From: an uncultured Draconibacterium sp.
Lineage (GTDB): Bacteria > Bacteroidota > Bacteroidia > Bacteroidales > Prolixibacteraceae
Direction of reading: 5' to 3'
DNA length: 64,000 nt
Assembly: GCF_963677155.1 (NCBI RefSeq)
Contig: NZ_OY781884.1
Coordinates: forward strand, 2,434,134-2,498,133
The position numbers and the translations under genes were made by a program. Position 1 is the first letter of the stretch. The number at the start of each line of letters is the position of its first letter. The notes beneath the pieces are model-generated. The model saw nothing but the letters and a program-made list of their open reading frames with translations, had not been told where the DNA came from and ran no database searches. Of this stretch, positions 1 through 64,000 are shown piece by piece.

Positions 1-531
1 ATGGCAGGATTTGGAACCAATGCTTCGCTACTTCAGTCTATTTCGGTAGGAGCTACCAATTTGGTGTTCACTTTCGTGGCACTTTTCCTTATCGATAAAT
101 ACGGGCGAAGAACACTCCTTATGGCCGGATCAGTTGGGATGGTCATTTTCCTGGGTCTGCTTTCAAAGTCATTTTTTACCAATAACTACTCCGATTTTGG
201 CGGTTACGGAGTAATGATCTATCTGATGGGATTCATTGCCTTTTTTGCCTTCTCTCAGGGAGCTGTGCTTTGGGTAGTAATTTCAGAGATATTCCCCAAC
301 AAAGTACGCTCAAAGGGGCAGGCGCTGGGAAGTTTTACCCACTGGATTTTTGCCGCAGCTCTTATCTGGGGATTCCCGGTATTGAACAACACCGTCGGTG
401 GCGGTATCTCCTTTGGCTTCTTCGCGGCAATGATGGTGCTGCACTTTTTCTTTGCCTGGAAAGTATTACCCGAAACGAAAGGTAAGTCGCTGGAGGAAAT
501 TCAACAGGAAATGAAAAAACGAATCAAATAA
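1..531 (+). CDS. Sugar/H+ symporter, MFS sugar-porter family (C-terminal part, cut by window edge)
   Basis: This is the C-terminal 176 residues of an inner-membrane sugar porter, probably a fructose importer. Family signatures are visible: DKYGRR after the eighth helix (about residues 32-37), EIFPNKVRSKG after the tenth helix, and PETKGKSLEEI at the C-terminus. About five hydrophobic helices remain. Family members are about 450-500 residues, so the reading frame almost certainly continues upstream. The ATG at base 1 aligns with an internal methionine before helix 7 and is unlikely to be the start. The fructokinase begins 12 bases after the stop, which fits an import-and-phosphorylate pair for fructose released by the GH32 enzyme downstream. 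The substrate is inferred from context only. Confidence 0.9.
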   Translation: MAGFGTNASLLQSISVGATNLVFTFVALFLIDKYGRRTLLMAGSVGMVIFLGLLSKSFFTNNYSDFGGYGVMIYLMGFIAFFAFSQGAVLWVVISEIFPNKVRSKGQALGSFTHWIFAAALIWGFPVLNNTVGGGISFGFFAAMMVLHFFFAWKVLPETKGKSLEEIQQEMKKRIK

Positions 532-543
532 TACTAAACAGAC

Positions 544-1476
544 ATGGAAATTAAGAACAACGAAATATTGTGCTTTGGCGAGGTGCTTTGGGACCGTTTG
601 CCATCGGGCGCGAAAGCCGGAGGTGCCCCCATGAACGTGGCGCTTCACCTCAGTGCGATCGGTTTGGATGCTACCATTGCCAGCAGTGTAGGAAACGATG
701 AACCGGGAGCAGAGCTAAAAAAATTCCTTGAAGATTCGGGAATGTCTACCTCATACATTCAAACCGACGATAATTTGCCTACCAGTGAAGTATTGGTGCA
801 TTTGGATGATAACAACAACGCGACCTACGAAATTTGTGAACCCGTGGCCTGGGATAATATTCAACTAAATGAATCGCTTATGAAAAAAGCAAAACAGGCT
901 GGTTTGCTGATTTACGGATCACTGGCGTCGCGTAATCCTTTAACCCGCGAAACACTGATGAATTTGTTGGATTACGATGGCGTGAAATTGATTGATGTAA
1001 ATTTTCGTAAGCCATATGATTCGCGAGAAGTAGTTGAAAAGCTTTTGGAAAAAACGGATATCGTAAAACTCAACGACGAAGAATTGGAGGTTTTTGCAGG
1101 TTGGTACAACCGCCCTGATTCTGATGGGCGCAGCCTTATAGAATGGTTTGTAAAACATTATAACATTAAAATGTTGTGTGTAACCAAAGGCGAAAAAGGA
1201 GCTTTGTTGTACTGCAATGGAAAATTCTACGAACACCCCGGATTTAAAGTAAATGCTGTTGATACCGTTGGTGCCGGCGACGCATTTCTTGCCGGACTAA
1301 TTGCTTCACTGTTAAATGAAAAAGAACCTGCCGAAGCGCTGGCTTTTGCCTGTGCTACCGGAGCATTTGTGGCATCGAAAGCCGGTGCTACTCCAAAATA
1401 CGACATGGATGAAATTGAGGGAATCCTATCGAATGACCAACCAACTATCGAAAGAAATAATATTCAAATTAATTAA
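544..1476 (+). CDS. Fructokinase, PfkB/ribokinase family
   Basis: A 310-residue cytoplasmic sugar kinase that would convert imported fructose to a fructose phosphate using ATP. The N-terminus has the PfkB opening (FGEVLWDRLPSG followed by GGAPMNVALHLSAIG). The C-terminal PfkB signature DTVGAGDAFLAG lies at about residues 240-251, with D246 as the expected catalytic base and an adjacent glycine-rich anion hole. Length is normal for the family. It sits between the sugar porter and a SusC/SusD pair and is likely cotranscribed with them. Fructose as the substrate follows from the GH32 genes of the locus and the fructokinase-like N-terminus; other hexoses cannot be excluded from sequence alone. 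Confidence 0.9.
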   Translation: MEIKNNEILCFGEVLWDRLPSGAKAGGAPMNVALHLSAIGLDATIASSVGNDEPGAELKKFLEDSGMSTSYIQTDDNLPTSEVLVHLDDNNNATYEICEPVAWDNIQLNESLMKKAKQAGLLIYGSLASRNPLTRETLMNLLDYDGVKLIDVNFRKPYDSREVVEKLLEKTDIVKLNDEELEVFAGWYNRPDSDGRSLIEWFVKHYNIKMLCVTKGEKGALLYCNGKFYEHPGFKVNAVDTVGAGDAFLAGLIASLLNEKEPAEALAFACATGAFVASKAGATPKYDMDEIEGILSNDQPTIERNNIQIN

Positions 1477-1488
1477 ACTAATCTGATT

Positions 1489-4400
1489 ATGGTTAAAAGA
1501 ATCAAACTTAAAAATGCGACTAAGGGAATGTTTTTCATTCTGCTTAGTTTGTTTTCAACAATCGCATTTGCCCAGGAAATTTCGGTTTCGGGTACTGTGA
1601 AAGACGCCTCGGGCATGGCATTGCCAGGTGTAACAATTGTTGAAAAAGGAACAACAAACGGTACCATTACCGATGTTGATGGTGTTTACACTATCGATGT
1701 AGCGGGTGCCGATGCAGTGCTGCAGATTTCTTTTATTGGAATGAAATCACAGGAAATAGCAGTATCAGGCAGAACATCTATTAATATTAGCATGGAGGAC
1801 GAAACCATCGGTTTGGCAGAAGTTGTAGCCGTTGGTTATAGCGTTCAGCGAAAAGCCGATTTAACCGGTGCGGTTGAAGTGGTAGAAATGGACGCAATTG
1901 AAAATGTAAGTTTAAGTTCGGGTAACCCCATGCAGGCTTTGCAGGGCCATGTTCCGGGACTTTATATTGAAAAAACCGGTACTCCCAGTGCAACCAGCAG
2001 TCGAATTCTTATTCGTGGAGTAAATACGCTTGGAGATAACAACCCATTGTATATCATCGATGGAGTACCAACCAAAAGACCAGAGGTGTTTCAGGGACTG
2101 AGCGCCGGTTCAATTGTTTCGGTGCAGGTATTGAAAGATGCGTCAGCTTCTTCAATTTATGGAGCACGTGCATCAAACGGTGTTGTAATTGTTACCACCA
2201 AAAACGGGTCGGATAAAAAAGGTGAAGTTAGAGTAGAATTTAACTCTAACTTTTCGGTTCAAAGCGAAAAATCGCAACGATATGATATGCTGAATGCTGT
2301 TGATCGTGGCCGGGCTTTGTGGCAGGCATCGGTAAACGACGGTGTTGATCCAACAAGCGGATACGGCGAAATTTACAACTTCGACTGGAATGGTGATTAT
2401 AATAATCCTGTTCTGAATGGCGTAAGCGTTCAGCCATATGTTGGTGGAGATACGAACGTTCCTGCGGGCGATACCGATTGGCAGGATGCAACTTATGAAA
2501 CTGGTTTTGTAATCAATAACGACCTGACTGTTTCCGGCGGAACTGAAAAGTCTTCGGTATTAATGAATATTGGTTACATTAAAAATACCGGTATGCTGAA
2601 ATATACCAACTACGATCGTATTACGGCCCGTATCAATGGGCAAACCAGCATGCTGGATAATAGAGTGAAGTTTGGTATCAATGCACAGGTTGTATCGTCG
2701 AACGAAACATTGGAAACTCCCGACCTTGGTAGTGCTCCAACGCCTGGCCTGGCAATTACTTTGGCTCCAACAATTCCGTTGTACGATTTAAACGGCAATT
2801 ATGGAGGACCACTAGGATCAGGTTATTCCGACCGGAATAACCCGGTAATGATGCAGTATATTAACCGTTGGGACAATACCAATCGCAGGTATTTATTTGG
2901 CAGTGTATTTGCTGAAATTCAGCCGGTAAAGAATCTTGTACTGCGCACAACGCTCGGAATTGACTACTCGATGGTGAAAGACAAAGATATTGAACCTGCT
3001 TTTAGCAATGGTTTTATTGCACGTTCAGTAAATAACTTAAGAATTTACAATAGCGACTTCACTAGTGTAACATGGTCGAACACTGCTAATTACAAGCTTG
3101 ATATTGGTAAAAGTAAATTTGGATTCCTTTTCGGTATTGAAGCGGTGAGCGATAATTTTCAGGATTTCACCGGATATAAAGAAGGATTTTCTTCGCAAAC
3201 TGAAGAGTTTTTTGTGTTGAGCGCCGGAACCAGTAACGGAAATAGTTTTGGAACAGCAACAAGCAGCCGTTTATTCTCTCAGTTCGGAAAAATCGATTAC
3301 AACTACAACGAACGTTTTCTGGCGTCGTTCACACTACGTCGCGATGGTTCATCGCGATTCGGAGCCGATAACCGTTACGGTTTCTTCCCTGCTGCTACCT
3401 TCGGATGGCGGTTGAGCGAGGAGGAGTTTATGAGAGGAATGGAAAAAATTTCAAATCTTAAATTTCGTGCCGGTGTTGGTCGTGTTGGTAACCAGGATGT
3501 TGGTGATTTTGCCAGTCTTGGATTATTTGAACCTCGTTACGGAGCTGTGGCCAGCCAGGTTGATGGTATATTCCACAACGACTTTTTTGATGACTACTGG
3601 AATGTTGGTTCAGCTTATGCTTTAGATGGTCAGGATTCAGGAAATCTGCCTTCGGGTTTTGTGTCAGTACAAGCCGGAAACCCTGCCTTGAGATGGGAAA
3701 CAACAGATGAATTGAACCTGGGTATCGATTTCGGATTTTTCGATAGTAAGTTGGTTGGAGCATTCGATTGGTATACACGTAAAACAACCGATATTTTGAT
3801 TCAGCCACCGGTAGCTTCGGCTTTAGGTGAGGGCCAACTACAGTTCCTGAATGGAGCAACCAAGAAAAACACAGGTTGGGAATTTGCGTTGAGCTACAGA
3901 AAAAAAGTGAACAGCGACTTATCATACGAAATTGCAGGTAGTGCCAGCCACTTTGCCGATAAAATCACTGAACTTCCTGAAGAAGTTAGAACAGCTTATC
4001 CTGGTAACTCGGAGCAAACAGTTCTTGGTCATTCAGAGCTTTCGATTTTTGGTTATGTAGCTGACGGTATTTTTAAAAATCAGGGAGAAGTTGATGCACA
4101 TGCCAGTCAGGTTGGTGCTGCCCCGGGGCGTATCCGCTGGGCTGATTTGAATGATGATGGTGCAATTAACTCACTCGACCAGAAATTCCTTGGAACACTG
4201 CTTCCTAAACTAGAGTATAGTTTAAGAATTGATGTGAATTACAAAAATTTTGATTTGTCTGTTTTTGGATCGGGAGTTGCCGGAAAAACCGGTTATGATC
4301 CTTATACTTACTATAACGATTTTATTCGTGGTCGCGATAACGTAGGACCTGGTGTTTTCAAAGCCTGGACTACGCAAAATCCGGATTCAGATGTTCCTGC

Positions 4401-4677
4401 ATTAACATTGTCGGATAGCAATAACGAAACACGTACTTCCAGTTATTTGAACGTAAACGCGTCTTATTTCAAATTGCGTAACATCCAGCTTGGTTACTCG
4501 TTGCCAAAAACTGTATTGGATAAAGTTGGCATAGACAAGGTTCGCTTTTACCTGATGGCCGAAAACCTGTTTTGGATTCAAAGCAATGAATTTCAGGGAC
4601 CGGATCCGGAACGTACCGATGTAAATACCATCCCGATTCCAAGGACTTTCTCTGCCGGTGTTAATGTTGCATTCTAA
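1489..4677 (+). CDS. SusC-like TonB-dependent outer-membrane transporter (fructan locus)
   Basis: A 1062-residue outer-membrane beta-barrel transporter that imports oligosaccharides using TonB energy. It begins with a signal peptide ending near SLFSTIAFAQ. Next comes a carboxypeptidase-regulatory-like beta-sandwich (about residues 30-115; GTTNGTITDVDGVYTI), then a TonB box/plug region (EVVAVGYSVQRKADLTGAV) and a barrel running to the terminal phenylalanine. There is no N-terminal STN domain, so it does not look like a partner of an ECF sigma factor. It starts 12 bases after the fructokinase and precedes the SusD gene by 20 bases. Substrate is inferred to be fructo-oligosaccharides from the GH32 neighbours. 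Confidence 0.95.
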   Translation: MVKRIKLKNATKGMFFILLSLFSTIAFAQEISVSGTVKDASGMALPGVTIVEKGTTNGTITDVDGVYTIDVAGADAVLQISFIGMKSQEIAVSGRTSINISMEDETIGLAEVVAVGYSVQRKADLTGAVEVVEMDAIENVSLSSGNPMQALQGHVPGLYIEKTGTPSATSSRILIRGVNTLGDNNPLYIIDGVPTKRPEVFQGLSAGSIVSVQVLKDASASSIYGARASNGVVIVTTKNGSDKKGEVRVEFNSNFSVQSEKSQRYDMLNAVDRGRALWQASVNDGVDPTSGYGEIYNFDWNGDYNNPVLNGVSVQPYVGGDTNVPAGDTDWQDATYETGFVINNDLTVSGGTEKSSVLMNIGYIKNTGMLKYTNYDRITARINGQTSMLDNRVKFGINAQVVSSNETLETPDLGSAPTPGLAITLAPTIPLYDLNGNYGGPLGSGYSDRNNPVMMQYINRWDNTNRRYLFGSVFAEIQPVKNLVLRTTLGIDYSMVKDKDIEPAFSNGFIARSVNNLRIYNSDFTSVTWSNTANYKLDIGKSKFGFLFGIEAVSDNFQDFTGYKEGFSSQTEEFFVLSAGTSNGNSFGTATSSRLFSQFGKIDYNYNERFLASFTLRRDGSSRFGADNRYGFFPAATFGWRLSEEEFMRGMEKISNLKFRAGVGRVGNQDVGDFASLGLFEPRYGAVASQVDGIFHNDFFDDYWNVGSAYALDGQDSGNLPSGFVSVQAGNPALRWETTDELNLGIDFGFFDSKLVGAFDWYTRKTTDILIQPPVASALGEGQLQFLNGATKKNTGWEFALSYRKKVNSDLSYEIAGSASHFADKITELPEEVRTAYPGNSEQTVLGHSELSIFGYVADGIFKNQGEVDAHASQVGAAPGRIRWADLNDDGAINSLDQKFLGTLLPKLEYSLRIDVNYKNFDLSVFGSGVAGKTGYDPYTYYNDFIRGRDNVGPGVFKAWTTQNPDSDVPALTLSDSNNETRTSSYLNVNASYFKLRNIQLGYSLPKTVLDKVGIDKVRFYLMAENLFWIQSNEFQGPDPERTDVNTIPIPRTFSAGVNVAF

Positions 4678-4697
4678 TCAATACAAATTAAAGAATT

Positions 4698-6440
4698 ATG
4701 AAAATGAAAAATATTAAAATAGTTATAGTTGCGCTGATAAGCCTTTTGGCTGTCTCGTGCGATAATTATCTGGAAACTGAGCCGCAAGGGTTCATTTCAG
4801 CCGGAAGCCCAACGGCCGAAGGCGCTGAAGGTTTAGTTACCGCGGCTTACGCCGGAATTGGAAACAACGATATGATTGGCCCTATAGCAAGTATGTGGGT
4901 TTATGGTAGTGTGCGCTCTGATGATGCTTACAAAGGAGGCGGTGGTGTTTCCGATGTTGAGCCTTACAACTTTTACGAGCAATATAACCTTACTCAACCA
5001 TTCCAGAGTTGGTTGGCCGGTTTGCCTTATACCTGGGAAAATTATTACCGTGCTATTTCGCGTGCCAACTCGGCATTGCGCACCTTGAATGAGTTGACCG
5101 ACGAAGAATTTGCGCTGCGTCAGACAAGGATTGCTGAAGCACGTTTCCTGAGAGGACATTCGCATTTTATGTTGAAAGTGTTGTTCAAATATGTTCCTTA
5201 TATCGATGAAAGCAAGAGCAACGAAGAGATTCTTCAAACGTCAAACCGCGAATATTCAAACGATGAATTGTGGAACAAAATCGCTGAAGACTTTGAATTT
5301 GCGATGAATAATCTTCCAGAATCACAATCGCAGGTAGGTAGAGCCAATAAATATGCTGCTGCCGCTTACCTTGCAAAACTGAGATTATACCAGGCTTACG
5401 AGCAAGATGAAAACAACCAGGTGGTAAACATTAACCAAAGCCGTATGCAGGAAGTTGTTAACCTGTGCGAAATGGTTATTGCATCCGGACAGTATAGTTT
5501 ACAGGCTGATTTTGGTGAAAACTTTATGGGTGGTTACGATAATGGCCCTGAATCGGTTTTTGCTATTCAGTTTTCAATTAGCGACGGAACAACATCAGGA
5601 CGTTTGAACTTCGAGAATGGACTGAACTACCCACACGGAGCTCCACAATACGGTTGTTGCGGTTTCCATCAGCCAAGCCAGAATATGGTGAATGCTTTTG
5701 CTACCGATGAGAATGGTTTACCAAAGTTCGATTCGTTTAACGATGTTGAACTGAGTGCAGCAGATATTACTCCTGATGGTGTAACTGTTGATCCGCGTAT
5801 CGATCACTCCATTGGTATCGATGGTCACCCGTATAAATACCGTAACGAGGAATCCTATATTTTCAGCAACAGCTGGGTACGAGATCCGGGTGTTTACGGT
5901 TACTTCCAAAGTATGAAAGAACAGCAGGCTGCCGATTGTTCCTGCTACAAAAAGCAAGGGCCGTTTATGGGTGTATCAAAAAACATCGATATCATTCGTT
6001 ATGCCGATGTATTGTTAATGCAGGCTGAAGCTTATATCGAGCTGGGACAGCAGGATATGGCCCGTCCGCTGATTAATCAGGTTCGTAATCGTGCCTCTGA
6101 AAGTACCAGCAGAACTCGTTTAGCCGATGGTACTGCTCCATCAAATTATATGATTTCGGAATACGATGGAACGAATTTAGCCTGGACACAGGATAACGCA
6201 CGCAAAGCTTTACAGTGGGAGCGTCGTTTGGAGTTTGCTTTGGAAAGCCCTCGCTTTTTCGACCTGGTACGTTGGGGAATTGCAGAACCAACTTTGAATG
6301 CATACCTAGAGAAAGAGAAAACAAGAAAAGATTTCCTGAATGATGCGCAATTTACTGCCGGAAGAGACGAGTATTTTCCGATTCCGCAGCGTGAGATAGA
6401 CTTTACAAAAGGTTTGTACGAACAAAATGTTGGGTATTAA
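4698..6440 (+). CDS. SusD-like surface glycan-binding lipoprotein (fructan locus)
   Basis: A 580-residue RagB/SusD-family lipoprotein that caps the preceding SusC barrel and captures glycan. The signal peptide ends in a lipobox with the lipidated cysteine at C21 (LLAVSC), followed by DNYLETEPQG, typical of SusD N-termini. The C-terminal SusD region includes RYADVLLMQAEAYIELG, RKALQWERRLEFALE and FPIPQREI, all familiar family motifs. A strong hairpin follows the stop codon directly and may limit read-through into the two GH32-type genes. Confidence 0.95.
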   Translation: MKMKNIKIVIVALISLLAVSCDNYLETEPQGFISAGSPTAEGAEGLVTAAYAGIGNNDMIGPIASMWVYGSVRSDDAYKGGGGVSDVEPYNFYEQYNLTQPFQSWLAGLPYTWENYYRAISRANSALRTLNELTDEEFALRQTRIAEARFLRGHSHFMLKVLFKYVPYIDESKSNEEILQTSNREYSNDELWNKIAEDFEFAMNNLPESQSQVGRANKYAAAAYLAKLRLYQAYEQDENNQVVNINQSRMQEVVNLCEMVIASGQYSLQADFGENFMGGYDNGPESVFAIQFSISDGTTSGRLNFENGLNYPHGAPQYGCCGFHQPSQNMVNAFATDENGLPKFDSFNDVELSAADITPDGVTVDPRIDHSIGIDGHPYKYRNEESYIFSNSWVRDPGVYGYFQSMKEQQAADCSCYKKQGPFMGVSKNIDIIRYADVLLMQAEAYIELGQQDMARPLINQVRNRASESTSRTRLADGTAPSNYMISEYDGTNLAWTQDNARKALQWERRLEFALESPRFFDLVRWGIAEPTLNAYLEKEKTRKDFLNDAQFTAGRDEYFPIPQREIDFTKGLYEQNVGY

Positions 6441-6451
6441 TATATAGATGA

Positions 6452-6488
6452 AGATCATGGCTGGGAGTCACCCTTCCGGCCATGATCT
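6452..6488 (+). terminator. Hairpin after susD (attenuator or terminator)
   Basis: A perfect 10-bp stem is formed by AGATCATGGC (6452-6461) and GCCATGATCT (6479-6488), with a 17-nt loop and GTTTT directly after. It lies 11 bases past the SusD stop and about 35 bases before the GH32-like gene. It could end part of the transcripts or protect the upstream mRNA end, giving more SusC/SusD than enzyme. Confidence 0.7.
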
Positions 6489-6522
6489 GTTTTCGTAACT
6501 TTACTAATAAATCATTCTTCTC

Positions 6523-7992
6523 ATGAAAAGTCCGGTTCCTGTTTTATTGCTGATTTTGGTTGTTTTCTGGGGATGTACAGAAAATAAAAAAGAGGAAGCT
6601 GCTGTTTCCCTGCATTTTAATCCGGTAGATTCAATGCTTCAGAATCCGATAGCTTTAATTTATGCCGAAAACAGTTATCACTTGTTTTTCAATTCCACGG
6701 TTGACGGTGAAGAGAAGTTTGGCAAGGCTGAAAGCAATGACTTGTTAAACTGGAGCAATAAATCAATAAGTATTGAGTCGGAAGAAGCCGGAATTCAGGA
6801 TATTAAAACCATCGTAGCAGATTGGAATCAAACCACTGATTACAGTGCAGAAGCGTCTGCTTTGATTGCTTTCGGAACAGTTGCTGAGAATTATGGAGAA
6901 CTTACAATCTCATACAGCAACGACAATGGATATTCATGGAAACAAGACATAGAAAACACCATTACACTCGCTGATTTTAACGCCTCCATTCAGGATCTAA
7001 AAGTGTTTTGGCACGATGAAACACAGGCCTGGATACTGCTAACACTTTCTGGTTATGAAGTGCGTTTTTATTCATCTGCAGATTTAAAAAACTGGGAGTA
7101 TTTAAGTCGTTTTGGCGATGATGTTGCGCTGAAATCTGGATCGTGGACAAGCATCGATTTTTTCCCGATGGAAATTACGGAAACCAACGAAACGAATTGG
7201 GTGCTTTTTATCAGTGCCGATAGCGGTTCGCCTAACGAAGGCAGCGGTGTTCAGTATTTTGTTGGCAGTTTTGATGGCTTTGTTTACCAGGCGTCGCACA
7301 ATAAACCCAAATGGATTGATCATGGAAGCGATCTTTACCAGGCTGTAGTTTTATCCGATTACCGGCTCGTCAACAAAAAGCCTGTTTTAATAGGAACTTT
7401 ATACAATTTCATCTACGAAAAATTCAATATCTCAAATAATTCCTCAACCGAATTCTCGCTTGCCCGCCAACTAGCCTTGAAAGAAAGATTTTACGATTAT
7501 TATTTATTTTCAGAACCGGTAGCCATTAAGAAATTTGCAACAGAAACAATTAACGAAACAGAATTAGCCGATGGTAAATCAATCGAAAAGAACCTGAATT
7601 TGCCAATCCGAATCGAATTGACTTTCGATGTCAATAGCCGTTTATACCTCGGTATGGCGGAATCATTTGGCGTTACTATCACAACAAAGGAAGACAAGGA
7701 GCTGATCCTGGGTTATCAGGCTGAGCGAAGATATTTTTACATAGCTGACCCCTCAATACAGCGCGATTTTCCCGATAGTTGGGATGGTTTCTATTATGCA
7801 CCTTATGTAACCAACGAGCCAGAACTGGATATGACACTTATTATCGACAGGAACTCGGCCGAATTATTTGCTATGAACGGACTGATTTCCCTGTCGCGAA
7901 AGTTTTCGTTTAGCGAAGAATCGGTTCAGGTAAGCTTATTTAGAGAGACAGGAACCGTTAAGTTATTGAAAGGAACAATTACTGAATTCTAG
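6523..7992 (+). CDS. GH32-like surface lipoprotein, predicted non-catalytic (pseudo-fructanase)
   Basis: A 489-residue lipoprotein (lipobox cysteine C18, FWGC) with the five-bladed propeller plus beta-sandwich layout of GH32. It aligns with the neighbouring intact enzyme through YHLFF, LKNWEYLSRFG and GSGVQYFVGSFDG. Two catalytic carboxylates are gone. The nucleophile motif NDPNG has become QNPIA (N41 in place of Asp), and the acid/base pair EC has become TS (T209-S210). The RDP motif has become QDL, keeping only its aspartate (D158). Part of the first blade, which contains the substrate loop before HWGHA in the active paralogue, is also deleted. The reading frame is intact, so the protein is probably kept for a binding role. 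It occupies the position where fructan loci usually carry a surface glycan-binding protein. Confidence 0.85.
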   Translation: MKSPVPVLLLILVVFWGCTENKKEEAAVSLHFNPVDSMLQNPIALIYAENSYHLFFNSTVDGEEKFGKAESNDLLNWSNKSISIESEEAGIQDIKTIVADWNQTTDYSAEASALIAFGTVAENYGELTISYSNDNGYSWKQDIENTITLADFNASIQDLKVFWHDETQAWILLTLSGYEVRFYSSADLKNWEYLSRFGDDVALKSGSWTSIDFFPMEITETNETNWVLFISADSGSPNEGSGVQYFVGSFDGFVYQASHNKPKWIDHGSDLYQAVVLSDYRLVNKKPVLIGTLYNFIYEKFNISNNSSTEFSLARQLALKERFYDYYLFSEPVAIKKFATETINETELADGKSIEKNLNLPIRIELTFDVNSRLYLGMAESFGVTITTKEDKELILGYQAERRYFYIADPSIQRDFPDSWDGFYYAPYVTNEPELDMTLIIDRNSAELFAMNGLISLSRKFSFSEESVQVSLFRETGTVKLLKGTITEF

Positions 7993-8031
7993 TTCGAATA
8001 AAACGATAAATAAACCATTAAACGTAATGAT

Positions 8032-9612
8032 ATGAACCACAAGTATTTCAATTTTATGGCTGCAATAGTACTACTGTTTGCCGTGGCCTGTTCTTCCGGT
8101 ACGAAAAAAAGTGCTGAGAACGAAAACATAACAAAACCATACATTGAAAAGTATCGTCCGCAATTCCATTTCTCTCCGGATTCGGCATGGATGAACGACC
8201 CAAACGGAATGGTTTATTACGAAGGAGAATATCACCTTTTCTATCAATATTATCCTGATAGTACGGTTTGGGGTCCCATGCATTGGGGACATGCAATTAG
8301 CACCGATTTGGTACATTGGCAACACTTGCCCATTGCTTTGTATCCCGACAGTTTGGGGTATATTTTTTCCGGTAGTGCTGTTGTTGACTGGAACAATACC
8401 ACTGGATTTGGTTCGGCTGAAAATCCACCGTTGATAGCAATTTTCACCTATCACAATCCTGAAATTGCAAAGGATGGTGGTGTTGATGTGGAATCGCAAG
8501 CTATTGCCTACAGTTTGGATAAAGGACGAAGTTGGACAAAATATGAAGGGAATCCGGTTATTCCAAACGATGGAAACCGCGATTTCCGTGATCCGAATGT
8601 AATTTGGAATGAAGAGATTCAAAAATGGAATCTTGTACTGTCAGCACACGATCATGTTCAGATTTATACTTCCGATAATTTGAAAAACTGGAAACACGAA
8701 AGCGATTTTGGTATTGATGCCGGAACACACGATGGTGTTTGGGAGTGTCCCGATTTATTCCCGCTGCAGGTTGAAGGAACCGACGAAACAAAATGGGTAT
8801 TAATCGTGAATACCAATCCGGGTGGACCAAATGGAGGTTCCGGAACACAATATTTTTTGGGTGACTTTGATGGACACCGGTTTACTGCCGACTCAAAAGA
8901 AACCAGTTGGCTGGATTGGGGACGCGATAATTACGCCGGTGTAACATGGTCTGATATTCCAAAAGAAGACGGTAGACGGATTTTCCTGGGCTGGATGAGT
9001 AACTGGGCATATGCACAGGTTGTACCGACTGAGAAATGGCGCAGTGCAATGACTTTACCCCGTACGCTTTCCCTGATTAAAAAGGAGGATCAATATGTGC
9101 TGAAATCGACTCCGGTTAAAGAAACAGAGCTGTTAACGAGTAATTCAACCTCTATTAATATAGATGAGGCGTTGAAAATCTCTGGAGTTAAAGAATTGGA
9201 TATACAGGAACTAACCTTGAATCAAAGTCGCTTATCTCTGGAATTTGAAATGGGAGAAACATTGCCTGAATCATTTGGAATTCTGCTTGAAAATGAATTG
9301 GGTGAAAATATTACATTCAGCTATTCTGCATCGGCAAAGCAGTTTCAGTTTGATAGAACACAATCGGGAGACCTGAGTTTTTCAGATCAATTTTCCGGAA
9401 TCTCGGTTGCTCCGTACAAAATAGGATCGACTGTAGATCTTGAAATATTTGTGGATGCGGCATCTGCTGAAATTTTTGTAGATGGAGGAGATTTGGTAAT
9501 GACAGAGATCTTTTTTTATTCTCAACCTTTTAGCAAGCTGAAAGTTTTTGCCGACGGACAAGCACTTACTTTGATGAACGCGAAGTTTACGGGAATAAGT
9601 AGCATTTGGTAA
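8032..9612 (+). CDS. GH32 fructanase (levanase/inulinase type), lipoprotein
   Basis: A 526-residue GH32 hydrolase predicted to sit on the outer membrane through C20 (lipobox VAC). All three catalytic motifs are intact: WMNDPNG with nucleophile D56, FRDP with D187, and WECPD with acid/base E238. The C-terminal beta-sandwich of GH32 follows from about residue 360. It would release fructose or fructo-oligosaccharides from levan or inulin for the SusC/SusD pair and the downstream porter and kinase. Sequence alone does not separate endo- from exo-action or beta-2,6 from beta-2,1 specificity. It is the last + strand gene of the locus and runs into a convergent terminator. Confidence 0.95.
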   Translation: MNHKYFNFMAAIVLLFAVACSSGTKKSAENENITKPYIEKYRPQFHFSPDSAWMNDPNGMVYYEGEYHLFYQYYPDSTVWGPMHWGHAISTDLVHWQHLPIALYPDSLGYIFSGSAVVDWNNTTGFGSAENPPLIAIFTYHNPEIAKDGGVDVESQAIAYSLDKGRSWTKYEGNPVIPNDGNRDFRDPNVIWNEEIQKWNLVLSAHDHVQIYTSDNLKNWKHESDFGIDAGTHDGVWECPDLFPLQVEGTDETKWVLIVNTNPGGPNGGSGTQYFLGDFDGHRFTADSKETSWLDWGRDNYAGVTWSDIPKEDGRRIFLGWMSNWAYAQVVPTEKWRSAMTLPRTLSLIKKEDQYVLKSTPVKETELLTSNSTSINIDEALKISGVKELDIQELTLNQSRLSLEFEMGETLPESFGILLENELGENITFSYSASAKQFQFDRTQSGDLSFSDQFSGISVAPYKIGSTVDLEIFVDAASAEIFVDGGDLVMTEIFFYSQPFSKLKVFADGQALTLMNAKFTGISSIW

Positions 9613-9704
9613 AGTTACCCAATAAAAAAAAGTGTTGCATTGATATACAAATTTATTTGTTATCGTTCAAAAGCAGTTTGGGGAAATAGGGGGGAGAACA
9701 CAAC

Positions 9705-9739
9705 AAAAGCCTGATATTCAAAATGAGTATCAGGCTTTT
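9705..9739. terminator. Bidirectional terminator between convergent genes
   Basis: Left arm AAAAGCCTGATA (9705-9716) pairs with TATCAGGCTTTT (9728-9739), a 12-bp perfect stem with an 11-nt loop and A/T tails on both sides. It lies between the convergent GH32 and esterase genes and can serve both. Confidence 0.8.
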
Positions 9740-9764
9740 ATTTGTTTCGTACTTTATATCCGTT

Positions 9765-10604
9765 TTATTTTTCCTTCGCCTTCTCAAAAAAGTGATGAAA
9801 GAATACGCTTTGAAAAGCAATTGAATTTTCCCAATATTCCCAGGTATGTCCACCGGGTCTTGTGGTGAAATCATGTGGAATATTTCGGTCGAGAAGTTTC
9901 TCATGCAAGTCGCAATTAACGCCGTAAAAGAAATCGCTTACGCCACAATCAATTGATATTTGAAGCGACCCGGGCGTTAGCTTATAAACGAGATTAATAA
10001 CGCTGTTTTCTTCCCAATTCTCTTTATTTTCCGCATAAGTGCCAAGTCTTTTCGAAAGGTCCCAGTTATTGGGGAACGGACGAATATCAACACCGCCACT
10101 CATGCTTCCTGCTGCGCCATAAACATCCTGGTTTCTGAATGCAAGATACAAAGCGCCGTGTCCTCCCATGCTTAATCCGGTAATGCCTCGTCCTTCGCGC
10201 GATGCAATGGTGCTAAAGGAGTCGTCTACCCAGTCAACCAATTCATGCGCAACATAGGTTTCGTATTTTATGTTTTCATCAATAGGGCTATCAAAATACC
10301 AGCTCGAAAAAGCGCCATCAGGGCAAACGACAATAAACTGATACAAATCGGCATAGTTTTTAATTTCGGGCACGCTGTTTATCCAATCGTTTTGATTGCC
10401 ACTATAACCGTGTAGCAGATAAAGAACCGGATATGAATTGTTTTCAGAATAACCTTCCGGCGTAATAACAACTGCCTCTATGTCTTTATCCATTGACGGA
10501 CTGTGAGTAGTTAAGTGTTGAACTCTGGCTGCATTAGTTTGTAGCACCAGGCCGGTAATCACAACCAGTAACATGATTGCTTTAAGAAAAAGTGTTCTTT
10601 TCAT
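9765..10604 (-). CDS. Secreted esterase, FrmB/EstA-like (esterase D family)
   Basis: A 279-residue alpha/beta hydrolase with an N-terminal signal peptide (MKRTLFLKAIMLLVVITGLV) and no lipobox, so probably periplasmic. The nucleophile elbow GLSMGG places Ser at S145; D224 (CGVSDFF) and H253 (PGGHTW) complete a plausible triad. LLHGYSGNQNDW supplies the oxyanion loop. The family includes acyl esterases and carbohydrate esterases such as acetyl- and feruloyl-xylan esterases. The substrate cannot be read from sequence. It is a single-gene unit convergent with the fructan locus and divergent from the cobalamin operon. Confidence 0.85.
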   Translation of the reverse strand: MKRTLFLKAIMLLVVITGLVLQTNAARVQHLTTHSPSMDKDIEAVVITPEGYSENNSYPVLYLLHGYSGNQNDWINSVPEIKNYADLYQFIVVCPDGAFSSWYFDSPIDENIKYETYVAHELVDWVDDSFSTIASREGRGITGLSMGGHGALYLAFRNQDVYGAAGSMSGGVDIRPFPNNWDLSKRLGTYAENKENWEENSVINLVYKLTPGSLQISIDCGVSDFFYGVNCDLHEKLLDRNIPHDFTTRPGGHTWEYWENSIAFQSVFFHHFFEKAKEK

Positions 10605-10840
10605 TTGTTCAAATTTTTTAGCTGGCGTCTAAATTAGCTACAAATAATTTATGGAAGGCACTATTTTCTCTTATTTCAACGAATCTGTATCTAAAGTTTC
10701 AGGTAAAAACAGAACAATCTAAACACGTATTTTCAACTCAAAGGGGCTTTCTTTGGTTATAGTTATACCGATAATATAATCGTCTAAAACATCCAAAATT
10801 ATTTTTAAGAATAAATAAGGTCTTCTGGTTTAATCTTCTC
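10605..10840. other. Intergenic stretch upstream of the cobalamin operon, no gene seen
   Basis: The 587-base gap between the divergent esterase and TonB-receptor genes holds no open frame with a believable start. The esterase promoter should lie at its left end, but no clear TAnnTTTG/TTG pair was found on the minus strand. The right half holds the operon promoter and riboswitch, listed separately. Confidence 0.6.
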
Positions 10841-10870
10841 TTGCTACATAAAATAAATTATCTACTTTCG
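10841..10870 (+). promoter_or_regulatory. Predicted promoter of the cobalamin operon
   Basis: A Bacteroidota-type promoter: TTG at 10841-10843 as the -33 element, 19 bp of spacer, then TACTTTCG at 10863-10870, one base off the TAnnTTTG -7 consensus. Transcription would begin near 10876-10880, just at the 5' edge of the riboswitch, which supports the assignment. Confidence 0.6.
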
Positions 10871-10879
10871 CGGCAGTAA

Positions 10880-11070
10880 TGGTTCTTTAATTGTACGTTA
10901 GTACGATTACGATTAAAAGGGAATGCAGTGAAAATCTGCAACAGTTCCCGCTGCTGTAAGTCTGGTTTCGAGTTCTCGGAATCGCGGTTTTTAAACTACA
11001 GCCACTGTCTTGATTATTTTCAAGATGGGAAGGCATAAAAACCAGGATAAGTCAGAAGACCTGCCATTAT
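10880..11070 (+). ncRNA. Cobalamin riboswitch (B12-element)
   Basis: The conserved segments of a cobalamin riboswitch appear in order: AAAAGGGAATGCAGTG, CAACAGTTCCCGCTGCTGTA, the B12 box with GCCACTG near 11001, ATGGGAAGGC, and AGGATAAGTCAGAAGACCTG near the 3' end. It sits in the 5' leader of the TonB-receptor gene, about 120 bases before its ATG. Adenosyl- or other cobalamin binding should lower expression of the downstream operon. The edges are approximate. Confidence 0.93.
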
Positions 11071-11191
11071 AAATTTTAACATTTTGCTTCCGGGAAAGAA
11101 GTTTGTGTTTTGGACAGTTATTCTATTGTTCGCACATTATCTTTAGTTTACGGAATTGCAAGGTGAAATTATTAATTATTAATATTTTACG

Positions 11192-13369
11192 ATGCAAAAG
11201 ATTCTTTTAGCAGTTGTAGTACTGCTTTTTTCGGCAGTTTTTGCCAATGCGCAAAACGTTGTACTCAAAGGTGTGGTAACTCAAAAAAACAACCAACAAC
11301 CTTTGCCTGGTGCCAACGTTTATTTTTCTGGTACAACAACAGGTACCGCAACCAACAACAAAGGCGAGTTCCAGATTAAGCGTCTTGTTCCCGGTACTTA
11401 CGATTTGGTAATTTCCTTTTCAGGTTTTAAACGCATTAAGAAAACCATTACACTTAAAGCGGGTGAAAATGCCATGAATTTTGAAATGGAAGAGTCGAAC
11501 AACAACCTTGGCGAAGTTGTGGTAACAGGTACGGGTACCCGCCATCATCTGAAAACAGCTCCTGTTCCAACCGAGCTGATAAGTAAAAAAGCAATTATGA
11601 GCACCGGTGCTTCTGACTTTAACGAATTGATGTCGAATATCAGTCCTTCTTTCGATTTCTCTCCGGGAACTATGGGCTCGTTTATGACCATTAATGGTTT
11701 AAGTAACGATTTCATTCTGGTTTTAGTTGATGGCAAACGCATGTATGGAGACGTTGGCGGTCATACCGACCTAAACCGTATTAATCCTGACGACATTGAA
11801 CGTATTGAAGTGCTGAAAGGTGCAGCTTCTTTGCTTTATGGTTCAGATGCAATTGCTGGTGTGATAAATATTATTACCAAAAAATCGAAACAGACATTGA
11901 ATATTACCAACACAACACGTGTTCGGAAATATGCAACAATTCAACAAAGCAACACAGTTGATTTAAATTTGGGCAAATTTTCGTGGAACGGAAGTTTTAA
12001 CCGCAAAAGCAGTGATGGTTGGCAAAATAGTGCATACGAACTCGATGAAGATAAATTGGTTGAAACCGAGGCTATGACACAGAATAAATACAAAGACCAT
12101 ACATTTAGCCATGTTTTAACATTCCGTGCTACCGATAAATTGGAATTTTATGCCGGAAATTCGGTTTACGAGAAAGATGTTTTCAGACCTGAATCTGTTG
12201 GAAAATATGGTTATTACTACGATGATAAAGCTTTTGATGCTGGTGCTAAATTCTTAATAAACAAAAAAGATTTTATCTCTCTGGATTACAACTACGACAA
12301 ATTCCGTTATTATTATAAATACAATCAAGAATCAGGTGATTATGTAAATGGCGATAAGTCGATTAACAACGACCAGCGTATGAATAATACGCGATTGAAG
12401 TATGTAAATACAATTTCTGAAAATAATATATTAACCGTTGGTGTCGATTATCTTCAGGAAAAAATGGTATCGGAAGACCGTTTGGTTGGTGGCGAAGCTG
12501 AAGCTAATACGGTTGCTTTGTATGCTCAGGATGAAATAACATTTTTTAAAAATTTAGATGTTGTTGCAGGAGTAAGAGCGGTGAAGCATAAGGAGTTTGG
12601 TAGTGCTTTCACTCCTAAAGTTTCGTTATTATATAAATTAAGCAATTTTAATTTCCGTGGAACATACGGACATGGTTTTAAGGCTCCAACATTGAAAGAA
12701 TTATACTACGCATATGAAAAGCGTGGTACTTTGTACATGGGTAATGAAGATCTTGATCCGCAAAAATCACGTTTTTATTCGGCCGGAATCGAGTATAATA
12801 ATAAATTTTTATCGGCAAGTATTACAGGGTATGTAAACAATGTTGAGGACTTAATTTCATATCAAACTGTTAATTTGCAAGATGGCGATACTGATAATGG
12901 AATTAAGAAGCGTCGACAACACTACAATGTTGAAGATTCACGTTCGGAGGGTTTCGATATTCTTGTAAATGCAAAATTGGGAGCCGGCTTCACGCTTGGA
13001 GGAGGCTATAGTTATGTTGATGCCACTGACGAAACCAACAACGAGCGTTTGGAAGGTGTGGCTAAAAACTATGGAAATGTGCGTTTCTCGTACAATCACT
13101 CATGGAAAGGATATAAGTTGAATGCCAATATTATTGGACGTTTTCAGGACGATAAATTTTATGACGATGACGACGCAAAAGGCTACGACATTTGGAAGCT
13201 TACAACCAACCATCGCTTTGCAAATATTGGTGTGTTTATTTTGGAAGCTCAGCTGGGCATCGACAATATTTTCGATTATGTTGACGATAGTCCTTATGGT
13301 TCGCACTATGGAACAATTAACCCTGGGCGTACTTTCTTTGCAGGTTTAACAATTAATTTTGCACAATAA
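11192..13369 (+). CDS. TonB-dependent outer-membrane receptor for corrinoids or a related metal chelate
   Basis: A 725-residue TonB-dependent receptor, shorter than the SusC type and closer to BtuB/haem-receptor size. It has a signal peptide (ending FANAQ), a carboxypeptidase-regulatory-like domain (about residues 22-105), the plug start EVVVTGTGTRHHLKTAPV, the plug core IEVLKGAASLLYGSDAIAGVINII, and a barrel ending in FAQ. Control by the cobalamin riboswitch makes a corrinoid the most likely ligand. The following PepSY and chelatase genes also resemble haem-uptake operons, so a metal-tetrapyrrole ligand other than cobalamin is possible. Confidence 0.9.
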   Translation: MQKILLAVVVLLFSAVFANAQNVVLKGVVTQKNNQQPLPGANVYFSGTTTGTATNNKGEFQIKRLVPGTYDLVISFSGFKRIKKTITLKAGENAMNFEMEESNNNLGEVVVTGTGTRHHLKTAPVPTELISKKAIMSTGASDFNELMSNISPSFDFSPGTMGSFMTINGLSNDFILVLVDGKRMYGDVGGHTDLNRINPDDIERIEVLKGAASLLYGSDAIAGVINIITKKSKQTLNITNTTRVRKYATIQQSNTVDLNLGKFSWNGSFNRKSSDGWQNSAYELDEDKLVETEAMTQNKYKDHTFSHVLTFRATDKLEFYAGNSVYEKDVFRPESVGKYGYYYDDKAFDAGAKFLINKKDFISLDYNYDKFRYYYKYNQESGDYVNGDKSINNDQRMNNTRLKYVNTISENNILTVGVDYLQEKMVSEDRLVGGEAEANTVALYAQDEITFFKNLDVVAGVRAVKHKEFGSAFTPKVSLLYKLSNFNFRGTYGHGFKAPTLKELYYAYEKRGTLYMGNEDLDPQKSRFYSAGIEYNNKFLSASITGYVNNVEDLISYQTVNLQDGDTDNGIKKRRQHYNVEDSRSEGFDILVNAKLGAGFTLGGGYSYVDATDETNNERLEGVAKNYGNVRFSYNHSWKGYKLNANIIGRFQDDKFYDDDDAKGYDIWKLTTNHRFANIGVFILEAQLGIDNIFDYVDDSPYGSHYGTINPGRTFFAGLTINFAQ

Positions 13370-13376
13370 AAACAGC

Positions 13377-14852
13377 ATGAAGCGGTTAAAAAATCTCGCA
13401 ATTCAACTGCATAAAATAACAGGTTCAGTATTGAGCCTGTTATTTTTGGTTTGGTTCATCTCCGGTATTGTAATGATTTTTGATGGATTTCCACATGCTA
13501 GTCGTAAGGAACGTTTCGACCATTTGGCTACTTTCTCCAAAAATCAGTTTAAACAATTGGCTCCACCTGCAAGTAACTGGAGCGGGACAGTAAACCTCGA
13601 ACTTTGTAATGGAGAGCCTATTTACCGCGTAATTACGGGGCGGAAAGCACAAAAAACGTTTGATGCCAGAACCTTAAAGCCGCTTGAAAATTTTTCGGAA
13701 CAATACGCCAGTAAATTAGCAACTTCATTTCTGGAAAGCCCGGTGAAAAAGGTTAAACTACAAAACGATCTCGATCAATGGGTTCCGTGGAGTTATTACA
13801 AACCACTATTGCCTTTTTACAAATGCTACATGAACGACTCCGCACATAGCGTTCTCTATATTTCAGAAAAAACAGGCGAAATTGTTCAGCAAACCAACAG
13901 AAAAGAACGCTGGACTGCACGTTGTGGTGCTATTCCTCATTGGCTTTATTTTAAACAAATTCGCTTACAAAAAGGCTTGTGGCTTAATTTGATGCTTATG
14001 CTATCGGGAATTGGCATTGTGGCTAGTTTTTCCGGATTAATTGTAGGATTAATAAGAAAAAAGAAAAACAATGGATTTACACCTTACAAAAAAACATTGT
14101 ATAAGTGGCACCACATTACCGGTTTTGTTTTTGGGGTGTTTGTTTTTACGTTTGTTTTAAGTGGTTTCTTTTCGTTGGTAGATGTGCCCGACTGGCTGGT
14201 TTTTATTTCAACAAAAAACGAAAAAAAAATAAGCTGGGGGCAGAAAATTGATTTGGAAAAAGAACCTGCAATCTATCCTTTTAAAATCTACGAAGCTCTT
14301 GAGGAAAAAGAAGGTATTCGAAAAATAAGCTGGGAAAATATGCATGGAACTCCTGCTTATTTTGTGTATTACGATAATTATCAAATCCCTGAAACGTATC
14401 AGCTAATAGGAGATTCAATACAGAAACACAGTCAATACTCAATTTCTGAAATTAGAGAAATAGCAAAAAGTTATTTGGGAGAAACTACTTTTTCTATTAC
14501 TCAGCAAGAGAAATATGATAACTATTATAGCGGATCTGCTATGTTTTACTGGCCAGAACCTGTTTATAAACTAGTGGCTAATGATGTTGCTGAAACCTGG
14601 ATTTATATTAATCCTGCTACAGCAGAACAGGTAAAACGTTATACAAAGAATTCTCGTTTGAGGCGTTGGCTCTACCAGGGCTTACATAAGTTTAATTTTC
14701 AGTTTTTAAAAGAAGAAGCCGAATGGTTTCGCAAACTATTGCTGGTTATTACCTCGCTGGGGGGGATTGCGGTAAGCATTACAGGTGTTTGGCTCAGCAA
14801 AAAATGGCTCCACAAAACGGTTCTGAAAACTAAAAAACGATTAAAGAAATGA
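13377..14852 (+). CDS. PepSY-associated transmembrane protein
   Basis: A 491-residue inner-membrane protein of the PepSY_TM family, often found beside TonB receptors for siderophores or haem and sometimes proposed to be a reductase. Four hydrophobic segments are seen: near residues 11-35 (with HKITG before it), 200-228, 245-275 (with HHITGFVFG) and 455-480. Large periplasmic loops lie between them, and GLHKFNF occurs late in the protein. I chose the ATG at 13377; an in-frame TTG at 13359 would overlap the receptor gene. The stop overlaps the next ATG (ATGA), so translation is likely coupled to the chelatase gene. Its biochemical job is not known from sequence. Confidence 0.85.
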   Translation: MKRLKNLAIQLHKITGSVLSLLFLVWFISGIVMIFDGFPHASRKERFDHLATFSKNQFKQLAPPASNWSGTVNLELCNGEPIYRVITGRKAQKTFDARTLKPLENFSEQYASKLATSFLESPVKKVKLQNDLDQWVPWSYYKPLLPFYKCYMNDSAHSVLYISEKTGEIVQQTNRKERWTARCGAIPHWLYFKQIRLQKGLWLNLMLMLSGIGIVASFSGLIVGLIRKKKNNGFTPYKKTLYKWHHITGFVFGVFVFTFVLSGFFSLVDVPDWLVFISTKNEKKISWGQKIDLEKEPAIYPFKIYEALEEKEGIRKISWENMHGTPAYFVYYDNYQIPETYQLIGDSIQKHSQYSISEIREIAKSYLGETTFSITQQEKYDNYYSGSAMFYWPEPVYKLVANDVAETWIYINPATAEQVKRYTKNSRLRRWLYQGLHKFNFQFLKEEAEWFRKLLLVITSLGGIAVSITGVWLSKKWLHKTVLKTKKRLKK

Positions 14853-15721
14853 AGCAATTTGTTTTTGTCCAAATTTTACTAATCTCTGTTATGGCACTAA
14901 ATATCCAAAACACATGGGCTCACAACCAAACCGAAACGAAAAAAGGAATCCTGCTGGTAACATTCGGCTCTAGTTACCCCGAGGCACAACATGCCTTCGC
15001 CAATATCGAGGAGCAGGTAAAAGCTGAGTTTCCCGAAGTCGAAATACGCTGGGCTTATACCTCAAAAATTATCCGTAAAATTTTGAGTAAAAGGGGGGAG
15101 CAAATTAATTCTCCAGCCGAGGCTTTGGCAAAAATGGGCGAAGAAGGATTTACGCACGTGGCAGTACAATCGTTGCACGTTATTCCGGGCGAAGAGTATG
15201 AAAATCTTGCTTTAACTGTTAAAGCTTTCAACTCTATGCCTAAAAGTGTGCAGGTAGCAAAACTTGGTATGCCATTATTGTTTCTCGATGCCGATAACCA
15301 AAAACTAGTTAATTTTCTTGATGCCGAATTTAAAGACAAAATCGATCAAAACGGTGCGTTGGTTTTTATGGGGCATGGCACACACCATCATTCAAATATT
15401 TACTATCCGGGATTTCAATATTACTTAAGCCAGAAATCTGATAAGTTTTTTCTTGGAACAGTTGAGGGCTACCCTGAGTTGGAGCAGGTTATTTCGCAAC
15501 TAAAAACCAGGGGAATAAAAAAGGTATTGCTAACTCCGTTTATGACGGTGGCAGGAGACCATGCTCAAAACGATATGGCTGGCAGCGAAGACGACAGTTG
15601 GAAATCGGTTCTGGAAAAAGAAGGATTTACAGTGGAAACGATTTTGAAAGGTTTGGCTGAATACGACGAAGTAGTTGATATTTGGGTGGAGCATTTAAAA
15701 GAGGTTTATGAAAAGTTGTGA
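14849..15721 (+). CDS. cbiK: CbiK-type cobaltochelatase/ferrochelatase-like protein with signal peptide
   Basis: A 290-residue class II chelatase homologue. The anaerobic B12 enzyme CbiK inserts Co2+ into sirohydrochlorin. Family motifs are clear: ILLVTFGSSYPEAQ, QSLHVIPGEEYENL, and both active-site histidines, H176 in FMGHGTHHH and H238 in AGDHAQND. Their 62-residue spacing matches the Salmonella CbiK pair. The first 25 residues form a hydrophobic, cleavable-looking signal (ending NTWA) with no lipobox cysteine, so the protein is predicted to be periplasmic, as in the exported CbiK of Desulfovibrio. Gene order (receptor, PepSY, chelatase, binding protein, permease, ATPase) resembles haem-uptake operons with a CbiK-like exported protein. 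It may load cobalt or handle metal-tetrapyrroles outside the cytoplasm. Confidence 0.88.
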   Translation: MKQFVFVQILLISVMALNIQNTWAHNQTETKKGILLVTFGSSYPEAQHAFANIEEQVKAEFPEVEIRWAYTSKIIRKILSKRGEQINSPAEALAKMGEEGFTHVAVQSLHVIPGEEYENLALTVKAFNSMPKSVQVAKLGMPLLFLDADNQKLVNFLDAEFKDKIDQNGALVFMGHGTHHHSNIYYPGFQYYLSQKSDKFFLGTVEGYPELEQVISQLKTRGIKKVLLTPFMTVAGDHAQNDMAGSEDDSWKSVLEKEGFTVETILKGLAEYDEVVDIWVEHLKEVYEKL

Positions 15722-15794
15722 TTTTTCGCTGAAAACAACTTAAGATATCTGCGAAAATCTGAGTAATAAATCAGTAGCAATTTGTGAGAAAAAA
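15722..15794 (+). repeat. Intergenic repeat element, copy 1
   Basis: A spacer element beginning TTTTTCGCTGA and ending GTGAGAAAAAA, with TCTGCGAAAATCTGAG inside. It resembles two other spacers of the same operon (near 17969 and 25430) that share TTTCT(C/T)GCAGA at the left and a GCGAGAAA-like right end, which are roughly inverted. It fills almost the whole gap between the chelatase and binding-protein genes. Confidence 0.5.
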
Positions 15795-15804
15795 GTAAAA
15801 TAAT

Positions 15805-16923
15805 ATGCAACGATTTTCAGTTTTATTCCTAATTATCTTTAGCCTTTTCATGTTCGCCTGTGGAAATAAACCACAAAAGAAAGCTACAAAAGAGAACGCA
15901 ACAACAACGAAAGCGGTGGCGCTTTCTCACGCTAAACTTTTTAAAATCGAAAAGGCAAAAGATGTAACTAAGCTTAGTATTCAGCAACCGGGAGAAAATG
16001 GTGTTTTCGACACATTTAACCTGGTAAAAGAAAAGACGGAAAGAAAAGACGGACAAACCATTCAGGTGCCTTGCAAAAGGATAATATGTTTGTCGAGCAC
16101 GCAGTTGAGCTATTTCTTTGCAATGGAAGAAATTGATGATATTGTTGCCATAAATAGTAGCCGCTACTTACTTCACCAAGGAATGAAAGCACGTGTTGAA
16201 TCCGGCGAAGTGAAACGAATTGGCAAAGAAGGTAATTTTAACCTGGAAATGGTTGCCGCTCTTGATCCCGATGTAATTTTCGTATCGCCTTTTAAAGTAG
16301 GAGGTTTCGATGTGCTGCGTAATCTCGGAATTCCACTGGTGCCCATGGCCGCTTACGATGAAGAAACTCCTTTGGGGCGTGCCGAGTGGGTAAAAATGCT
16401 TGCATTGTTTGTCGGGCAGGAAGAAAAAGCGGATTCTATCTTCCAGGGAATTGAAACGCGTTACAGTGAATTGACAGAACTAACCAAAAATGTAAAAAAA
16501 CGACCAACTGTGTTTTCCGGGAAAATGCGTTCGGGAAGTTGGTATGTGCCCGGTGGTAATAGTTTTTATGCTCACTACTTCCGTGATGCAGGTGCTGATT
16601 ATATTATAAAAGACGATGTACAGGGAGCTTATCCTGTAGATTTTGAAACCATATACAGTAAAGCTTCCGGAAGTGATTTCTGGCGGATTATCAATCCCGA
16701 AAAGATAGGATTAACCCTAAAGGATTTGGCTGAGCAGGATCCACGTTATGTCGATTTTAAGGCTTTTAAGGAAAAAAATGTGTTGCTTTGCAACATTCGC
16801 GAAAAGCCATATTACGAGCAGGCTGGTATGAAACCCGATGTTTTACTGGCAGAGTATATTCATTATTTCCATCCTGAATTATTACCAGGCTATAAACCAT
16901 ATTTTTACGAACGTTTAAAATGA
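15805..16923 (+). CDS. ABC-transporter substrate-binding lipoprotein, BtuF/FecB-like
   Basis: A 372-residue periplasmic-binding protein of the type that delivers cobalamin, haem or siderophores to FecCD-type permeases. The signal peptide ends in a lipobox with C19 (FMFAC), so it is membrane-anchored. The two-lobe class III fold is suggested by KRIICLSSTQLSYFFAMEEID (first lobe start, about residues 90-110), LEMVAALDPDVIFVSPF, a bridging helix, and SGKMRSGSWYVPGGNS in the second lobe. The stop overlaps the permease start (ATGA). Ligand is inferred from the riboswitch: cobalamin/cobinamide, or a related tetrapyrrole. Confidence 0.88.
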   Translation: MQRFSVLFLIIFSLFMFACGNKPQKKATKENATTTKAVALSHAKLFKIEKAKDVTKLSIQQPGENGVFDTFNLVKEKTERKDGQTIQVPCKRIICLSSTQLSYFFAMEEIDDIVAINSSRYLLHQGMKARVESGEVKRIGKEGNFNLEMVAALDPDVIFVSPFKVGGFDVLRNLGIPLVPMAAYDEETPLGRAEWVKMLALFVGQEEKADSIFQGIETRYSELTELTKNVKKRPTVFSGKMRSGSWYVPGGNSFYAHYFRDAGADYIIKDDVQGAYPVDFETIYSKASGSDFWRIINPEKIGLTLKDLAEQDPRYVDFKAFKEKNVLLCNIREKPYYEQAGMKPDVLLAEYIHYFHPELLPGYKPYFYERLK

Positions 16924-17966
16924 TTGATAGAATAGGCCGAATATCGATAGTAATTGCACTGGCAACTTTGTTGTTAGTGCTTCTTGCATTATTAAATTTG
17001 GTGTTGGGTTCCGTAAAAATCCCCATTGGCGAAGTAAAAAATATATTGATTTACGGCGAGGGCACCAATCGTATTTTCGAAAATATAATTCTGAAAACCC
17101 GTTTGCCGCAAACCATTGTTTCGCTGGGAGCAGGCATGGCACTGGGTGTGGCTGGTTTATTAATGCAGACTTTATTTCGTAATCCGCTGGCAGGCCCGTC
17201 GGTGTTGGGAATTTCATCGGGTTCGAGCCTGGGTGTTGCTTTTGTGATGCTGTTTACCGGAAACATATTGGGTTTCACCTTCACGAGCCTGGGGGATTGG
17301 GGTTACCTTGCTGTAATCCTTTCGTCGTTGATTGGTGCCGGTGGAGTTTTGGTGCTTATTCTGTTTATTTCGCATCGTATTGGAGGTACTTTAAGTGTGC
17401 TGATAATTGGCGTTATGATTGGGTATTTAAGTTCATCTCTGGTAAGTTTATTAAAGTTTTACAGTCCCGAAGAAGATGTACACAATTACGTAATATGGGG
17501 GCTCGGAAGTTTTAGTCGTTTGGCTTCTACACGTGCTACAATGTTTGGGTTAATTACAGTAATCCCCTCGCTGGTGGCAACTTTATTAAGCAAATCATTA
17601 AACTTGTTGGCACTGGGAGATCGTTATGCGGCCAATCTGGGGCTAAACATCAAACGTTCACGGTTTTTAATTATCTCCTTTGCAGGTTTTTTAACTGCTA
17701 TTGTAACGTCGTTTTGCGGTCCGATTATTTTTATTGGTATTGCCGTGCCGCATCTGGCAAAGTTACTTTCAAAAACATCGAACCATTTTTATTTAATACT
17801 GAATGCCGCTTTGCTTGGTGCAGCAACTGCATTACTGTGTAATTTAATTGCCCGATTGCCGGCAATGGAACAAGAATTACCCATAAATTCGGTGACAGCT
17901 TTTATTGGTGCACCTGTGGTTATCTGGGTTATTTGGAAACGAAGGAAGGAAAATAGATTGGAATAA
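16920..17966 (+). CDS. FecCD/BtuC-family ABC transporter permease
   Basis: A 348-residue inner-membrane permease with about ten hydrophobic helices. Family motifs include RLPQTIVSLGAGMALGVAGLLMQ near residue 60, RNPLAGPSVLGISSGSSLG near residue 85, and FCGPIIFIGIAVPHLAK, with ELPINSVTAFIGAP near the end. It would form the translocation channel with the binding protein (4-base overlap upstream) and the ATPase downstream. A degraded intergenic repeat separates it from the ATPase gene. Confidence 0.92.
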   Translation: MIDRIGRISIVIALATLLLVLLALLNLVLGSVKIPIGEVKNILIYGEGTNRIFENIILKTRLPQTIVSLGAGMALGVAGLLMQTLFRNPLAGPSVLGISSGSSLGVAFVMLFTGNILGFTFTSLGDWGYLAVILSSLIGAGGVLVLILFISHRIGGTLSVLIIGVMIGYLSSSLVSLLKFYSPEEDVHNYVIWGLGSFSRLASTRATMFGLITVIPSLVATLLSKSLNLLALGDRYAANLGLNIKRSRFLIISFAGFLTAIVTSFCGPIIFIGIAVPHLAKLLSKTSNHFYLILNAALLGAATALLCNLIARLPAMEQELPINSVTAFIGAPVVIWVIWKRRKENRLE

Positions 17967-17968
17967 AA

Positions 17969-18016
17969 GTTTCTTGCAGATTGAAACGTAGAAGAAATAA
18001 AATCAGCGAGAAAAAA
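17969..18016 (+). repeat. Intergenic repeat element, copy 2
   Basis: A short form of the same spacer element, starting GTTTCTTGCAGATT and ending ATCAGCGAGAAAAAA. The two ends are imperfect inverted repeats of each other. It lies between the permease and ATPase genes. Confidence 0.5.
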
Positions 18017-18033
18017 TATAGAAAATTAGCATC

Positions 18034-19062
18034 TTGAATAAACAAATACTAAATATCAACAATCTCACCATCGGCTATGGTAAAGGCAAAAAAGCAAAAG
18101 TGGTACACGAAGCTTTAAATGCGCAAATGTTTGCCGGCGAACTGGTTTGTTTGTTGGGCGAAAATGGCACAGGAAAGAGTACGCTTATCCGCACACTTTG
18201 TGGTTTTCAGCCTGCGCTTGGAGGAGAAGCTACAATGCTGGGAAAAACGCTATTGAACCTTCCCGAAAAAGAATTGGCAAAAATGGCTGCCGTTGTACTA
18301 ACAGATCGTGTTGTTGTGCCCAATGCTACTGTTGAAGAATTGGTTGGTTTGGGAAGAAGTCCTTATTCAGGAACGTTTGGTATTTTAAACGACCACGATA
18401 AAAAAGTGGTTCACGAGTCCATTGAAAAATGTGGTATCCTGCATAAAAAGAAAGAGCGCCTTTCGAATATGAGCGATGGTGAAAAACAAAAGGCCTTTAT
18501 TGCTAAAGCGCTGGCACAAGATACACCTGTAGTTATACTCGACGAGCCAACCGCATTTCTTGATATGCCTGCGCGTGTTGAGATTATCCAGCTTTTACGC
18601 CAGATTGCAAGTTCATTGGGCAAATCGGTTTTAATGTCGACTCACGATTTGGATTTAGCCTTGCAAATGGCCGACCGTTTGTGGCTACTGGCATCCGACA
18701 AACCATTGTTAGCAGGTAGTCCCGAAGATTTATTACTAAAAAACGAATTCCAATCTATTTTCGAGCATCGCGGAATTGAATTCGATAACCGTACCGGTTT
18801 GTTTCGTATTGGGTACGATTATAAAATCTTACTGCCTGTGCAGGGGCATGGTTTTGAATATGTATTGTTACGTCGTGCCTTTGCCCGAAAAGGGATTAAA
18901 ACCAAGCCTAAAAACGACGGGGATGTAAATTGGCTGGAAATAAGAAAAAATGGCACAACCTCGTTTGTGTATTATAAAAACGGAGAGTGTATTGTAAACG
19001 AAAGTTGCATTGAAAAATTAATCTCGATACTCATTTCTCAACATTCAATACTCGAAGTATGA
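18034..19062 (+). CDS. ABC transporter ATP-binding protein, FecE/BtuD-like, with C-terminal extension
   Basis: A 342-residue ATPase. Walker A is GENGTGKST (residues 42-50), the signature region is MSDGEKQK, Walker B with the catalytic Glu is VVILDEP, and the switch histidine is in MSTHDLDLA. The ATPase domain ends near residue 255, and about 85 extra residues follow, ending LISILISQHSILEV; simple FecE/BtuD proteins are about 250-260 long. The extension has no motif I recognise and may be regulatory. No ATG is available near the start; TTG at 18034 gives the expected N-terminus (NKQILNINNLTIGYG), so I use it. The stop overlaps the nitrilase start (ATGA). Confidence 0.88.
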   Translation: MNKQILNINNLTIGYGKGKKAKVVHEALNAQMFAGELVCLLGENGTGKSTLIRTLCGFQPALGGEATMLGKTLLNLPEKELAKMAAVVLTDRVVVPNATVEELVGLGRSPYSGTFGILNDHDKKVVHESIEKCGILHKKKERLSNMSDGEKQKAFIAKALAQDTPVVILDEPTAFLDMPARVEIIQLLRQIASSLGKSVLMSTHDLDLALQMADRLWLLASDKPLLAGSPEDLLLKNEFQSIFEHRGIEFDNRTGLFRIGYDYKILLPVQGHGFEYVLLRRAFARKGIKTKPKNDGDVNWLEIRKNGTTSFVYYKNGECIVNESCIEKLISILISQHSILEV

Positions 19063-19886
19063 AATTGTCAGCGGTAAGTTCAAAAAGTGAAATTGGTAAT
19101 GTTCAGCAGAACCTGTCCATAACCAAAGACTGGATCGTAAAGCTGGATAAGCAAGGAGCTGATTTTATTCTTTTCCCTGAATTGAACTTATCAGGCTACA
19201 CAAAAAATATTGAAATTTTAGATAATGTTCTGGCTCATAAAGAAGTTGTTTTTCGGGAGCTTTTGAAATTAGCAGAACAAGTAAATGCTGCATTTGCAGT
19301 AGGCTTTCCGGAAAAAGTGGAATCAAGATATTACATTTCTCATTTTCTTTTTCATAAAGGAAAACTTATAGGTATACACAGAAAAACACACCTTGGGGCA
19401 ACCGAAAAGGAAACATTTAACGAAGGCGATGAAATAAATATTTTTGAAGTAGGTGAGTTGAAAATCGGCCTTCAGCTTTGTTTCGAAACGCATTTCCCCG
19501 AAATAAGCTATGCGCAAGTAAAACAAGGCGCAAATGTGTTGGCAATGGCTTTTGCCTCTCCAAGAGAAGAAGCTGTAACAAAACTTGAACGATTTAAACG
19601 CTTTTTACCTGCTCGGGCCTACGATAATGCTTGTTTTGTGGTGGCATGTAATCTTGATTCTGAAACAGAAAATTTGATAAAGATTCCTCCTGTTGCACTT
19701 GTACTTAATGCAAAAGGAGAAGTTTTGAAAGAAACAACCCAGAATAGTTGTATATCAGAAATTGGGCTTGAGCAAATAGAAAAAATCCACCAATCGCGTA
19801 TGGGCAACTTTAATAAAAGCAAACGCGCGAGTCTTTTTCAAAAATATTACGAGGAAAATGAATTGAATGGAGGGAGGAAACAATGA
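19059..19886 (+). CDS. Carbon-nitrogen hydrolase (nitrilase superfamily amidase), role unknown
   Basis: A 275-residue cytoplasmic amidase of the nitrilase superfamily. The Glu-Lys-Cys triad is intact: E41 (FPELNLSGYT), K109 (HRKTHLG) and C141 (LQLCFETHFPE). There is no signal peptide. Both ends overlap neighbours by 4 bases (ATGA), so it is translated with the transporter ATPase and the CobD-like enzyme, which ties it to corrinoid metabolism. No canonical step of B12 synthesis uses a nitrilase. Possibilities are hydrolysis of an amide on an imported corrinoid, or a step supplying the lower ligand, aminopropanol linker or nicotinate. These are guesses from context; only the family call is secure. 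Confidence 0.85.
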   Translation: MKLSAVSSKSEIGNVQQNLSITKDWIVKLDKQGADFILFPELNLSGYTKNIEILDNVLAHKEVVFRELLKLAEQVNAAFAVGFPEKVESRYYISHFLFHKGKLIGIHRKTHLGATEKETFNEGDEINIFEVGELKIGLQLCFETHFPEISYAQVKQGANVLAMAFASPREEAVTKLERFKRFLPARAYDNACFVVACNLDSETENLIKIPPVALVLNAKGEVLKETTQNSCISEIGLEQIEKIHQSRMGNFNKSKRASLFQKYYEENELNGGRKQ

Positions 19887-20938
19887 TTTACGGACACGGA
19901 GACGACCATTATAAATACGACAATATCAGCATTAATTTTAGCTCGAATGTATGTCCCGGAGGAATGAATTTGGGCTTAAAAAGTTATTTAATTAATTGTT
20001 TAGAAGATAGTTGCTCGTACCCCGAGCCAAGGGCTAAAGAATTGGAACAATTAATTGAATGGGAAAACCAACTACCGCAAGGAAGTGTATTGGCTACCAA
20101 TGGTGCTGTTGAGGCTTTCTATTTAATTGCTGCGTGGAAAAAGAATTGCCGGTCGCTTGTTTATATTCCGGCATTTTCGGAGTACGAGGATGCCTGCCGA
20201 ACAAATAAGCATTTATTGGAATTCAGATCGAACACCGAAGTTTCAACTACGCTCAACTATACGCAGGAAGTAGTCTGGCTATGTAATCCAAATAATCCTG
20301 ACGGAAAGGTATTTAACCGCGATTTCTTGCAGAATGTAATTCTCCAAAATAAAAATACGCTGTTTGTTATCGACGAGGCATATATCGATTTTATTGAAGA
20401 AGATATATCGCTGATAAACGTTATTACTAAGTGTAAAAATTTAATAATTACCCGTTCGCTCACTAAGCGCTATGCTATCCCCGGCTTGCGTATTGGTTAT
20501 GTAGTTGCCGATCCCGAGATTATCAGCGAACTGGAAAAGAATATTATCCCGTGGCGCATAAATTTGCTGGCCCAAAAGGCCGGATTGTATTGTTTATCGG
20601 GAGAATATAAGGATGATTTTAACTTGCCGGTGTTAATTGAAGAATCAAAACGATTGCAGAATGAAATTGGGAAAGTCAATGGATTTTTAGTACAACAATC
20701 GAACACAACTTTTTTTCTGGTTAAAACTTCCTGCAAAGCATCCGAATTAAAAGAGGAACTTGCTCAGAAATATGGAATCTTAATTCGCGATGCCTCTAAT
20801 TTCAGAGGGTTGAGCGATTATCATTTTCGGATTTCAAGCCAGTCTTCCTCTGAGAATGATAAATTATTGAAAGCTTTAAACAACATTGTTTCAAAAGATG
20901 AAAGCACTAGAAAATTTAAGTATACAAGCCACGCATAA
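19883..20938 (+). CDS. cobD: Threonine-phosphate decarboxylase CobD-like (PLP, aminotransferase fold)
   Basis: A 351-residue class I/II PLP enzyme. CobD makes (R)-1-amino-2-propanol phosphate, the linker of the B12 nucleotide loop, from L-threonine phosphate. Features: the N-terminal YGHGDD opening, substrate/PLP motifs INFSSNV and NPNNPDG (about residues 135-141), VIDEAYIDF, and the Schiff-base lysine K195 in SLTKRYAIPGLRIGY. Length fits CobD and also histidinol-phosphate aminotransferase, its closest relative. The position beside CobT decides for CobD. The 3' end overlaps CobT by about 40 bases. Confidence 0.82.
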   Translation: MIYGHGDDHYKYDNISINFSSNVCPGGMNLGLKSYLINCLEDSCSYPEPRAKELEQLIEWENQLPQGSVLATNGAVEAFYLIAAWKKNCRSLVYIPAFSEYEDACRTNKHLLEFRSNTEVSTTLNYTQEVVWLCNPNNPDGKVFNRDFLQNVILQNKNTLFVIDEAYIDFIEEDISLINVITKCKNLIITRSLTKRYAIPGLRIGYVVADPEIISELEKNIIPWRINLLAQKAGLYCLSGEYKDDFNLPVLIEESKRLQNEIGKVNGFLVQQSNTTFFLVKTSCKASELKEELAQKYGILIRDASNFRGLSDYHFRISSQSSSENDKLLKALNNIVSKDESTRKFKYTSHA

Positions 20939-21968
20939 TCCGAAGTTGCAAGCAGAGCTTCAACACAAGTTGGATAAAAAAACCAAACCAATTGGTTCAC
21001 TAGGACAAATGGAACGAATTGCGATGCAGCTGGGGCTTATTCAGCAAACAACCACGCCCAAACTGGAAAAACCTGTGATGTTAACGGTGGCATCCGATCA
21101 TTGGATTACCGATGAAAAAGTTAGTCCTGTTAGCACTGATATTACCTGGCAACAAGTATTGAATTTTATTAATGGTGGTGGCGGAATTGGCTTGTTTTGT
21201 GATGTATATGGTTTCGATTTATACGTTGTTGATGCGGGGGTGAATTATGATTTTCCTGCGCATCCCAAACTTATCGATAAAAAAGTTCGGAAAGGCTCGC
21301 GTAACTTTCTGCACGAACATGCCCTTACAAGCGACGAATGCGATCAGGCATTGCAAAACGGACGAGATGTAGTGAGCAGGTTTGCTGAAGAAGGCAGTAA
21401 TCTTGTTGGTTTTGGAGAAATGGGCATTGGCAACACGAGTCCGGCAACAGCATTGTTGTCTGTTTTTGCCGGAATTTCCGTTGAAACTTGCACAGGCCCG
21501 GGCTGCGGTTTAAGTCCTGATGGGGTTTCTCATAAAGCAAATGTGTTAAAACAGGCCATTGAAAAGCATGGAATTTCTGAAAATCCGGTAGAGAACCTGG
21601 CACGGTTTGGAGGTCTTGAAATTGCAACCATTGCAGGTGGAATGTTGGAAGCTGCTGCTCAAAGGCAGTTGATTGTGGTGGATGGTTTTATTACCACCTC
21701 GGCATTTATGGTAGCCTACGAAATTTGTCCAATCGTAAAAGACTATGCTGTGTTTGCACATTCCTCAAAAGAAGGAGGGCATAAGCTCATGCTTAAACAC
21801 ATGAACGCTGATGCGATTATGGATTTGGATTTGCGCCTTGGCGAAGGAACGGGAGCGGCAGTTGCTTACCCCATCATTAGCGGTAGCGTGGAAATGCTAA
21901 ACCGCATGACTTCTTTTGATGAAACCGAAGTGGAAGATACGACACATGTAAAATACGTTGAAAAGTAA
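20898..21968 (+). CDS. cobT: Nicotinate-nucleotide:dimethylbenzimidazole phosphoribosyltransferase
   Basis: A 356-residue enzyme that makes alpha-ribazole phosphate from nicotinate mononucleotide and the lower-ligand base. Diagnostic motifs: LDKKTKPIGSLG near the N-terminus, GEMGIGNTSPATAL, CTGPGCGLSPDG, and LRLGEGTGAA with catalytic E316, next to the E317 of the Salmonella enzyme in numbering. I use the ATG at 20898; an upstream in-frame TTG at 20886 is less likely. It overlaps the CobD-like gene and is 2 bases from CbiA. Confidence 0.95.
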   Translation: MKALENLSIQATHNPKLQAELQHKLDKKTKPIGSLGQMERIAMQLGLIQQTTTPKLEKPVMLTVASDHWITDEKVSPVSTDITWQQVLNFINGGGGIGLFCDVYGFDLYVVDAGVNYDFPAHPKLIDKKVRKGSRNFLHEHALTSDECDQALQNGRDVVSRFAEEGSNLVGFGEMGIGNTSPATALLSVFAGISVETCTGPGCGLSPDGVSHKANVLKQAIEKHGISENPVENLARFGGLEIATIAGGMLEAAAQRQLIVVDGFITTSAFMVAYEICPIVKDYAVFAHSSKEGGHKLMLKHMNADAIMDLDLRLGEGTGAAVAYPIISGSVEMLNRMTSFDETEVEDTTHVKYVEK

Positions 21969-21970
21969 AT

Positions 21971-23281
21971 ATGAAGTCATCATTCTTAATAGCTGCACCA
22001 AAAAGTAATTCAGGCAAAACCATGGTAACTTTGGGCCTAATGCATGCCTTGGTAAACCGTGGCATAACAGTTCAGCCCTTTAAATGTGGTCCCGATTACA
22101 TTGACCCTATGCATCACACAAAGGTTGCCGAAAAAGCATCCTATAATTTAGATTTGTGGATGGCATTGGAGGAACATGTAAAAGCCATCTACAACAAACA
22201 AAGTAACAATGCTGATGTCGCCATTGTGGAGGGCGTAATGGGCTTGTTTGATGGAGCCAAAAAGGATGAGGGAAGCTCGGCAGCTGTTGCCCGTTTGCTC
22301 GATTTACCTGTGGTTTTGGTCGTTGATGCATCGAGCATGGCCTATTCAGCGGCTCCGCTATTGTATGGCTTTAAAAATTTCGATAATAACATAAAGTTGG
22401 CGGGTGTAATTTTTAATAAGGTTGCAGGTGAAAGTCATTTTCAGTTTTTGAAAGAAGCTGCTATTGATGCTGGTGTTGATGTGTTGGGTTATGTTCCTCG
22501 TGATACTCGTTTACATATTGAATCGAGGCATTTGGGGTTGCATTTGCCGGGCGAACATAAAAACATGGACATTGTAAAAATTGCAGCTCAACTAATTGAA
22601 GAACATGTGGACATTGATTTGCTTTTGAAGCTTTCGGAAAGCAAAGCTCATGAGACTAAATATATAAAGCCTTGTAAAACCAAAGGACACTTAACTATTG
22701 CCTTGGCAAACGATGAAGCCTTCAATTTTTCTTACCGTGCCAACCGCGATGTTTTAAATGAACTGGGTGAAGTTGTCGAATTTAGTCCTATTTCCGATGC
22801 CTTATTGCCCGATGTTGATTTGGTGTGGTTACCTGGCGGTTATCCAGAGCTTTTTGCAAAAGAATTGGCTGAAAACAAAGCCATGATAGCGGCAATACAA
22901 AACCATGTTGAAAATGGGAAAGCTCTGATTGCTGAATGTGGTGGAATGATGTATCTCGGTAAAAATATCATTACAAAAGAAGGCAAAAAATTTGCAATGG
23001 CTGGAATTTTAGACATCGACACATCGTTCGAAAACATGATACTTCATTTGGGGTATCGCAAACTTTCGAAAGGTGATTTAACCGTTTGCGGACACGAGTT
23101 TCATTTTTCATCCTTATTAAGTAGAGAAAATGCAGACTCAGATTTTGAAGTGAAAACAGCCAGGGGCAAAAATGTTGAAATGCCTGTTTTCCGAAAACAA
23201 AATTGCTGGGCATCATACATGCATCTTTATTTGGGCGAAAAAGAAAAAATGCAGCAACTACTAAAAGAACTGGGTTTATGA
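21971..23281 (+). CDS. cbiA: Cobyrinate a,c-diamide synthase
   Basis: A 436-residue ATP- and glutamine-dependent amidotransferase that amidates the a and c side chains of (cobalt-)cobyrinate. The N-terminal dethiobiotin-synthetase-like domain has a P-loop at residues 9-16 (PKSNSGKT), then KCGPDYIDP and EGVMGLFDG. The C-terminal glutamine amidotransferase domain has its nucleophile at C323 (LIAECGGMMYLG). Length is normal for CbiA/CobB; CbiP (the other amidase) would be longer and is absent here. Confidence 0.95.
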   Translation: MKSSFLIAAPKSNSGKTMVTLGLMHALVNRGITVQPFKCGPDYIDPMHHTKVAEKASYNLDLWMALEEHVKAIYNKQSNNADVAIVEGVMGLFDGAKKDEGSSAAVARLLDLPVVLVVDASSMAYSAAPLLYGFKNFDNNIKLAGVIFNKVAGESHFQFLKEAAIDAGVDVLGYVPRDTRLHIESRHLGLHLPGEHKNMDIVKIAAQLIEEHVDIDLLLKLSESKAHETKYIKPCKTKGHLTIALANDEAFNFSYRANRDVLNELGEVVEFSPISDALLPDVDLVWLPGGYPELFAKELAENKAMIAAIQNHVENGKALIAECGGMMYLGKNIITKEGKKFAMAGILDIDTSFENMILHLGYRKLSKGDLTVCGHEFHFSSLLSRENADSDFEVKTARGKNVEMPVFRKQNCWASYMHLYLGEKEKMQQLLKELGL

Positions 23282-23335
23282 AATGAACATGAATTTTTTT
23301 CATTCTAAATTCAGAAATCAAAAAATAGTAAACAG

Positions 23336-24025
23336 ATGAAACAAGCAAAATTAACAGGAGTAGGGTTGGGGCCTGGCGATCCGGAATTAATAACGGTCAA
23401 GGGGTTAAAAGCCTTGCTGGCGGCTGATGTGGTTTTTTATCCTGCAACCGATATTTCAGAAGGTGGACAGGTTTCTTTCTCAGCGCGAATTTTGGATGGC
23501 TTGAATTTGAATGTGCCATGCAAACCATTGTTGATTCCCATGTCGGGCAAAAACCGTGAGCAAAACTATGGCAAAGCTTTCGAAATAATTGAACAGAACT
23601 ATAACTCGGGGAAAAATGTAGTTGTTGTTTCGGAGGGCGACCTGCTTTTTTACAGCACTTTTGGTTATTTACTGAAAATTGCCAACGAGAAAAAAATAAA
23701 GTGCGAGCTAATTCCGGGAATACCTGCATTTATTGCCGCAGGTGCCGAGGGACAGCAAGCCATTGTTGAGGGCAATCAGCAATTTTCAGTAATTGCCCGC
23801 CCTAAAAGCTTCGATGAAATTGAAGCTGCTTTAGAAAATAATTCAACGCTTGTTGTTATGAAAATGAGTGTACTTGATAATTGGTATGCTTTTCTGAAAA
23901 ATTGCAAGCGACCATTTTTTTATATTGAACGGGTGGGAACGACACAACAGTTTTCCACTTCTGATTATAAAGATTTGGAGTTCCGCAAAATTCCATATTT
24001 CTCTTTAATTTTATTTTATGACTAG
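23336..24025 (+). CDS. cbiL: Precorrin-2/cobalt-factor-II C20-methyltransferase
   Basis: A 229-residue tetrapyrrole methylase that adds the C-20 methyl group using SAM. Motifs: GVGLGPGDPELITVKG at residues 8-23, SEGDLLFYSTFGYL near residue 100, and ELIPGIPAFIAAGA. Closest in layout to CbiL/CobI by length and by the YPATD segment after the first strand. It overlaps the next gene by 8 bases. With CbiK in the operon, the cobalt-early (anaerobic) route is the likely context. Confidence 0.88.
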   Translation: MKQAKLTGVGLGPGDPELITVKGLKALLAADVVFYPATDISEGGQVSFSARILDGLNLNVPCKPLLIPMSGKNREQNYGKAFEIIEQNYNSGKNVVVVSEGDLLFYSTFGYLLKIANEKKIKCELIPGIPAFIAAGAEGQQAIVEGNQQFSVIARPKSFDEIEAALENNSTLVVMKMSVLDNWYAFLKNCKRPFFYIERVGTTQQFSTSDYKDLEFRKIPYFSLILFYD

Positions 24026-25421
24026 AAAGATATTCAGCATTGGCATAGGACCTGGAAATGAAAAATATTTAACTCCGCAGGCAAAAGCTGCCATTGAAGC
24101 GGCAGAGGTTATTGTTGGTTACGGGCCGTATTTCGAGCATGTAAAGCAATTAACTAACGGAAAGGAATTGATAAATACAGGCATGAAAAAAGAGCGCGAC
24201 CGCGCAGAAAAAGCTTTTGAATTAGCCGAAGGAGGAAAGACTGTTGCGGTAATCAGCAGTGGCGATTCAGGAGTTTATGGCATGGCTCCTTTGCTTTGGG
24301 AAATGAAAAGTGAAAAAGATTCACCGATTGAGTTGGAAACGATTCCCGGAATTTCGGCCATGTTTGCAGCTGCTGCAAAACTGGGCGCACCACTTGGTCA
24401 CGATTTTTGCTCCATTTCCATGTCGGATTTATTAACGCCTTGGGAGAAAATTGAGAAACGTATTGTTGCTGCTGCTGAAGCCGATTTTGTAACTGCCGTT
24501 TACAATCCCCTAAGTAAAGGTCGTTTTTGGCAGTTAATGCGTTTGCGCGAATTGTTTCTGGAGGCTCGCTCACCTCAAACACCTGTTGGCATTGCCCGCA
24601 ACGTTGGGCGCCCCGATGAAAGCATTGAAGTAATAACACTGGCTCAACTGAATCTTACCAAAGCAGATATGTTTACTGTGTTGGTAATTGGCAACTCGCA
24701 AACATTCAGTCATAAGCAAAAAATGATTACACCACGAGGCTATTATGCTTCTTCCAACAAATCGGAGGATAAGTTGGGGCGAAAAATTATGAACGAGAGT
24801 TTTCGTACTATTCTCGAAAATATTGATACTACAGGAAACAGTTTGGCGCATACCTGGGTGGCACTGCATTGTATCCACACTACGGCCGATTTTAGTTTAA
24901 ACGAATCGGTAGAACTAAGCAACAACGTGGTTGAAAGTTTGCACAGGAAGTTGTATTCGGATAATCCGCCGGTAATTATTACCGATGTGTCGATGGTAAC
25001 TCGTGGAATCCGTCGTGCTATTGCCGAGAAACTGGGTTTGCAAATTAAGTGCTATTTAGATGATGAGCTGGTAAAAACTATGGCTTCTAACAAAAATATT
25101 ACGCGCACACAGGCAGGAATTCAATTGGCAGTAGCGGAACACCCCAATGCTATTTTTGCTTTTGGTAATGCCCCAACTGCTTTAATGGAACTGGTAAAAT
25201 TAATTCGCAACGGAAAGGCAGAGCCAGCTGGTGTTATTGCGGCCCCTGTTGGTTTTGTAAATGTTAAGGAAAGCAAGTGGCAGTTGAAGTACGGTTGTCC
25301 CGATATACCTGCCGTTTTTGTAAATGGAAGAAAAGGCGGTAGTAATGTTGCAGCAACCATTATCAATGCCATATTAAGCTGGGAAGAGGCAAAAGAAATG
25401 CATCCCGGAGAGGGGGTGTAG
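24018..25421 (+). CDS. cbiHC: Fusion: C17-methyltransferase (CbiH/CobJ) + precorrin-8 methylmutase (CbiC/CobH)
   Basis: A 467-residue two-domain enzyme. Residues 1 to about 240 are a tetrapyrrole methylase of the CbiH type (IGIGPGNEKYLTPQAKAAI, SSGDSGVYGMAPL, AVYNPLSKGR, GIARNVGR), which methylates C-17 and contracts the ring. From about residue 255 comes a CbiC domain (catalytic histidine H287 in CIHTTADFS; DVSMVTRGI; FGNAPTAL; APVGFVNVKESK), which moves the methyl group from C-11 to C-12. The two steps are separated in the pathway, so the fusion may serve co-expression rather than direct channelling. A spacer repeat follows the stop. Confidence 0.93.
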   Translation: MTRKIFSIGIGPGNEKYLTPQAKAAIEAAEVIVGYGPYFEHVKQLTNGKELINTGMKKERDRAEKAFELAEGGKTVAVISSGDSGVYGMAPLLWEMKSEKDSPIELETIPGISAMFAAAAKLGAPLGHDFCSISMSDLLTPWEKIEKRIVAAAEADFVTAVYNPLSKGRFWQLMRLRELFLEARSPQTPVGIARNVGRPDESIEVITLAQLNLTKADMFTVLVIGNSQTFSHKQKMITPRGYYASSNKSEDKLGRKIMNESFRTILENIDTTGNSLAHTWVALHCIHTTADFSLNESVELSNNVVESLHRKLYSDNPPVIITDVSMVTRGIRRAIAEKLGLQIKCYLDDELVKTMASNKNITRTQAGIQLAVAEHPNAIFAFGNAPTALMELVKLIRNGKAEPAGVIAAPVGFVNVKESKWQLKYGCPDIPAVFVNGRKGGSNVAATIINAILSWEEAKEMHPGEGV

Positions 25422-25429
25422 AAATACGA

Positions 25430-25490
25430 TTTCTCGCAGAGTTTTACGATAATAAGCGGGAATTTGCGAAAATCAGCAAGAAACGAGAAA
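25430..25490 (+). repeat. Intergenic repeat element, copy 3
   Basis: Starts TTTCTCGCAGAG, contains TTTGCGAAAATCAGCAAG and ends ACGAGAAA; the two ends are inverted copies (TTTCTCG / CGAGAAA). It matches the spacers near 15722 and 17969 and fills the gap between the CbiHC and CbiET genes. Confidence 0.5.
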
Positions 25491-25491
25491 T

Positions 25492-26682
25492 ATGAAAATC
25501 ACAACAATAGGCATATCTGATCAAACACCTGAATTTACCCAAAACGAATATCTGATTATCCAATCGGCGACATATTTTGCAGGTGGGAAAAGGCATCGTG
25601 AATTGGTGGAAGGTTTTCTTCCTCATGGATTTCATTGGAGCGACATTACTGTTCCGCTTTCAAATTTGTATAAAGAAATAGAAGATTCGAATTCCGATTG
25701 GGTGGTTTTTGCCTCGGGCGACCCGCTTTTTTACGGTATTGGTATTACTTTGAAACGAAAATTCCCCGGTGCCGAAATTGTAAGTTTACCAACTTTTAAT
25801 TCCTTACAATTACTGGCACACAGCTTTCAGTTGCCTTATGGCGAGTTTCAAACCATTTCCCTTACCGGACGGAGCTTTCATGAATTTGACAAGGCACTGA
25901 TTCTGGGGACAGCGAAAATGGGAATCCTTACCGACCGAAAAAATACGCCAAAAATGATTGCCCAACGTATGCTCAAATTTGGATATTCAAACTATAAAAT
26001 TTACTACGGTGAATGTTTGGGTGGTGAAAAAGAACATGTAAAAGAATTGAGTTTGCACGAAACACTAAAACTCGATTTTAATCATCCAAACTGTTTCTAT
26101 TTGGAAAAAACGGATGAGGTAATTCCCCAAAAAGGAATAGCTGAAAGTGATTTTGAACCATTGGAAGGCAGACCCAAAATGATTACAAAAATGCCCATCC
26201 GATTGGCAACGCTGGCACTTATGGAATTACAGAATAAAAAGGTGTTTTGGGATGTTGGGGCATGCACAGGCAGTGTTTCTATTGAAGCCAGGTTGCAGCA
26301 TCCACATTTAAGCGTTACTTCATTTGAAATAAGAAAGGAGTCAGAGGGAATTATTCAAAGAAATGCCCGTAAATTTCAAACTCCGGGAATTGATCTTTTT
26401 ATTGGCGATTACTTGCAGATCAATAAATCAGGTTTGGTAAAACCAGATGCTGTATTTATAGGTGGTTACGGAGGTAAGATGGATGAGGTTTTAAGTGATA
26501 TTGATTTTCATCTTTCCGACGATGGTATTATTGCTTTTAATTCAGTAAGCGAAAAAAGCTACGATGGGTTTACCTCGTGGTGTAAAAAATACAGTTATTC
26601 AATTAAAAATGAAATGCAGGTAAGCGTCGATAAATTCAATCCAATTCGGATACTGGTTGCCTCAAAAAATCTCAATACTTAA
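25492..26682 (+). CDS. cbiET: Precorrin-6Y C5,15-methyltransferase/decarboxylase, CbiE-CbiT fusion (CobL type)
   Basis: A 396-residue protein. The N-terminal CbiE domain (residues 1 to about 205) carries FASGDPLFYGIG and the methylase fold; the C-terminal CbiT domain (from about residue 225) has a Rossmann SAM site, VFWDVGACTGSVSIEA, and GGYGGKMDEVL. Together they methylate C-5 and C-15 and decarboxylate the C-12 acetate. The fused arrangement is common in CobL and in Bacteroidota. It precedes CbiGF by 12 bases. Confidence 0.93.
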   Translation: MKITTIGISDQTPEFTQNEYLIIQSATYFAGGKRHRELVEGFLPHGFHWSDITVPLSNLYKEIEDSNSDWVVFASGDPLFYGIGITLKRKFPGAEIVSLPTFNSLQLLAHSFQLPYGEFQTISLTGRSFHEFDKALILGTAKMGILTDRKNTPKMIAQRMLKFGYSNYKIYYGECLGGEKEHVKELSLHETLKLDFNHPNCFYLEKTDEVIPQKGIAESDFEPLEGRPKMITKMPIRLATLALMELQNKKVFWDVGACTGSVSIEARLQHPHLSVTSFEIRKESEGIIQRNARKFQTPGIDLFIGDYLQINKSGLVKPDAVFIGGYGGKMDEVLSDIDFHLSDDGIIAFNSVSEKSYDGFTSWCKKYSYSIKNEMQVSVDKFNPIRILVASKNLNT

Positions 26683-26694
26683 TATTAATAACAC

Positions 26695-28464
26695 ATGTCT
26701 ATTATAATAACACATTCCGATAAAGGACAAGCACTTGCAGAGAAACTCCTGAAGAGCGGCTTCGGAGCAAAAATCGCCCGTTCGCCTAAAAATTATGAAG
26801 TTATTTGGAGCGAAAACGAAGCACTGATTTTCATTGGAGCACTGGGTATTTGCGTACGTGAAATTGCACCTTTTTTGAAAGATAAAAAGACCGATCCGGC
26901 AGTGATAAATATCGATGCCAACGGACAATTTGTGCAGCCTGTGGTTTCGGGGCATATTGGAGGAGCAAATCAACTGGCTACCGATATTGCAAATCTGTTG
27001 GGAGCAACGCCTGTTGTTACAACGGTTAGCGATACTTTGGGGCTTTGGGCTTTGGATGTGCTTCCGAGAAAATACAATTGGGAGCTTGAATGTGGCGACA
27101 AACTCACCCATTTAATGGCAATGTTTATAAATGGCAAAAAAACAGCCCTTTTGTTGGAAGTACGCGATAAAGGAACGCTGGCCTTGGAAACAGAAGCTCC
27201 TTCACATGTTGATGTGTATTTTAAGGCTGAAGACATTAAAGTTGAAGATTATTCAGTTGTGTTGGCTGTTACACCATTCATTTATGATTTTGGAAACAAA
27301 GCCATTTTCTACCGACCAAAAGTTCTGCAATTAGGTTTAGGCTGTCAGCGCGACTTATCTTTTGCCGAATTTGAAAAAGAGTTGATTGCTGAACTGCAAG
27401 AAAAAGGTATTTCAACTGCTTCGATTAAAAGCCTGGGTACGGTAGCTTTAAAAGCAAATGAAAAGGCTTTTCTGGAGTTAGCGAAAAAATGGGATGTGGA
27501 ACTACATACTTTCGATGGAGAAACACTTTCGAAACAGAATATTCCCAATCCTTCAGAAAAAGTAAGTGAGATAACCGGAAGTTTTGGTGTTGCCGAAGCT
27601 GCTGCCATGCAGCTTTCAGCAAATAATCTGTTGATTGAAAAGACAAAAGCAAAAGCTGGCGATAAGCATTTTACTTATGCGGTAGCAATAAACCGCGAAA
27701 ACGAACGTAAGGGGTTTGTGGAATTTGTGGGGGCGGGTCCTGGCGACCCAGAGCTGGTATCGGTAAAGGGAAAACGCTTTTTGCAGATAGCGGATATGAT
27801 TTTGTATGCCGGAAGCCTGGTGCCCAAAGAACTGACCCATTATGCCAAGCCGGGCTGTGTGGTAAAAAGTTCGGCCGGTATGGATCTAAGTACACAAATT
27901 GAAAGTATGCAGCCTTTTTACGAACGCGGCCTGTTTGTGGTGCGTTTGCACACCGGCGATCCTTGTATTTACGGAGCCATACAAGAGCAAATGGCAGTAA
28001 TGGATGAATTGGGTTGGAGTTACCATATTACGCCGGGTATTTCATCGTTTCAGGCAGCAGCAGCGGCTTTAAAATCACAGTTTACCATTCCCGAAGAAGT
28101 GCAAACCATTATTCTTTCCCGTAGTGAAGGACGAACACCTATGCCCGAACGCGAACAATTGCATAAGCTGGCAAAATCGCAAAGTACCATGTGTCTGTTT
28201 TTAAGTGCTTCGCTTGCCGAAAAGGTTCAGGAAGATTTGTTGGTGCATTATCCACCGGAGACACCTGTGGCGGCGTGCTATAAACTTACCTGGAAAGATG
28301 AGAAAATATACCGTTGCCAGTTAGCCGATTTGGCAAAAACGGTAAGTGAAAATAAGCTAAAGATGACCACTATGATTGTGGTTGGAAAAGCCATTGATAA
28401 CCGCTCGGGAGTATCGAAATTGTATGACAAAAATTTTACACACGCTTTCCGCAAGGGGAAATAA
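26695..28464 (+). CDS. cbiGF: Fusion: cobalt-precorrin-5A hydrolase (CbiG) + C11-methyltransferase (CbiF/CobM)
   Basis: A 589-residue fusion. Residues 1 to about 325 are CbiG, which opens the delta-lactone and releases acetaldehyde (FIGALGICVREIAPFL, PVVSGHIGGANQLA, LGLGCQRDLSF, SFGVAEAAAM). From about residue 340 comes the CbiF methylase (VEFVGAGPGDPELVSVKG, LHTGDPCIYGAIQEQM, ITPGISSFQAAAAAL, SRSEGRTPMPE). CbiF produces the CbiG substrate, so these two activities are consecutive and the fusion makes metabolic sense. CbiG is specific to the anaerobic route, which supports cobalt-early synthesis. Confidence 0.95.
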   Translation: MSIIITHSDKGQALAEKLLKSGFGAKIARSPKNYEVIWSENEALIFIGALGICVREIAPFLKDKKTDPAVINIDANGQFVQPVVSGHIGGANQLATDIANLLGATPVVTTVSDTLGLWALDVLPRKYNWELECGDKLTHLMAMFINGKKTALLLEVRDKGTLALETEAPSHVDVYFKAEDIKVEDYSVVLAVTPFIYDFGNKAIFYRPKVLQLGLGCQRDLSFAEFEKELIAELQEKGISTASIKSLGTVALKANEKAFLELAKKWDVELHTFDGETLSKQNIPNPSEKVSEITGSFGVAEAAAMQLSANNLLIEKTKAKAGDKHFTYAVAINRENERKGFVEFVGAGPGDPELVSVKGKRFLQIADMILYAGSLVPKELTHYAKPGCVVKSSAGMDLSTQIESMQPFYERGLFVVRLHTGDPCIYGAIQEQMAVMDELGWSYHITPGISSFQAAAAALKSQFTIPEEVQTIILSRSEGRTPMPEREQLHKLAKSQSTMCLFLSASLAEKVQEDLLVHYPPETPVAACYKLTWKDEKIYRCQLADLAKTVSENKLKMTTMIVVGKAIDNRSGVSKLYDKNFTHAFRKGK

Positions 28465-28472
28465 ATAAAAAG

Positions 28473-30311
28473 ATGATCTTAATTTTCGGAGGTACCACAG
28501 AAGGAAAAAAGGTTGCAGAGCTGTTCGATATTATCGGACAAGAATATTTCTATTCCACCAAAACCGATGCCCATAAAAACATAAAAGGGAAGCGCCTTTA
28601 TGGTGGAATGGATGCAGATGAAATGTATTCTTTCTGTTCTGAAAATAGTATCCGTTTGATTGTTGATGCTGCACACCCGTTTGCTGTAAATTTGCATGCA
28701 AATATTTTCCATGTTTCTTCAGAACTACAAATTGAGGTGATTCGTTATGAACGTAAATTTCCAGAAAGACAAAGCAATAATTTGTTGCACTATTTCGATT
28801 CTTATGAAGATCTGACAAATGCACTTCTGCAACAGAACCATAAAACGATTCTGGCATTAACAGGGGTGCAAACAATAGCGAAATTTAAAGCTATTTGGGA
28901 GATCAGAAATTGCTATTTCAGGATATTGGATACTGAATTGAGCAAAGAAAAAGCAATGCAAACAGGCATTCCTGAAAAATACGTGATTTCGATGCAACCC
29001 GAAGCCAATGCCAAAGAATTGGTGAGACTTGCCCGGGATTTGAATGCCGAAGTATTACTAAGCAAAGAAAGCGGAGAATCGGGTTTTTTCGATACCAAGG
29101 TTGAAGTAGCAAAACAATTGAATATTCCGCTGTGGATAGTAAAACGACCGGTTTTGCCCAACTTTAAAAATGTTGCCAATAATCCAAAAATATTTTTGCA
29201 ACTCTTTTACCGGAAAAAGAGAACCATATTAAAAACTGAAGGTGAATTACAAAGTGGTTTTACTACAGGAACCTGCGTTACCGCTGCTGCTAAAGCCTGC
29301 TTTCTGGCTTTAACTGAGAAGGAATTTCCAAGTTGGGTGGAGGTGGAGTTGCCCGGAGGAGAGAATACACGATTTGCAATTTTTCCTGAAGATTTGGGAG
29401 ATGAATCAGCCTCTTGTGTGGTGATAAAAGATGCCGGTGATGATCCCGATGTCACTCATGCAAAAGAAATTGGCTGCGAACTTTCCTTTTCTGAACAACA
29501 AGGAATTTGTTTCTTGAAAGGCAAAGGTATTGGCGAAGTAACTCTGCCGGGGTTACAAGTTGCTGTAGGTAAACCTGCCATTAATCCAGTTCCACAAAAA
29601 ATGGTTTCGGATATGCTGACACAAATGGCTGATAAGTATGAATTGGAGTGTGGCTTTAATGTGAAGCCTTTTGTGCCTGAGGGTGAAGAATTGGCTAAGC
29701 AAACTTTTAATCCGAGAATAGGCGTTGTTGGTGGCATTTCTATAATTGGTACGAGCGGAAAGGTCATGCCTTATTCTAATGAAGCATTTTTGGCAAGTAT
29801 AAAACAACAGGTTAAGGTTGCAAAAGAAAATGGCTGCGGGGAGATTGTTTTAACATCAGGCAAACGCAGTGAAAACCGGTTGAAAGAACAATTTCATAAT
29901 TTGCCATCGGTAGCATTTATACACTTTGGTAACCTTGTAGGCGATACCATTAAATTAGCGGTTGATGAAGGAATAGAGAAAATAAATCTTGCTATAATGT
30001 TTGGCAAAGCCGTTAAGCTGGCAGAGGGATATCTGGATACGCACAGCAAAAATGTTGTTTTTAATCCCGAGTTTCTTGCTGGTTTGGTGGAAGAAAGTGC
30101 TTATTCTACAAGCATTGTTCGTGAAGTAAAAGAAATGACATTGGCGAACGCTCTTATTGAAAGCATACCTTTTGGTGAAGAGGAACCAATTTATCAGGAG
30201 ATAGCTGAAAGGTGCTATCAAAACTGCTCTTTGCTACTCCCTGAAAACTGTAAGCTTACTTTTTTCCTATTGGTTGGAGATACAGGCGTAATAAAGAAAA
30301 ACAAACTTTAA
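28473..30311 (+). CDS. cbiJD: Fusion: precorrin-6A reductase (CbiJ/CobK) + C1-methyltransferase (CbiD)
   Basis: A 612-residue fusion and the last gene of the operon. The N-terminal CbiJ domain (about residues 1-250; ILIFGGTTEGKKVAELF, DAAHPFAVNLHAN, LSKESGESGFFDTK) reduces the ring. The C-terminal CbiD domain (from about residue 258; SGFTTGTCVTAAAKA, VIKDAGDDPDVTHAKEI, GGISIIGTSGKVMPYS) methylates C-1. CbiD acts just before CbiJ, so the fusion joins consecutive steps. CbiD again marks the anaerobic pathway. The gene is followed by a weak hairpin and a convergent GH43 gene. Confidence 0.95.
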   Translation: MILIFGGTTEGKKVAELFDIIGQEYFYSTKTDAHKNIKGKRLYGGMDADEMYSFCSENSIRLIVDAAHPFAVNLHANIFHVSSELQIEVIRYERKFPERQSNNLLHYFDSYEDLTNALLQQNHKTILALTGVQTIAKFKAIWEIRNCYFRILDTELSKEKAMQTGIPEKYVISMQPEANAKELVRLARDLNAEVLLSKESGESGFFDTKVEVAKQLNIPLWIVKRPVLPNFKNVANNPKIFLQLFYRKKRTILKTEGELQSGFTTGTCVTAAAKACFLALTEKEFPSWVEVELPGGENTRFAIFPEDLGDESASCVVIKDAGDDPDVTHAKEIGCELSFSEQQGICFLKGKGIGEVTLPGLQVAVGKPAINPVPQKMVSDMLTQMADKYELECGFNVKPFVPEGEELAKQTFNPRIGVVGGISIIGTSGKVMPYSNEAFLASIKQQVKVAKENGCGEIVLTSGKRSENRLKEQFHNLPSVAFIHFGNLVGDTIKLAVDEGIEKINLAIMFGKAVKLAEGYLDTHSKNVVFNPEFLAGLVEESAYSTSIVREVKEMTLANALIESIPFGEEEPIYQEIAERCYQNCSLLLPENCKLTFFLLVGDTGVIKKNKL

Positions 30312-30345
30312 CTCTTAAGTTGAAAAATAATAGACTAACTAAATG

Positions 30346-30372
30346 GCTGCCCCAAAATTTTGAAGCAGCTTT
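30346..30372 (+). terminator. Weak hairpin at the end of the cobalamin operon
   Basis: GCTGC (30346-30350) can pair with GCAGC (30365-30369), with CAAAATTTTG as an extra inner palindrome and TTTT after. The stem is short, so this is only a possible terminator between two convergent operons. Confidence 0.35.
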
Positions 30373-30394
30373 TCTCTATCAAATTAGAATTGTA

Positions 30395-32011
30395 TTAATT
30401 TTTCAGGTATTCAATCCAGTCGAAATCGGCGTTGGTTTCAGATGCTTTGCCATTCCCGGTGGCATACAAACCAACATAAATACCGGTAAAGAAACCAACT
30501 GTTTCGGTGGCTAGGAACTTAGCATCGGCGGTTTCAACTGGGGTAAATTCATCGTTTCCTTGTGCAAACGAAAAGGTAAAAGTGGTTTTGTCGCCACTAA
30601 CCCGCAGGCTTACCGGACCCGGTTTTAGCGTGTATTCTTTTGATGTGTAAATGGTTTGTCCAAATTGTAATTTTACGGTAAGAATTCGGTCGTTTCCTTT
30701 TTTGCTAACTAGTATATCGAAGTGCGAACCATTGTTTAGCAAAACCAATCCGGCCTCTTCATTCTCATTTTTTGGATCGAACTCAAGTTGAGTAGTAGCT
30801 GTAAAATAGTGGTCTTTTAACCGGCGGCCTACAAAAGTTGACGGTTTGTTGGTACTAATGGTTTCTGCAGCTCCTTTTAAGCGCAAAAAGCCTTTTCTTT
30901 CGGTAAGAGAGAAGTTATTTACTACCGGAGCCTGAACATAGTTCCAGTCTAAACCCAATTTGTCGTTATCAAACTCAACTTTCGATGGCGATTTGGCCAC
31001 CGGTTTTAATGGCAGGGTGGGGCAGGTCATATCAATGTCAACCGTTCCGTTCCCGTTTACCACAGGCCAGCCGTGTTTTGGCCATGTAACCGGGGCAAGG
31101 CAGGTTTCGCGACCCAGAATGTGATGTGTTTTATCCGAAATATTGCGATAACCGTGGAAAACAATCCACCACGAATTGTCGTGCGCCTGGATAATATCGG
31201 CATGGCCAATTCCCTGAATAGGTTTACTCTGGCCGGCAGCATTACATTGTGTTAAAATCGGGTTGGCCGGATTATCGGTGTACGGCCCCCAAATGCTGTT
31301 ACTGCGGGCAATGGTTTCGGAGTGTGCTTCCTCGGTTCCGCCTTCAGCGGCCATTAGGTAATACCATCCGTCTTTTTTGTAAATATGTGGCCCTTCGGCA
31401 TATCGGCCGCCGGTACCGTTCCATACTTTTTTGCCTTCTGAAAGTTTGCCGGTTTTTAAGTTAACTTCATACAAAAGAAAAGGCGAACTGATGATATAGG
31501 CCTTTCCATCTTCGTCCCAAAACAGATCGGGATCGATTCCGGGAACATCTACCCAAATTGGATCGGACCACGGACCTGCCGGGTTCGTTGCACTCACAAA
31601 AAAGTTTCCTCCTCCGCCAACGTTGGTGGTAATCATATAAAATGTTCCGTCGTGGTAACGCAGCGTGGCGGCAAAAATATTTAGCCTGTTCGGAATTTGT
31701 TCTTTCCGGTGAATACAATGACCGATCTGTTCCCAGTTTACCAGATCCTTACTATGAAAAACCGGAACTCCGGGAAAGTATTCAAAAGTACTTGTGATAA
31801 GGTAGTAATCGTCGCCAACACGGCAAACACTCGGATCGGAATAGAACCCCGGAATAATGGGATTATTGTAGGTTACTATTGCATTTGGCTCGGGAGCTTT
31901 TGCAAACGGATTTGGTGCATTTTGTGCAAACAGGTTATTACTCATACAAAGTGCGATTAGCAGGATGAAAGCCGTTAATCCTGTAACTGGGCGCGATTCA
32001 TAGCTGTTCAT
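30395..32011 (-). CDS. GH43 beta-xylosidase/alpha-L-arabinofuranosidase with C-terminal beta-sandwich
   Basis: A 538-residue exported GH43 enzyme (signal peptide ending LFAQ; no lipobox cysteine at the cleavage site). The five-bladed propeller motifs are intact: general base D59 (PGFYSDPSV) and acid E206 (AEGPHIYKK). From about residue 340 a beta-sandwich of the XynB C-terminal type follows (FVGRRLKDHYFTATTQLEFDPKNENEEAGL). It removes xylose or arabinose from oligosaccharides, probably in the periplasm. A terminator upstream (32190-32214) separates it from the rest of the arabinan locus, so it probably has its own promoter in the 227-base gap, which I could not identify clearly. Confidence 0.9.
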   Translation of the reverse strand: MNSYESRPVTGLTAFILLIALCMSNNLFAQNAPNPFAKAPEPNAIVTYNNPIIPGFYSDPSVCRVGDDYYLITSTFEYFPGVPVFHSKDLVNWEQIGHCIHRKEQIPNRLNIFAATLRYHDGTFYMITTNVGGGGNFFVSATNPAGPWSDPIWVDVPGIDPDLFWDEDGKAYIISSPFLLYEVNLKTGKLSEGKKVWNGTGGRYAEGPHIYKKDGWYYLMAAEGGTEEAHSETIARSNSIWGPYTDNPANPILTQCNAAGQSKPIQGIGHADIIQAHDNSWWIVFHGYRNISDKTHHILGRETCLAPVTWPKHGWPVVNGNGTVDIDMTCPTLPLKPVAKSPSKVEFDNDKLGLDWNYVQAPVVNNFSLTERKGFLRLKGAAETISTNKPSTFVGRRLKDHYFTATTQLEFDPKNENEEAGLVLLNNGSHFDILVSKKGNDRILTVKLQFGQTIYTSKEYTLKPGPVSLRVSGDKTTFTFSFAQGNDEFTPVETADAKFLATETVGFFTGIYVGLYATGNGKASETNADFDWIEYLKN

Positions 32012-32189
32012 AGTCGTAATTGATTTTAGTTGGTTGTAATATCTTATTAGATAAACTATCTAGCCTAATTTATAATAATTAAACTTGATATGCGAAATTA
32101 ATTCATATTGTATAAGGTACAAAATAAAATTGTAGTGTTTTGGGTAGTTAAAAGACAACTAAAACTAATCACATTCTTCCGGGTATAAA

Positions 32190-32214
32190 AAAAGGAAGCA
32201 ATTTGCTTCCTTTT
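32190..32214 (-). terminator. Terminator of the arabinan operon
   Basis: AAAAGGAAGCAA (32190-32201) pairs with TTGCTTCCTTTT (32203-32214), followed on the minus strand by TTTTAT. It lies 25 bases past the GH51 stop. Confidence 0.8.
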
Positions 32215-32238
32215 CTATTTTTGAAGTACGATAATTGT

Positions 32239-33771
32239 TTATTGTAATTGTACCAAAACAACTGATTTTGAAGGAAGCTCAACAGTAAGCTTACCGTTTT
32301 TGGGTTTGGCAACATCAAAGTCTTTTAAAGTTACTGTTTCCTTTTTACCAAAATCGTTATAGTTATTCATTTTATCCGAAGTGATGATCTGTCCGTTTGC
32401 CGAAACAAAATTATCTCCGGTTACTTCTATCTCAACCGATTCGCTTTTGTTTGGATTTAGGTTACAAAGCGTAATTGAAACCACTCCATCTTTTGTTGAA
32501 GCTGAAGCGTGAACCGCCGGTACTGATTTTCCGTCGAATTCGTATTGTTCGGTTTTCAGGTTTGCCGGAATCAATGTTGCATCCTGGTGAACGCTGTACA
32601 TTTTAAATACATAGTAAGTTGGTGTAAGCACCATTTCGTCGTCTTTGGTAAGAATAACCGATTGCAAAACGTTAACCGTTTGTGCAATGTTACTCATCTT
32701 AACACGGTCGGCATGGTTATTAAAAATATTCAGGTTGATACCTGCTACCAATGCATCGCGCAATGTGTTTTGCTGATACAGGAATCCGGGATTTGTACCT
32801 TCTTCAACATTAAACCAGTCGCCCCACTCGTCAACGATTAAACCAACGCGTTTGGCCGGATCGTATTTATCCATAATGGTTGAATGGCGGTTTACCAGGG
32901 TTTCCATATTTAGCGTGTTGTTCAGTACCGAAATCCACTCTTTCTCGCCAAAATCGGTAGCATGTCCTTTATCTTCCCATGCATTGGTGAAAGTATAAGC
33001 GTGCAACGAAACTCCCTGAACCAGTTGAGGATGACGCATTGTTTTTTGCATTACCACTTCCATCCAGTTGTAATCGGCAACATTAGGTCCTCCGGCAATT
33101 TTATATCTTGCACCACCACAGTAGCTGGCAAAACGATTGTATAAATCAGAATAATATTCTGGAGTCATGTTTCCTCCACATCCCCAGTTTTCGTTACCAA
33201 TTCCCCAGTATTTTACATCCCAGGGCTCTTCGCGGCCGTTCTTTTTACGCAGGTCGGTCATTGGGCTAACATTCGATGAGGTAACGTATTCTACCCACTC
33301 CGAAGCTTCCCGAACGGTTCCCGATCCCACGTTAAGGTTGATGTATGGTTCGGCACCAATAATATCGCAAAAATCGAGGAATTCGTGTGTTCCAAAGCTG
33401 TTGTCTTCAGTAACTCCACCCCAGTGAATATTTACCATTGAAGGACGTTCCTCTTTCGGGCCAATTCCGTCTTTCCAATGATAGGTATCTCCAAAACATC
33501 CTCCAGGCCAGCGTAGTACCGGAATATCCATTTCCTGAAGCGCAACAATTACATCGTCGCGGAAACCACGTGTATTCGATATGTCGGAATTTTCGCCCAC
33601 ATAGATACCTCCGTAAATACAGCGACCAAGGTGCTCGGCAAAGTGTCCGTATATTTCTTTGTTGATTTTTGTTTCTGCCTGATCGGTGTGCAGAGTGAGT
33701 GTACTTTGTGCAAAAGATACCGAAACTGCCAGTAGTAGAAAAGCAGAGAAGGTGAGTTTTAATTTTAACAT
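32239..33771 (-). CDS. GH51 alpha-L-arabinofuranosidase
   Basis: A 510-residue exported enzyme (signal peptide ending VSFAQ) that removes terminal alpha-L-arabinofuranose from arabinan or arabino-oligosaccharides. The (beta/alpha)8 barrel has acid/base E194 ([12 protein letters not shown]) and nucleophile E315 (IVDEWGDWF). [18 protein letters not shown] and [13 protein letters not shown] are typical GH51 segments. A C-terminal beta-sandwich completes the family length. A 197-base gap with a 9-bp inverted repeat separates it from the upstream GH43 gene, so it may also have its own promoter. Confidence 0.95.
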
Positions 33772-33823
33772 GATTCAGCTATTTTTTGTATGTTTCTAAT
33801 ATAATTTTCAATCCAAAATGGTT

Positions 33824-33882
33824 GGGTAGAAACCCCAAAATGAAAGTACGAAATTAGTCTTTTTCGGTGAAGATTTCTACCC
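33824..33882. repeat. Inverted repeat upstream of the GH51 gene
   Basis: GGGTAGAAA (33824-33832) and TTTCTACCC (33874-33882) are perfect inverted copies about 41 bases apart, in the gap just upstream of the GH51 start on the minus strand. It could be an operator pair or a weak terminator for the upstream genes; neither has further support. Confidence 0.4.
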
Positions 33883-33968
33883 GCAAAGAATGATTTGCTG
33901 AAGTTTTGAAAAGTACTGAGTTGATAATATTTACGCGAACAATGCTATCACATGCTTTCGCCAAATTA

Positions 33969-34946
33969 TTATTTTGTTTGATCAACAACAGGCCATTTGT
34001 CTTTGTCCCAGGTTATTTCCCTAATTATCAACTTTTGCCGGGCATTGTCGTGAGCATCATAGCCGTGGCAAACCAAATAGTCTTGTCCGTTAAAAGTATA
34101 GGCCGCATTATGCCCGATAGCATACCAATTTTCGTTGCCTTCCAATACCAGCGAGCCACCACCGGCTAGCATCGGTTTTCCATTTTTATCAAAATAAGGG
34201 CCTTCAATATTTTTTGAGCGGCCGACCATAATTTTATAAGTGCTCTCGGCTCCGCGGCAACAATAATCAAACGATACAAAAAGGTAATAGTAACCATTCT
34301 TTTTAAAGATAAAGGGGGCTTCTATTGCTCCATCGCCTGCTTCGGTTTCGTCTATATCAAAACTTCGTTGCCGTTTGGCAATGGTGTGCCACTTTTCGGG
34401 TTGCGCAATGCTTTTCAGGTTGTCGTTTAATTTTACCAGTTTTAAACCATTCCAAAACGATCCGAATGACATCCAGGCCTGGCCATCATCATCAAAAGCA
34501 ATAGCCGGATCAATGGCATTCCAGTCATCTCTTCCCGGTACCGATTGAATAACTATTCCGTGGTCAACCCATTTGTAATCTGTGTCTTTGGGGTTGAGTG
34601 TACTGTTTGTTGCGACACCAATGCACGAGGTATTTTTACCAAATGCTGAAACGGAATAATATAAATAATACTGACCATTATGGTATACAATATCGGGAGC
34701 CCACATGTGTCCGGCAAAGTCGTCAAGTGTTTCCGAAACCCACAGTGGGGTTTTATCAAAAACGCGGCCTTCTTTTGTCCAGTTTTCCATATCTGGCGAC
34801 GACCAAATGGTTATTCCTAATCCAGTACAAAACAAATAGTAGTTATCGTTTTGTTTTGCTATAACCGGATCGTGAACAAAGATTTGCGAAAACACTTTTC
34901 CTGAAAAAAGGAGCAGAGTTATTATGATGAGAATTGATTGCTTCAT
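33969..34946 (-). CDS. GH43 arabinan endo-1,5-alpha-L-arabinanase
   Basis: A 325-residue exported enzyme (signal peptide ending KVFSQ). The single propeller domain has base D26 (IFVHDPVIA), pKa-modulating D146 (NAIDPAIAFDDDG) and acid E209 (GAIEAPFIFKKNGYYYLF). HMWAPDIVYHNGQYYLYYSVS and SFDYCCRGAESTYKI are typical of endo-arabinanases. It lacks the C-terminal lipocalin-like domain of the longer GH43 paralogue two genes upstream, and lacks a lipobox, so it may act in the periplasm on imported arabino-oligosaccharides. It is 9 bases from the next GH43 gene. Confidence 0.9.
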   Translation of the reverse strand: MKQSILIIITLLLFSGKVFSQIFVHDPVIAKQNDNYYLFCTGLGITIWSSPDMENWTKEGRVFDKTPLWVSETLDDFAGHMWAPDIVYHNGQYYLYYSVSAFGKNTSCIGVATNSTLNPKDTDYKWVDHGIVIQSVPGRDDWNAIDPAIAFDDDGQAWMSFGSFWNGLKLVKLNDNLKSIAQPEKWHTIAKRQRSFDIDETEAGDGAIEAPFIFKKNGYYYLFVSFDYCCRGAESTYKIMVGRSKNIEGPYFDKNGKPMLAGGGSLVLEGNENWYAIGHNAAYTFNGQDYLVCHGYDAHDNARQKLIIREITWDKDKWPVVDQTK

Positions 34947-34955
34947 TTCATTAAA

Positions 34956-35957
34956 TTATTGAATTCCTTCAGATGTCATAATTACCCGTTTCATTGTTCC
35001 ATCCGGGTTATAGTGCAATTTGTCGATACAAACCGAGCGGCGAAAACTTCCGCCGTTGGGTTGAATGCCACCGGTGTGATAAATAAAATACCATTGATTC
35101 TTAAATTCGATGATAGCCTGGTGGTTAGTGTTTGAATTACCAGCTAACTCGTTTAAAATACCTTTGTATTCCCACGGCCCTGTAATCGATTTACTCATGG
35201 CATAAGCTGTTTTTTCGGGAAATTGATAGGCGTATGACAGGTAGTACCAGTCGCCACGTTTATGAATCCATGGTGCTTCGGTAAAATTCGGCAGATCAAC
35301 AGTGTGAATTTCGCCGTCGAGTTCAATCATATTGTCTTTAAGTTTTGCCCAGTAACAGGCTGTATTTCCCCAATACAGGTATGCCTGGCCATCGTCATCA
35401 ATGTAAACTGTTGGATCAATATCGTCCCAGCTTATTTGAGTCTGTTCAGTGGTCATGTCGTTTGTAATTAATGCTTTTCCTAAAGCATCTTTAAACGGAC
35501 CTAAAGGACTATCGGCTACAGCTACTCCAATTGATTTTCCGGGAATACTTCCATGTTCAACGGTAACATACCAATAAAATTTTCCGTTGCGCTCTATTAC
35601 CTGAGCTGCCCATGCGTCGCCTTTTGCCCACTTGAAATCTGTAGTTTTAAGTGGAATCGGATGTTCTTTCCAGTTTACCATGTCGGTAGAGGAATATACC
35701 AACCATTCATTCATCCGGTAAAAGTTGAAATCATCAGGTGCTTCATCGTGGCCGGCATAAAGAAAAACGGTATCATTATGCACCAGTGCTGCCGGATCGG
35801 CAGTAAATTTATCCCTGATTACAGGGTTGTTTATTTTGAGTTTCTTTACGGAAGTATTGGTCGGAACTTGTGTTTTTTTATCCTTTTTTTCCGAAGAGCA
35901 ATTCCAAAGAACTGAAATCAAAACGCACACAGCCAATATGTTTGTTATTGATTTCAT
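34956..35957 (-). CDS. GH43 alpha-L-arabinofuranosidase-like lipoprotein
   Basis: A 333-residue single-domain GH43 enzyme with lipobox cysteine C20 (LWNC). Catalytic residues are in place: D54 (FTADPAALVHND), D181 (DDIDPTVYIDDDGQAYLYWG) and E227 (FTEAPWIHKRGDWYYLSYA). This pattern belongs to the GH43 branch with arabinofuranosidases acting on arabinan or arabinoxylan. The stop of the upstream gene overlaps its ATG by one base, so the two are likely translated together. Confidence 0.88.
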   Translation of the reverse strand: MKSITNILAVCVLISVLWNCSSEKKDKKTQVPTNTSVKKLKINNPVIRDKFTADPAALVHNDTVFLYAGHDEAPDDFNFYRMNEWLVYSSTDMVNWKEHPIPLKTTDFKWAKGDAWAAQVIERNGKFYWYVTVEHGSIPGKSIGVAVADSPLGPFKDALGKALITNDMTTEQTQISWDDIDPTVYIDDDGQAYLYWGNTACYWAKLKDNMIELDGEIHTVDLPNFTEAPWIHKRGDWYYLSYAYQFPEKTAYAMSKSITGPWEYKGILNELAGNSNTNHQAIIEFKNQWYFIYHTGGIQPNGGSFRRSVCIDKLHYNPDGTMKRVIMTSEGIQ

Positions 35958-37627
35958 TATTTAGACTTTTTGCCCCAATAGGTAGCGTCCAGATTTTTCT
36001 CAGTTCCCGCGTATACTAGTGTTACCTTGCGTGGTGAGGCTTCCCAGTCTACTTCGCGTTCAACGCAAACAATAACATTACCCAGCGTTAGTTGCTTTTT
36101 GGTTTCATCATAACTCCAGTTACCTGTTAGTGCACCAGCCATAGTTCCATCTGAATTGAGGGTGAGACTGGTAGCACCATCTTGTTGATCATGGTTGTAA
36201 CTAAGGTTGATGTGCTCCCATGTACCTACTAGTTCGTCTTCGGTAATTGCACCGTAATCGTTGGGTACGCCGGCGTAACGTTCTGGTAATGCAATTGGCC
36301 ACAGGTTATCGGGTTCGCTTGCTGATGCCGGACACCAAACAATTCGGCGTACGTGTCCCATCATAATTGCATTAGAATAAGCGTTGCCACCAACGTTGGC
36401 CGGCAATCGTCCTTGCGACATGTAAAACCATTCATCGGTATTTTCTTTTTGAAATACGCAGCAGTGTGCAATACCAACCCAACCATAACTTAAATTAAAT
36501 TTATAAGGATGTGTAACAATGGGGTAGGTATCTCCTTCTCCGTTGGTAAAATTACGCCCCTTAATATCAAGATATGGTCCTTCTATATTTGTACTTCTAA
36601 CTACTCGCGTGTTGTATGGTACATCAAGGTCATCGTAAGCCAAAAACAGGTAGTAGTAACCATTTTTGTATATTATTTCAGGTGCTTCGCTACCTTGCCA
36701 GCGTGATCCTGCTGTACGTGTTCCAATTCTTACACCATAACGAGCCGTTAGTTCACCGGCATTATCTGCCCATGGATTTCCCAGCGCATTGAGTGGCTTT
36801 CCTGTTGTTGGATCAACTTGCAAAAGCGCAAAACCGCTATGCCACGAACCATGTATCAGGTAATGGTTGCCCTCGGGCGATACAATGTATGTAGGATCGA
36901 TAGCATTGTAGTAGAAATATCCGTTCCAATCGTTTGTATTGGCTCGGCTGTAGTCGAGTCCCCGGTCTGACGATGAAGTTGTAACAAAACCTTTGTCTTC
37001 CCAAACTGCTCCGGCCGGATCGGTTGATTCGCACATGCCAATAAAGGCGCGCTCTGTCCAGCTTCCATCAAATGCATCCGATGTGGGATTACCCGTTTTG
37101 ATATAGTTATGAATAACGATGCTGTAGTACATACGCAAGATATCTTGTCCCCCAACATTTACGCGCCTTACAACCGGAGCCCAGTAATCGTAAACGATAT
37201 CTTCGTTGGCAATAGGATCGAGTTTCATTCGCGAACGGATAGCGTTTAATGAATCGGCTCCCCATGAAGGAGCATCATAAAAAGGTCCGCCTACCCATTT
37301 CCAATTCACCAAATCGGTTGATCGTTTTCCCTGAAAATGTCCGTGTCCTTCGTGTGCATTTCCATACGACGCATCGGTTCCGTACATGTAGTAATAACCA
37401 TCATAATAGGCAACCGACGGGTCGTGTACGTTGGCCAGATTCCAATCGTTGCGGTTACTCCACGATGATATTGCAGAATAATCGTCGGGATAGTCTGGAA
37501 TGATATAATCCGGATTAGGATCAGTATTGTTTCCATTATCATTTGGGTCTAATTCATCGTCGTTGCATCCCACGAAAAAGAGAGGCGTAATGCTGATAAA
37601 AAAAATCAGGAAATACTTTCGTTTCAT
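35957..37627 (-). CDS. GH43 surface endo-arabinanase-like lipoprotein with C-terminal lipocalin-like domain
   Basis: A 556-residue lipoprotein (lipobox C21, FVGC) with an acidic, Asn-rich linker (residues 22-50), suggesting surface exposure. The propeller contains D69 (NVHDPSVAYYDGYYYMYG), AIDPTYIVS and the acid Glu in SEAPEIIYKNGYYYLF. From about residue 455 a lipocalin-like module (ELVGTWEHINLSYNHDQQ, ending in YWGKKSK) follows, as in surface endo-arabinanases of Bacteroides arabinan loci. It probably cuts arabinan at the cell surface for the SusC/SusD pair. Confidence 0.9.
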   Translation of the reverse strand: MKRKYFLIFFISITPLFFVGCNDDELDPNDNGNNTDPNPDYIIPDYPDDYSAISSWSNRNDWNLANVHDPSVAYYDGYYYMYGTDASYGNAHEGHGHFQGKRSTDLVNWKWVGGPFYDAPSWGADSLNAIRSRMKLDPIANEDIVYDYWAPVVRRVNVGGQDILRMYYSIVIHNYIKTGNPTSDAFDGSWTERAFIGMCESTDPAGAVWEDKGFVTTSSSDRGLDYSRANTNDWNGYFYYNAIDPTYIVSPEGNHYLIHGSWHSGFALLQVDPTTGKPLNALGNPWADNAGELTARYGVRIGTRTAGSRWQGSEAPEIIYKNGYYYLFLAYDDLDVPYNTRVVRSTNIEGPYLDIKGRNFTNGEGDTYPIVTHPYKFNLSYGWVGIAHCCVFQKENTDEWFYMSQGRLPANVGGNAYSNAIMMGHVRRIVWCPASASEPDNLWPIALPERYAGVPNDYGAITEDELVGTWEHINLSYNHDQQDGATSLTLNSDGTMAGALTGNWSYDETKKQLTLGNVIVCVEREVDWEASPRKVTLVYAGTEKNLDATYWGKKSK

Positions 37628-37653
37628 GTTTAATCTGTTTTTTAGAAAACCTC

Positions 37654-37680
37654 CTCATTAACAAGAAGTATGCTAATGAG
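37654..37680 (-). terminator. Hairpin after susD of the arabinan locus
   Basis: CTCATTA (37654-37660) and TAATGAG (37674-37680) form a 7-bp stem in the 83-base gap between SusD and the first GH43 gene, flanked by T-rich and A-rich tracts. It occupies the same relative place as the hairpins after the other two SusD genes. Confidence 0.45.
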
Positions 37681-37710
37681 AAAGTTTTTTCTTTTTTATA
37701 AGAATGATCC

Positions 37711-39516
37711 CTATTCTGCAATAGGACGAACACTCCATTTGGATAAGAAAGCTGGTCCGTTATCTTCGTTTTTGTTTGCTGAGTTACCTACAAGGTTGGG
37801 GTTCGCATTAAGAGTGGATTGATAAATAGGAAAGTACTCATGCCCTTTATAATAGTTCTGAAATGATGAGGCACTGGCAGTTTCTGCCGTAAGCTCATCT
37901 GTATCAACTACAACCAATTCTTTTTCTTTACCATCAATAACAAAAATTTCTTTTGGAGCTAATTTGTAATAAGCGTGCTCTACCAATTGATTTAAACGGG
38001 CGTTATCGTAGAAGAATCCCCAACGGAGTAGGTCGATACCTCGTCCGTTTTCGCAACCAAATTCTTTAGGACGTTCAACATTTGCAATTTGTTCGAAAAG
38101 TGCATCGGCTGATGAGAAATCTGAAAGTTGAAGATCTTCGAGCGCTACACGGCGACGTACTTCGTTAATGTAATCGATAGCTGTTTGTGTTGGACCATTA
38201 ATTTCATTTTCGCATTCAGCTGCACGCAACAATACATCGCTGTAACGCATCAGACGCAGGTTAATACCACAATGTAATCCAGTGTTAATCGATTTGTAGA
38301 TGTTGTTTCTGGCATTGGTGAATTTGGCTATTGATATACCACCTTGAGCAGTGTTAGAACGAATTGTATATTTCCAGTTACTTTCAGTTAAATCTTGCTG
38401 ATAAACCGTGTTACAACGTAGATCTCCGTTTGGATATGCTGCTGTTTTCTGGCCGGTGTAGTTGTTGTATTCATCTTCGTATGTTACCAATGTCCAGTAC
38501 AAACGAGGATCGAGACGACCATCGGTACATTTTTCTTTTTTGAATAAGTTATACAACCATGGAGAACCGGCCAGGTCGCCCCAGCTGCCTAAATCCTGAG
38601 ATGCGTAGTTACTTTCAACAGCGTGCCCTTGTGTTGCTTCCGGGCTAATGTTTACCGGGGTCCACTCTTCGTCAGTTCCACCTGTTTCAACGTTCAAATA
38701 TTGAACTTCGAAAAGGCTTTCCAAGTTGTTTTCAGTATCTTCTTTAAAGTTATCGCCATAGTCGGGAGTCAGTTCATAATGTCCGTATTGGCCGGAAATG
38801 ATGTCTTTTAGTACGATATAAGCTTCGTCGAATTTATGACGGAACATAAGAGCACGAGCCAAATATCCGGCAGCAGCACCACTAGTAGCACGACCCTGGG
38901 CCCATTCTCCTCCTTCGTTGCGCGATGGAAGTATTTGCATGGCTTCTGTAAGGTCGGCCTCTATTTTGTCAAACACTTCATCCTGAGTATTGTTGGTAGC
39001 ATACATGGTGTTAATATCAGAATAGGTTGCATAGTCGGTAATTAACGGAACTGTTTGGTAATAAGTAGTCAGTTCGTAATAAGCTAATGCTCTAAGGAAG
39101 AGTGCCTGTCCTTTAATCTGATCGTAAGAATCTTCGGTCATATCAACTTCATCAATTTTCGATAGCACAAAGTTTGTGCGGTTTACTACATGATAGTTGT
39201 CGCGCCATATCCATTCATCACCTATATCTATTGTTCCCGGAGAATTCAATTTATCGTATTCTAAATACCATTGTTGAGATGAATTCCATACTTCGTCACC
39301 ACGTACAGCATCCAATGTATAGCCAACACGGGCAAATGTACCTTCAAGGCGCACGCGGTTGTAGCACGCTATGATAGCTTCTTGAAGTTCTGACTCTGTA
39401 TCGCCAAAATCAAAGGTTGTTTGACTGTTTGGGTTTGTAACTTCAAGTTGGTTGTCGCAGGCAGTAAAACCAGCGAAAAGAGCCAATATTATTAGTATTA
39501 TATTTAATCGTTTCAT
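37711..39516 (-). CDS. SusD-like surface glycan-binding lipoprotein (arabinan locus)
   Basis: A 601-residue RagB/SusD lipoprotein (lipobox C20, GFTAC). It has NTQDEVFDKIEADLTEAMQILP, the AAGYLARALMFRHKFDEAYIVLKDII TPR region, RYSDVLLRAAECENEING, and GIDLLRWGFFYDNARL near the end. It pairs with the SusC encoded 25 bases upstream. Arabinan as ligand is inferred from the GH43/GH51 genes downstream. Confidence 0.95.
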   Translation of the reverse strand: MKRLNIILIILALFAGFTACDNQLEVTNPNSQTTFDFGDTESELQEAIIACYNRVRLEGTFARVGYTLDAVRGDEVWNSSQQWYLEYDKLNSPGTIDIGDEWIWRDNYHVVNRTNFVLSKIDEVDMTEDSYDQIKGQALFLRALAYYELTTYYQTVPLITDYATYSDINTMYATNNTQDEVFDKIEADLTEAMQILPSRNEGGEWAQGRATSGAAAGYLARALMFRHKFDEAYIVLKDIISGQYGHYELTPDYGDNFKEDTENNLESLFEVQYLNVETGGTDEEWTPVNISPEATQGHAVESNYASQDLGSWGDLAGSPWLYNLFKKEKCTDGRLDPRLYWTLVTYEDEYNNYTGQKTAAYPNGDLRCNTVYQQDLTESNWKYTIRSNTAQGGISIAKFTNARNNIYKSINTGLHCGINLRLMRYSDVLLRAAECENEINGPTQTAIDYINEVRRRVALEDLQLSDFSSADALFEQIANVERPKEFGCENGRGIDLLRWGFFYDNARLNQLVEHAYYKLAPKEIFVIDGKEKELVVVDTDELTAETASASSFQNYYKGHEYFPIYQSTLNANPNLVGNSANKNEDNGPAFLSKWSVRPIAE

Positions 39517-39541
39517 ATTGATATCTTATTAAATTATATAT

Positions 39542-42500
39542 TTAAAATGAGAAGTGTACTCCAAACATTACGGTTCGTGGTGTTGGATACGAAGCATAGT
39601 TGTAACCGGGAGTGAATGTGCCTCCGGCGAAATCTACGTTGTACCCTTTGTACTTAGATATTGTTGCCAAATTTTGAGCTGATGCATATACCCTAACGCT
39701 GTTTATATAACCACCAAACCAACTGTCGGGGAAGTTATACCCAAATTCAATATTCGCAATTTTTAAATAGGATGCATCCTGAATAAAACGTTCGCTAAAA
39801 AAATCGTTAGTAACAGAACCTTCCGGTATGTTTGAAATGCGGGGTACATTGGTATTTGTGTTAACCGGTAAGCCATTAATTGCAGCATCTGCTTCCGAAT
39901 TATAAGCATTTAACAGATCGGTACTTTTATTGAGTGTACGAAGCGAACTATGAAGTGTAAGATCAACAAAATCGACTGCTTTAAAACCTGCTGCACCGAA
40001 TGTCGCTATGCTTAAATCAAAACCTTTCCATTCTGCACGCACGTTAAATCCATAGTGAACGCTGGCAACTCCACTACCCAGGTAGGTTTGGTCTGCTGCG
40101 TTAATTCGTCCGTCTGGTTCGCCTGTTAATTTTCCGCTTTCGTCGTAACCATTTATGTCGGCGTAAATAACGTCGCCTGCTTGTGCTCCGTCTTGTGTAA
40201 CGTGGTCACCATTGGCGTTAACTCTGTTATCAATTTCTTTTTGTGATTGGAAAATTCCTTTGTAAACGTAACCATAAAACGAACCAACTTCTCGTCCTAC
40301 TTCCGTTCGTGTGTAACTTTCAGTACGCGGTTCGCCAGAAACACCTAGTTTTGTTACTTTATTATTGAGGGTAGAAAAGTTTGCTGAAACATCGAACTTA
40401 ACAGCATGATTGTGATTGTGATAGGCAACCAGGAACTCAAGCCCTGAATTTTCCATTGTTGCAGCATTCATGGTGACATATTTGTTGGTAGCACCAGCAT
40501 TTGTTGGTACTGGTACATCGTAAAGAAGGTCTTCTGATGTTGATTTATACCAGTCGAATGTAAACTCCATTTGATTATTAAACATACCAAGGTCGAAACC
40601 AAAGTCGAGCGTTTTCTTTTTTTCCCATCTGATGGCGGTGTTCACATAGTTTGATACTGCCGATCCGGTAACTTTTTTATTTCCGAAGCTATAAGTATAG
40701 TCACCTCTTTGCATAACCTCCATGTATTCGTAATAGTCAAGGTTTGCAAGGTTACCCAGCTCACCATAACTACCACGAATTTTTAATAAGTTGATGGTTG
40801 ATTCGTCTACAGGGAAGAAGTTCTCTCGCTCAATACGCCAACCTGCCGATACTGATGGATATATTTCAGAATTGTTATATGGTGCAAGACGGCTGGAAGC
40901 ATCACGACGAACAGTTGCCGAAAGAAGGTATTTATCGTCGAAATTATAGTTAACACGGCCGATATACGATTCTAAATATGCTTCACCTTTAGAACTGCCT
41001 GCTTTTTTTTCTTCTGCATTGCTTACATTTGGATAATATGGCTCAGGTAAAGTTGTACCTTCTGCGGTAAGAGTTTCGGTACTTGTGCGCTGGAATGTTT
41101 GTCCAACAACGGCATTAATATGGCTGCGACCAAATTTACCATCGTATGTTAAGATGTTTTCAATAAGCGCATCACTGTAGCTACGATAACCTTCTGTTAC
41201 TTTCTCGTTACTTTTTGACAGATAGTTTGTAGTACTCTGAATAAATGCCGGGACAAATGTAAAGTCTTTCGCAGTAGTTTTACTGTACGACAAGTTAAGC
41301 TTATAAGCTAATTTGTGATTCGTGCTTTTAAGACCAATCATGTTAATAAGATCAACGTTTGCCGAACCTGAAGCAACAATGCGGTCAACAACACTGTTCC
41401 TTTCCAAAAGATTATTAGTGAGCAGAACATTCGTTACACGCAAGTCTCCATGAACATCGTCGTAATAAGTTCCATAACCGTAGGAATCATAGGTGTATTC
41501 TGAAGCAGCCGAAATTTTATCGTCAAGAACCCATGTTGATTTATCGTATGCTTTAATAGATGGGGGTAAAAGCAATACAGAGGCCATTACAGGGTATTGA
41601 GCACCATACAAACCTTGTACGTATTCATTGGCGCTACTAAGTGCCATGTTGTCCTGATCGCTGTGGCTATATACAACGTTTGTTTTTATTTTGAGGAACT
41701 TGGCTTCCATTGAGTTACTTACACGGGCAGTATAACGTTCAAAATTAGGTCCTGCTCCTTCCATTGTACCATTTTGGCTGTAATAGTCGAGCGCAACATT
41801 ATAGGTATTATTGGCACCACCTCCAGAAAAGTTGATGTTATGGTTTTGACGAATACCTGTTTTGAAAGCTTCGTCGAACCAATTTGTATTAATTTTGTTT
41901 GGATCGAGGTAATTGCTGCTCGAAGGATTGTATCCTGAAGGAACATCCATTCCACTATTTTTATATGACATTGTAACGTACTGGGCATATTGGCTGGCAT
42001 CCATCACATCGTACACGCCACTTTGTACCTGGTCGAACCCCATGTACCCTTTATAGTCGATTTTCATACTTTGGTTCTTTTTACCTTGCTTTGTGGTGAT
42101 GATAACCACGCCGTTAGCAGCACGAGCTCCATAGATTGCAGCAGCAGCAGCATCTTTTAGTATCTGGAGGGTTTCGATATCGTTTGGCGAGAAATCGCGA
42201 ATTGTTGTACCCATTGGTACTCCATCAACAACGTAAAGCGGTGCGGTGCTACCAAACGAACCAATACCACGAATACGAACTGTTGGATCGGCTCCGGGTT
42301 GTCCATCAGATGTAATTTGAACTCCCGAAACTTTTCCCTGGAGCATTGTTGAGATGTTTGAGTTGGATACTTTTTTCATCTCATCGGCGTCAACAACTGC
42401 AACCGAGCCGGTAAGGTCTACTTTACGTTGCGTACCGTAACCTACTACCACAACCTGGTCAAGTCCAATCATATCGGGAGCCAATGCAATTTTGCCAAGT

Positions 42501-42805
42501 GCTGTTTTGCCGTCAACGGCTACTTCAATGCTTTTATATCCGATAAACGAAATTGTAAGAGTTGCGTCGGCAGGAACAGACAACGAGAAGTTACCATCAA
42601 TATCAGTAATTGTTCCGTTTGTAGTTCCTAGATGCTGTATAGTTGCTCCCGGAAGCGGTTCTCCGCTTTCGTCAACAATTGTTCCTTTTACTGTTATGTT
42701 GTCTTGTTGAGACATTGACACCTGGTCTGCACTGTCGTTGCCTTCTGCGTATGTTGCGGTAGTAAATGCCAGCAGTCCCAACAGGATTAAATATAAATAT
42801 TTCAT
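39542..42805 (-). CDS. SusC-like TonB-dependent transporter (arabinan locus)
   Basis: A 1087-residue outer-membrane transporter. I place the start at 42805, where MKYLYLILLGLLAFTTATYA gives a proper signal peptide; the 30 residues added by an upstream in-frame ATG have no signal character. Then follow a carboxypeptidase-regulatory-like domain (GTIVDESGEPLPGATI), the TonB box/plug start (GLDQVVVVGYGTQRKVDLTGSV), the plug core (IETLQILKDAAAAAIYGARAANGV), and the barrel. There is no STN domain, in line with control by the HTCS rather than by an anti-sigma factor. Confidence 0.95.
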   Translation of the reverse strand: MKYLYLILLGLLAFTTATYAEGNDSADQVSMSQQDNITVKGTIVDESGEPLPGATIQHLGTTNGTITDIDGNFSLSVPADATLTISFIGYKSIEVAVDGKTALGKIALAPDMIGLDQVVVVGYGTQRKVDLTGSVAVVDADEMKKVSNSNISTMLQGKVSGVQITSDGQPGADPTVRIRGIGSFGSTAPLYVVDGVPMGTTIRDFSPNDIETLQILKDAAAAAIYGARAANGVVIITTKQGKKNQSMKIDYKGYMGFDQVQSGVYDVMDASQYAQYVTMSYKNSGMDVPSGYNPSSSNYLDPNKINTNWFDEAFKTGIRQNHNINFSGGGANNTYNVALDYYSQNGTMEGAGPNFERYTARVSNSMEAKFLKIKTNVVYSHSDQDNMALSSANEYVQGLYGAQYPVMASVLLLPPSIKAYDKSTWVLDDKISAASEYTYDSYGYGTYYDDVHGDLRVTNVLLTNNLLERNSVVDRIVASGSANVDLINMIGLKSTNHKLAYKLNLSYSKTTAKDFTFVPAFIQSTTNYLSKSNEKVTEGYRSYSDALIENILTYDGKFGRSHINAVVGQTFQRTSTETLTAEGTTLPEPYYPNVSNAEEKKAGSSKGEAYLESYIGRVNYNFDDKYLLSATVRRDASSRLAPYNNSEIYPSVSAGWRIERENFFPVDESTINLLKIRGSYGELGNLANLDYYEYMEVMQRGDYTYSFGNKKVTGSAVSNYVNTAIRWEKKKTLDFGFDLGMFNNQMEFTFDWYKSTSEDLLYDVPVPTNAGATNKYVTMNAATMENSGLEFLVAYHNHNHAVKFDVSANFSTLNNKVTKLGVSGEPRTESYTRTEVGREVGSFYGYVYKGIFQSQKEIDNRVNANGDHVTQDGAQAGDVIYADINGYDESGKLTGEPDGRINAADQTYLGSGVASVHYGFNVRAEWKGFDLSIATFGAAGFKAVDFVDLTLHSSLRTLNKSTDLLNAYNSEADAAINGLPVNTNTNVPRISNIPEGSVTNDFFSERFIQDASYLKIANIEFGYNFPDSWFGGYINSVRVYASAQNLATISKYKGYNVDFAGGTFTPGYNYASYPTPRTVMFGVHFSF

Positions 42806-42921
42806 ACGATTAGAATTTTTATTTATTATGGTATCGTATGGAACTCGCACTAAAGTCAATTCTTTGAATGAGAAAATATTTTGTGCTCGTTTCATAGTTT
42901 TATTATGTTTTGTGTAAGCGA

Positions 42922-44646
42922 TTATTCAACTGATGTTATATCGATGTAAGCTCCTTCTATTACAAGAGCTGTCGTCAAATCTGAACTATCTACAGTTATA
43001 CCTTCATACTTTTGGTAATGGGTGTCGCCATTACTGTATGTAACATCGTACATAATATCAGCAGTGTTGTCTCCATTATTAGTAACTGTGATTTTTATCT
43101 TCGAGTTATTAATATTTGCTTGGAATAAATCAAAATCCCAGTCGTTTGTAAGTGTGGCTGAGTCATAGCCTTCTCCCCATCCATAGTTATCCATCCGAAC
43201 TACAGCATATTCAATCATATCAGCTTTGCGAAGAATTGTAGATGGGCTATGCCAGTTAGCAGCATTATCAGAGTAACAATTCATTTTAAGTATCCTACTT
43301 TCACCTGGTGCTATTGGATAGTTATTAGAGAATTTCGTCCACCATGCAGTTGATAAGTCAGTACCCACCTGATATATTCCTCCAGTCACATTCGTTATTG
43401 GGACTGTAGTTGTAACTGTGCTTGTTGCACCAATATAAGAAATGACAGCATCCTGCGAACCTTCTTTTCCCGGATTCTCAAAGTGAAGATTTTTATTTGC
43501 TATTACACCTGATGTTCCATCAGAATATGTAGCAGTAACAACCATGCCCGTTGGACTAAAAGCTGGTGCTGCTGGTCCGGGGAAAGTATATGTTGTAACA
43601 TCTGGCAACGTAGTAACCTCTATTGCAGTAACAGCATTAACTACCTCCAAATTATAAAAGGTTGATACAGCTGGGCCATATTCTCCTTGTTTGGTTTTGC
43701 TATAAGCCACAACAACTGTTTTTTCTCCAACTGTAGTCATATCAGGAATAATATTAAATGATATATCTGCTGTATCTACTTCTGCTGACGATCCGTCGGC
43801 GTAAGTTACAGTGGCAACAGCATTGCCCCAGAAATCTTCGTTGCCAATCTCAACAAATTCAGGAGCTCCTGAAACCGAAATTGAAACTGGAGCAACATCT
43901 TCAACAACTGTTATTTTCGATGGTAATAAGTAAGCATTTTTCATCTCAAAATAGCTGGCATCGCAAATTAAGAAAGCCACAATATCTTCGATTGCCGAAA
44001 CCGGTTGTTGATAGGTTTGTATCAATTCGGTACCATTTATTCCTACAGCAGTGGCAGTTACAAATACATTGCCCGAAACAGAGTGATCGATTTCGAGTGT
44101 TACATGAGCACCGTCCATAGTTGCACGGAAATCATTCCAAATGTTGTCGTCTCCGTCGGTGTCAGGGTAGTTTTGCCTAATCATTGCTCCGTCGTAATCG
44201 TCGTTTCCCCAGCCGTAGGCATCTGCTCGCAGCACAAAATATTCCGAATAATTATCGGCATCGCGATCGGCTACGTTAGTCACGCCCAGGTTCCAGTTAT
44301 TCCAGTTATCGCTGCTTCCTCCGTTGTGATTAATAAATTCCAAAACCAATAACTGGTTGGCAGGAATAGTAAAATAATCAGAGAATGTAGTCCACCAGGC
44401 AGAAGTGTAATCTTCGGCTCCCACTATCGCTGTTGCGATGTCGATGTAGGTAGTATCACCTGTATCAATACTTGCTTTTGCCGCTGCAATTGAGTCGATT
44501 CTGGCTTGCAGGTCAGAAGGAGAATTAATAGAATAAATATCCATTTCTTCGCACCCAACTAAGCTAAATGCTGCTAAAACAGCTACGCCCAATACGTACC
44601 TTAATAGTTTAGATAATTTCATAAAATTTGATTTGATTAATTTCAT
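42922..44646 (-). CDS. Surface lipoprotein with duplicated Trp-rich module and Ig-like domains; probable glycan-binding protein
   Basis: A 574-residue lipoprotein (lipobox C32, FSLVGC). Two copies of one module frame the protein: residues about 81-241 (TSAWWTTFSDYFTIPANQ, EYFVLRADAYGWG) and about 432-571 (STAWWTKFSNNYPIAPGES, EYAVVRMDNYGWG). Between them lie two bacterial Ig-like domains (about 252-336 and 340-417; both with VT(V/A)TYxDGxS). The modules look like carbohydrate-binding jelly rolls by their aromatic content, but I do not recognise a named CBM family. It is the first gene of the arabinan operon, ahead of SusC, where a surface glycan-binding protein is plausible. No catalytic motif is seen. 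The start could also be the ATG at 44622. Confidence 0.75.
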   Translation of the reverse strand: MKLIKSNFMKLSKLLRYVLGVAVLAAFSLVGCEEMDIYSINSPSDLQARIDSIAAAKASIDTGDTTYIDIATAIVGAEDYTSAWWTTFSDYFTIPANQLLVLEFINHNGGSSDNWNNWNLGVTNVADRDADNYSEYFVLRADAYGWGNDDYDGAMIRQNYPDTDGDDNIWNDFRATMDGAHVTLEIDHSVSGNVFVTATAVGINGTELIQTYQQPVSAIEDIVAFLICDASYFEMKNAYLLPSKITVVEDVAPVSISVSGAPEFVEIGNEDFWGNAVATVTYADGSSAEVDTADISFNIIPDMTTVGEKTVVVAYSKTKQGEYGPAVSTFYNLEVVNAVTAIEVTTLPDVTTYTFPGPAAPAFSPTGMVVTATYSDGTSGVIANKNLHFENPGKEGSQDAVISYIGATSTVTTTVPITNVTGGIYQVGTDLSTAWWTKFSNNYPIAPGESRILKMNCYSDNAANWHSPSTILRKADMIEYAVVRMDNYGWGEGYDSATLTNDWDFDLFQANINNSKIKITVTNNGDNTADIMYDVTYSNGDTHYQKYEGITVDSSDLTTALVIEGAYIDITSVE

Positions 44647-44949
44647 TCTAATTTTGTTATATCTGAGTAGAATACTTTATAAGATTCAGAATTAAATTGT
44701 TGATAGGGGCGATCGCCCTGTTTTCAAGATCGTCTGACAGATTTTTTTTCTGTCTCAACAGATTTTAGTAGATGAGATAGCATAGTTGCATAAGTCAAGT
44801 TTTTCATGATTAATAAATTGGTTTACCTGTAATTTCGATTGGTAAAGTTATGGAGGGGAGTTGTTATTCGGGTGGACAATTTAATATTGAAAGTGGACGA
44901 TTGTGGAAATCTGTTTTTAGCTGGTGTTTCCGGTATTTTCAGCTCAGGT
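44647..44949 (-). promoter_or_regulatory. Regulatory gap between HTCS and the arabinan operon
   Basis: A 303-base gap with no gene. It must hold the HTCS-controlled promoter of the arabinan operon (minus strand). It contains a perfect 12-bp palindrome, GGGCGATCGCCC (44707-44718), unusually G+C-rich for its surroundings, and a GACAGA/TCTGTC inverted repeat (44736-44754). No TAnnTTTG -7 box is evident on the minus strand, as expected if the promoter depends on an activator. Confidence 0.45.
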
Positions 44950-47900
44950 TTAGTTCTTTTTTATGTAGTCGCTGGGGCTTGTTCCGTAAAATTTTTTAAA
45001 GATGCGACTGAAGTATTTGGGGTCGTTGAAACCTGTTTTAAAAGCAATTTCCGAAATCGATTGATCGGTTGATTTAATTAGTTCAACCGATTTTTTCAAC
45101 TTGTATGAATTGATGAAATCGGTAATATTAAGGTTGGTTAATGCCTTAATTTTTTTGTACAACAGACTTCGGCTTACAAACATTTCGCGGGCAAATTGTT
45201 CAACCGAAAAGTTCGATTCGTTGTAATTTTTTTCCAATATCTGGTAAGCCTTTGTAATGAACTCTTCGTCTAATTTGTTCGACGACAATTTTTCGGGAGC
45301 CACAGGTTCAGGACTGCTGAATATGTTTTTAATCTTTCGACGCGACTCGATGATATTGCGCATTTTTATTTCCAGAATCTGGAGGTTGAACGGTTTTGGA
45401 ATGTAGTCGTCGGCTCCGGTTTCCAGTCCTTCAATCCAGCTTTCTACCATGTTTTTTGCTGTAAGCAGAATAATAGGGATATGGCTGGTTTGGATGTTCT
45501 TTTTCAATCGGCTGCACAGTTCAATACCGTCCATAACGGGCATCATCACATCGCTCACAATTAATTCCGGCGAATATTTTTTGGCCATTTCTAATCCAAT
45601 TTTTCCATTTTCGGCCCCTAAAACCCGATACTCTGATCGCAGTGTTTGCAACAGAAAACTGCGCAAATCAAAATTATCCTCAACAATTAAAATGGTAGGT
45701 TTTGTCTTATTGTCCGATGTTATTTCGTCTAGTTCGTAGTTGGTGTTACGTGCCACAATATGCTCGGTAAGCACATTTATCCTACCCTCGATATTAATTT
45801 CGGCCGGTATGTTGGTTTCGTTAATCTGGTCGCTTTCATAGCGGTTTTTCGAATAAGGTATACACACGGTAAAAGTACTGCCTTTTCGGGGTTGGCTTTG
45901 CACTTTAATTTCGCCATTTAGTGCCTGAATAATTTCGTAGGTAAGTGCCAGGCCGATACCCGAACTGGTAAAATCTGTTTGTTTGCCCGATTCAACATCT
46001 TTGTAAAATCGGTTAAATATATGTGGCATATGTTCTTCGGAGATTCCACGTCCGGTATCGATTACGCTGATGGCCACAAACGGCGCAGCAATACAATCAT
46101 CCCGGTCTTCATTTATTTTCTCAACTTTTAACGTGATGGAACCGGATGCCGGAGTGTTTTTAAAGGCATTGGAGAGCAGGTTGTAAAATACATTTTCCAC
46201 TTTCTCGGCATCAAACCAGGTTTCTTCATTTATTTCGGTTTCAATAAAACGGTAGTTTATTTTTTGGTGCTCGGCCAGGTCTTTAAACGATTCGAAAATT
46301 CCGTGTAAAAAAACTTGCAGGTTGCCCTTGCTTACATTCAGTTTTAGTTTTCCGGTTTCAATACGGCGGAAATACAGTAACTGGTTAATAAGGTGCAACA
46401 AACGCTGTGCATTACGATTAATAATATTTAGTGTATTTTGTGTGTTGGCATCGGTTTTCATGTTTTTCATTAACTGCTCAAGAGGGTCGATAATAAGCGT
46501 TAACGGTGTGCGAAATTCGTGCGAAATATTGGTAAAAAACCTTAGGCGCAATTGGTTAACCAGTTTTACTTTTTCGTTCAGTTCAATTACTTCGTCGCGT
46601 TGTTGGGCAATTTGCTGGTTTTGTTTCTCCAGCTCTTCTTTTTGTTCCTCAATTTTAAAAGTGCGTTCACGCACCTGTTGTTCCAGTTTACGTTTTTGTT
46701 CTTTCAGGAATTGTGTTCGGTAACGAATGTAAATTAAAACCATAGTAATGATAAACAGCACCGCCAATGCTTGAAACCAAGCTGTTTCCCAGAACGGAGG
46801 AATAATGGTTATGGTAAGTGCCGCGTAGTTTTCCGACCAGATTCCGTCGCTGTTGGCAGCTTTTACCTTAAAAACGTACTGCCCACCAGAGAGGTTCGTG
46901 TAGTTGGCAAAACGGCGGTTCGACGAAACTTCAACCCAGTTTTGATCCACCCCCTCCATTTGGTAGGCATATTTAATTTTGCCCGGTTGGAAATAATCAA
47001 GTGCCGAAAATTCAATGGAGAAAACAGCATCTTTGTAGGAGAGCTCAATTTCGTTTGTTTCGCTTATTGGTGCCTTTAAAATAACTTTTGAATGGTATTT
47101 CTCTCCAATAATAACGGGCTCGCTAAAAACAGAAAACTGCGTAAATACCGGCTGTGGAATATTTGGATACGATTCGAATTCGGCCGGGTTAAAATAGTTG
47201 AGTCCCTCAACGCCCCCGAAATATAAATTCCCTGCGTCGTCGGAGCAAGAGGCCGACCAATAAAACTGATCGCTCAATAATCCATCACTTGAGAAGTAGT
47301 TCTGGAAGGTTTCGTTAACCGGATCAAATTTCGATAATCCGTTGTCGGTTGATATCCACAGGTTTCCTTCAGTGTCTTCTTCAATACCATATGCAACGTT
47401 ATTGCACAATCCGTTCTGTTGGGTGTAATTTATAAAGCTGCCACCATTTTCGTTTTCGGTGTATTTGCAAATACCGTTTCCGTAGGTGCCAATCCATATC
47501 GTTCCGTCGTGTGCTTCGAACAATGAGGTGACATAATTGCCTGCTAATGATTCTGAATCAGCTGGATCGGTTAAATATTTCTCGAAATCAATTTGTTCGG
47601 TATTCTCGTTAAGTGCCAGTAGTTCTGATCGCTTGAAACGATACAGACCATTTTCGGTACCCACCCAGACTCTGTTTTTGCTGTCGGTTAAAAGACAACC
47701 AATTTCGAGCAACTGATCGATGTTCATATTTTCGTGAACATGCAGGAAAATATTTTCTTCGGGATTATAAATATCAAGTCCTCCTCGCGTACCTATTAAA
47801 ATGTGTTTGTTGTCAAGGTATTCGAGGCTGGAAATAAAGTTACTGCACAGACTTTTGTTGTTCCCGGATATGTTTACCAGAATTTCAAAACGATTTTGTT

Positions 47901-49227
47901 TTTCGGAAAGCAATTTATTTAATCCGCCGCCCCAGGTTCCGACTAACAGATGGTTTTGGCTGTCGCGGATAAAACAGGTTACAAAGTCGCTGTTTATGCT
48001 TTGGCTGTTTTCGTCAGACTGCTGAAAATGAATTGTTTTTAGGCCGTTGTTGCTAATGCGGTTTACTCCGCCACCGGCTGTTCCTACCCATAATACATCG
48101 TCCTCGGTAAAGATAGAGTTGATGGTATTGTGGCTTATTGAATTTGGATTGGAAACTTCGTGGGTAAGTGCATTGAATGGTTTTTGATAAGTGTTATAAT
48201 GGTTAATTCCTCCTTTTTCGGTACCAATCCATATGTTGCCCAGTTGATCGGCATAAAGCGAATTGATAAAAGGATTGTTTAGGTATTTGCGTTCCCCGCT
48301 ACTTGGCGGTAGAATTGTAAAGTGTTTTGTAACCGGATTATAAAAATTTAAACCTCCCAGTGTGCCAACCATTATTATTCCGTTGCGGTCTTCAATAATA
48401 TCAGTAACAGCTAAGTGGTTTAAATCGAAAGGATTGTTGTTGCTGGCTCCAAAGTAAGTAAGGTTAAGAGTAGCAGGGTTAAATTGGTATAAGCCAACAT
48501 CTGCTGTGCCCAGCCAAATATCCCCTTTGTGGTCGGCAAGGATAGTTGAAATGTTTATCCCACTCATGTTTTCAGAAAGTCTTTTCCACAAAGGACTGGG
48601 TTTAGCACCCGATAGGTTGATTACGCTTAAACCATTAACGGTGCCTGCCAGTAAATGGTTATCGGGTAAAAGACATAAATGATTTATAGTTTTGTCGGTA
48701 AGCTGGTTTTCAAAAACCGATTCAACCGATATTCTGGTTTGCCCTTCGTTTTTAATTTTCCAAATACCATTTCCGGCGGTGGCAACCCAAATGTTGTTGT
48801 CTTTGTCGTTTATGATGTGGGTGATTGAAATGCCTCCAAAGTTTTCTGTTAAAAGTGGTATTTCGGTAAACTTCATCAGCGAGTAGTCGAAATAGGCCAA
48901 TCCTTTATAGGTGCCTACCCAAAGGTTTCCGTTTTGGTCTTCGCACAGTGTGTGTATAAAATTTCCGGGAAGCCACTCTTCTTGCTGGCTTTGGAATATT
49001 TGAAAAGTATATCCATCAAAACGGCACAGCCCGTTCCAGGTACCAAACCACATAAATCCTTTGCTGTCTTTTAAAATGCAATCGATGGTATTTTGTGGCA
49101 GTCCTTCGTTTGTCGTGAGGTAATTGAGTCGGGGTTGTTCTAAAAATGTACTTTTTTGTGCACAGCTGTTTAAGCAAATACGAAAAATCAGGAGTAATAA
49201 AATGCCGTATTTGATAACATCTCGCAT
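44950..49227 (-). CDS. Hybrid two-component system sensor/regulator (HTCS)
   Basis: A 1425-residue one-protein signalling system of the kind that switches on glycan loci. In order: signal/anchor region; a periplasmic sensor of repeated propeller units (LWVGTxxGL-type repeats, residues about 40-700); a Y_Y_Y domain (about 730-800); one transmembrane helix (about 805-830); histidine kinase HisKA with phospho-His near residue 901 (NISHEFRTPLTL); ATPase domain (NLLSNAFKNT, DTGRGISEEHMPHIF); a receiver with phospho-Asp near residue 1226 (SDVMMPVMDG); and an AraC-type DNA-binding domain at the end (ISEIAFKTGFNDPKYFSRIFKK). All key residues are present. It sits directly upstream of the arabinan operon on the same strand and probably senses arabino-oligosaccharides. 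Confidence 0.95.
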   Translation of the reverse strand: MRDVIKYGILLLLIFRICLNSCAQKSTFLEQPRLNYLTTNEGLPQNTIDCILKDSKGFMWFGTWNGLCRFDGYTFQIFQSQQEEWLPGNFIHTLCEDQNGNLWVGTYKGLAYFDYSLMKFTEIPLLTENFGGISITHIINDKDNNIWVATAGNGIWKIKNEGQTRISVESVFENQLTDKTINHLCLLPDNHLLAGTVNGLSVINLSGAKPSPLWKRLSENMSGINISTILADHKGDIWLGTADVGLYQFNPATLNLTYFGASNNNPFDLNHLAVTDIIEDRNGIIMVGTLGGLNFYNPVTKHFTILPPSSGERKYLNNPFINSLYADQLGNIWIGTEKGGINHYNTYQKPFNALTHEVSNPNSISHNTINSIFTEDDVLWVGTAGGGVNRISNNGLKTIHFQQSDENSQSINSDFVTCFIRDSQNHLLVGTWGGGLNKLLSEKQNRFEILVNISGNNKSLCSNFISSLEYLDNKHILIGTRGGLDIYNPEENIFLHVHENMNIDQLLEIGCLLTDSKNRVWVGTENGLYRFKRSELLALNENTEQIDFEKYLTDPADSESLAGNYVTSLFEAHDGTIWIGTYGNGICKYTENENGGSFINYTQQNGLCNNVAYGIEEDTEGNLWISTDNGLSKFDPVNETFQNYFSSDGLLSDQFYWSASCSDDAGNLYFGGVEGLNYFNPAEFESYPNIPQPVFTQFSVFSEPVIIGEKYHSKVILKAPISETNEIELSYKDAVFSIEFSALDYFQPGKIKYAYQMEGVDQNWVEVSSNRRFANYTNLSGGQYVFKVKAANSDGIWSENYAALTITIIPPFWETAWFQALAVLFIITMVLIYIRYRTQFLKEQKRKLEQQVRERTFKIEEQKEELEKQNQQIAQQRDEVIELNEKVKLVNQLRLRFFTNISHEFRTPLTLIIDPLEQLMKNMKTDANTQNTLNIINRNAQRLLHLINQLLYFRRIETGKLKLNVSKGNLQVFLHGIFESFKDLAEHQKINYRFIETEINEETWFDAEKVENVFYNLLSNAFKNTPASGSITLKVEKINEDRDDCIAAPFVAISVIDTGRGISEEHMPHIFNRFYKDVESGKQTDFTSSGIGLALTYEIIQALNGEIKVQSQPRKGSTFTVCIPYSKNRYESDQINETNIPAEINIEGRINVLTEHIVARNTNYELDEITSDNKTKPTILIVEDNFDLRSFLLQTLRSEYRVLGAENGKIGLEMAKKYSPELIVSDVMMPVMDGIELCSRLKKNIQTSHIPIILLTAKNMVESWIEGLETGADDYIPKPFNLQILEIKMRNIIESRRKIKNIFSSPEPVAPEKLSSNKLDEEFITKAYQILEKNYNESNFSVEQFAREMFVSRSLLYKKIKALTNLNITDFINSYKLKKSVELIKSTDQSISEIAFKTGFNDPKYFSRIFKKFYGTSPSDYIKKN

Positions 49228-49256
49228 AAGTACAGATTCAACTATTTTGGTGCCTA

Positions 49257-49287
49257 CAAAAGTATGGATTTAAACAAGATTGGGCAA
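49257..49287 (-). promoter_or_regulatory. Predicted HTCS promoter
   Basis: Read on the minus strand: TTG at 49287-49285, a 20-bp spacer, then TACTTTTG at 49264-49257, a full match to TAnnTTTG. Transcription would start near 49250, about 23 bases before the HTCS ATG. Confidence 0.65.
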
Positions 49288-49336
49288 GATATGTTCTTTT
49301 AGTGATCATTCAAAACGATTTTCGCGAAACAGCGAA

Positions 49337-49948
49337 ATGAATATAATTTGGATTTTAGGTTTAAACAATGCTATTTTTGTTTACATCAAACTAAACTATG
49401 TGGATCGACTAAAGTTGTGGCAAAATATTCAGAGTGGAGATGTAAATGCATTACACGATTTACACAAACGGTATTTTCATCCGATGTGTTTATTTGCGTT
49501 TAAATCAATCAACGATCATCAGCAGGTCGAGCATATTGTTTCGGATTGTTTCCTAAAGATTTGGAAAAAAAGAAAAAACATTGAAATAAAATCTTCGCTG
49601 GAGTCGTATTTGTATCAAATGTTGCGAAATTCTATTATCGACTACCACCGGGCGAAACACGATAACACGATTTCATTTGATCAGATTCCGGATATTCCCG
49701 ACGAGGCGGAGATGAACGATGAACAACGCTATGCAAAATTATATACAGCCATATCGAAGTTGCCCGAAAAACGCAGACATATTTTAGAACTGGCCATTTT
49801 TGAATCGTGCACTTATCAGGAAATTGCCGAAAAGCTCGGAATTACAAAGAATACGGTAAAAACACAGATGGTTCGTGCATACCGGTTTTTAAAGGAATCG
49901 TTAGATCCTGTCGACTTCTTCTTTTTCTGTTTTCTAAAGAAAAGATAA
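49337..49948 (+). CDS. ECF sigma-70 factor (FecI-like)
   Basis: A sigma factor of about 203 residues with region 2 (QSGDVNALHDLHKRYFHPM through LESYLYQMLRNSIIDYHR) and region 4 (LPEKRRHILELAIFESCTYQEIAEKLGITKNTVKTQM). In this class, substrate binding by a SusC with an STN domain signals through FecR to free the sigma factor. The start is uncertain: I use ATG 49337; GTG 49400 (VDRLKLWQNIQSGD) gives a length closer to typical family N-termini; an in-frame TTG at 49280 is unlikely. It is divergent from the HTCS gene and followed by FecR. Confidence 0.88.
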   Translation: MNIIWILGLNNAIFVYIKLNYVDRLKLWQNIQSGDVNALHDLHKRYFHPMCLFAFKSINDHQQVEHIVSDCFLKIWKKRKNIEIKSSLESYLYQMLRNSIIDYHRAKHDNTISFDQIPDIPDEAEMNDEQRYAKLYTAISKLPEKRRHILELAIFESCTYQEIAEKLGITKNTVKTQMVRAYRFLKESLDPVDFFFFCFLKKR

Positions 49949-50043
49949 AATAATCACTTTTCTGTCACCCTCTTTCAAACTTGCACTCGTCGTATAAATA
50001 CGAAAAGGTATTATTATAGATTAGTTTGGTTAGGTAGTATTTC

Positions 50044-50076
50044 AAAGAGCAGCTGTCAAACTGGTAGTTGCTCTTT
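50044..50076 (+). terminator. Hairpin between sigma and anti-sigma genes
   Basis: AAAGAGCA (50044-50051) pairs perfectly with TGCTCTTT (50069-50076) around a 17-nt loop, ending 12 bases before the FecR ATG. It may attenuate FecR expression or block its ribosome access; it lacks a long T-run. Confidence 0.5.
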
Positions 50077-50088
50077 AAAAAGAATTTA

Positions 50089-51087
50089 ATGAAAGAACAC
50101 AACGAAGATAGATTTTGGGAACTGGCAACACTTAAAATTCATAAGGAGGCAAACGCCGATGAGTTAAGTGAGCTGAGTTTGTATCTGACGAATAAAAAAT
50201 ATGCTAAAATTTACTCCGAAATAGCTTATTTGAATGAGGATATTAAAGCAACTCAACAGCTTTCGCATGTTTCGCAGGAAAGTTCATGGACATATATTAA
50301 AGCAAATCTACAAAACAGAACCATGCAGCTCTTCCGAAAAGTTTCGGGTTATGCTGCCGTTTTTGTAGTTGCCTTGTTGTTGGGTGGTTTGGCGGTTCAG
50401 CTTTGGGGCGAAAGGACGAACCAAGAGCAGTTTGCAGAAGTAAAAGTGCCACTGGGGCAAATGTCCGAAATTACGTTATACGATGGAACTCATGTTTGGC
50501 TAAACTCCGGAACAACCCTGAGATACAGCAATTCGTTTGGCCGGGAAAGCCGAAATGTTACCCTCGATGGAGAAGCGTATTTTGATGTGGAAAAATCGGA
50601 TGTTCCGTTCCGGGTATATTTAAAACGCTCGTTTGTAGAAGTTTTAGGAACCCAATTCAATGTTATATCGTACCAAAACTATAGTAACAGTGAAATAACG
50701 CTTGTTGAAGGAAGTGTGAATGTAAATAATCTGAATGGAAATAACATCGCACACCTGAAACCATCGCAGCAACTCACCATCGATGATGTATCGCTTAAAG
50801 CAAAACTAAAAACGGTAGATACCGATTTTTATGTTTCGTGGACAGAAGGTAAAATTGTATTTCACGACGAAAAACTCTCAGAAATATGCAAGCGTTTGGA
50901 AAGATGGTATAATGTGGATATAACGCTGGAAGGTAAAGAGGTAGAAGAACTCATCTTCTCCGGAACTATACTTAAGAATAAACCATTTAGTCAGATTATA
51001 ACAGCATTCGAGCTCTTATTACCGGTTGAAATAGAATTTAAGCATATGCCGGGTGCAAAAGATAAAGTAACCATAACTAAAAAATAA
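50089..51087 (+). CDS. FecR-family anti-sigma factor
   Basis: A 332-residue single-pass inner-membrane protein. The cytoplasmic N-terminus (about residues 1-80) would hold the sigma factor. A transmembrane helix follows at about residues 85-108 (VSGYAAVFVVALLLGGLAVQLW), then the periplasmic FecR domain (VPLGQMSEITLYDGTHVWLNSG, VTLDGEAYFDVEK) and a C-terminal domain that contacts the STN domain (FSGTILKNKPFSQIITAFELL). I chose the ATG at 50089; a TTG at 50068 lies inside the hairpin. It precedes the SusC gene with an STN domain, its expected partner. Confidence 0.93.
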   Translation: MKEHNEDRFWELATLKIHKEANADELSELSLYLTNKKYAKIYSEIAYLNEDIKATQQLSHVSQESSWTYIKANLQNRTMQLFRKVSGYAAVFVVALLLGGLAVQLWGERTNQEQFAEVKVPLGQMSEITLYDGTHVWLNSGTTLRYSNSFGRESRNVTLDGEAYFDVEKSDVPFRVYLKRSFVEVLGTQFNVISYQNYSNSEITLVEGSVNVNNLNGNNIAHLKPSQQLTIDDVSLKAKLKTVDTDFYVSWTEGKIVFHDEKLSEICKRLERWYNVDITLEGKEVEELIFSGTILKNKPFSQIITAFELLLPVEIEFKHMPGAKDKVTITKK

Positions 51088-51118
51088 TGCCTATGTAAAT
51101 TCGCTTATGAACAAAAAA

Positions 51119-51146
51119 CGGTAGAAATGCTGCCACATCTCTACCG
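51119..51146 (+). terminator. Hairpin between fecR and susC
   Basis: CGGTAGA (51119-51125) pairs with TCTACCG (51140-51146) in the 105-base gap. It may terminate part of the sigma/anti-sigma transcript or act in the susC leader. Confidence 0.45.
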
Positions 51147-51192
51147 CAAATCGATTTAAATGTCTCAGTAATAATTTAAACCATGTAAATGT

Positions 51193-54100
51193 ATGAAAAA
51201 ACTAATTAAAGCGATTGGTAACAATCGGTCGTGGAACCAAAACTTATTGAAAATGAAACTTACGTTTTCCTTTTTGTTGATTGGATTGATTACGGTTAGT
51301 GCCTCAACGTATTCGCAAAACACTAAGCTTGATGTTTCGTTAGAAAACAACAACGTTATCGAGCTGTTTCGTCAAATCGAAGAAAAAAGTGAGTTCTACT
51401 TCTTTTATCAAAAAGAAGATCTTGAAAATTTAAAAGATGTATCGATATCGAAAAAAAATGCCACCATTAACGATATTTTGAATGACGTACTGGCCAATAC
51501 CGATATGACCTATGAGGTGGTTGATCGATACATAATTGTGCGTAAAGATGGAAAATCTTTTAGCGAATCAGATGCTGATGCTGATCAGCAAAGCACTTTG
51601 TCAGGTAAAGTGCTTGATGAACTTGGAGAGCCATTACCGGGAGTAACAGTAGTAGTAAAAGGAACAACAAATGGAACTGTTACAGATGTAAATGGAATGT
51701 TTAAGCTGCAGGATTTAAGCCCTGAAGATGTCTTACAATTCTCGTTTGTGGGTATGCAAATTCAGGAAATTCTTGTTGGTAGTCAGAGTTCAATAAATGT
51801 AACAATGAAAGTTGATGCTATTGGACTGGAAGAGGTAGTGGCTGTTGGCTATGGAGTGCAGAAAAAAGTTAATTTGACAGGTTCTGTTGCGGCCGTAGAA
51901 GCAACAGAACTTGCGAACAAACCAGTACCAACAACTTCGCAGGCGATTGCTGGTTTGGTGCCCGGTCTTAGTGTTGTTCAAAATTCTGGTCGGCCTGGAG
52001 CAGGTGCAAGCGTAAAAATTCGTGGAACAGGTACTTTTTCAAGTGCAGGAAATAATCCTTTAGTTTTAATTGATGGAATGGCTGGCGGGATTGATGATGT
52101 GAATCCGGAGGATATTGAAAATATTTCCTTCTTAAAGGATGCAGCTTCTGCCTCCATTTATGGTAACCGTGCTGCTAATGGTGTTATCTTAATTCAAACT
52201 AAGAAAGGTAAAGAAGGTAAATTTACCGTCACTTATAATAATTCTTTTGGCTGGCAAAAACCAACCGAATTGCCAGAATTCCTTTCGTCGTGGGAGTATG
52301 CAACATTCTACAATGAAGCCATGCGGAACATGGGAAATGCAGAAGCATACAGTGCTGAAGAAATTCAAAAATATAAAAACGGTTCAGATCCTGACAATTA
52401 TCCAAATGTGAACCATTTAAAGTGGTTGCTAAATTCAGGATCGGGTTTTCAACACAGGCACAATTTAAGTATTAAAGGTGGAAATGAGCGGGTATCACAA
52501 AACTTCTCAGTAGGTTACATGAAACAAAACGGGATGACAGATGAAACATCCAATGAGCGATATAATGTACTATGGAATGCACAAAGCAATCTTTTAGAGA
52601 ATTTGACATTAAATACTCATTTAAATGCCTATTCGAATGTATATAAATCGCCAAACGGTGAGCCGCAAAGCATTGAAGGGATGATTGGCTTTGCAGTAAG
52701 GGAAGGACCGACTTATGCCGGCGAAAAATCGGATGGTTCATTTGGATATCAGGATAATTATAGTCCCGAGGCTTGGTTGGCAAGCGAATCATTCAAAAAA
52801 TATAACAATGTAAAAATTACCGGAACAATACAGTTGGAATGGGATACTCCCGTTGAAGGTTTATCTCTTAGTGGGAAATCGGGTATTACTTATAATTCTG
52901 ATTACAACAAATCTTACAGAGCAGAAACCTATTTTGATGATTCAAAAACCGTTGGGCCAGCTACTTTAGGTGTGTCATCCTATAATGGAACCTACAAAAA
53001 TTTTGAAGGTTTAGCTACTTATAACAAATCGTTGGGAGATCATTCATTAAGAATATTAGGAGGTGCATCGTACGAAGATTTCAAAGACAATTATTTAACA
53101 GGAGCCAGAAATACATTTCCGAATAATAATTTGTATGAACTTGCTTCTGGTTCCGGATCGAGCATGACAAATGATGGCTCTTCAAGCGAATGGGCTCTCA
53201 TGTCATTTTTTGGTCGTATGAATTATTCATTTGCTGACCGGTATTTGTTAGAAGTTAACGCTCGTTACGATGGCTCTTCTCGCTTTTCATCCGATACAAG
53301 ATGGGGATTCTTCCCTTCTTTTTCTACCGGTTGGCGCCTGTCGGAAGAAAGCTTCTGGAAAGACTCTAAAATTGGAGAAATTGTTGAGCTTATGAAAGTA
53401 CGTGGATCGTACGGAGTTCTTGGAAATCAGAATATAGGAACATACCCTTACCAACAAACCTATTCATTGGGACAAAATGCTGTATTGGGTAACCCCGGAA
53501 CCCTAAATTCAGGGGCTCGGGTTACAACATTTAATAATCCTGAAGTGTCATGGGAAACAACCCGCATTTTGGATATCGGTATGGATTTTAGCCTTTGGAA
53601 AGGAAGAATTAATGGTACGGTTGATTACTTCGATAAATATACAGATGATATTTTGTCTTCTGTTCAGGTTACCCGTATTATGGGACGTTCTGTTGGGCAG
53701 TCTAATATTGGAGCAGTTTCGAACAAGGGTGTTGAAATTCGGTTGGAGTACAATGCAAAAATTGGCAACGACCTGAAAATTTCTTTAGCACCAAATTTTA
53801 CTTACATCAAAAATGCTGTTGAAGAGTTGGCCGATGGCGCCACGGAAGACATAAATAATAACCGTATTGTAGGAGAACCGCTAGGAATTATTTATGGATA
53901 TAAAACGAATGGTTTGTTTGTTGATCAAACAGAAATTGATAATGCCCCGGATCAATTGGTTGGTAAGGATGGACTGAAACCAGGATATATTCGCTACGAA
54001 GATATTAGCGGGCCAGATGGAGTCCCAGATGGAGTTGTTAATTCAACTTACGATAGAACGGTACTTGGCAGCACAACGCCAAAATTTTATTATGGATTAA

Positions 54101-54573
54101 ACTTTAGTGGCACCTACAAGGGATTTGATTTTTCGGCATTATTACAAGGTCTTGGCGGACATAAGCGTTTAATAGGTTCATACATGGCCTATGCTTTCTA
54201 TAATGGAGGTCAAATTCAGCAGTGGCAAGTCGATAATCGTTGGACTGTAGACAACCCTGATAAATGGGCTGAGTACCCAAGATTGGAGACATTGAATATG
54301 AGCAATACAAACCTTCAAAAATCAGACTATTGGGTAAGAGATGCAAGTTTCCTTCGCGTTAAAAATATTCAGGTAGGATATACTTTTTCAAAAGGAGTAG
54401 TTAATCGTATTGGACTGCAGAATCTTAGAGTCTTCTTTAGCGGACAAAACCTGTATAATTTCACATCGTTCTACAAAGGTTGGGATCCGGAAAATGAAAT
54501 TAGTACAGGTGATTCTCCTAATTACTATCCGGTTAATAGTGTTTATTCATTTGGTATAAATGCTAAGTTTTAA
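51193..54573 (+). CDS. SusC-like TonB-dependent transducer with STN signalling domain
   Basis: A 1126-residue outer-membrane transporter. After a signal peptide (about residues 17-40, ending ASTYSQ) comes an STN domain (about residues 42-115; LDVSLENNNVIELFRQIEEKS), which contacts FecR. Then follow a carboxypeptidase-regulatory-like domain (LSGKVLDELGEPLPGV), the plug start (GLEEVVAVGYGVQKKVNLTGSV), the plug core (ISFLKDAASASIYGNRAANG) and the barrel. The STN domain plus the adjacent sigma/FecR pair indicate self-induction by the imported glycan. It precedes SusD by about 30 bases. Confidence 0.95.
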   Translation: MKKLIKAIGNNRSWNQNLLKMKLTFSFLLIGLITVSASTYSQNTKLDVSLENNNVIELFRQIEEKSEFYFFYQKEDLENLKDVSISKKNATINDILNDVLANTDMTYEVVDRYIIVRKDGKSFSESDADADQQSTLSGKVLDELGEPLPGVTVVVKGTTNGTVTDVNGMFKLQDLSPEDVLQFSFVGMQIQEILVGSQSSINVTMKVDAIGLEEVVAVGYGVQKKVNLTGSVAAVEATELANKPVPTTSQAIAGLVPGLSVVQNSGRPGAGASVKIRGTGTFSSAGNNPLVLIDGMAGGIDDVNPEDIENISFLKDAASASIYGNRAANGVILIQTKKGKEGKFTVTYNNSFGWQKPTELPEFLSSWEYATFYNEAMRNMGNAEAYSAEEIQKYKNGSDPDNYPNVNHLKWLLNSGSGFQHRHNLSIKGGNERVSQNFSVGYMKQNGMTDETSNERYNVLWNAQSNLLENLTLNTHLNAYSNVYKSPNGEPQSIEGMIGFAVREGPTYAGEKSDGSFGYQDNYSPEAWLASESFKKYNNVKITGTIQLEWDTPVEGLSLSGKSGITYNSDYNKSYRAETYFDDSKTVGPATLGVSSYNGTYKNFEGLATYNKSLGDHSLRILGGASYEDFKDNYLTGARNTFPNNNLYELASGSGSSMTNDGSSSEWALMSFFGRMNYSFADRYLLEVNARYDGSSRFSSDTRWGFFPSFSTGWRLSEESFWKDSKIGEIVELMKVRGSYGVLGNQNIGTYPYQQTYSLGQNAVLGNPGTLNSGARVTTFNNPEVSWETTRILDIGMDFSLWKGRINGTVDYFDKYTDDILSSVQVTRIMGRSVGQSNIGAVSNKGVEIRLEYNAKIGNDLKISLAPNFTYIKNAVEELADGATEDINNNRIVGEPLGIIYGYKTNGLFVDQTEIDNAPDQLVGKDGLKPGYIRYEDISGPDGVPDGVVNSTYDRTVLGSTTPKFYYGLNFSGTYKGFDFSALLQGLGGHKRLIGSYMAYAFYNGGQIQQWQVDNRWTVDNPDKWAEYPRLETLNMSNTNLQKSDYWVRDASFLRVKNIQVGYTFSKGVVNRIGLQNLRVFFSGQNLYNFTSFYKGWDPENEISTGDSPNYYPVNSVYSFGINAKF

Positions 54574-54603
54574 TTCAGTGCTAATTTAAAAAGTATGTTA
54601 GTT

Positions 54604-56283
54604 ATGAAAAAATATAATATAAGATCACTAATTGTTTATGCGTTGGTAGCCAGTTTTATGTTTGCTACTGTTAGTTGTGATGATATGCTCGATAGGCAAC
54701 CTTTAACGTCAATATCAGATGCCAGCTTCTGGTCAGGTGAAGAAGACGCAATGTTGGCTCTTGTTGGGTGCTATAAGTTTCCTTCGGGTTGGAGTTCTGA
54801 CGATTTTGCACATCCACAAGGATTAATGTATCTCGATTTGGCCGGAGGTAACGGTGTTGAAAAGGAAAATTTTACAACACAAGGAATGGCAAGTAGTAAT
54901 ACCATTGCTACCAGTGGGAATATTTTAGGATTTTGGTCTAATGCATATTCGCAAATTGCTCATTATAATACATTTCTGGATAAGATTGTGGATTGTGATA
55001 TGGATGAGAATAAAAAACAGGTTTGGATTGCTGAAGTAAAATGTTTGAGAGCCTATTATTTGTTTTATCTGGCATTTCATTTTAAGGATATCCCAATGCC
55101 ATTAACTACACTTGGAATTGAAGAGGCTAATACCATTGCTCAAACTTCACAATTGGATGTTTATAACCAATTGGAAAGTGATCTTAAATCAGCCATTACA
55201 TCGTTACCATTGGAAAGAAATTCTTCGGAGTATGGACGTTACACAAAAGGAGCTGCGCGAGTGCTTTTGAGCAGGCTTTACCTTGCCCAAAATAAGTGGA
55301 GCGATGCGGCTTCTGTTTTGGAGTCGGTGATAAACTCAGGTGTATATGAGATTGATAAAAGTAATGGCATCGACAGCTATGAGAAATTATTTCAAATTGG
55401 AGGTGAATACAGTTCTGAAATGATTTTTGTTATTCAAAATTTGCAGGATAACTTTACAACTGCACGTTATATTTATCAAACCCCGGAATCGAATGGTGGG
55501 TGGCATCAGTTTGCTCCTTACAACGAATTGGTGAAGGCTTTCTTCTGTACAGATGGAAAAGATATTGAAAACTCTACTGTTTACGCTGAAGATGATCCTT
55601 ACGCGAATCGCGATCCACGTCTTTATGCTTCTATATTTTTGCCACCATTGGGTACTTATGAAGGAACTGTTTTTAAGGGGGTTACTTATAATTGTTTTCA
55701 GGGGGCTAATAAAGCCGATTCATATAATAAATTTACTTTATTTAACGGATATTGTCCTAAAAAAGGCTTGGATCCTTCCATTACAGATTTGTACTCTTCT
55801 TATATTCATACGCCACTTATGCGTTATGCAGAAGTATTACTTAGCTATTTAGAAGCCGTAAATGAAGCAACGCCCGGCAGTGTAGATCAATCTTTATTAA
55901 ACTTAACAATAAATGATATTAGAGATCGTGTTAGTTTGCCTCCACTTCAAGTTTCGGATTTGTCAAGTCAGGAAATGGTTCGGGAAGCAGTTCGAAAAGA
56001 AAGACGTGTTGAGCTTGTATTTGAAGGATTCCGTTATTTTGATGTATTGCGCTGGGGGACAGCCAAAGAGGAGTTAAATCATACTTTTACCGGAGTGAAA
56101 TTGTCTGATGATCCAAATGCTCCGAATTTCAGGGGATCAGGAGACTCAGCTTCCCCTGTTGATGAAGATATGTACTATCAATTTGAAACGCGTACATGGA
56201 GTGACCATAACAGGTATTTTCCGATACCTCAGAATGATTTGAATATCAACGATAATCTTGTTCAAAATACCGGTTATAAATAG
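54604..56283 (+). CDS. SusD-like surface glycan-binding lipoprotein (ECF-controlled locus)
   Basis: A 559-residue RagB/SusD lipoprotein (lipobox C25, FATVSC; then DDMLDRQPLTSISDASFW). Other family parts: IAEVKCLRAYYLFYLAFHFKDIPM, RYTKGAARVLLSRLYLAQNKW, LMRYAEVLLSYLEAVNEAT and RRVELVFEGFRYFDVLRWG. I use ATG 54604 because it gives the usual MKKY start; ATG 54595 adds three residues. Partner of the STN-type SusC. A terminator-like hairpin follows. Confidence 0.95.
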   Translation: MKKYNIRSLIVYALVASFMFATVSCDDMLDRQPLTSISDASFWSGEEDAMLALVGCYKFPSGWSSDDFAHPQGLMYLDLAGGNGVEKENFTTQGMASSNTIATSGNILGFWSNAYSQIAHYNTFLDKIVDCDMDENKKQVWIAEVKCLRAYYLFYLAFHFKDIPMPLTTLGIEEANTIAQTSQLDVYNQLESDLKSAITSLPLERNSSEYGRYTKGAARVLLSRLYLAQNKWSDAASVLESVINSGVYEIDKSNGIDSYEKLFQIGGEYSSEMIFVIQNLQDNFTTARYIYQTPESNGGWHQFAPYNELVKAFFCTDGKDIENSTVYAEDDPYANRDPRLYASIFLPPLGTYEGTVFKGVTYNCFQGANKADSYNKFTLFNGYCPKKGLDPSITDLYSSYIHTPLMRYAEVLLSYLEAVNEATPGSVDQSLLNLTINDIRDRVSLPPLQVSDLSSQEMVREAVRKERRVELVFEGFRYFDVLRWGTAKEELNHTFTGVKLSDDPNAPNFRGSGDSASPVDEDMYYQFETRTWSDHNRYFPIPQNDLNINDNLVQNTGYK

Positions 56284-56300
56284 TAAGTAATTATTTTTAT

Positions 56301-56329
56301 AGGGACACTTCTTTGTTTGGCGTGTCCCT
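56301..56329 (+). terminator. Hairpin/terminator after susD (ECF-controlled locus)
   Basis: AGGGACAC (56301-56308) pairs with GTGTCCCT (56322-56329), followed by TTTA. It is a strong G+C-containing stem in an A+T-rich gap, 18 bases after the SusD stop. Confidence 0.7.
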
Positions 56330-56340
56330 TTTACTTACTT

Positions 56341-56372
56341 GCAACCATAAATAAAAATGCAACCAATAAATA
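56341..56372 (+). repeat. Short direct repeat upstream of the GH29 gene
   Basis: GCAACCATAAATA (56341-56353) recurs as GCAACCAATAAATA (56359-56372), 18 bases apart, just upstream of the fucosidase start. It could be a tandem regulator site; no other support. Confidence 0.4.
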
Positions 56373-56390
56373 CATTACAAATAAATAATC

Positions 56391-58004
56391 ATGCGAAGAT
56401 TAATTCTGATTATATGTGCTCTTTTTGTCCTTTCGTGTACGCATAAATCCGCGGAAAAAATGCAAACAGGAAAGTTTGAGCCAACCTGGCAGTCGTTAAA
56501 ACAGTACGAGATTCCGGAATGGTTTAATGATGCTAAATTTGGAATCTGGGCACATTGGGGACCACAATGTCAACCTGAGGCTGGAGACTGGTACGCACGT
56601 TTTATGTATTCTCAGGGGCATGCGCAATATAATTATCATTTACAACATTACGGACATCCGTCGGAGTTTGGATTTAAAGATGTAATTAACGACTGGAAAG
56701 CTGAAAAATGGGATCCTGAAAAATTGGTGGAGCTGTATAAACGTGCGGGTGCCAGGTATTTCTTTGCCATGGGGAATCATCATGATAACCTGGATTTATG
56801 GGATAGCAAGTATCAGGAATGGAATTCAGTTAATGTTGGTCCCAAAAAAGATATATTGGAAGCTTGGGCAAAAGCGGCAAAGAACAATGGTTTACCTTTT
56901 GGCGTAAGTATCCATTCTGCTCATGCGTGGCGTTGGTACGAGACTGCCCAAATGGCCGATAAGGTTGGTGATAAAGCAGGAATTCCTTATGATGGTACAC
57001 TTACAAAAGCCGATGGTAAAGGAAAATGGTGGGAAGGACTTGATCCTCAAAAACTGTATGCCCAAAATCATCCTTTAAGTAAAGATAGTGAAACACTAAG
57101 CTCTATCCACAGTCAATGGGGGTGGGGAAATGGTGCAACACCTCCCTCTGAAGAATATTGCTTAAATTTTTATAATCGCACGATCGACATGATCAATCAA
57201 TACAATCCGGATCTGGTTTATTTTGATGATACAGCTTTACCATTATGGCCAGTTAGTAATGTTGGATTGGACATTGCTGCTCACTATTACAATTCGAACA
57301 TGAATTTACATGATGGTAAGCTGGAAGCTGTTCTTTTTGGAAAGATCCTTACGGATGAGCAAAAGGAGTGTATGGTTTGGGATGTTGAGCGTGGTGCACC
57401 TGATAGAATCCAGGAAAAGCCATGGCAGTCTTGTACTTGTATTGGAGGTTGGCACTATGATCGAAGCATATACAACCGTGATGGATACAAGTCGGCTAAA
57501 ACAGTGATGCAAATGCTGGTTGATATTGTCAGTAAAAATGGTAATTTATTGTTGAATATTCCTATCCGTGGAGATGGCTCAATTGATGAGAAAGAGCTTA
57601 AAGTGGTTGAAGGGATTACGAAGTGGATGGATATAAACAGCGAGTGTATATACGAAACTCGTCCTTGGCATATTTTTGGGGAAGGGCCAAAAGCTGAGAG
57701 TTCAAATCCAATTAATGCACAAGGTTTTAACGAAGGCAAAGGTGACCCATATACGGCAAAAGATATCAGGTTTACAAGAAAAGGTGATGTTATTTATGCA
57801 GTAATCATGGAGTTGCCGGAAAATGATGAAGAAATTATCATAAAATCCTTGGGTGCAAATAGTCCATATTATTCTAACGGTGATAAAAATGTAAAACTTT
57901 TGGGCGATATTCCTGTCAAATTTAATTTCGACGAAACCGGTTTAAATGTAGAAATTCCAGATAACAATGGATTGATAGCACCACTCGTTTTAAAAATCGA
58001 ATAG
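56391..58004 (+). CDS. GH29 alpha-L-fucosidase, lipoprotein
   Basis: A 537-residue lipoprotein (lipobox C16, FVLSC) with a GH29 (beta/alpha)8 barrel. Family motifs: KFGIWAHWGPQC (about residues 49-60), FFAMGNHHDNLDLWDSKY (about 124-141; the HHDGF-type motif reads HHDNL) and NPDLVYFDD with nucleophile D279, where WFDG is usual. A C-terminal beta-sandwich follows (about 420-537). It would release alpha-L-fucose (or a related 6-deoxy/galacto-configured L-sugar) from glycans at the cell envelope. The changes in the two motifs may alter specificity. It follows the SusD gene across a hairpin. Confidence 0.92.
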   Translation: MRRLILIICALFVLSCTHKSAEKMQTGKFEPTWQSLKQYEIPEWFNDAKFGIWAHWGPQCQPEAGDWYARFMYSQGHAQYNYHLQHYGHPSEFGFKDVINDWKAEKWDPEKLVELYKRAGARYFFAMGNHHDNLDLWDSKYQEWNSVNVGPKKDILEAWAKAAKNNGLPFGVSIHSAHAWRWYETAQMADKVGDKAGIPYDGTLTKADGKGKWWEGLDPQKLYAQNHPLSKDSETLSSIHSQWGWGNGATPPSEEYCLNFYNRTIDMINQYNPDLVYFDDTALPLWPVSNVGLDIAAHYYNSNMNLHDGKLEAVLFGKILTDEQKECMVWDVERGAPDRIQEKPWQSCTCIGGWHYDRSIYNRDGYKSAKTVMQMLVDIVSKNGNLLLNIPIRGDGSIDEKELKVVEGITKWMDINSECIYETRPWHIFGEGPKAESSNPINAQGFNEGKGDPYTAKDIRFTRKGDVIYAVIMELPENDEEIIIKSLGANSPYYSNGDKNVKLLGDIPVKFNFDETGLNVEIPDNNGLIAPLVLKIE

Positions 58005-58161
58005 TTTTACTGACCTATTTGTATCGAATAGTTATTGTGTTGTTAATTTTTGTCGCTTGCTAAAAAATCAGGGATGTTCTGAGTTTTAGCAAGCGATTCT
58101 TGTTTCTATAGGTTTATGTTTTAATTAGCTTATAAATCAGCATAGAAGCAACACATTGCAC
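58005..58161. other. Intergenic region after the GH29 gene
   Basis: Left half of a 304-base gap (58005-58308). It holds the terminator at 58053-58096 and no open frame with a believable start. The right half holds the promoter module listed separately. Confidence 0.6.
58053..58096 (+). terminator. Terminator after the GH29 gene
   Basis: TCGCTTGCTAAAA (58053-58065) and TTTTAGCAAGCGA (58084-58096) form a 13-bp perfect stem with an 18-nt loop; TTCTTGTTTCT follows. Confidence 0.75.
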
Positions 58162-58242
58162 CTATGTGCAAGTTTTTTGGCCATTTGTTTAAATAATACT
58201 TTGCTAATCATTCTGAAAAAGTAGGAGGATGTTTTAATTTTG
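58162..58242 (+). promoter_or_regulatory. Duplicated promoter module, copy A (Tat-protein gene)
   Basis: Starts with CTATGTGCAAG, has ATAATACTT at +31 and ends with TAATTTTG (58235-58242), a full TAnnTTTG box. The -33 region reads TTCTG rather than TTTG. It aligns without gaps to 58909-58989 (about 58 of 81 bases identical by my count). Transcription would start near 58249, about 60 bases before the Tat-protein ATG. Confidence 0.6.
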
Positions 58243-58308
58243 GTAAGCCGCGTTCAGCTTTCTTTTTCAATAGAATAGTTGAGCTTAAAAACTAAAACTG
58301 TAACTAAA

Positions 58309-58881
58309 ATGGAAAATTCTGGACAGAACAACAGCCGCCGAAATTTCATAAAAAAAACGTGTATTACTGGTTCGTGTTTTTGTGGTTTTTTGGCTATTGC
58401 AAATGACGGGCGTGCAGAAGAACAACCCGATTCAGGGAAATTGCTTATGCAGGAATGGATTTCAACTCTCCTAAAAAGTATCGACGATAACACGGAGGCT
58501 TCGCAACAGATTTTGAAGAATTGTGCCCAGGTACATTTTCGGCATCTGGAAATGGAAAAGGTGCTGAAACCGTATAAAGGCGATATCGAAAAATTCAATT
58601 CATTTCTTGAAAAAGAGTGGGGATGGAAAGTTGAGTATGATAAAAATGCCGGTGTAATAGTAGCCAACGAAAACAAGAATTTCTGTGTGTGCCCAATGGT
58701 AAATCGGGAAAAGGGAGTGGACTCATCGATTTTGTGTTACTGTTCCGAAGGTTTTGCCGAACTTATGTTTTCATTTGTTGCAGATAAAAAGGTAAAAGCA
58801 GAAGTAGTCTCCTCAATCCATCGCCGGAATAATAGCTCTAATTATAAAACTAATAGCTGTATTTATAAAGTGCTTCTGTAA
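58309..58881 (+). CDS. Tat-exported Cys-rich protein of unknown function
   Basis: A 190-residue protein that I do not recognise. It starts with a twin-arginine signal (SRRNFIKK, residues 9-16, then a hydrophobic stretch), so it is probably folded, perhaps with a cofactor, before export. The mature part has paired cysteines: C72, C126-x-C128, C143-x-C145 and C184, plus H76 and H79 near C72. This spacing could bind a metal or form disulphides. The start at ATG 58309 puts the RR motif at the N-terminus; an in-frame TTG at 58279 does not. It lies alone between two terminated or promoter-bounded units, sharing a promoter module with the GH27 gene. Confidence 0.75.
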   Translation: MENSGQNNSRRNFIKKTCITGSCFCGFLAIANDGRAEEQPDSGKLLMQEWISTLLKSIDDNTEASQQILKNCAQVHFRHLEMEKVLKPYKGDIEKFNSFLEKEWGWKVEYDKNAGVIVANENKNFCVCPMVNREKGVDSSILCYCSEGFAELMFSFVADKKVKAEVVSSIHRRNNSSNYKTNSCIYKVLL

Positions 58882-58908
58882 TTTTCGCCGAGATTTACCC
58901 GATAACAA

Positions 58909-58989
58909 CTATGTGCAAGGTTTTTATCGAATTGTACACATAATACTTACAAATGACTTCTCGAAAAATAAGAGTTTGTTTTACTTTTG
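58909..58989 (+). promoter_or_regulatory. Duplicated promoter module, copy B (GH27 gene)
   Basis: Starts CTATGTGCAAG, has ATAATACTT at +31 and ends with TACTTTTG (58982-58989), matching TAnnTTTG. All three elements stand at exactly the same spacing as in copy A. Transcription would begin near 58996, about 40 bases before the GH27 ATG. Confidence 0.62.
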
Positions 58990-59035
58990 TTATTCTGCGC
59001 AAAGCGTTTGTGGTATCAATAAATTCAATAAAAAT

Positions 59036-60403
59036 ATGAAGAACTTAAAACTACTATCTGTCGCAATTCTTTTTGCACTTTTTGCTTGTAACAATCAAAA
59101 ACAACCGGAGCCATTCGCCAAAGGCGAGTTTAAAACCTGGGCCGAAACGCCGCCAATGGGTTGGAACAGCTGGGACTGCTACGGACCAACCGTTGAAGAG
59201 CACGAGGTAAAAGCCAATGCCGATTACATGGCCGAACACCTAAAGGATTATGGATGGGAATACATTGTGGTTGATATTCGCTGGTTTGTTGAGAACGACA
59301 AAGCCGGTGGTTACAATCAAACCGATCCGCGTTATGTAATCGATGAATACGGACGTTACCAACCTGCTGTAAATCGCTTCCCGTCGGCTGCCGATGGAAA
59401 GGGGTTTAGGGAGTTGGCCGACTATGTGCACGGCAAAGGATTAAAATTTGGTATCCACATTATGCGTGGAATTCCGAAAGTGGCGGTTGAAAATAAGTTG
59501 CCGATTTTAGGAACCGACGGAATTACTGCTGATCAGGTTTATTCCACCGAGTTACAGTGCCCATGGTTACGAGATAATTACACGATTGTTGCTGATAAGC
59601 CCGGTGCGCAGGAATACTATAATTCGATTATGAATATGTACGCCGGTTGGGGAGTTGATTTTATTAAGATTGACGATCTATCGCGTCCGTATCACCAGGC
59701 CGAAATTGAACTGATAAGAAATGCCATTGATAATTGTGGCCGCCCGATAGTTTTGAGTACGTCGCCAGGAGCAACACCCATTTCGGCCGCCGATCATGTA
59801 AAAGAACATGCCAATATGTGGCGGATGGTCGACGATGTTTGGGACACCTGGCATCATTTTGATCACCTGATTAAAGTTTGTGAACAATGGTACCCGTACA
59901 TTGCTCCCGGTACCTGGCCCGATTGTGATATGATTCCGCTGGGACGTATTTCAATTCGCGGAGAGCGTGGCGAAGAGCGCATGACTCGTCTTTCGCCGGA
60001 TGAGCAATATTCGTTAATGACTTTGTTTACCATTTTTAAATCGCCATTGATGTTTGGCGGCGATCTGCCAAGTAACGATGAATTCACGCTGTCGTTGTTA
60101 ACCAACGAAGAAGTGTTGAAAATGCACCGCGAAAGCACTGGTGTAAAACAACTTTTTCAGGATGAAAATAAAGTGGGTATCACTTCTGAAAATCCAAATA
60201 CAGGCGAGATTTATCTGGCCTTGTTCAATATTTCAGATGAGGAAGAACCTTTAAATATAGGTGTTGAATTGTCTGACCTGGGTATCGATGGCGAATGTTC
60301 TGCAATTAATATGTGGTCGGGAGAAAATCTTGGAAATTTCTCCGGCTCCATTGATCAGAGTCTTTCGGCACACGAAAGTATCTTGTTAAAACTAAAACAA
60401 TAA
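59036..60403 (+). CDS. GH27 alpha-galactosidase or beta-L-arabinopyranosidase, lipoprotein
   Basis: A 455-residue lipoprotein (lipobox C18, LFAC). GH27 features: TPPMGWNSWDCYG (residues 38-50), YIVVDIRWF, KFGIHIMRGIP, nucleophile D213 (FIKIDD, where many GH27 enzymes have KYDN) and acid/base D270 in VDDVWDTW. The KIDD variant is a departure from classic eukaryotic alpha-galactosidases. GH27 includes alpha-galactosidases and beta-L-arabinopyranosidases; with GH127 next door, the second is worth considering. Start at ATG 59036 because it gives the signal peptide; a GTG at 58913 falls inside the promoter module. Cotranscribed with GH127 (12-base gap). Confidence 0.9.
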   Translation: MKNLKLLSVAILFALFACNNQKQPEPFAKGEFKTWAETPPMGWNSWDCYGPTVEEHEVKANADYMAEHLKDYGWEYIVVDIRWFVENDKAGGYNQTDPRYVIDEYGRYQPAVNRFPSAADGKGFRELADYVHGKGLKFGIHIMRGIPKVAVENKLPILGTDGITADQVYSTELQCPWLRDNYTIVADKPGAQEYYNSIMNMYAGWGVDFIKIDDLSRPYHQAEIELIRNAIDNCGRPIVLSTSPGATPISAADHVKEHANMWRMVDDVWDTWHHFDHLIKVCEQWYPYIAPGTWPDCDMIPLGRISIRGERGEERMTRLSPDEQYSLMTLFTIFKSPLMFGGDLPSNDEFTLSLLTNEEVLKMHRESTGVKQLFQDENKVGITSENPNTGEIYLALFNISDEEEPLNIGVELSDLGIDGECSAINMWSGENLGNFSGSIDQSLSAHESILLKLKQ

Positions 60404-60415
60404 TAGATTATTAAA

Positions 60416-62788
60416 ATGAAGTATTTAACGTTATTCATATTCGTATTTTTTATACTGAATTCATGTGTTAAAGAAGTAGATAATTCGCCGGTTGAGTATT
60501 TTAATCTCAGCGATGTAAGATTGCTCGACAGCGAATTTAAAAACGCGCAGAAACAAGATATCGCCTATTTAATGGCTCTTGATCCTGATCGTTTATTAGC
60601 TCCGTTTTTGCGGGAAGCCGGTTTGGAACCCAAAGCCGAAAGTTATCCAAACTGGGAGAACACAGGCCTCGACGGGCACATTGGCGGGCACTACCTTACA
60701 GCGTTGTCGTTGATGTACGCTTCAACCGGAAATAAGGAGATGAAGGAAAGACTTGACTACATGATCTCCGAATTGAAACAATGTCAGGATGCGAACGGAA
60801 ACGGCTATATTGGTGGCGTTCCCGGCGGACAAAAGGCATGGGATGAGATAAAAAGTGGCGATATCCGTGCCGGAGGTTTCAGCCTGAATGGCAGATGGGT
60901 ACCGCTGTATAATATCCATAAAACTTACGCTGGGTTACGCGATGCGTGGTTGTATGCCCACAACGAAACAGCAAAACAAATGCTGATTGACATGACCGAC
61001 TGGATGTTGGATTTGGTATCTGATTTAAACGATGAGCAAATACAAACCATGCTAAAGAGTGAGCATGGCGGGTTAAATGAAACTTTTGCCGATGTAGCCG
61101 ATATTACCGGCGATGAAAAATATCTTGAATTGGCTAAAAAATTCTCACATCGTGAAATTCTCGATCCTTTAATCGAACATCGCGATGAGTTAAATGGAAA
61201 ACATGCTAACACTCAAATTCCAAAGGTGATCGGTTATGAGCGCATTGCCGAGTTGGATGGCGATTCTACCTGGTCGGATGCAGCCCTGTTTTTTTGGGAT
61301 GTGGTGGTAAATGGCCGAAGCGTGGCAATTGGAGGAAACAGCGTTCGCGAACACTTTCACCCAAAAGATGATTTCTCGGAAATGATTTCATCGGTTGAAG
61401 GCCCCGAAACCTGCAATTCGTACAACATGTTGAAACTGACTAAGATGTTGTACCCAACTTTTGGTAATAAACGCAAGTTTATCGACTATTACGAAAAAAC
61501 ACTTTACAATCATATTTTAGCATCAGTAAATCCGAATAACGGAGGTCTGGTTTATTTTACGCCTATGCGCCCCAACCATTACCGGGTTTATTCGCAACCT
61601 CAAACCAGCTTTTGGTGTTGTGTGGGGTCGGGTATCGAAAATCCGGGGAAATATGGTGAGATGATTTATGCGCACAGCAATAAGTCGCTCTATGTAAACC
61701 TATTTATTCCATCGGTTTTAAACTGGAAAGAAAAAGAAACTGAGGTGGTTTTAAAAACTCAGTTTCCTGATGAAGACAAGATTTATCTAACCATTAACCC
61801 AAAAGAAAAAACAGAATTCGAATTACACCTGCGTTACCCGTCGTGGGTTGAAGACGGAGCTTTAAAAGTATTGGTGAACGGAAAGGCAGTTAAATACCAG
61901 CTGTCGGAAAATGGTTATGCTGTTGTTAACCGCGAATGGGAAAAAGGCGATAAAGTAGAATTGGTTTTACCCATGAAAATTACGGTAGAACAGTTGGAGG
62001 ATGGTAGTAATAATTATGCTTTCAAATACGGACCAATTGTGTTGGCAGCAAAAACAGGCACTGAAGATTTGAAAGGATTATATGCCGATGCAAGTAGAAT
62101 GGGGCACGTAGCACATGGTAAAATGATTCCGCTGAAAGACCGCCCCGTAGTTGTGTCATCGGTTGAAAATTTGCCGTCGATGCTGGAAAAAGAAGACAGT
62201 GATAAACTGGCTTTCAAATTGAGTGGTTTATATCCAGAGCAATACAAAAGCGGATTAGAATTGTTGCCTTTTTATCGGATACACGAGTCGCGCTATAACA
62301 TATATTGGTCGCAGGCAACCAAAGAAGAACTGAACGATATGATTCGCGCAGTTGAAGAGGCGGAAAAAGCCCAAATTGCGATGGATGCCATTACTGTTGA
62401 TAAGGTTGAATCAGGGGAGCAGCAGCCCGAATCAGATCACTTCGTAAAATTTGAAGGATCAAGAACCGGATACGCAAATGATTATCACTACCGCGAAACA
62501 CGCCGTTTCTTTAGCTATAAACTGAAGAATCCGGAGAAAACAGGTCGTTTTATACATCTGAAATATTTTGATTCAGCATATCCGCGTTCGGCAGAAATAC
62601 TTGTGAACAACAATTCTGTAGGTGCTATAGAACTGAATGGAGGAGATGAAGATGCCATTCTGGAAAAAGTAATTCCGATACCTGATAGCGAAGTAGCAAA
62701 ACAAGAACTGGTATTTAAGGTACAGGCTTCTAACAATCAATTCAGTATGCGTTTGATTGAAGTTCGCTTACTGAGTAAAAACGATTAA
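60416..62788 (+). CDS. GH127-family beta-L-arabinofuranosidase-like lipoprotein (DUF1680)
   Basis: A 790-residue lipoprotein (lipobox C17, LNSC). The (alpha/alpha)6 barrel motifs are ENTGLDGHIGGHYLTALS and NGNGYIGGVPGG. The Zn/Cys active site of GH127 is present: E331-T-C333 (GPETCNSYN) and the cysteine pair C401-C402 (FWCCVGSGIEN), with C401 as likely nucleophile; E312 (REHFHP) is a candidate acid/base. C-terminal beta-sandwich domains extend beyond the usual length of about 650. Known members cleave beta-L-arabinofuranose, or unusual sugars in rhamnogalacturonan II. It ends the operon. Confidence 0.9.
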   Translation: MKYLTLFIFVFFILNSCVKEVDNSPVEYFNLSDVRLLDSEFKNAQKQDIAYLMALDPDRLLAPFLREAGLEPKAESYPNWENTGLDGHIGGHYLTALSLMYASTGNKEMKERLDYMISELKQCQDANGNGYIGGVPGGQKAWDEIKSGDIRAGGFSLNGRWVPLYNIHKTYAGLRDAWLYAHNETAKQMLIDMTDWMLDLVSDLNDEQIQTMLKSEHGGLNETFADVADITGDEKYLELAKKFSHREILDPLIEHRDELNGKHANTQIPKVIGYERIAELDGDSTWSDAALFFWDVVVNGRSVAIGGNSVREHFHPKDDFSEMISSVEGPETCNSYNMLKLTKMLYPTFGNKRKFIDYYEKTLYNHILASVNPNNGGLVYFTPMRPNHYRVYSQPQTSFWCCVGSGIENPGKYGEMIYAHSNKSLYVNLFIPSVLNWKEKETEVVLKTQFPDEDKIYLTINPKEKTEFELHLRYPSWVEDGALKVLVNGKAVKYQLSENGYAVVNREWEKGDKVELVLPMKITVEQLEDGSNNYAFKYGPIVLAAKTGTEDLKGLYADASRMGHVAHGKMIPLKDRPVVVSSVENLPSMLEKEDSDKLAFKLSGLYPEQYKSGLELLPFYRIHESRYNIYWSQATKEELNDMIRAVEEAEKAQIAMDAITVDKVESGEQQPESDHFVKFEGSRTGYANDYHYRETRRFFSYKLKNPEKTGRFIHLKYFDSAYPRSAEILVNNNSVGAIELNGGDEDAILEKVIPIPDSEVAKQELVFKVQASNNQFSMRLIEVRLLSKND

Positions 62789-62812
62789 GAAGAGTTGACT
62801 TATATCAAGTTG

Positions 62813-62844
62813 AAAGCCCGGTAGCTTTATGGTTGCCGGGCTTT
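62813..62844 (+). terminator. Terminator after the GH127 gene
   Basis: AAAGCCCGG (62813-62821) pairs with CCGGGCTTT (62836-62844), followed by TTATTT. A classic rho-independent terminator closing the glycan locus. Confidence 0.85.
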
Positions 62845-62918
62845 TTATTTATAAATTTGAGAGAGAACTCAACAATTTTAAATGATGGCTGTTTGGTGTT
62901 AAACAAGATTTAGAAGCT

Positions 62919-63329
62919 ATGAAGAAGTTATTTCAAACAAAATTAAACAATACCAGTGTTCACTTTTCACTGTTGCTTTTACGCCTGACAACAGGGGGTT
63001 TTATGCTCACCCATGGATATTCTAAACTACAGCATTTACTGGCTGGCGAAATGCAATTTGGCGATCCGCTTGGATTGGGGCCTGAAGTATCACTAGTTCT
63101 GGCTGTTTTTGCCGAGTTTTTTTGTTCCATTCTTATTATGCTTGGTTTTGGAACGCGTCTGGCTGTAATTCCTTTAATTGTAACTATGGCAGTTGCTGCT
63201 TTTATTGTTCATGCTGCCGATCCGTTTGGCCGCAAAGAAATGGCTTTACTTTACCTGGTAGGCTATGTTATTTTGCTGCTGACTGGAAGTGGAAAAATTT
63301 CGGTTGATCGTTTTATTAGTAGGAAATAA
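62919..63329 (+). CDS. DoxX-family inner-membrane protein
   Basis: A 136-residue membrane protein with about four hydrophobic helices. DoxX/DoxD motifs are visible: LLRLTTGGFMLTHGYSKLQH near the N-terminus, FAEFFCSILIMLGFGTRLAVIPL in the middle, and GRKEMALLYLVGYVILLLTGSGKISVDRF at the end. Members are often linked to redox or thiol stress, without a settled biochemical role. It lies after the locus terminator and looks like an independent gene. Confidence 0.9.
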   Translation: MKKLFQTKLNNTSVHFSLLLLRLTTGGFMLTHGYSKLQHLLAGEMQFGDPLGLGPEVSLVLAVFAEFFCSILIMLGFGTRLAVIPLIVTMAVAAFIVHAADPFGRKEMALLYLVGYVILLLTGSGKISVDRFISRK

Positions 63330-63447
63330 ACGTGATTACTGAAATGTTTTAAGCTTCAATAATATTAGTTCAAAGTTTTTAGGTATTCTTATAAAAAAGT
63401 TAAAGTTTATCTTGCCTTTTAGTTTTAGCAACTGTTGGATTTTTCCA

Positions 63448-63455
63448 TATCTTTG
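63448..63455 (+). promoter_or_regulatory. Predicted -7 element upstream of the methyltransferase gene
   Basis: TATCTTTG is a full match to TAnnTTTG, about 30 bases before the ATG at 63487. No clear TTG lies at the right -33 distance, so the promoter is only half supported. Confidence 0.5.
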
Positions 63456-63486
63456 TGTGTAATCATGTGTAAGGTTGTTTAAGGAT

Positions 63487-64000
63487 ATGGAGAAATATTT
63501 GTCTATTAGTCAAGCTGCTGAAATTCTAGATGTTAGCCCGGAAACCTTAAGGCGGTGGGATAAAAATGGGAAATTTGTTAGTTCCAGACATCCAATAAAT
63601 AAATATAGGGTTTACTCCGAAGAACAAGTAATGGACTTGGTTCAGGAGATGCAATTAGAACTGCAATATCGTTCAAAGTTGTATTTGCCAGAAAACATTC
63701 ATCCTTTTTTTGAAACTAAAAATGGGAAACTGTTTAATTATGATGCAATCAAATATTTAAAACAACTCGACTCAAATTCCATTGATTTAATATTTGCTGA
63801 CCCTCCGTATAACATCAAAAAAGCTGAATGGGATACTTTTGCCAATCAAAAAGAATATGTCGATTGGAGTATGGAATGGATTTCTGAGGCTCACCGTGTT
63901 CTTAAAAAGACGGGTTCGCTTTATGTGTGTGGTTTTTCTGAAATTCTTGCTGATATAAAATGGGCTGCATCTCATTTATTTAAAGGTTGTAAATGGCTAG
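63487..64000 (+). CDS. DNA methyltransferase with N-terminal MerR-like HTH (partial, cut by window edge)
   Basis: An open frame from ATG 63487 runs past the window end with no stop (171 codons seen). Residues about 5-45 form a MerR/excisionase-type helix-turn-helix (SISQAAEILDVSPETLRRWD, then a wing, KYRVYS). From about residue 80 comes a DNA methyltransferase with catalytic motif IV, FADPPYNI, followed by EWISEAHRVLKKTGSLYV. Motif IV ahead of the SAM-binding motif is the order of the N4/N6 (beta-class) enzymes with the PF01555 fold. It may be part of a restriction-modification locus continuing to the right. The local sequence is more A+T-rich than the glycan genes, which may reflect transfer. 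Confidence 0.85.
   Translation, partial: MEKYLSISQAAEILDVSPETLRRWDKNGKFVSSRHPINKYRVYSEEQVMDLVQEMQLELQYRSKLYLPENIHPFFETKNGKLFNYDAIKYLKQLDSNSIDLIFADPPYNIKKAEWDTFANQKEYVDWSMEWISEAHRVLKKTGSLYVCGFSEILADIKWAASHLFKGCKWL

Follow-up and report, generated by a model that had tools for sequence, protein, structure and literature searches.

The window, a 64,000-nucleotide stretch of DNA from an uncultured Draconibacterium sp. of the family Prolixibacteraceae, opens with a run of genes that all lie on the plus strand, in the order MFS transporter, sugar kinase, SusC, SusD, a GH32 protein altered at its catalytic residues (below, the dead GH32) and an active GH32, the last two separated by 39 nt. The features are:

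1..531, plus strand: MFS sugar transporter, C-terminal part (447 aa as a whole, with its start upstream of the window)
544..1476, plus strand: PfkB-family sugar kinase, fructokinase-like
1489..4677, plus strand: SusC/RagA TonB-dependent transporter
4698..6440, plus strand: SusD lipoprotein, of the SusD clade (74-100% identical) that carries the dead GH32
6452..6488, plus strand: terminator-like hairpin and T-rich stretch in the gap between susD and the dead GH32 gene
6523..7992, plus strand: GH32 pseudoenzyme, a lipoprotein of 489 aa with N41 at the nucleophile position, T209 at the acid/base position and D158 as the RDP Asp
8032..9612, plus strand: partner GH32 lipoprotein, 526 aa, with NDPNG, FRDP and WECPD intact
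9705..9739, plus strand: terminator-like hairpin after the partner GH32, the likely operon end

Upstream of the window lies a divergent gene for an HTCS with a Peripla_BP_4 sensor (G000:C1:2430267-2433053, equivalent to L191:6268-9054, minus strand), and the locus thereby combines SusC, SusD, GH32, sugar kinase, sugar transporter and HTCS, the set that characterizes a fructose-type PUL. The domain layout of this HTCS, with its periplasmic-binding sensor, is presumably the same as that of BT1754. According to PMC11501099, BT1754 is the fructose-sensing HTCS of the Bacteroides thetaiotaomicron fructan locus. Directly downstream of the active GH32, the stretch 9612-9765 holds no GH36 gene and an esterase gene lies on the opposite strand instead; in congeners (L040, L041, L046-L048), a GH36 alpha-galactosidase gene occupies this place. 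Farther on, a cobalamin riboswitch at 10863-11082 precedes a gene at 11192 that is labelled outer-membrane receptor-like from its translation.

The altered GH32 protein

The frame at 6523-7992 runs through 489 codons without interruption and carries the lipobox FWGC with Cys18, in agreement with the original prediction of an intact, lipidated frame. Its product matches Pfam GH32N at 111.6 bits and GH32C at 43.2 bits, both above the cut-off, and only GH32 domains were found by Pfam, with no DUF4960 domain; the propeller and the sandwich of the GH32 fold family are therefore both present. The adjacent enzyme scores 327.6 and 75.7 bits for the same two domains and is 31% identical to the dead GH32 over 494 columns. 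In the alignment of the two, WMNDPNG of the enzyme becomes MLQNPIA, FRDPNV becomes IQDLKV and WECPD becomes WTSID, which changes the nucleophile from D to N and the acid/base from E to T. The earlier claims that both catalytic residues are gone and that the neighbour at 8032-9612 keeps all three motifs are thus confirmed, and the window protein lacks the Asp nucleophile and Glu acid/base of a GH32 enzyme. The RDP motif, previously read as QDL, has indeed lost its Arg and Pro, but the Asp that serves as transition-state stabiliser persists as D158. From these substitutions, we infer that the protein probably no longer cuts.

A predicted model of moderate confidence (AlphaFold, pLDDT 74.4, pTM 0.78) finds its best Foldseek match in the exo-inulinase 1Y4W (TM 0.78 by query length), while the best phmmer match of the sequence is 8I12. 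The two-domain architecture is common to the dead GH32, these exo-inulinases/fructosidases and the adjacent enzyme; the dead GH32 differs from all of them in the replacement of nucleophile and acid/base and in the release of conserved propeller positions. A GH32 fold without activity also occurs in plant defective invertases and other GH pseudoenzymes, which to our knowledge are not bacterial SusCD-locus lipoproteins. As described in PMC6560043 and PMC7618045, the endo-levanase GHlev (BT1760) is likewise a propeller-and-sandwich GH32 lipoprotein encoded in a SusCD locus, but it is active and located at the cell surface; BT1760 is not among the 36 PDB sequence matches of the dead-family profile (E up to 0.01). 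A search of titles and abstract openings, with subscription journals mostly outside its scope, returned no case in which a binding protein of a PUL was described as a dead GH32.

A single-origin clade tied to one SusCD transporter clade

Twenty-two distinct loci with a dead GH32 came out of searches at three levels (140 family genomes, 295 order genomes and 395 phylum genomes) and one GTDB contig scan. This number is a lower bound, given that 35 stretches were fetched after a family search that had matches in 118 genomes. The original prediction had proposed looking for GH32 homologues without both carboxylates beside susCD, and such homologues evidently exist. The hosts comprise 20 genomes of the window's family, G152 from another family of the same order, and Carboxylicivirga linearis (Marinilabiliaceae); named hosts include Draconibacterium sediminis, D. 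mangrovi, D. orientale and Mangrovibacterium lignilyticum. The nucleophile column holds Asp in none of the 22 loci and Glu in one (L053), the acid/base column holds Glu in none and Asp in two (L062, L063), and the RDP Asp is retained in 17. A one-off mutation is rejected by the recurrence of the same loss across the set. All three motifs are present in 19/19 tabulated partner enzymes. Among 29 further phylum loci that were read, the dead pattern was not seen, RDP and WEC being present in 29/29 and the Asp nucleophile in 28/29; the phylum profile search itself had matches in 59/395 genomes at E up to 1e-60. In one protein from G552 (L126:1426-2955), NNPNG stands for NDPNG and the other motifs are intact, possibly an isolated nucleophile substitution, possibly an error in sequencing.

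In every one of the 22 loci, the first same-strand frame of at least 200 aa beyond susD encodes the dead GH32; the gap is 495 nt long in L052 and reaches 1107 nt in L054. The susD frame of L049 stops early; this gene of G106 is apparently split between frames (L049:10884-11209), as is the susC of the L040 MAG (L040:3971-7159), and each split may be real or an assembly error. The active partner is less regular: L053 has no adjacent active GH32, with an intact one about 4 kb on, L055 has a GH36 gene between the dead and the active GH32, L067 has a partner from a different GH32 lineage, and L107 has no adjacent active GH32 and only a short GH32 frame nearby. That second GH32 of G152 (L107:1960-2976) has a TGA reported within the match. 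A GH36 alpha-galactosidase was found in 10 of 21 dead-GH32 loci (three confirmed by Pfam) and is absent from the window.

The dead proteins form a monophyletic clade with branch support 100/98 in a careful IQ-TREE analysis of 67 rows, which included 19 of the 22 dead proteins (the close copies L039, L044 and L046 were omitted); a quick tree of 60 rows gave the clade a support of 99. L092 has a very long branch and its placement is unsure. The enzyme at 8032-9612 falls in another GH32 clade, apart from the dead proteins, which argues against local duplication: a recent tandem duplication of this gene is ruled out by the tree, and the earlier notion that a GH32 had been duplicated here gives way to an old clade of the dead proteins' own. 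The SusDs of the dead-GH32 loci, 74-100% identical to that of the window, also form one clade (22 rows against 31 others, SH-aLRT 99, in a quick tree in which L082 and L109 among the other rows are one genome). An old clade of single origin is thus tied to one SusCD transporter clade. The Carboxylicivirga linearis locus (L042), from another family, has a dead GH32 and a SusD of 86% identity and groups within the Prolixibacteraceae portion of the tree, a placement that suggests locus transfer. A second GH32 lineage (L064:8564-10123, L065:12029-13588, L066:9259-10818) retains the Asp (WTSDAIG) and the Glu (WEY) and has lost RDP (CKYPRL); within a DUF4960 locus, it is flanked on either side by an intact GH32.

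In pairwise comparison with the window copy, dN/dS comes to 0.118-0.222 across nine pairs for the dead gene, 0.066-0.141 for the partner enzyme (nine) and 0.020-0.041 for susD (eight, the ninth being saturated). In the propeller, the dead gene reaches 0.094-0.189 and the enzyme 0.027-0.057; in the sandwich, the ranges are 0.082-0.149 (eight comparisons) and 0.071-0.180, respectively. As judged from these coding sequences, the dead gene is under purifying selection that is relaxed mainly in the catalytic propeller. A decaying pseudogene or an annotation accident, which the lost catalytic motifs and a dN/dS above that of the neighbours could suggest, is hardly credible, since the frame is open in 22 loci, the clade is old and the dN/dS values indicate a gene that is not decaying; both selection and conservation contradict this candidate, and it is rejected. 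The pseudoenzyme is genuine, of old origin and maintained.

Conservation has been redistributed between the two domains. Among positions conserved at 95% or more in 20 enzymes but at less than 60% in 16 core dead proteins (57 in total), the propeller accounts for 51 and the sandwich for 3, whereas 59 positions conserved in the core dead proteins and differing from the enzymes are divided between propeller (29) and sandwich (27), an enrichment of dead-specific positions in the sandwich (p 0.005). The sandwich is more conserved than the propeller in dead relatives at about 50-85% identity, while the propeller was the more conserved domain in each of 18 enzyme comparisons; at either end of the range, in the nearest and in the most remote dead relatives, the two domains do not clearly differ in identity. 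Sandwich candidates in the 16 core members are R373, Y375, R402-Y404, W420, F423 and Y425, and the dead-specific sandwich residues are mostly not retained in the outer members L062, L063, L067 and L092. It is conceivable, but on balance doubtful, that this clade of GH32 pseudoenzymes is a fixed non-catalytic part of one SusCD lineage in which recognition of a sugar or partner has shifted from the pocket to a newly conserved beta-sandwich surface.

Hairpins, neighbouring loci and membrane side

The hairpin at 6452-6488 has a 16-bp stem and a T-rich tail and resembles a terminator. Across ten copies from the genus Draconibacterium, 94% of cells are paired and 4/16 pairs change on both sides, counts that are inflated by relatedness; no Rfam family matches the hairpin at gathering scores. 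Hairpin strength was taken from the best 45-nt window in the interval that starts where the first gene ends and closes 30 nt inside the second. On this measure, the gap between susD and the dead GH32 ranges from -18.7 to -27.6 kcal/mol in 21/21 loci (L049 omitted for its early susD end; the long gaps of L052 and L054 offer more windows), and the gap after the dead GH32 from -0.3 to -10.2 in 20 loci, of which none reaches -17. The gap between susD and DUF4960, in contrast, ranges from 0 to -11.4 kcal/mol in 19 loci, none of which reaches -17 (L076 and L077 omitted for overlapping genes; many gaps are short), and the gap after DUF4960 reaches -17 in 11/20 loci (several of them close relatives) and not in 9/20. 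Other susD gaps, measured inside the gap only, span 0 to -22.4 in nine loci. In these sequences, the hairpin tends to sit where transporter genes give way to enzyme genes, and it may attenuate transcription. A strong hairpin before the dead gene and none before DUF4960 genes place the dead GH32, by gene layout, on the enzyme side.

These layouts bear on the suggestion that the dead GH32 stands in the place of a surface glycan-binding protein (SGBP). BT1761, the SGBPlev of B. thetaiotaomicron, is presumably a DUF4960 protein. In PMC7618045, BT1761 of the levan utilisome is, like the dead GH32, a lipoprotein whose gene follows susD in a locus of the fructose type; its fold differs, and sister DUF4960 genes follow susD without a hairpin. 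The dead GH32 does not show the BT1761-like layout of a gene joined to susD without a hairpin, and with strong hairpins in 21/21 gaps before dead genes and 0/19 before DUF4960 genes, its equation with the SGBP place is not upheld.

Loci whose SusD is 38-51% identical to that of the window usually have DUF4960 after susD (21/22 tested frames match DUF4960 proteins, L061 being the exception, and four are confirmed by Pfam), with GH32 directly after susD in L108, L109 and L113. Five genomes of four other families have SusDs at 55-68% identity; in these, an active GH32 follows susD in L150, L151 and L152, a BT1760-like GH32 with its triad in L154, and a BT1760-like GH32 and DUF4960 in L153. Separately, L106 (SusD 59%) has an active GH32 after a 957-nt gap. 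Some relatives (for example G066, G043, G061 and G067) hold a DUF4960 locus beside the dead-GH32 locus.

In Bacteroidota, surface lipoproteins carry acidic residues after the lipidated Cys, as stated in PMC5080379. Net acidity at +2 to +8 averages -0.41 in the 22 dead GH32s versus 2.19 in 26 SusDs from the genome of the window (p 8e-8; of 30 SusD loci, 4 without a lipobox were dropped, and SusD matches number 36 in this genome), and -1.28 in 18 partner enzymes (the L062 enzyme was dropped, its lipobox not being found). The dead GH32 of the window is itself borderline, with three acidic and two basic residues, and the acidic rule was derived outside this genus. OmpA-domain proteins, taken as a control for periplasmic lipoproteins, have a lipobox in only 1/6. 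The N-terminal sequence of the dead GH32 thus leans against a surface location without settling the side.

Possible roles of the pseudoenzyme

That the catalytic pair was lost and the gene long maintained next to one importer speaks for a role in binding, holding or partnering. The favoured reading, to which we assign a probability of roughly 0.42, is that the dead GH32 would be a non-catalytic, fructoside-holding lipoprotein of the import path, on the enzyme side and more likely periplasmic, its lipoprotein N-terminus making a periplasm-facing position likelier than one outside. SusCD would import a sucrose/raffinose-type sugar or short fructo-oligosaccharide, the pseudoenzyme would hold or hand on this sugar near the outer membrane, and the active GH32 would then cut it. 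The putative contact surface may belong to the beta-sandwich more than to the former pocket, and the gene of the pseudoenzyme would be grouped with those of the GH32 and, in many cases, GH36 enzymes, downstream of a transcript hairpin. The GH36 genes suggest that the substrate may be of the sucrose/raffinose type and make a fructan polymer, as originally proposed, uncertain. The idea of a GH32 turned receptor survives in part: catalytic residues are lost and the gene is kept beside susCD, but it is no local duplicate and the SGBP place lacks support. Most of the affinity of GHlev comes from its active site, according to PMC7618045; with most of the conserved pocket motifs lost in the dead GH32, sugar binding may have been lost altogether.

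It is somewhat unlikely that the protein acts as an SGBP that captures fructan on the outer face beside SusCD and replaces the DUF4960/BT1761 type. Its place as the next sizeable gene after susD and its tie to one SusCD clade fit such a role, as does the absence of DUF4960 from 21/21 dead-GH32 loci (in fetched stretches of up to 20 kb) and from the window's genome, and in PMC7618045, GHlev, an active GH32, is described as docking on SusC, with a secondary site for the chain that runs towards its sandwich domain. However, a hairpin precedes the dead GH32 gene while DUF4960 genes come before a hairpin or have none, the acidic signature present in SusDs and in 9/12 DUF4960 proteins (at least two acidic residues between +2 and +7) is missing from the N-terminus of the dead GH32, GH36 genes point to oligosaccharides, and L150-L152 (SusD 59-68% identical) have neither DUF4960 nor a dead GH32 in the stretches read. 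A heterodimer in which the pseudoenzyme regulates, stabilises or anchors the active GH32 is unlikely: the active gene comes next in most loci, no hairpin separates the two and both lipoprotein N-termini are non-acidic, but the missing, displaced or other-lineage partners of L053, L055, L067 and L107 argue against a fixed enzyme partner and indicate that the tie is to the import system. Continued activity through another carboxylate pair or other chemistry is very unlikely. The frequently retained RDP Asp, Asp266 and Asp270, which are invariant across a 16-row alignment, and a new Glu239 in 15/16 core dead proteins would suit it, yet position 239 is S, S, C and Q in the four outer members, no new carboxylate common to the whole clade was seen in the alignment of core and outer members, and many conserved enzyme positions have been released.

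The hairpin position suggests a simple genomic mark to tell the genes that go with the transporter from those that go with the enzymes, drawn from a modest number of loci of which some are close relatives. The sister loci, with DUF4960 or with neither protein, offer a comparison. Because Pfam labels the dead proteins as GH32 enzymes, fructan and sucrose capacity can be over-counted in such genomes. The clade provides a natural case in which a GH32 branch lost its catalytic pair once and then stayed beside the same transporter lineage.
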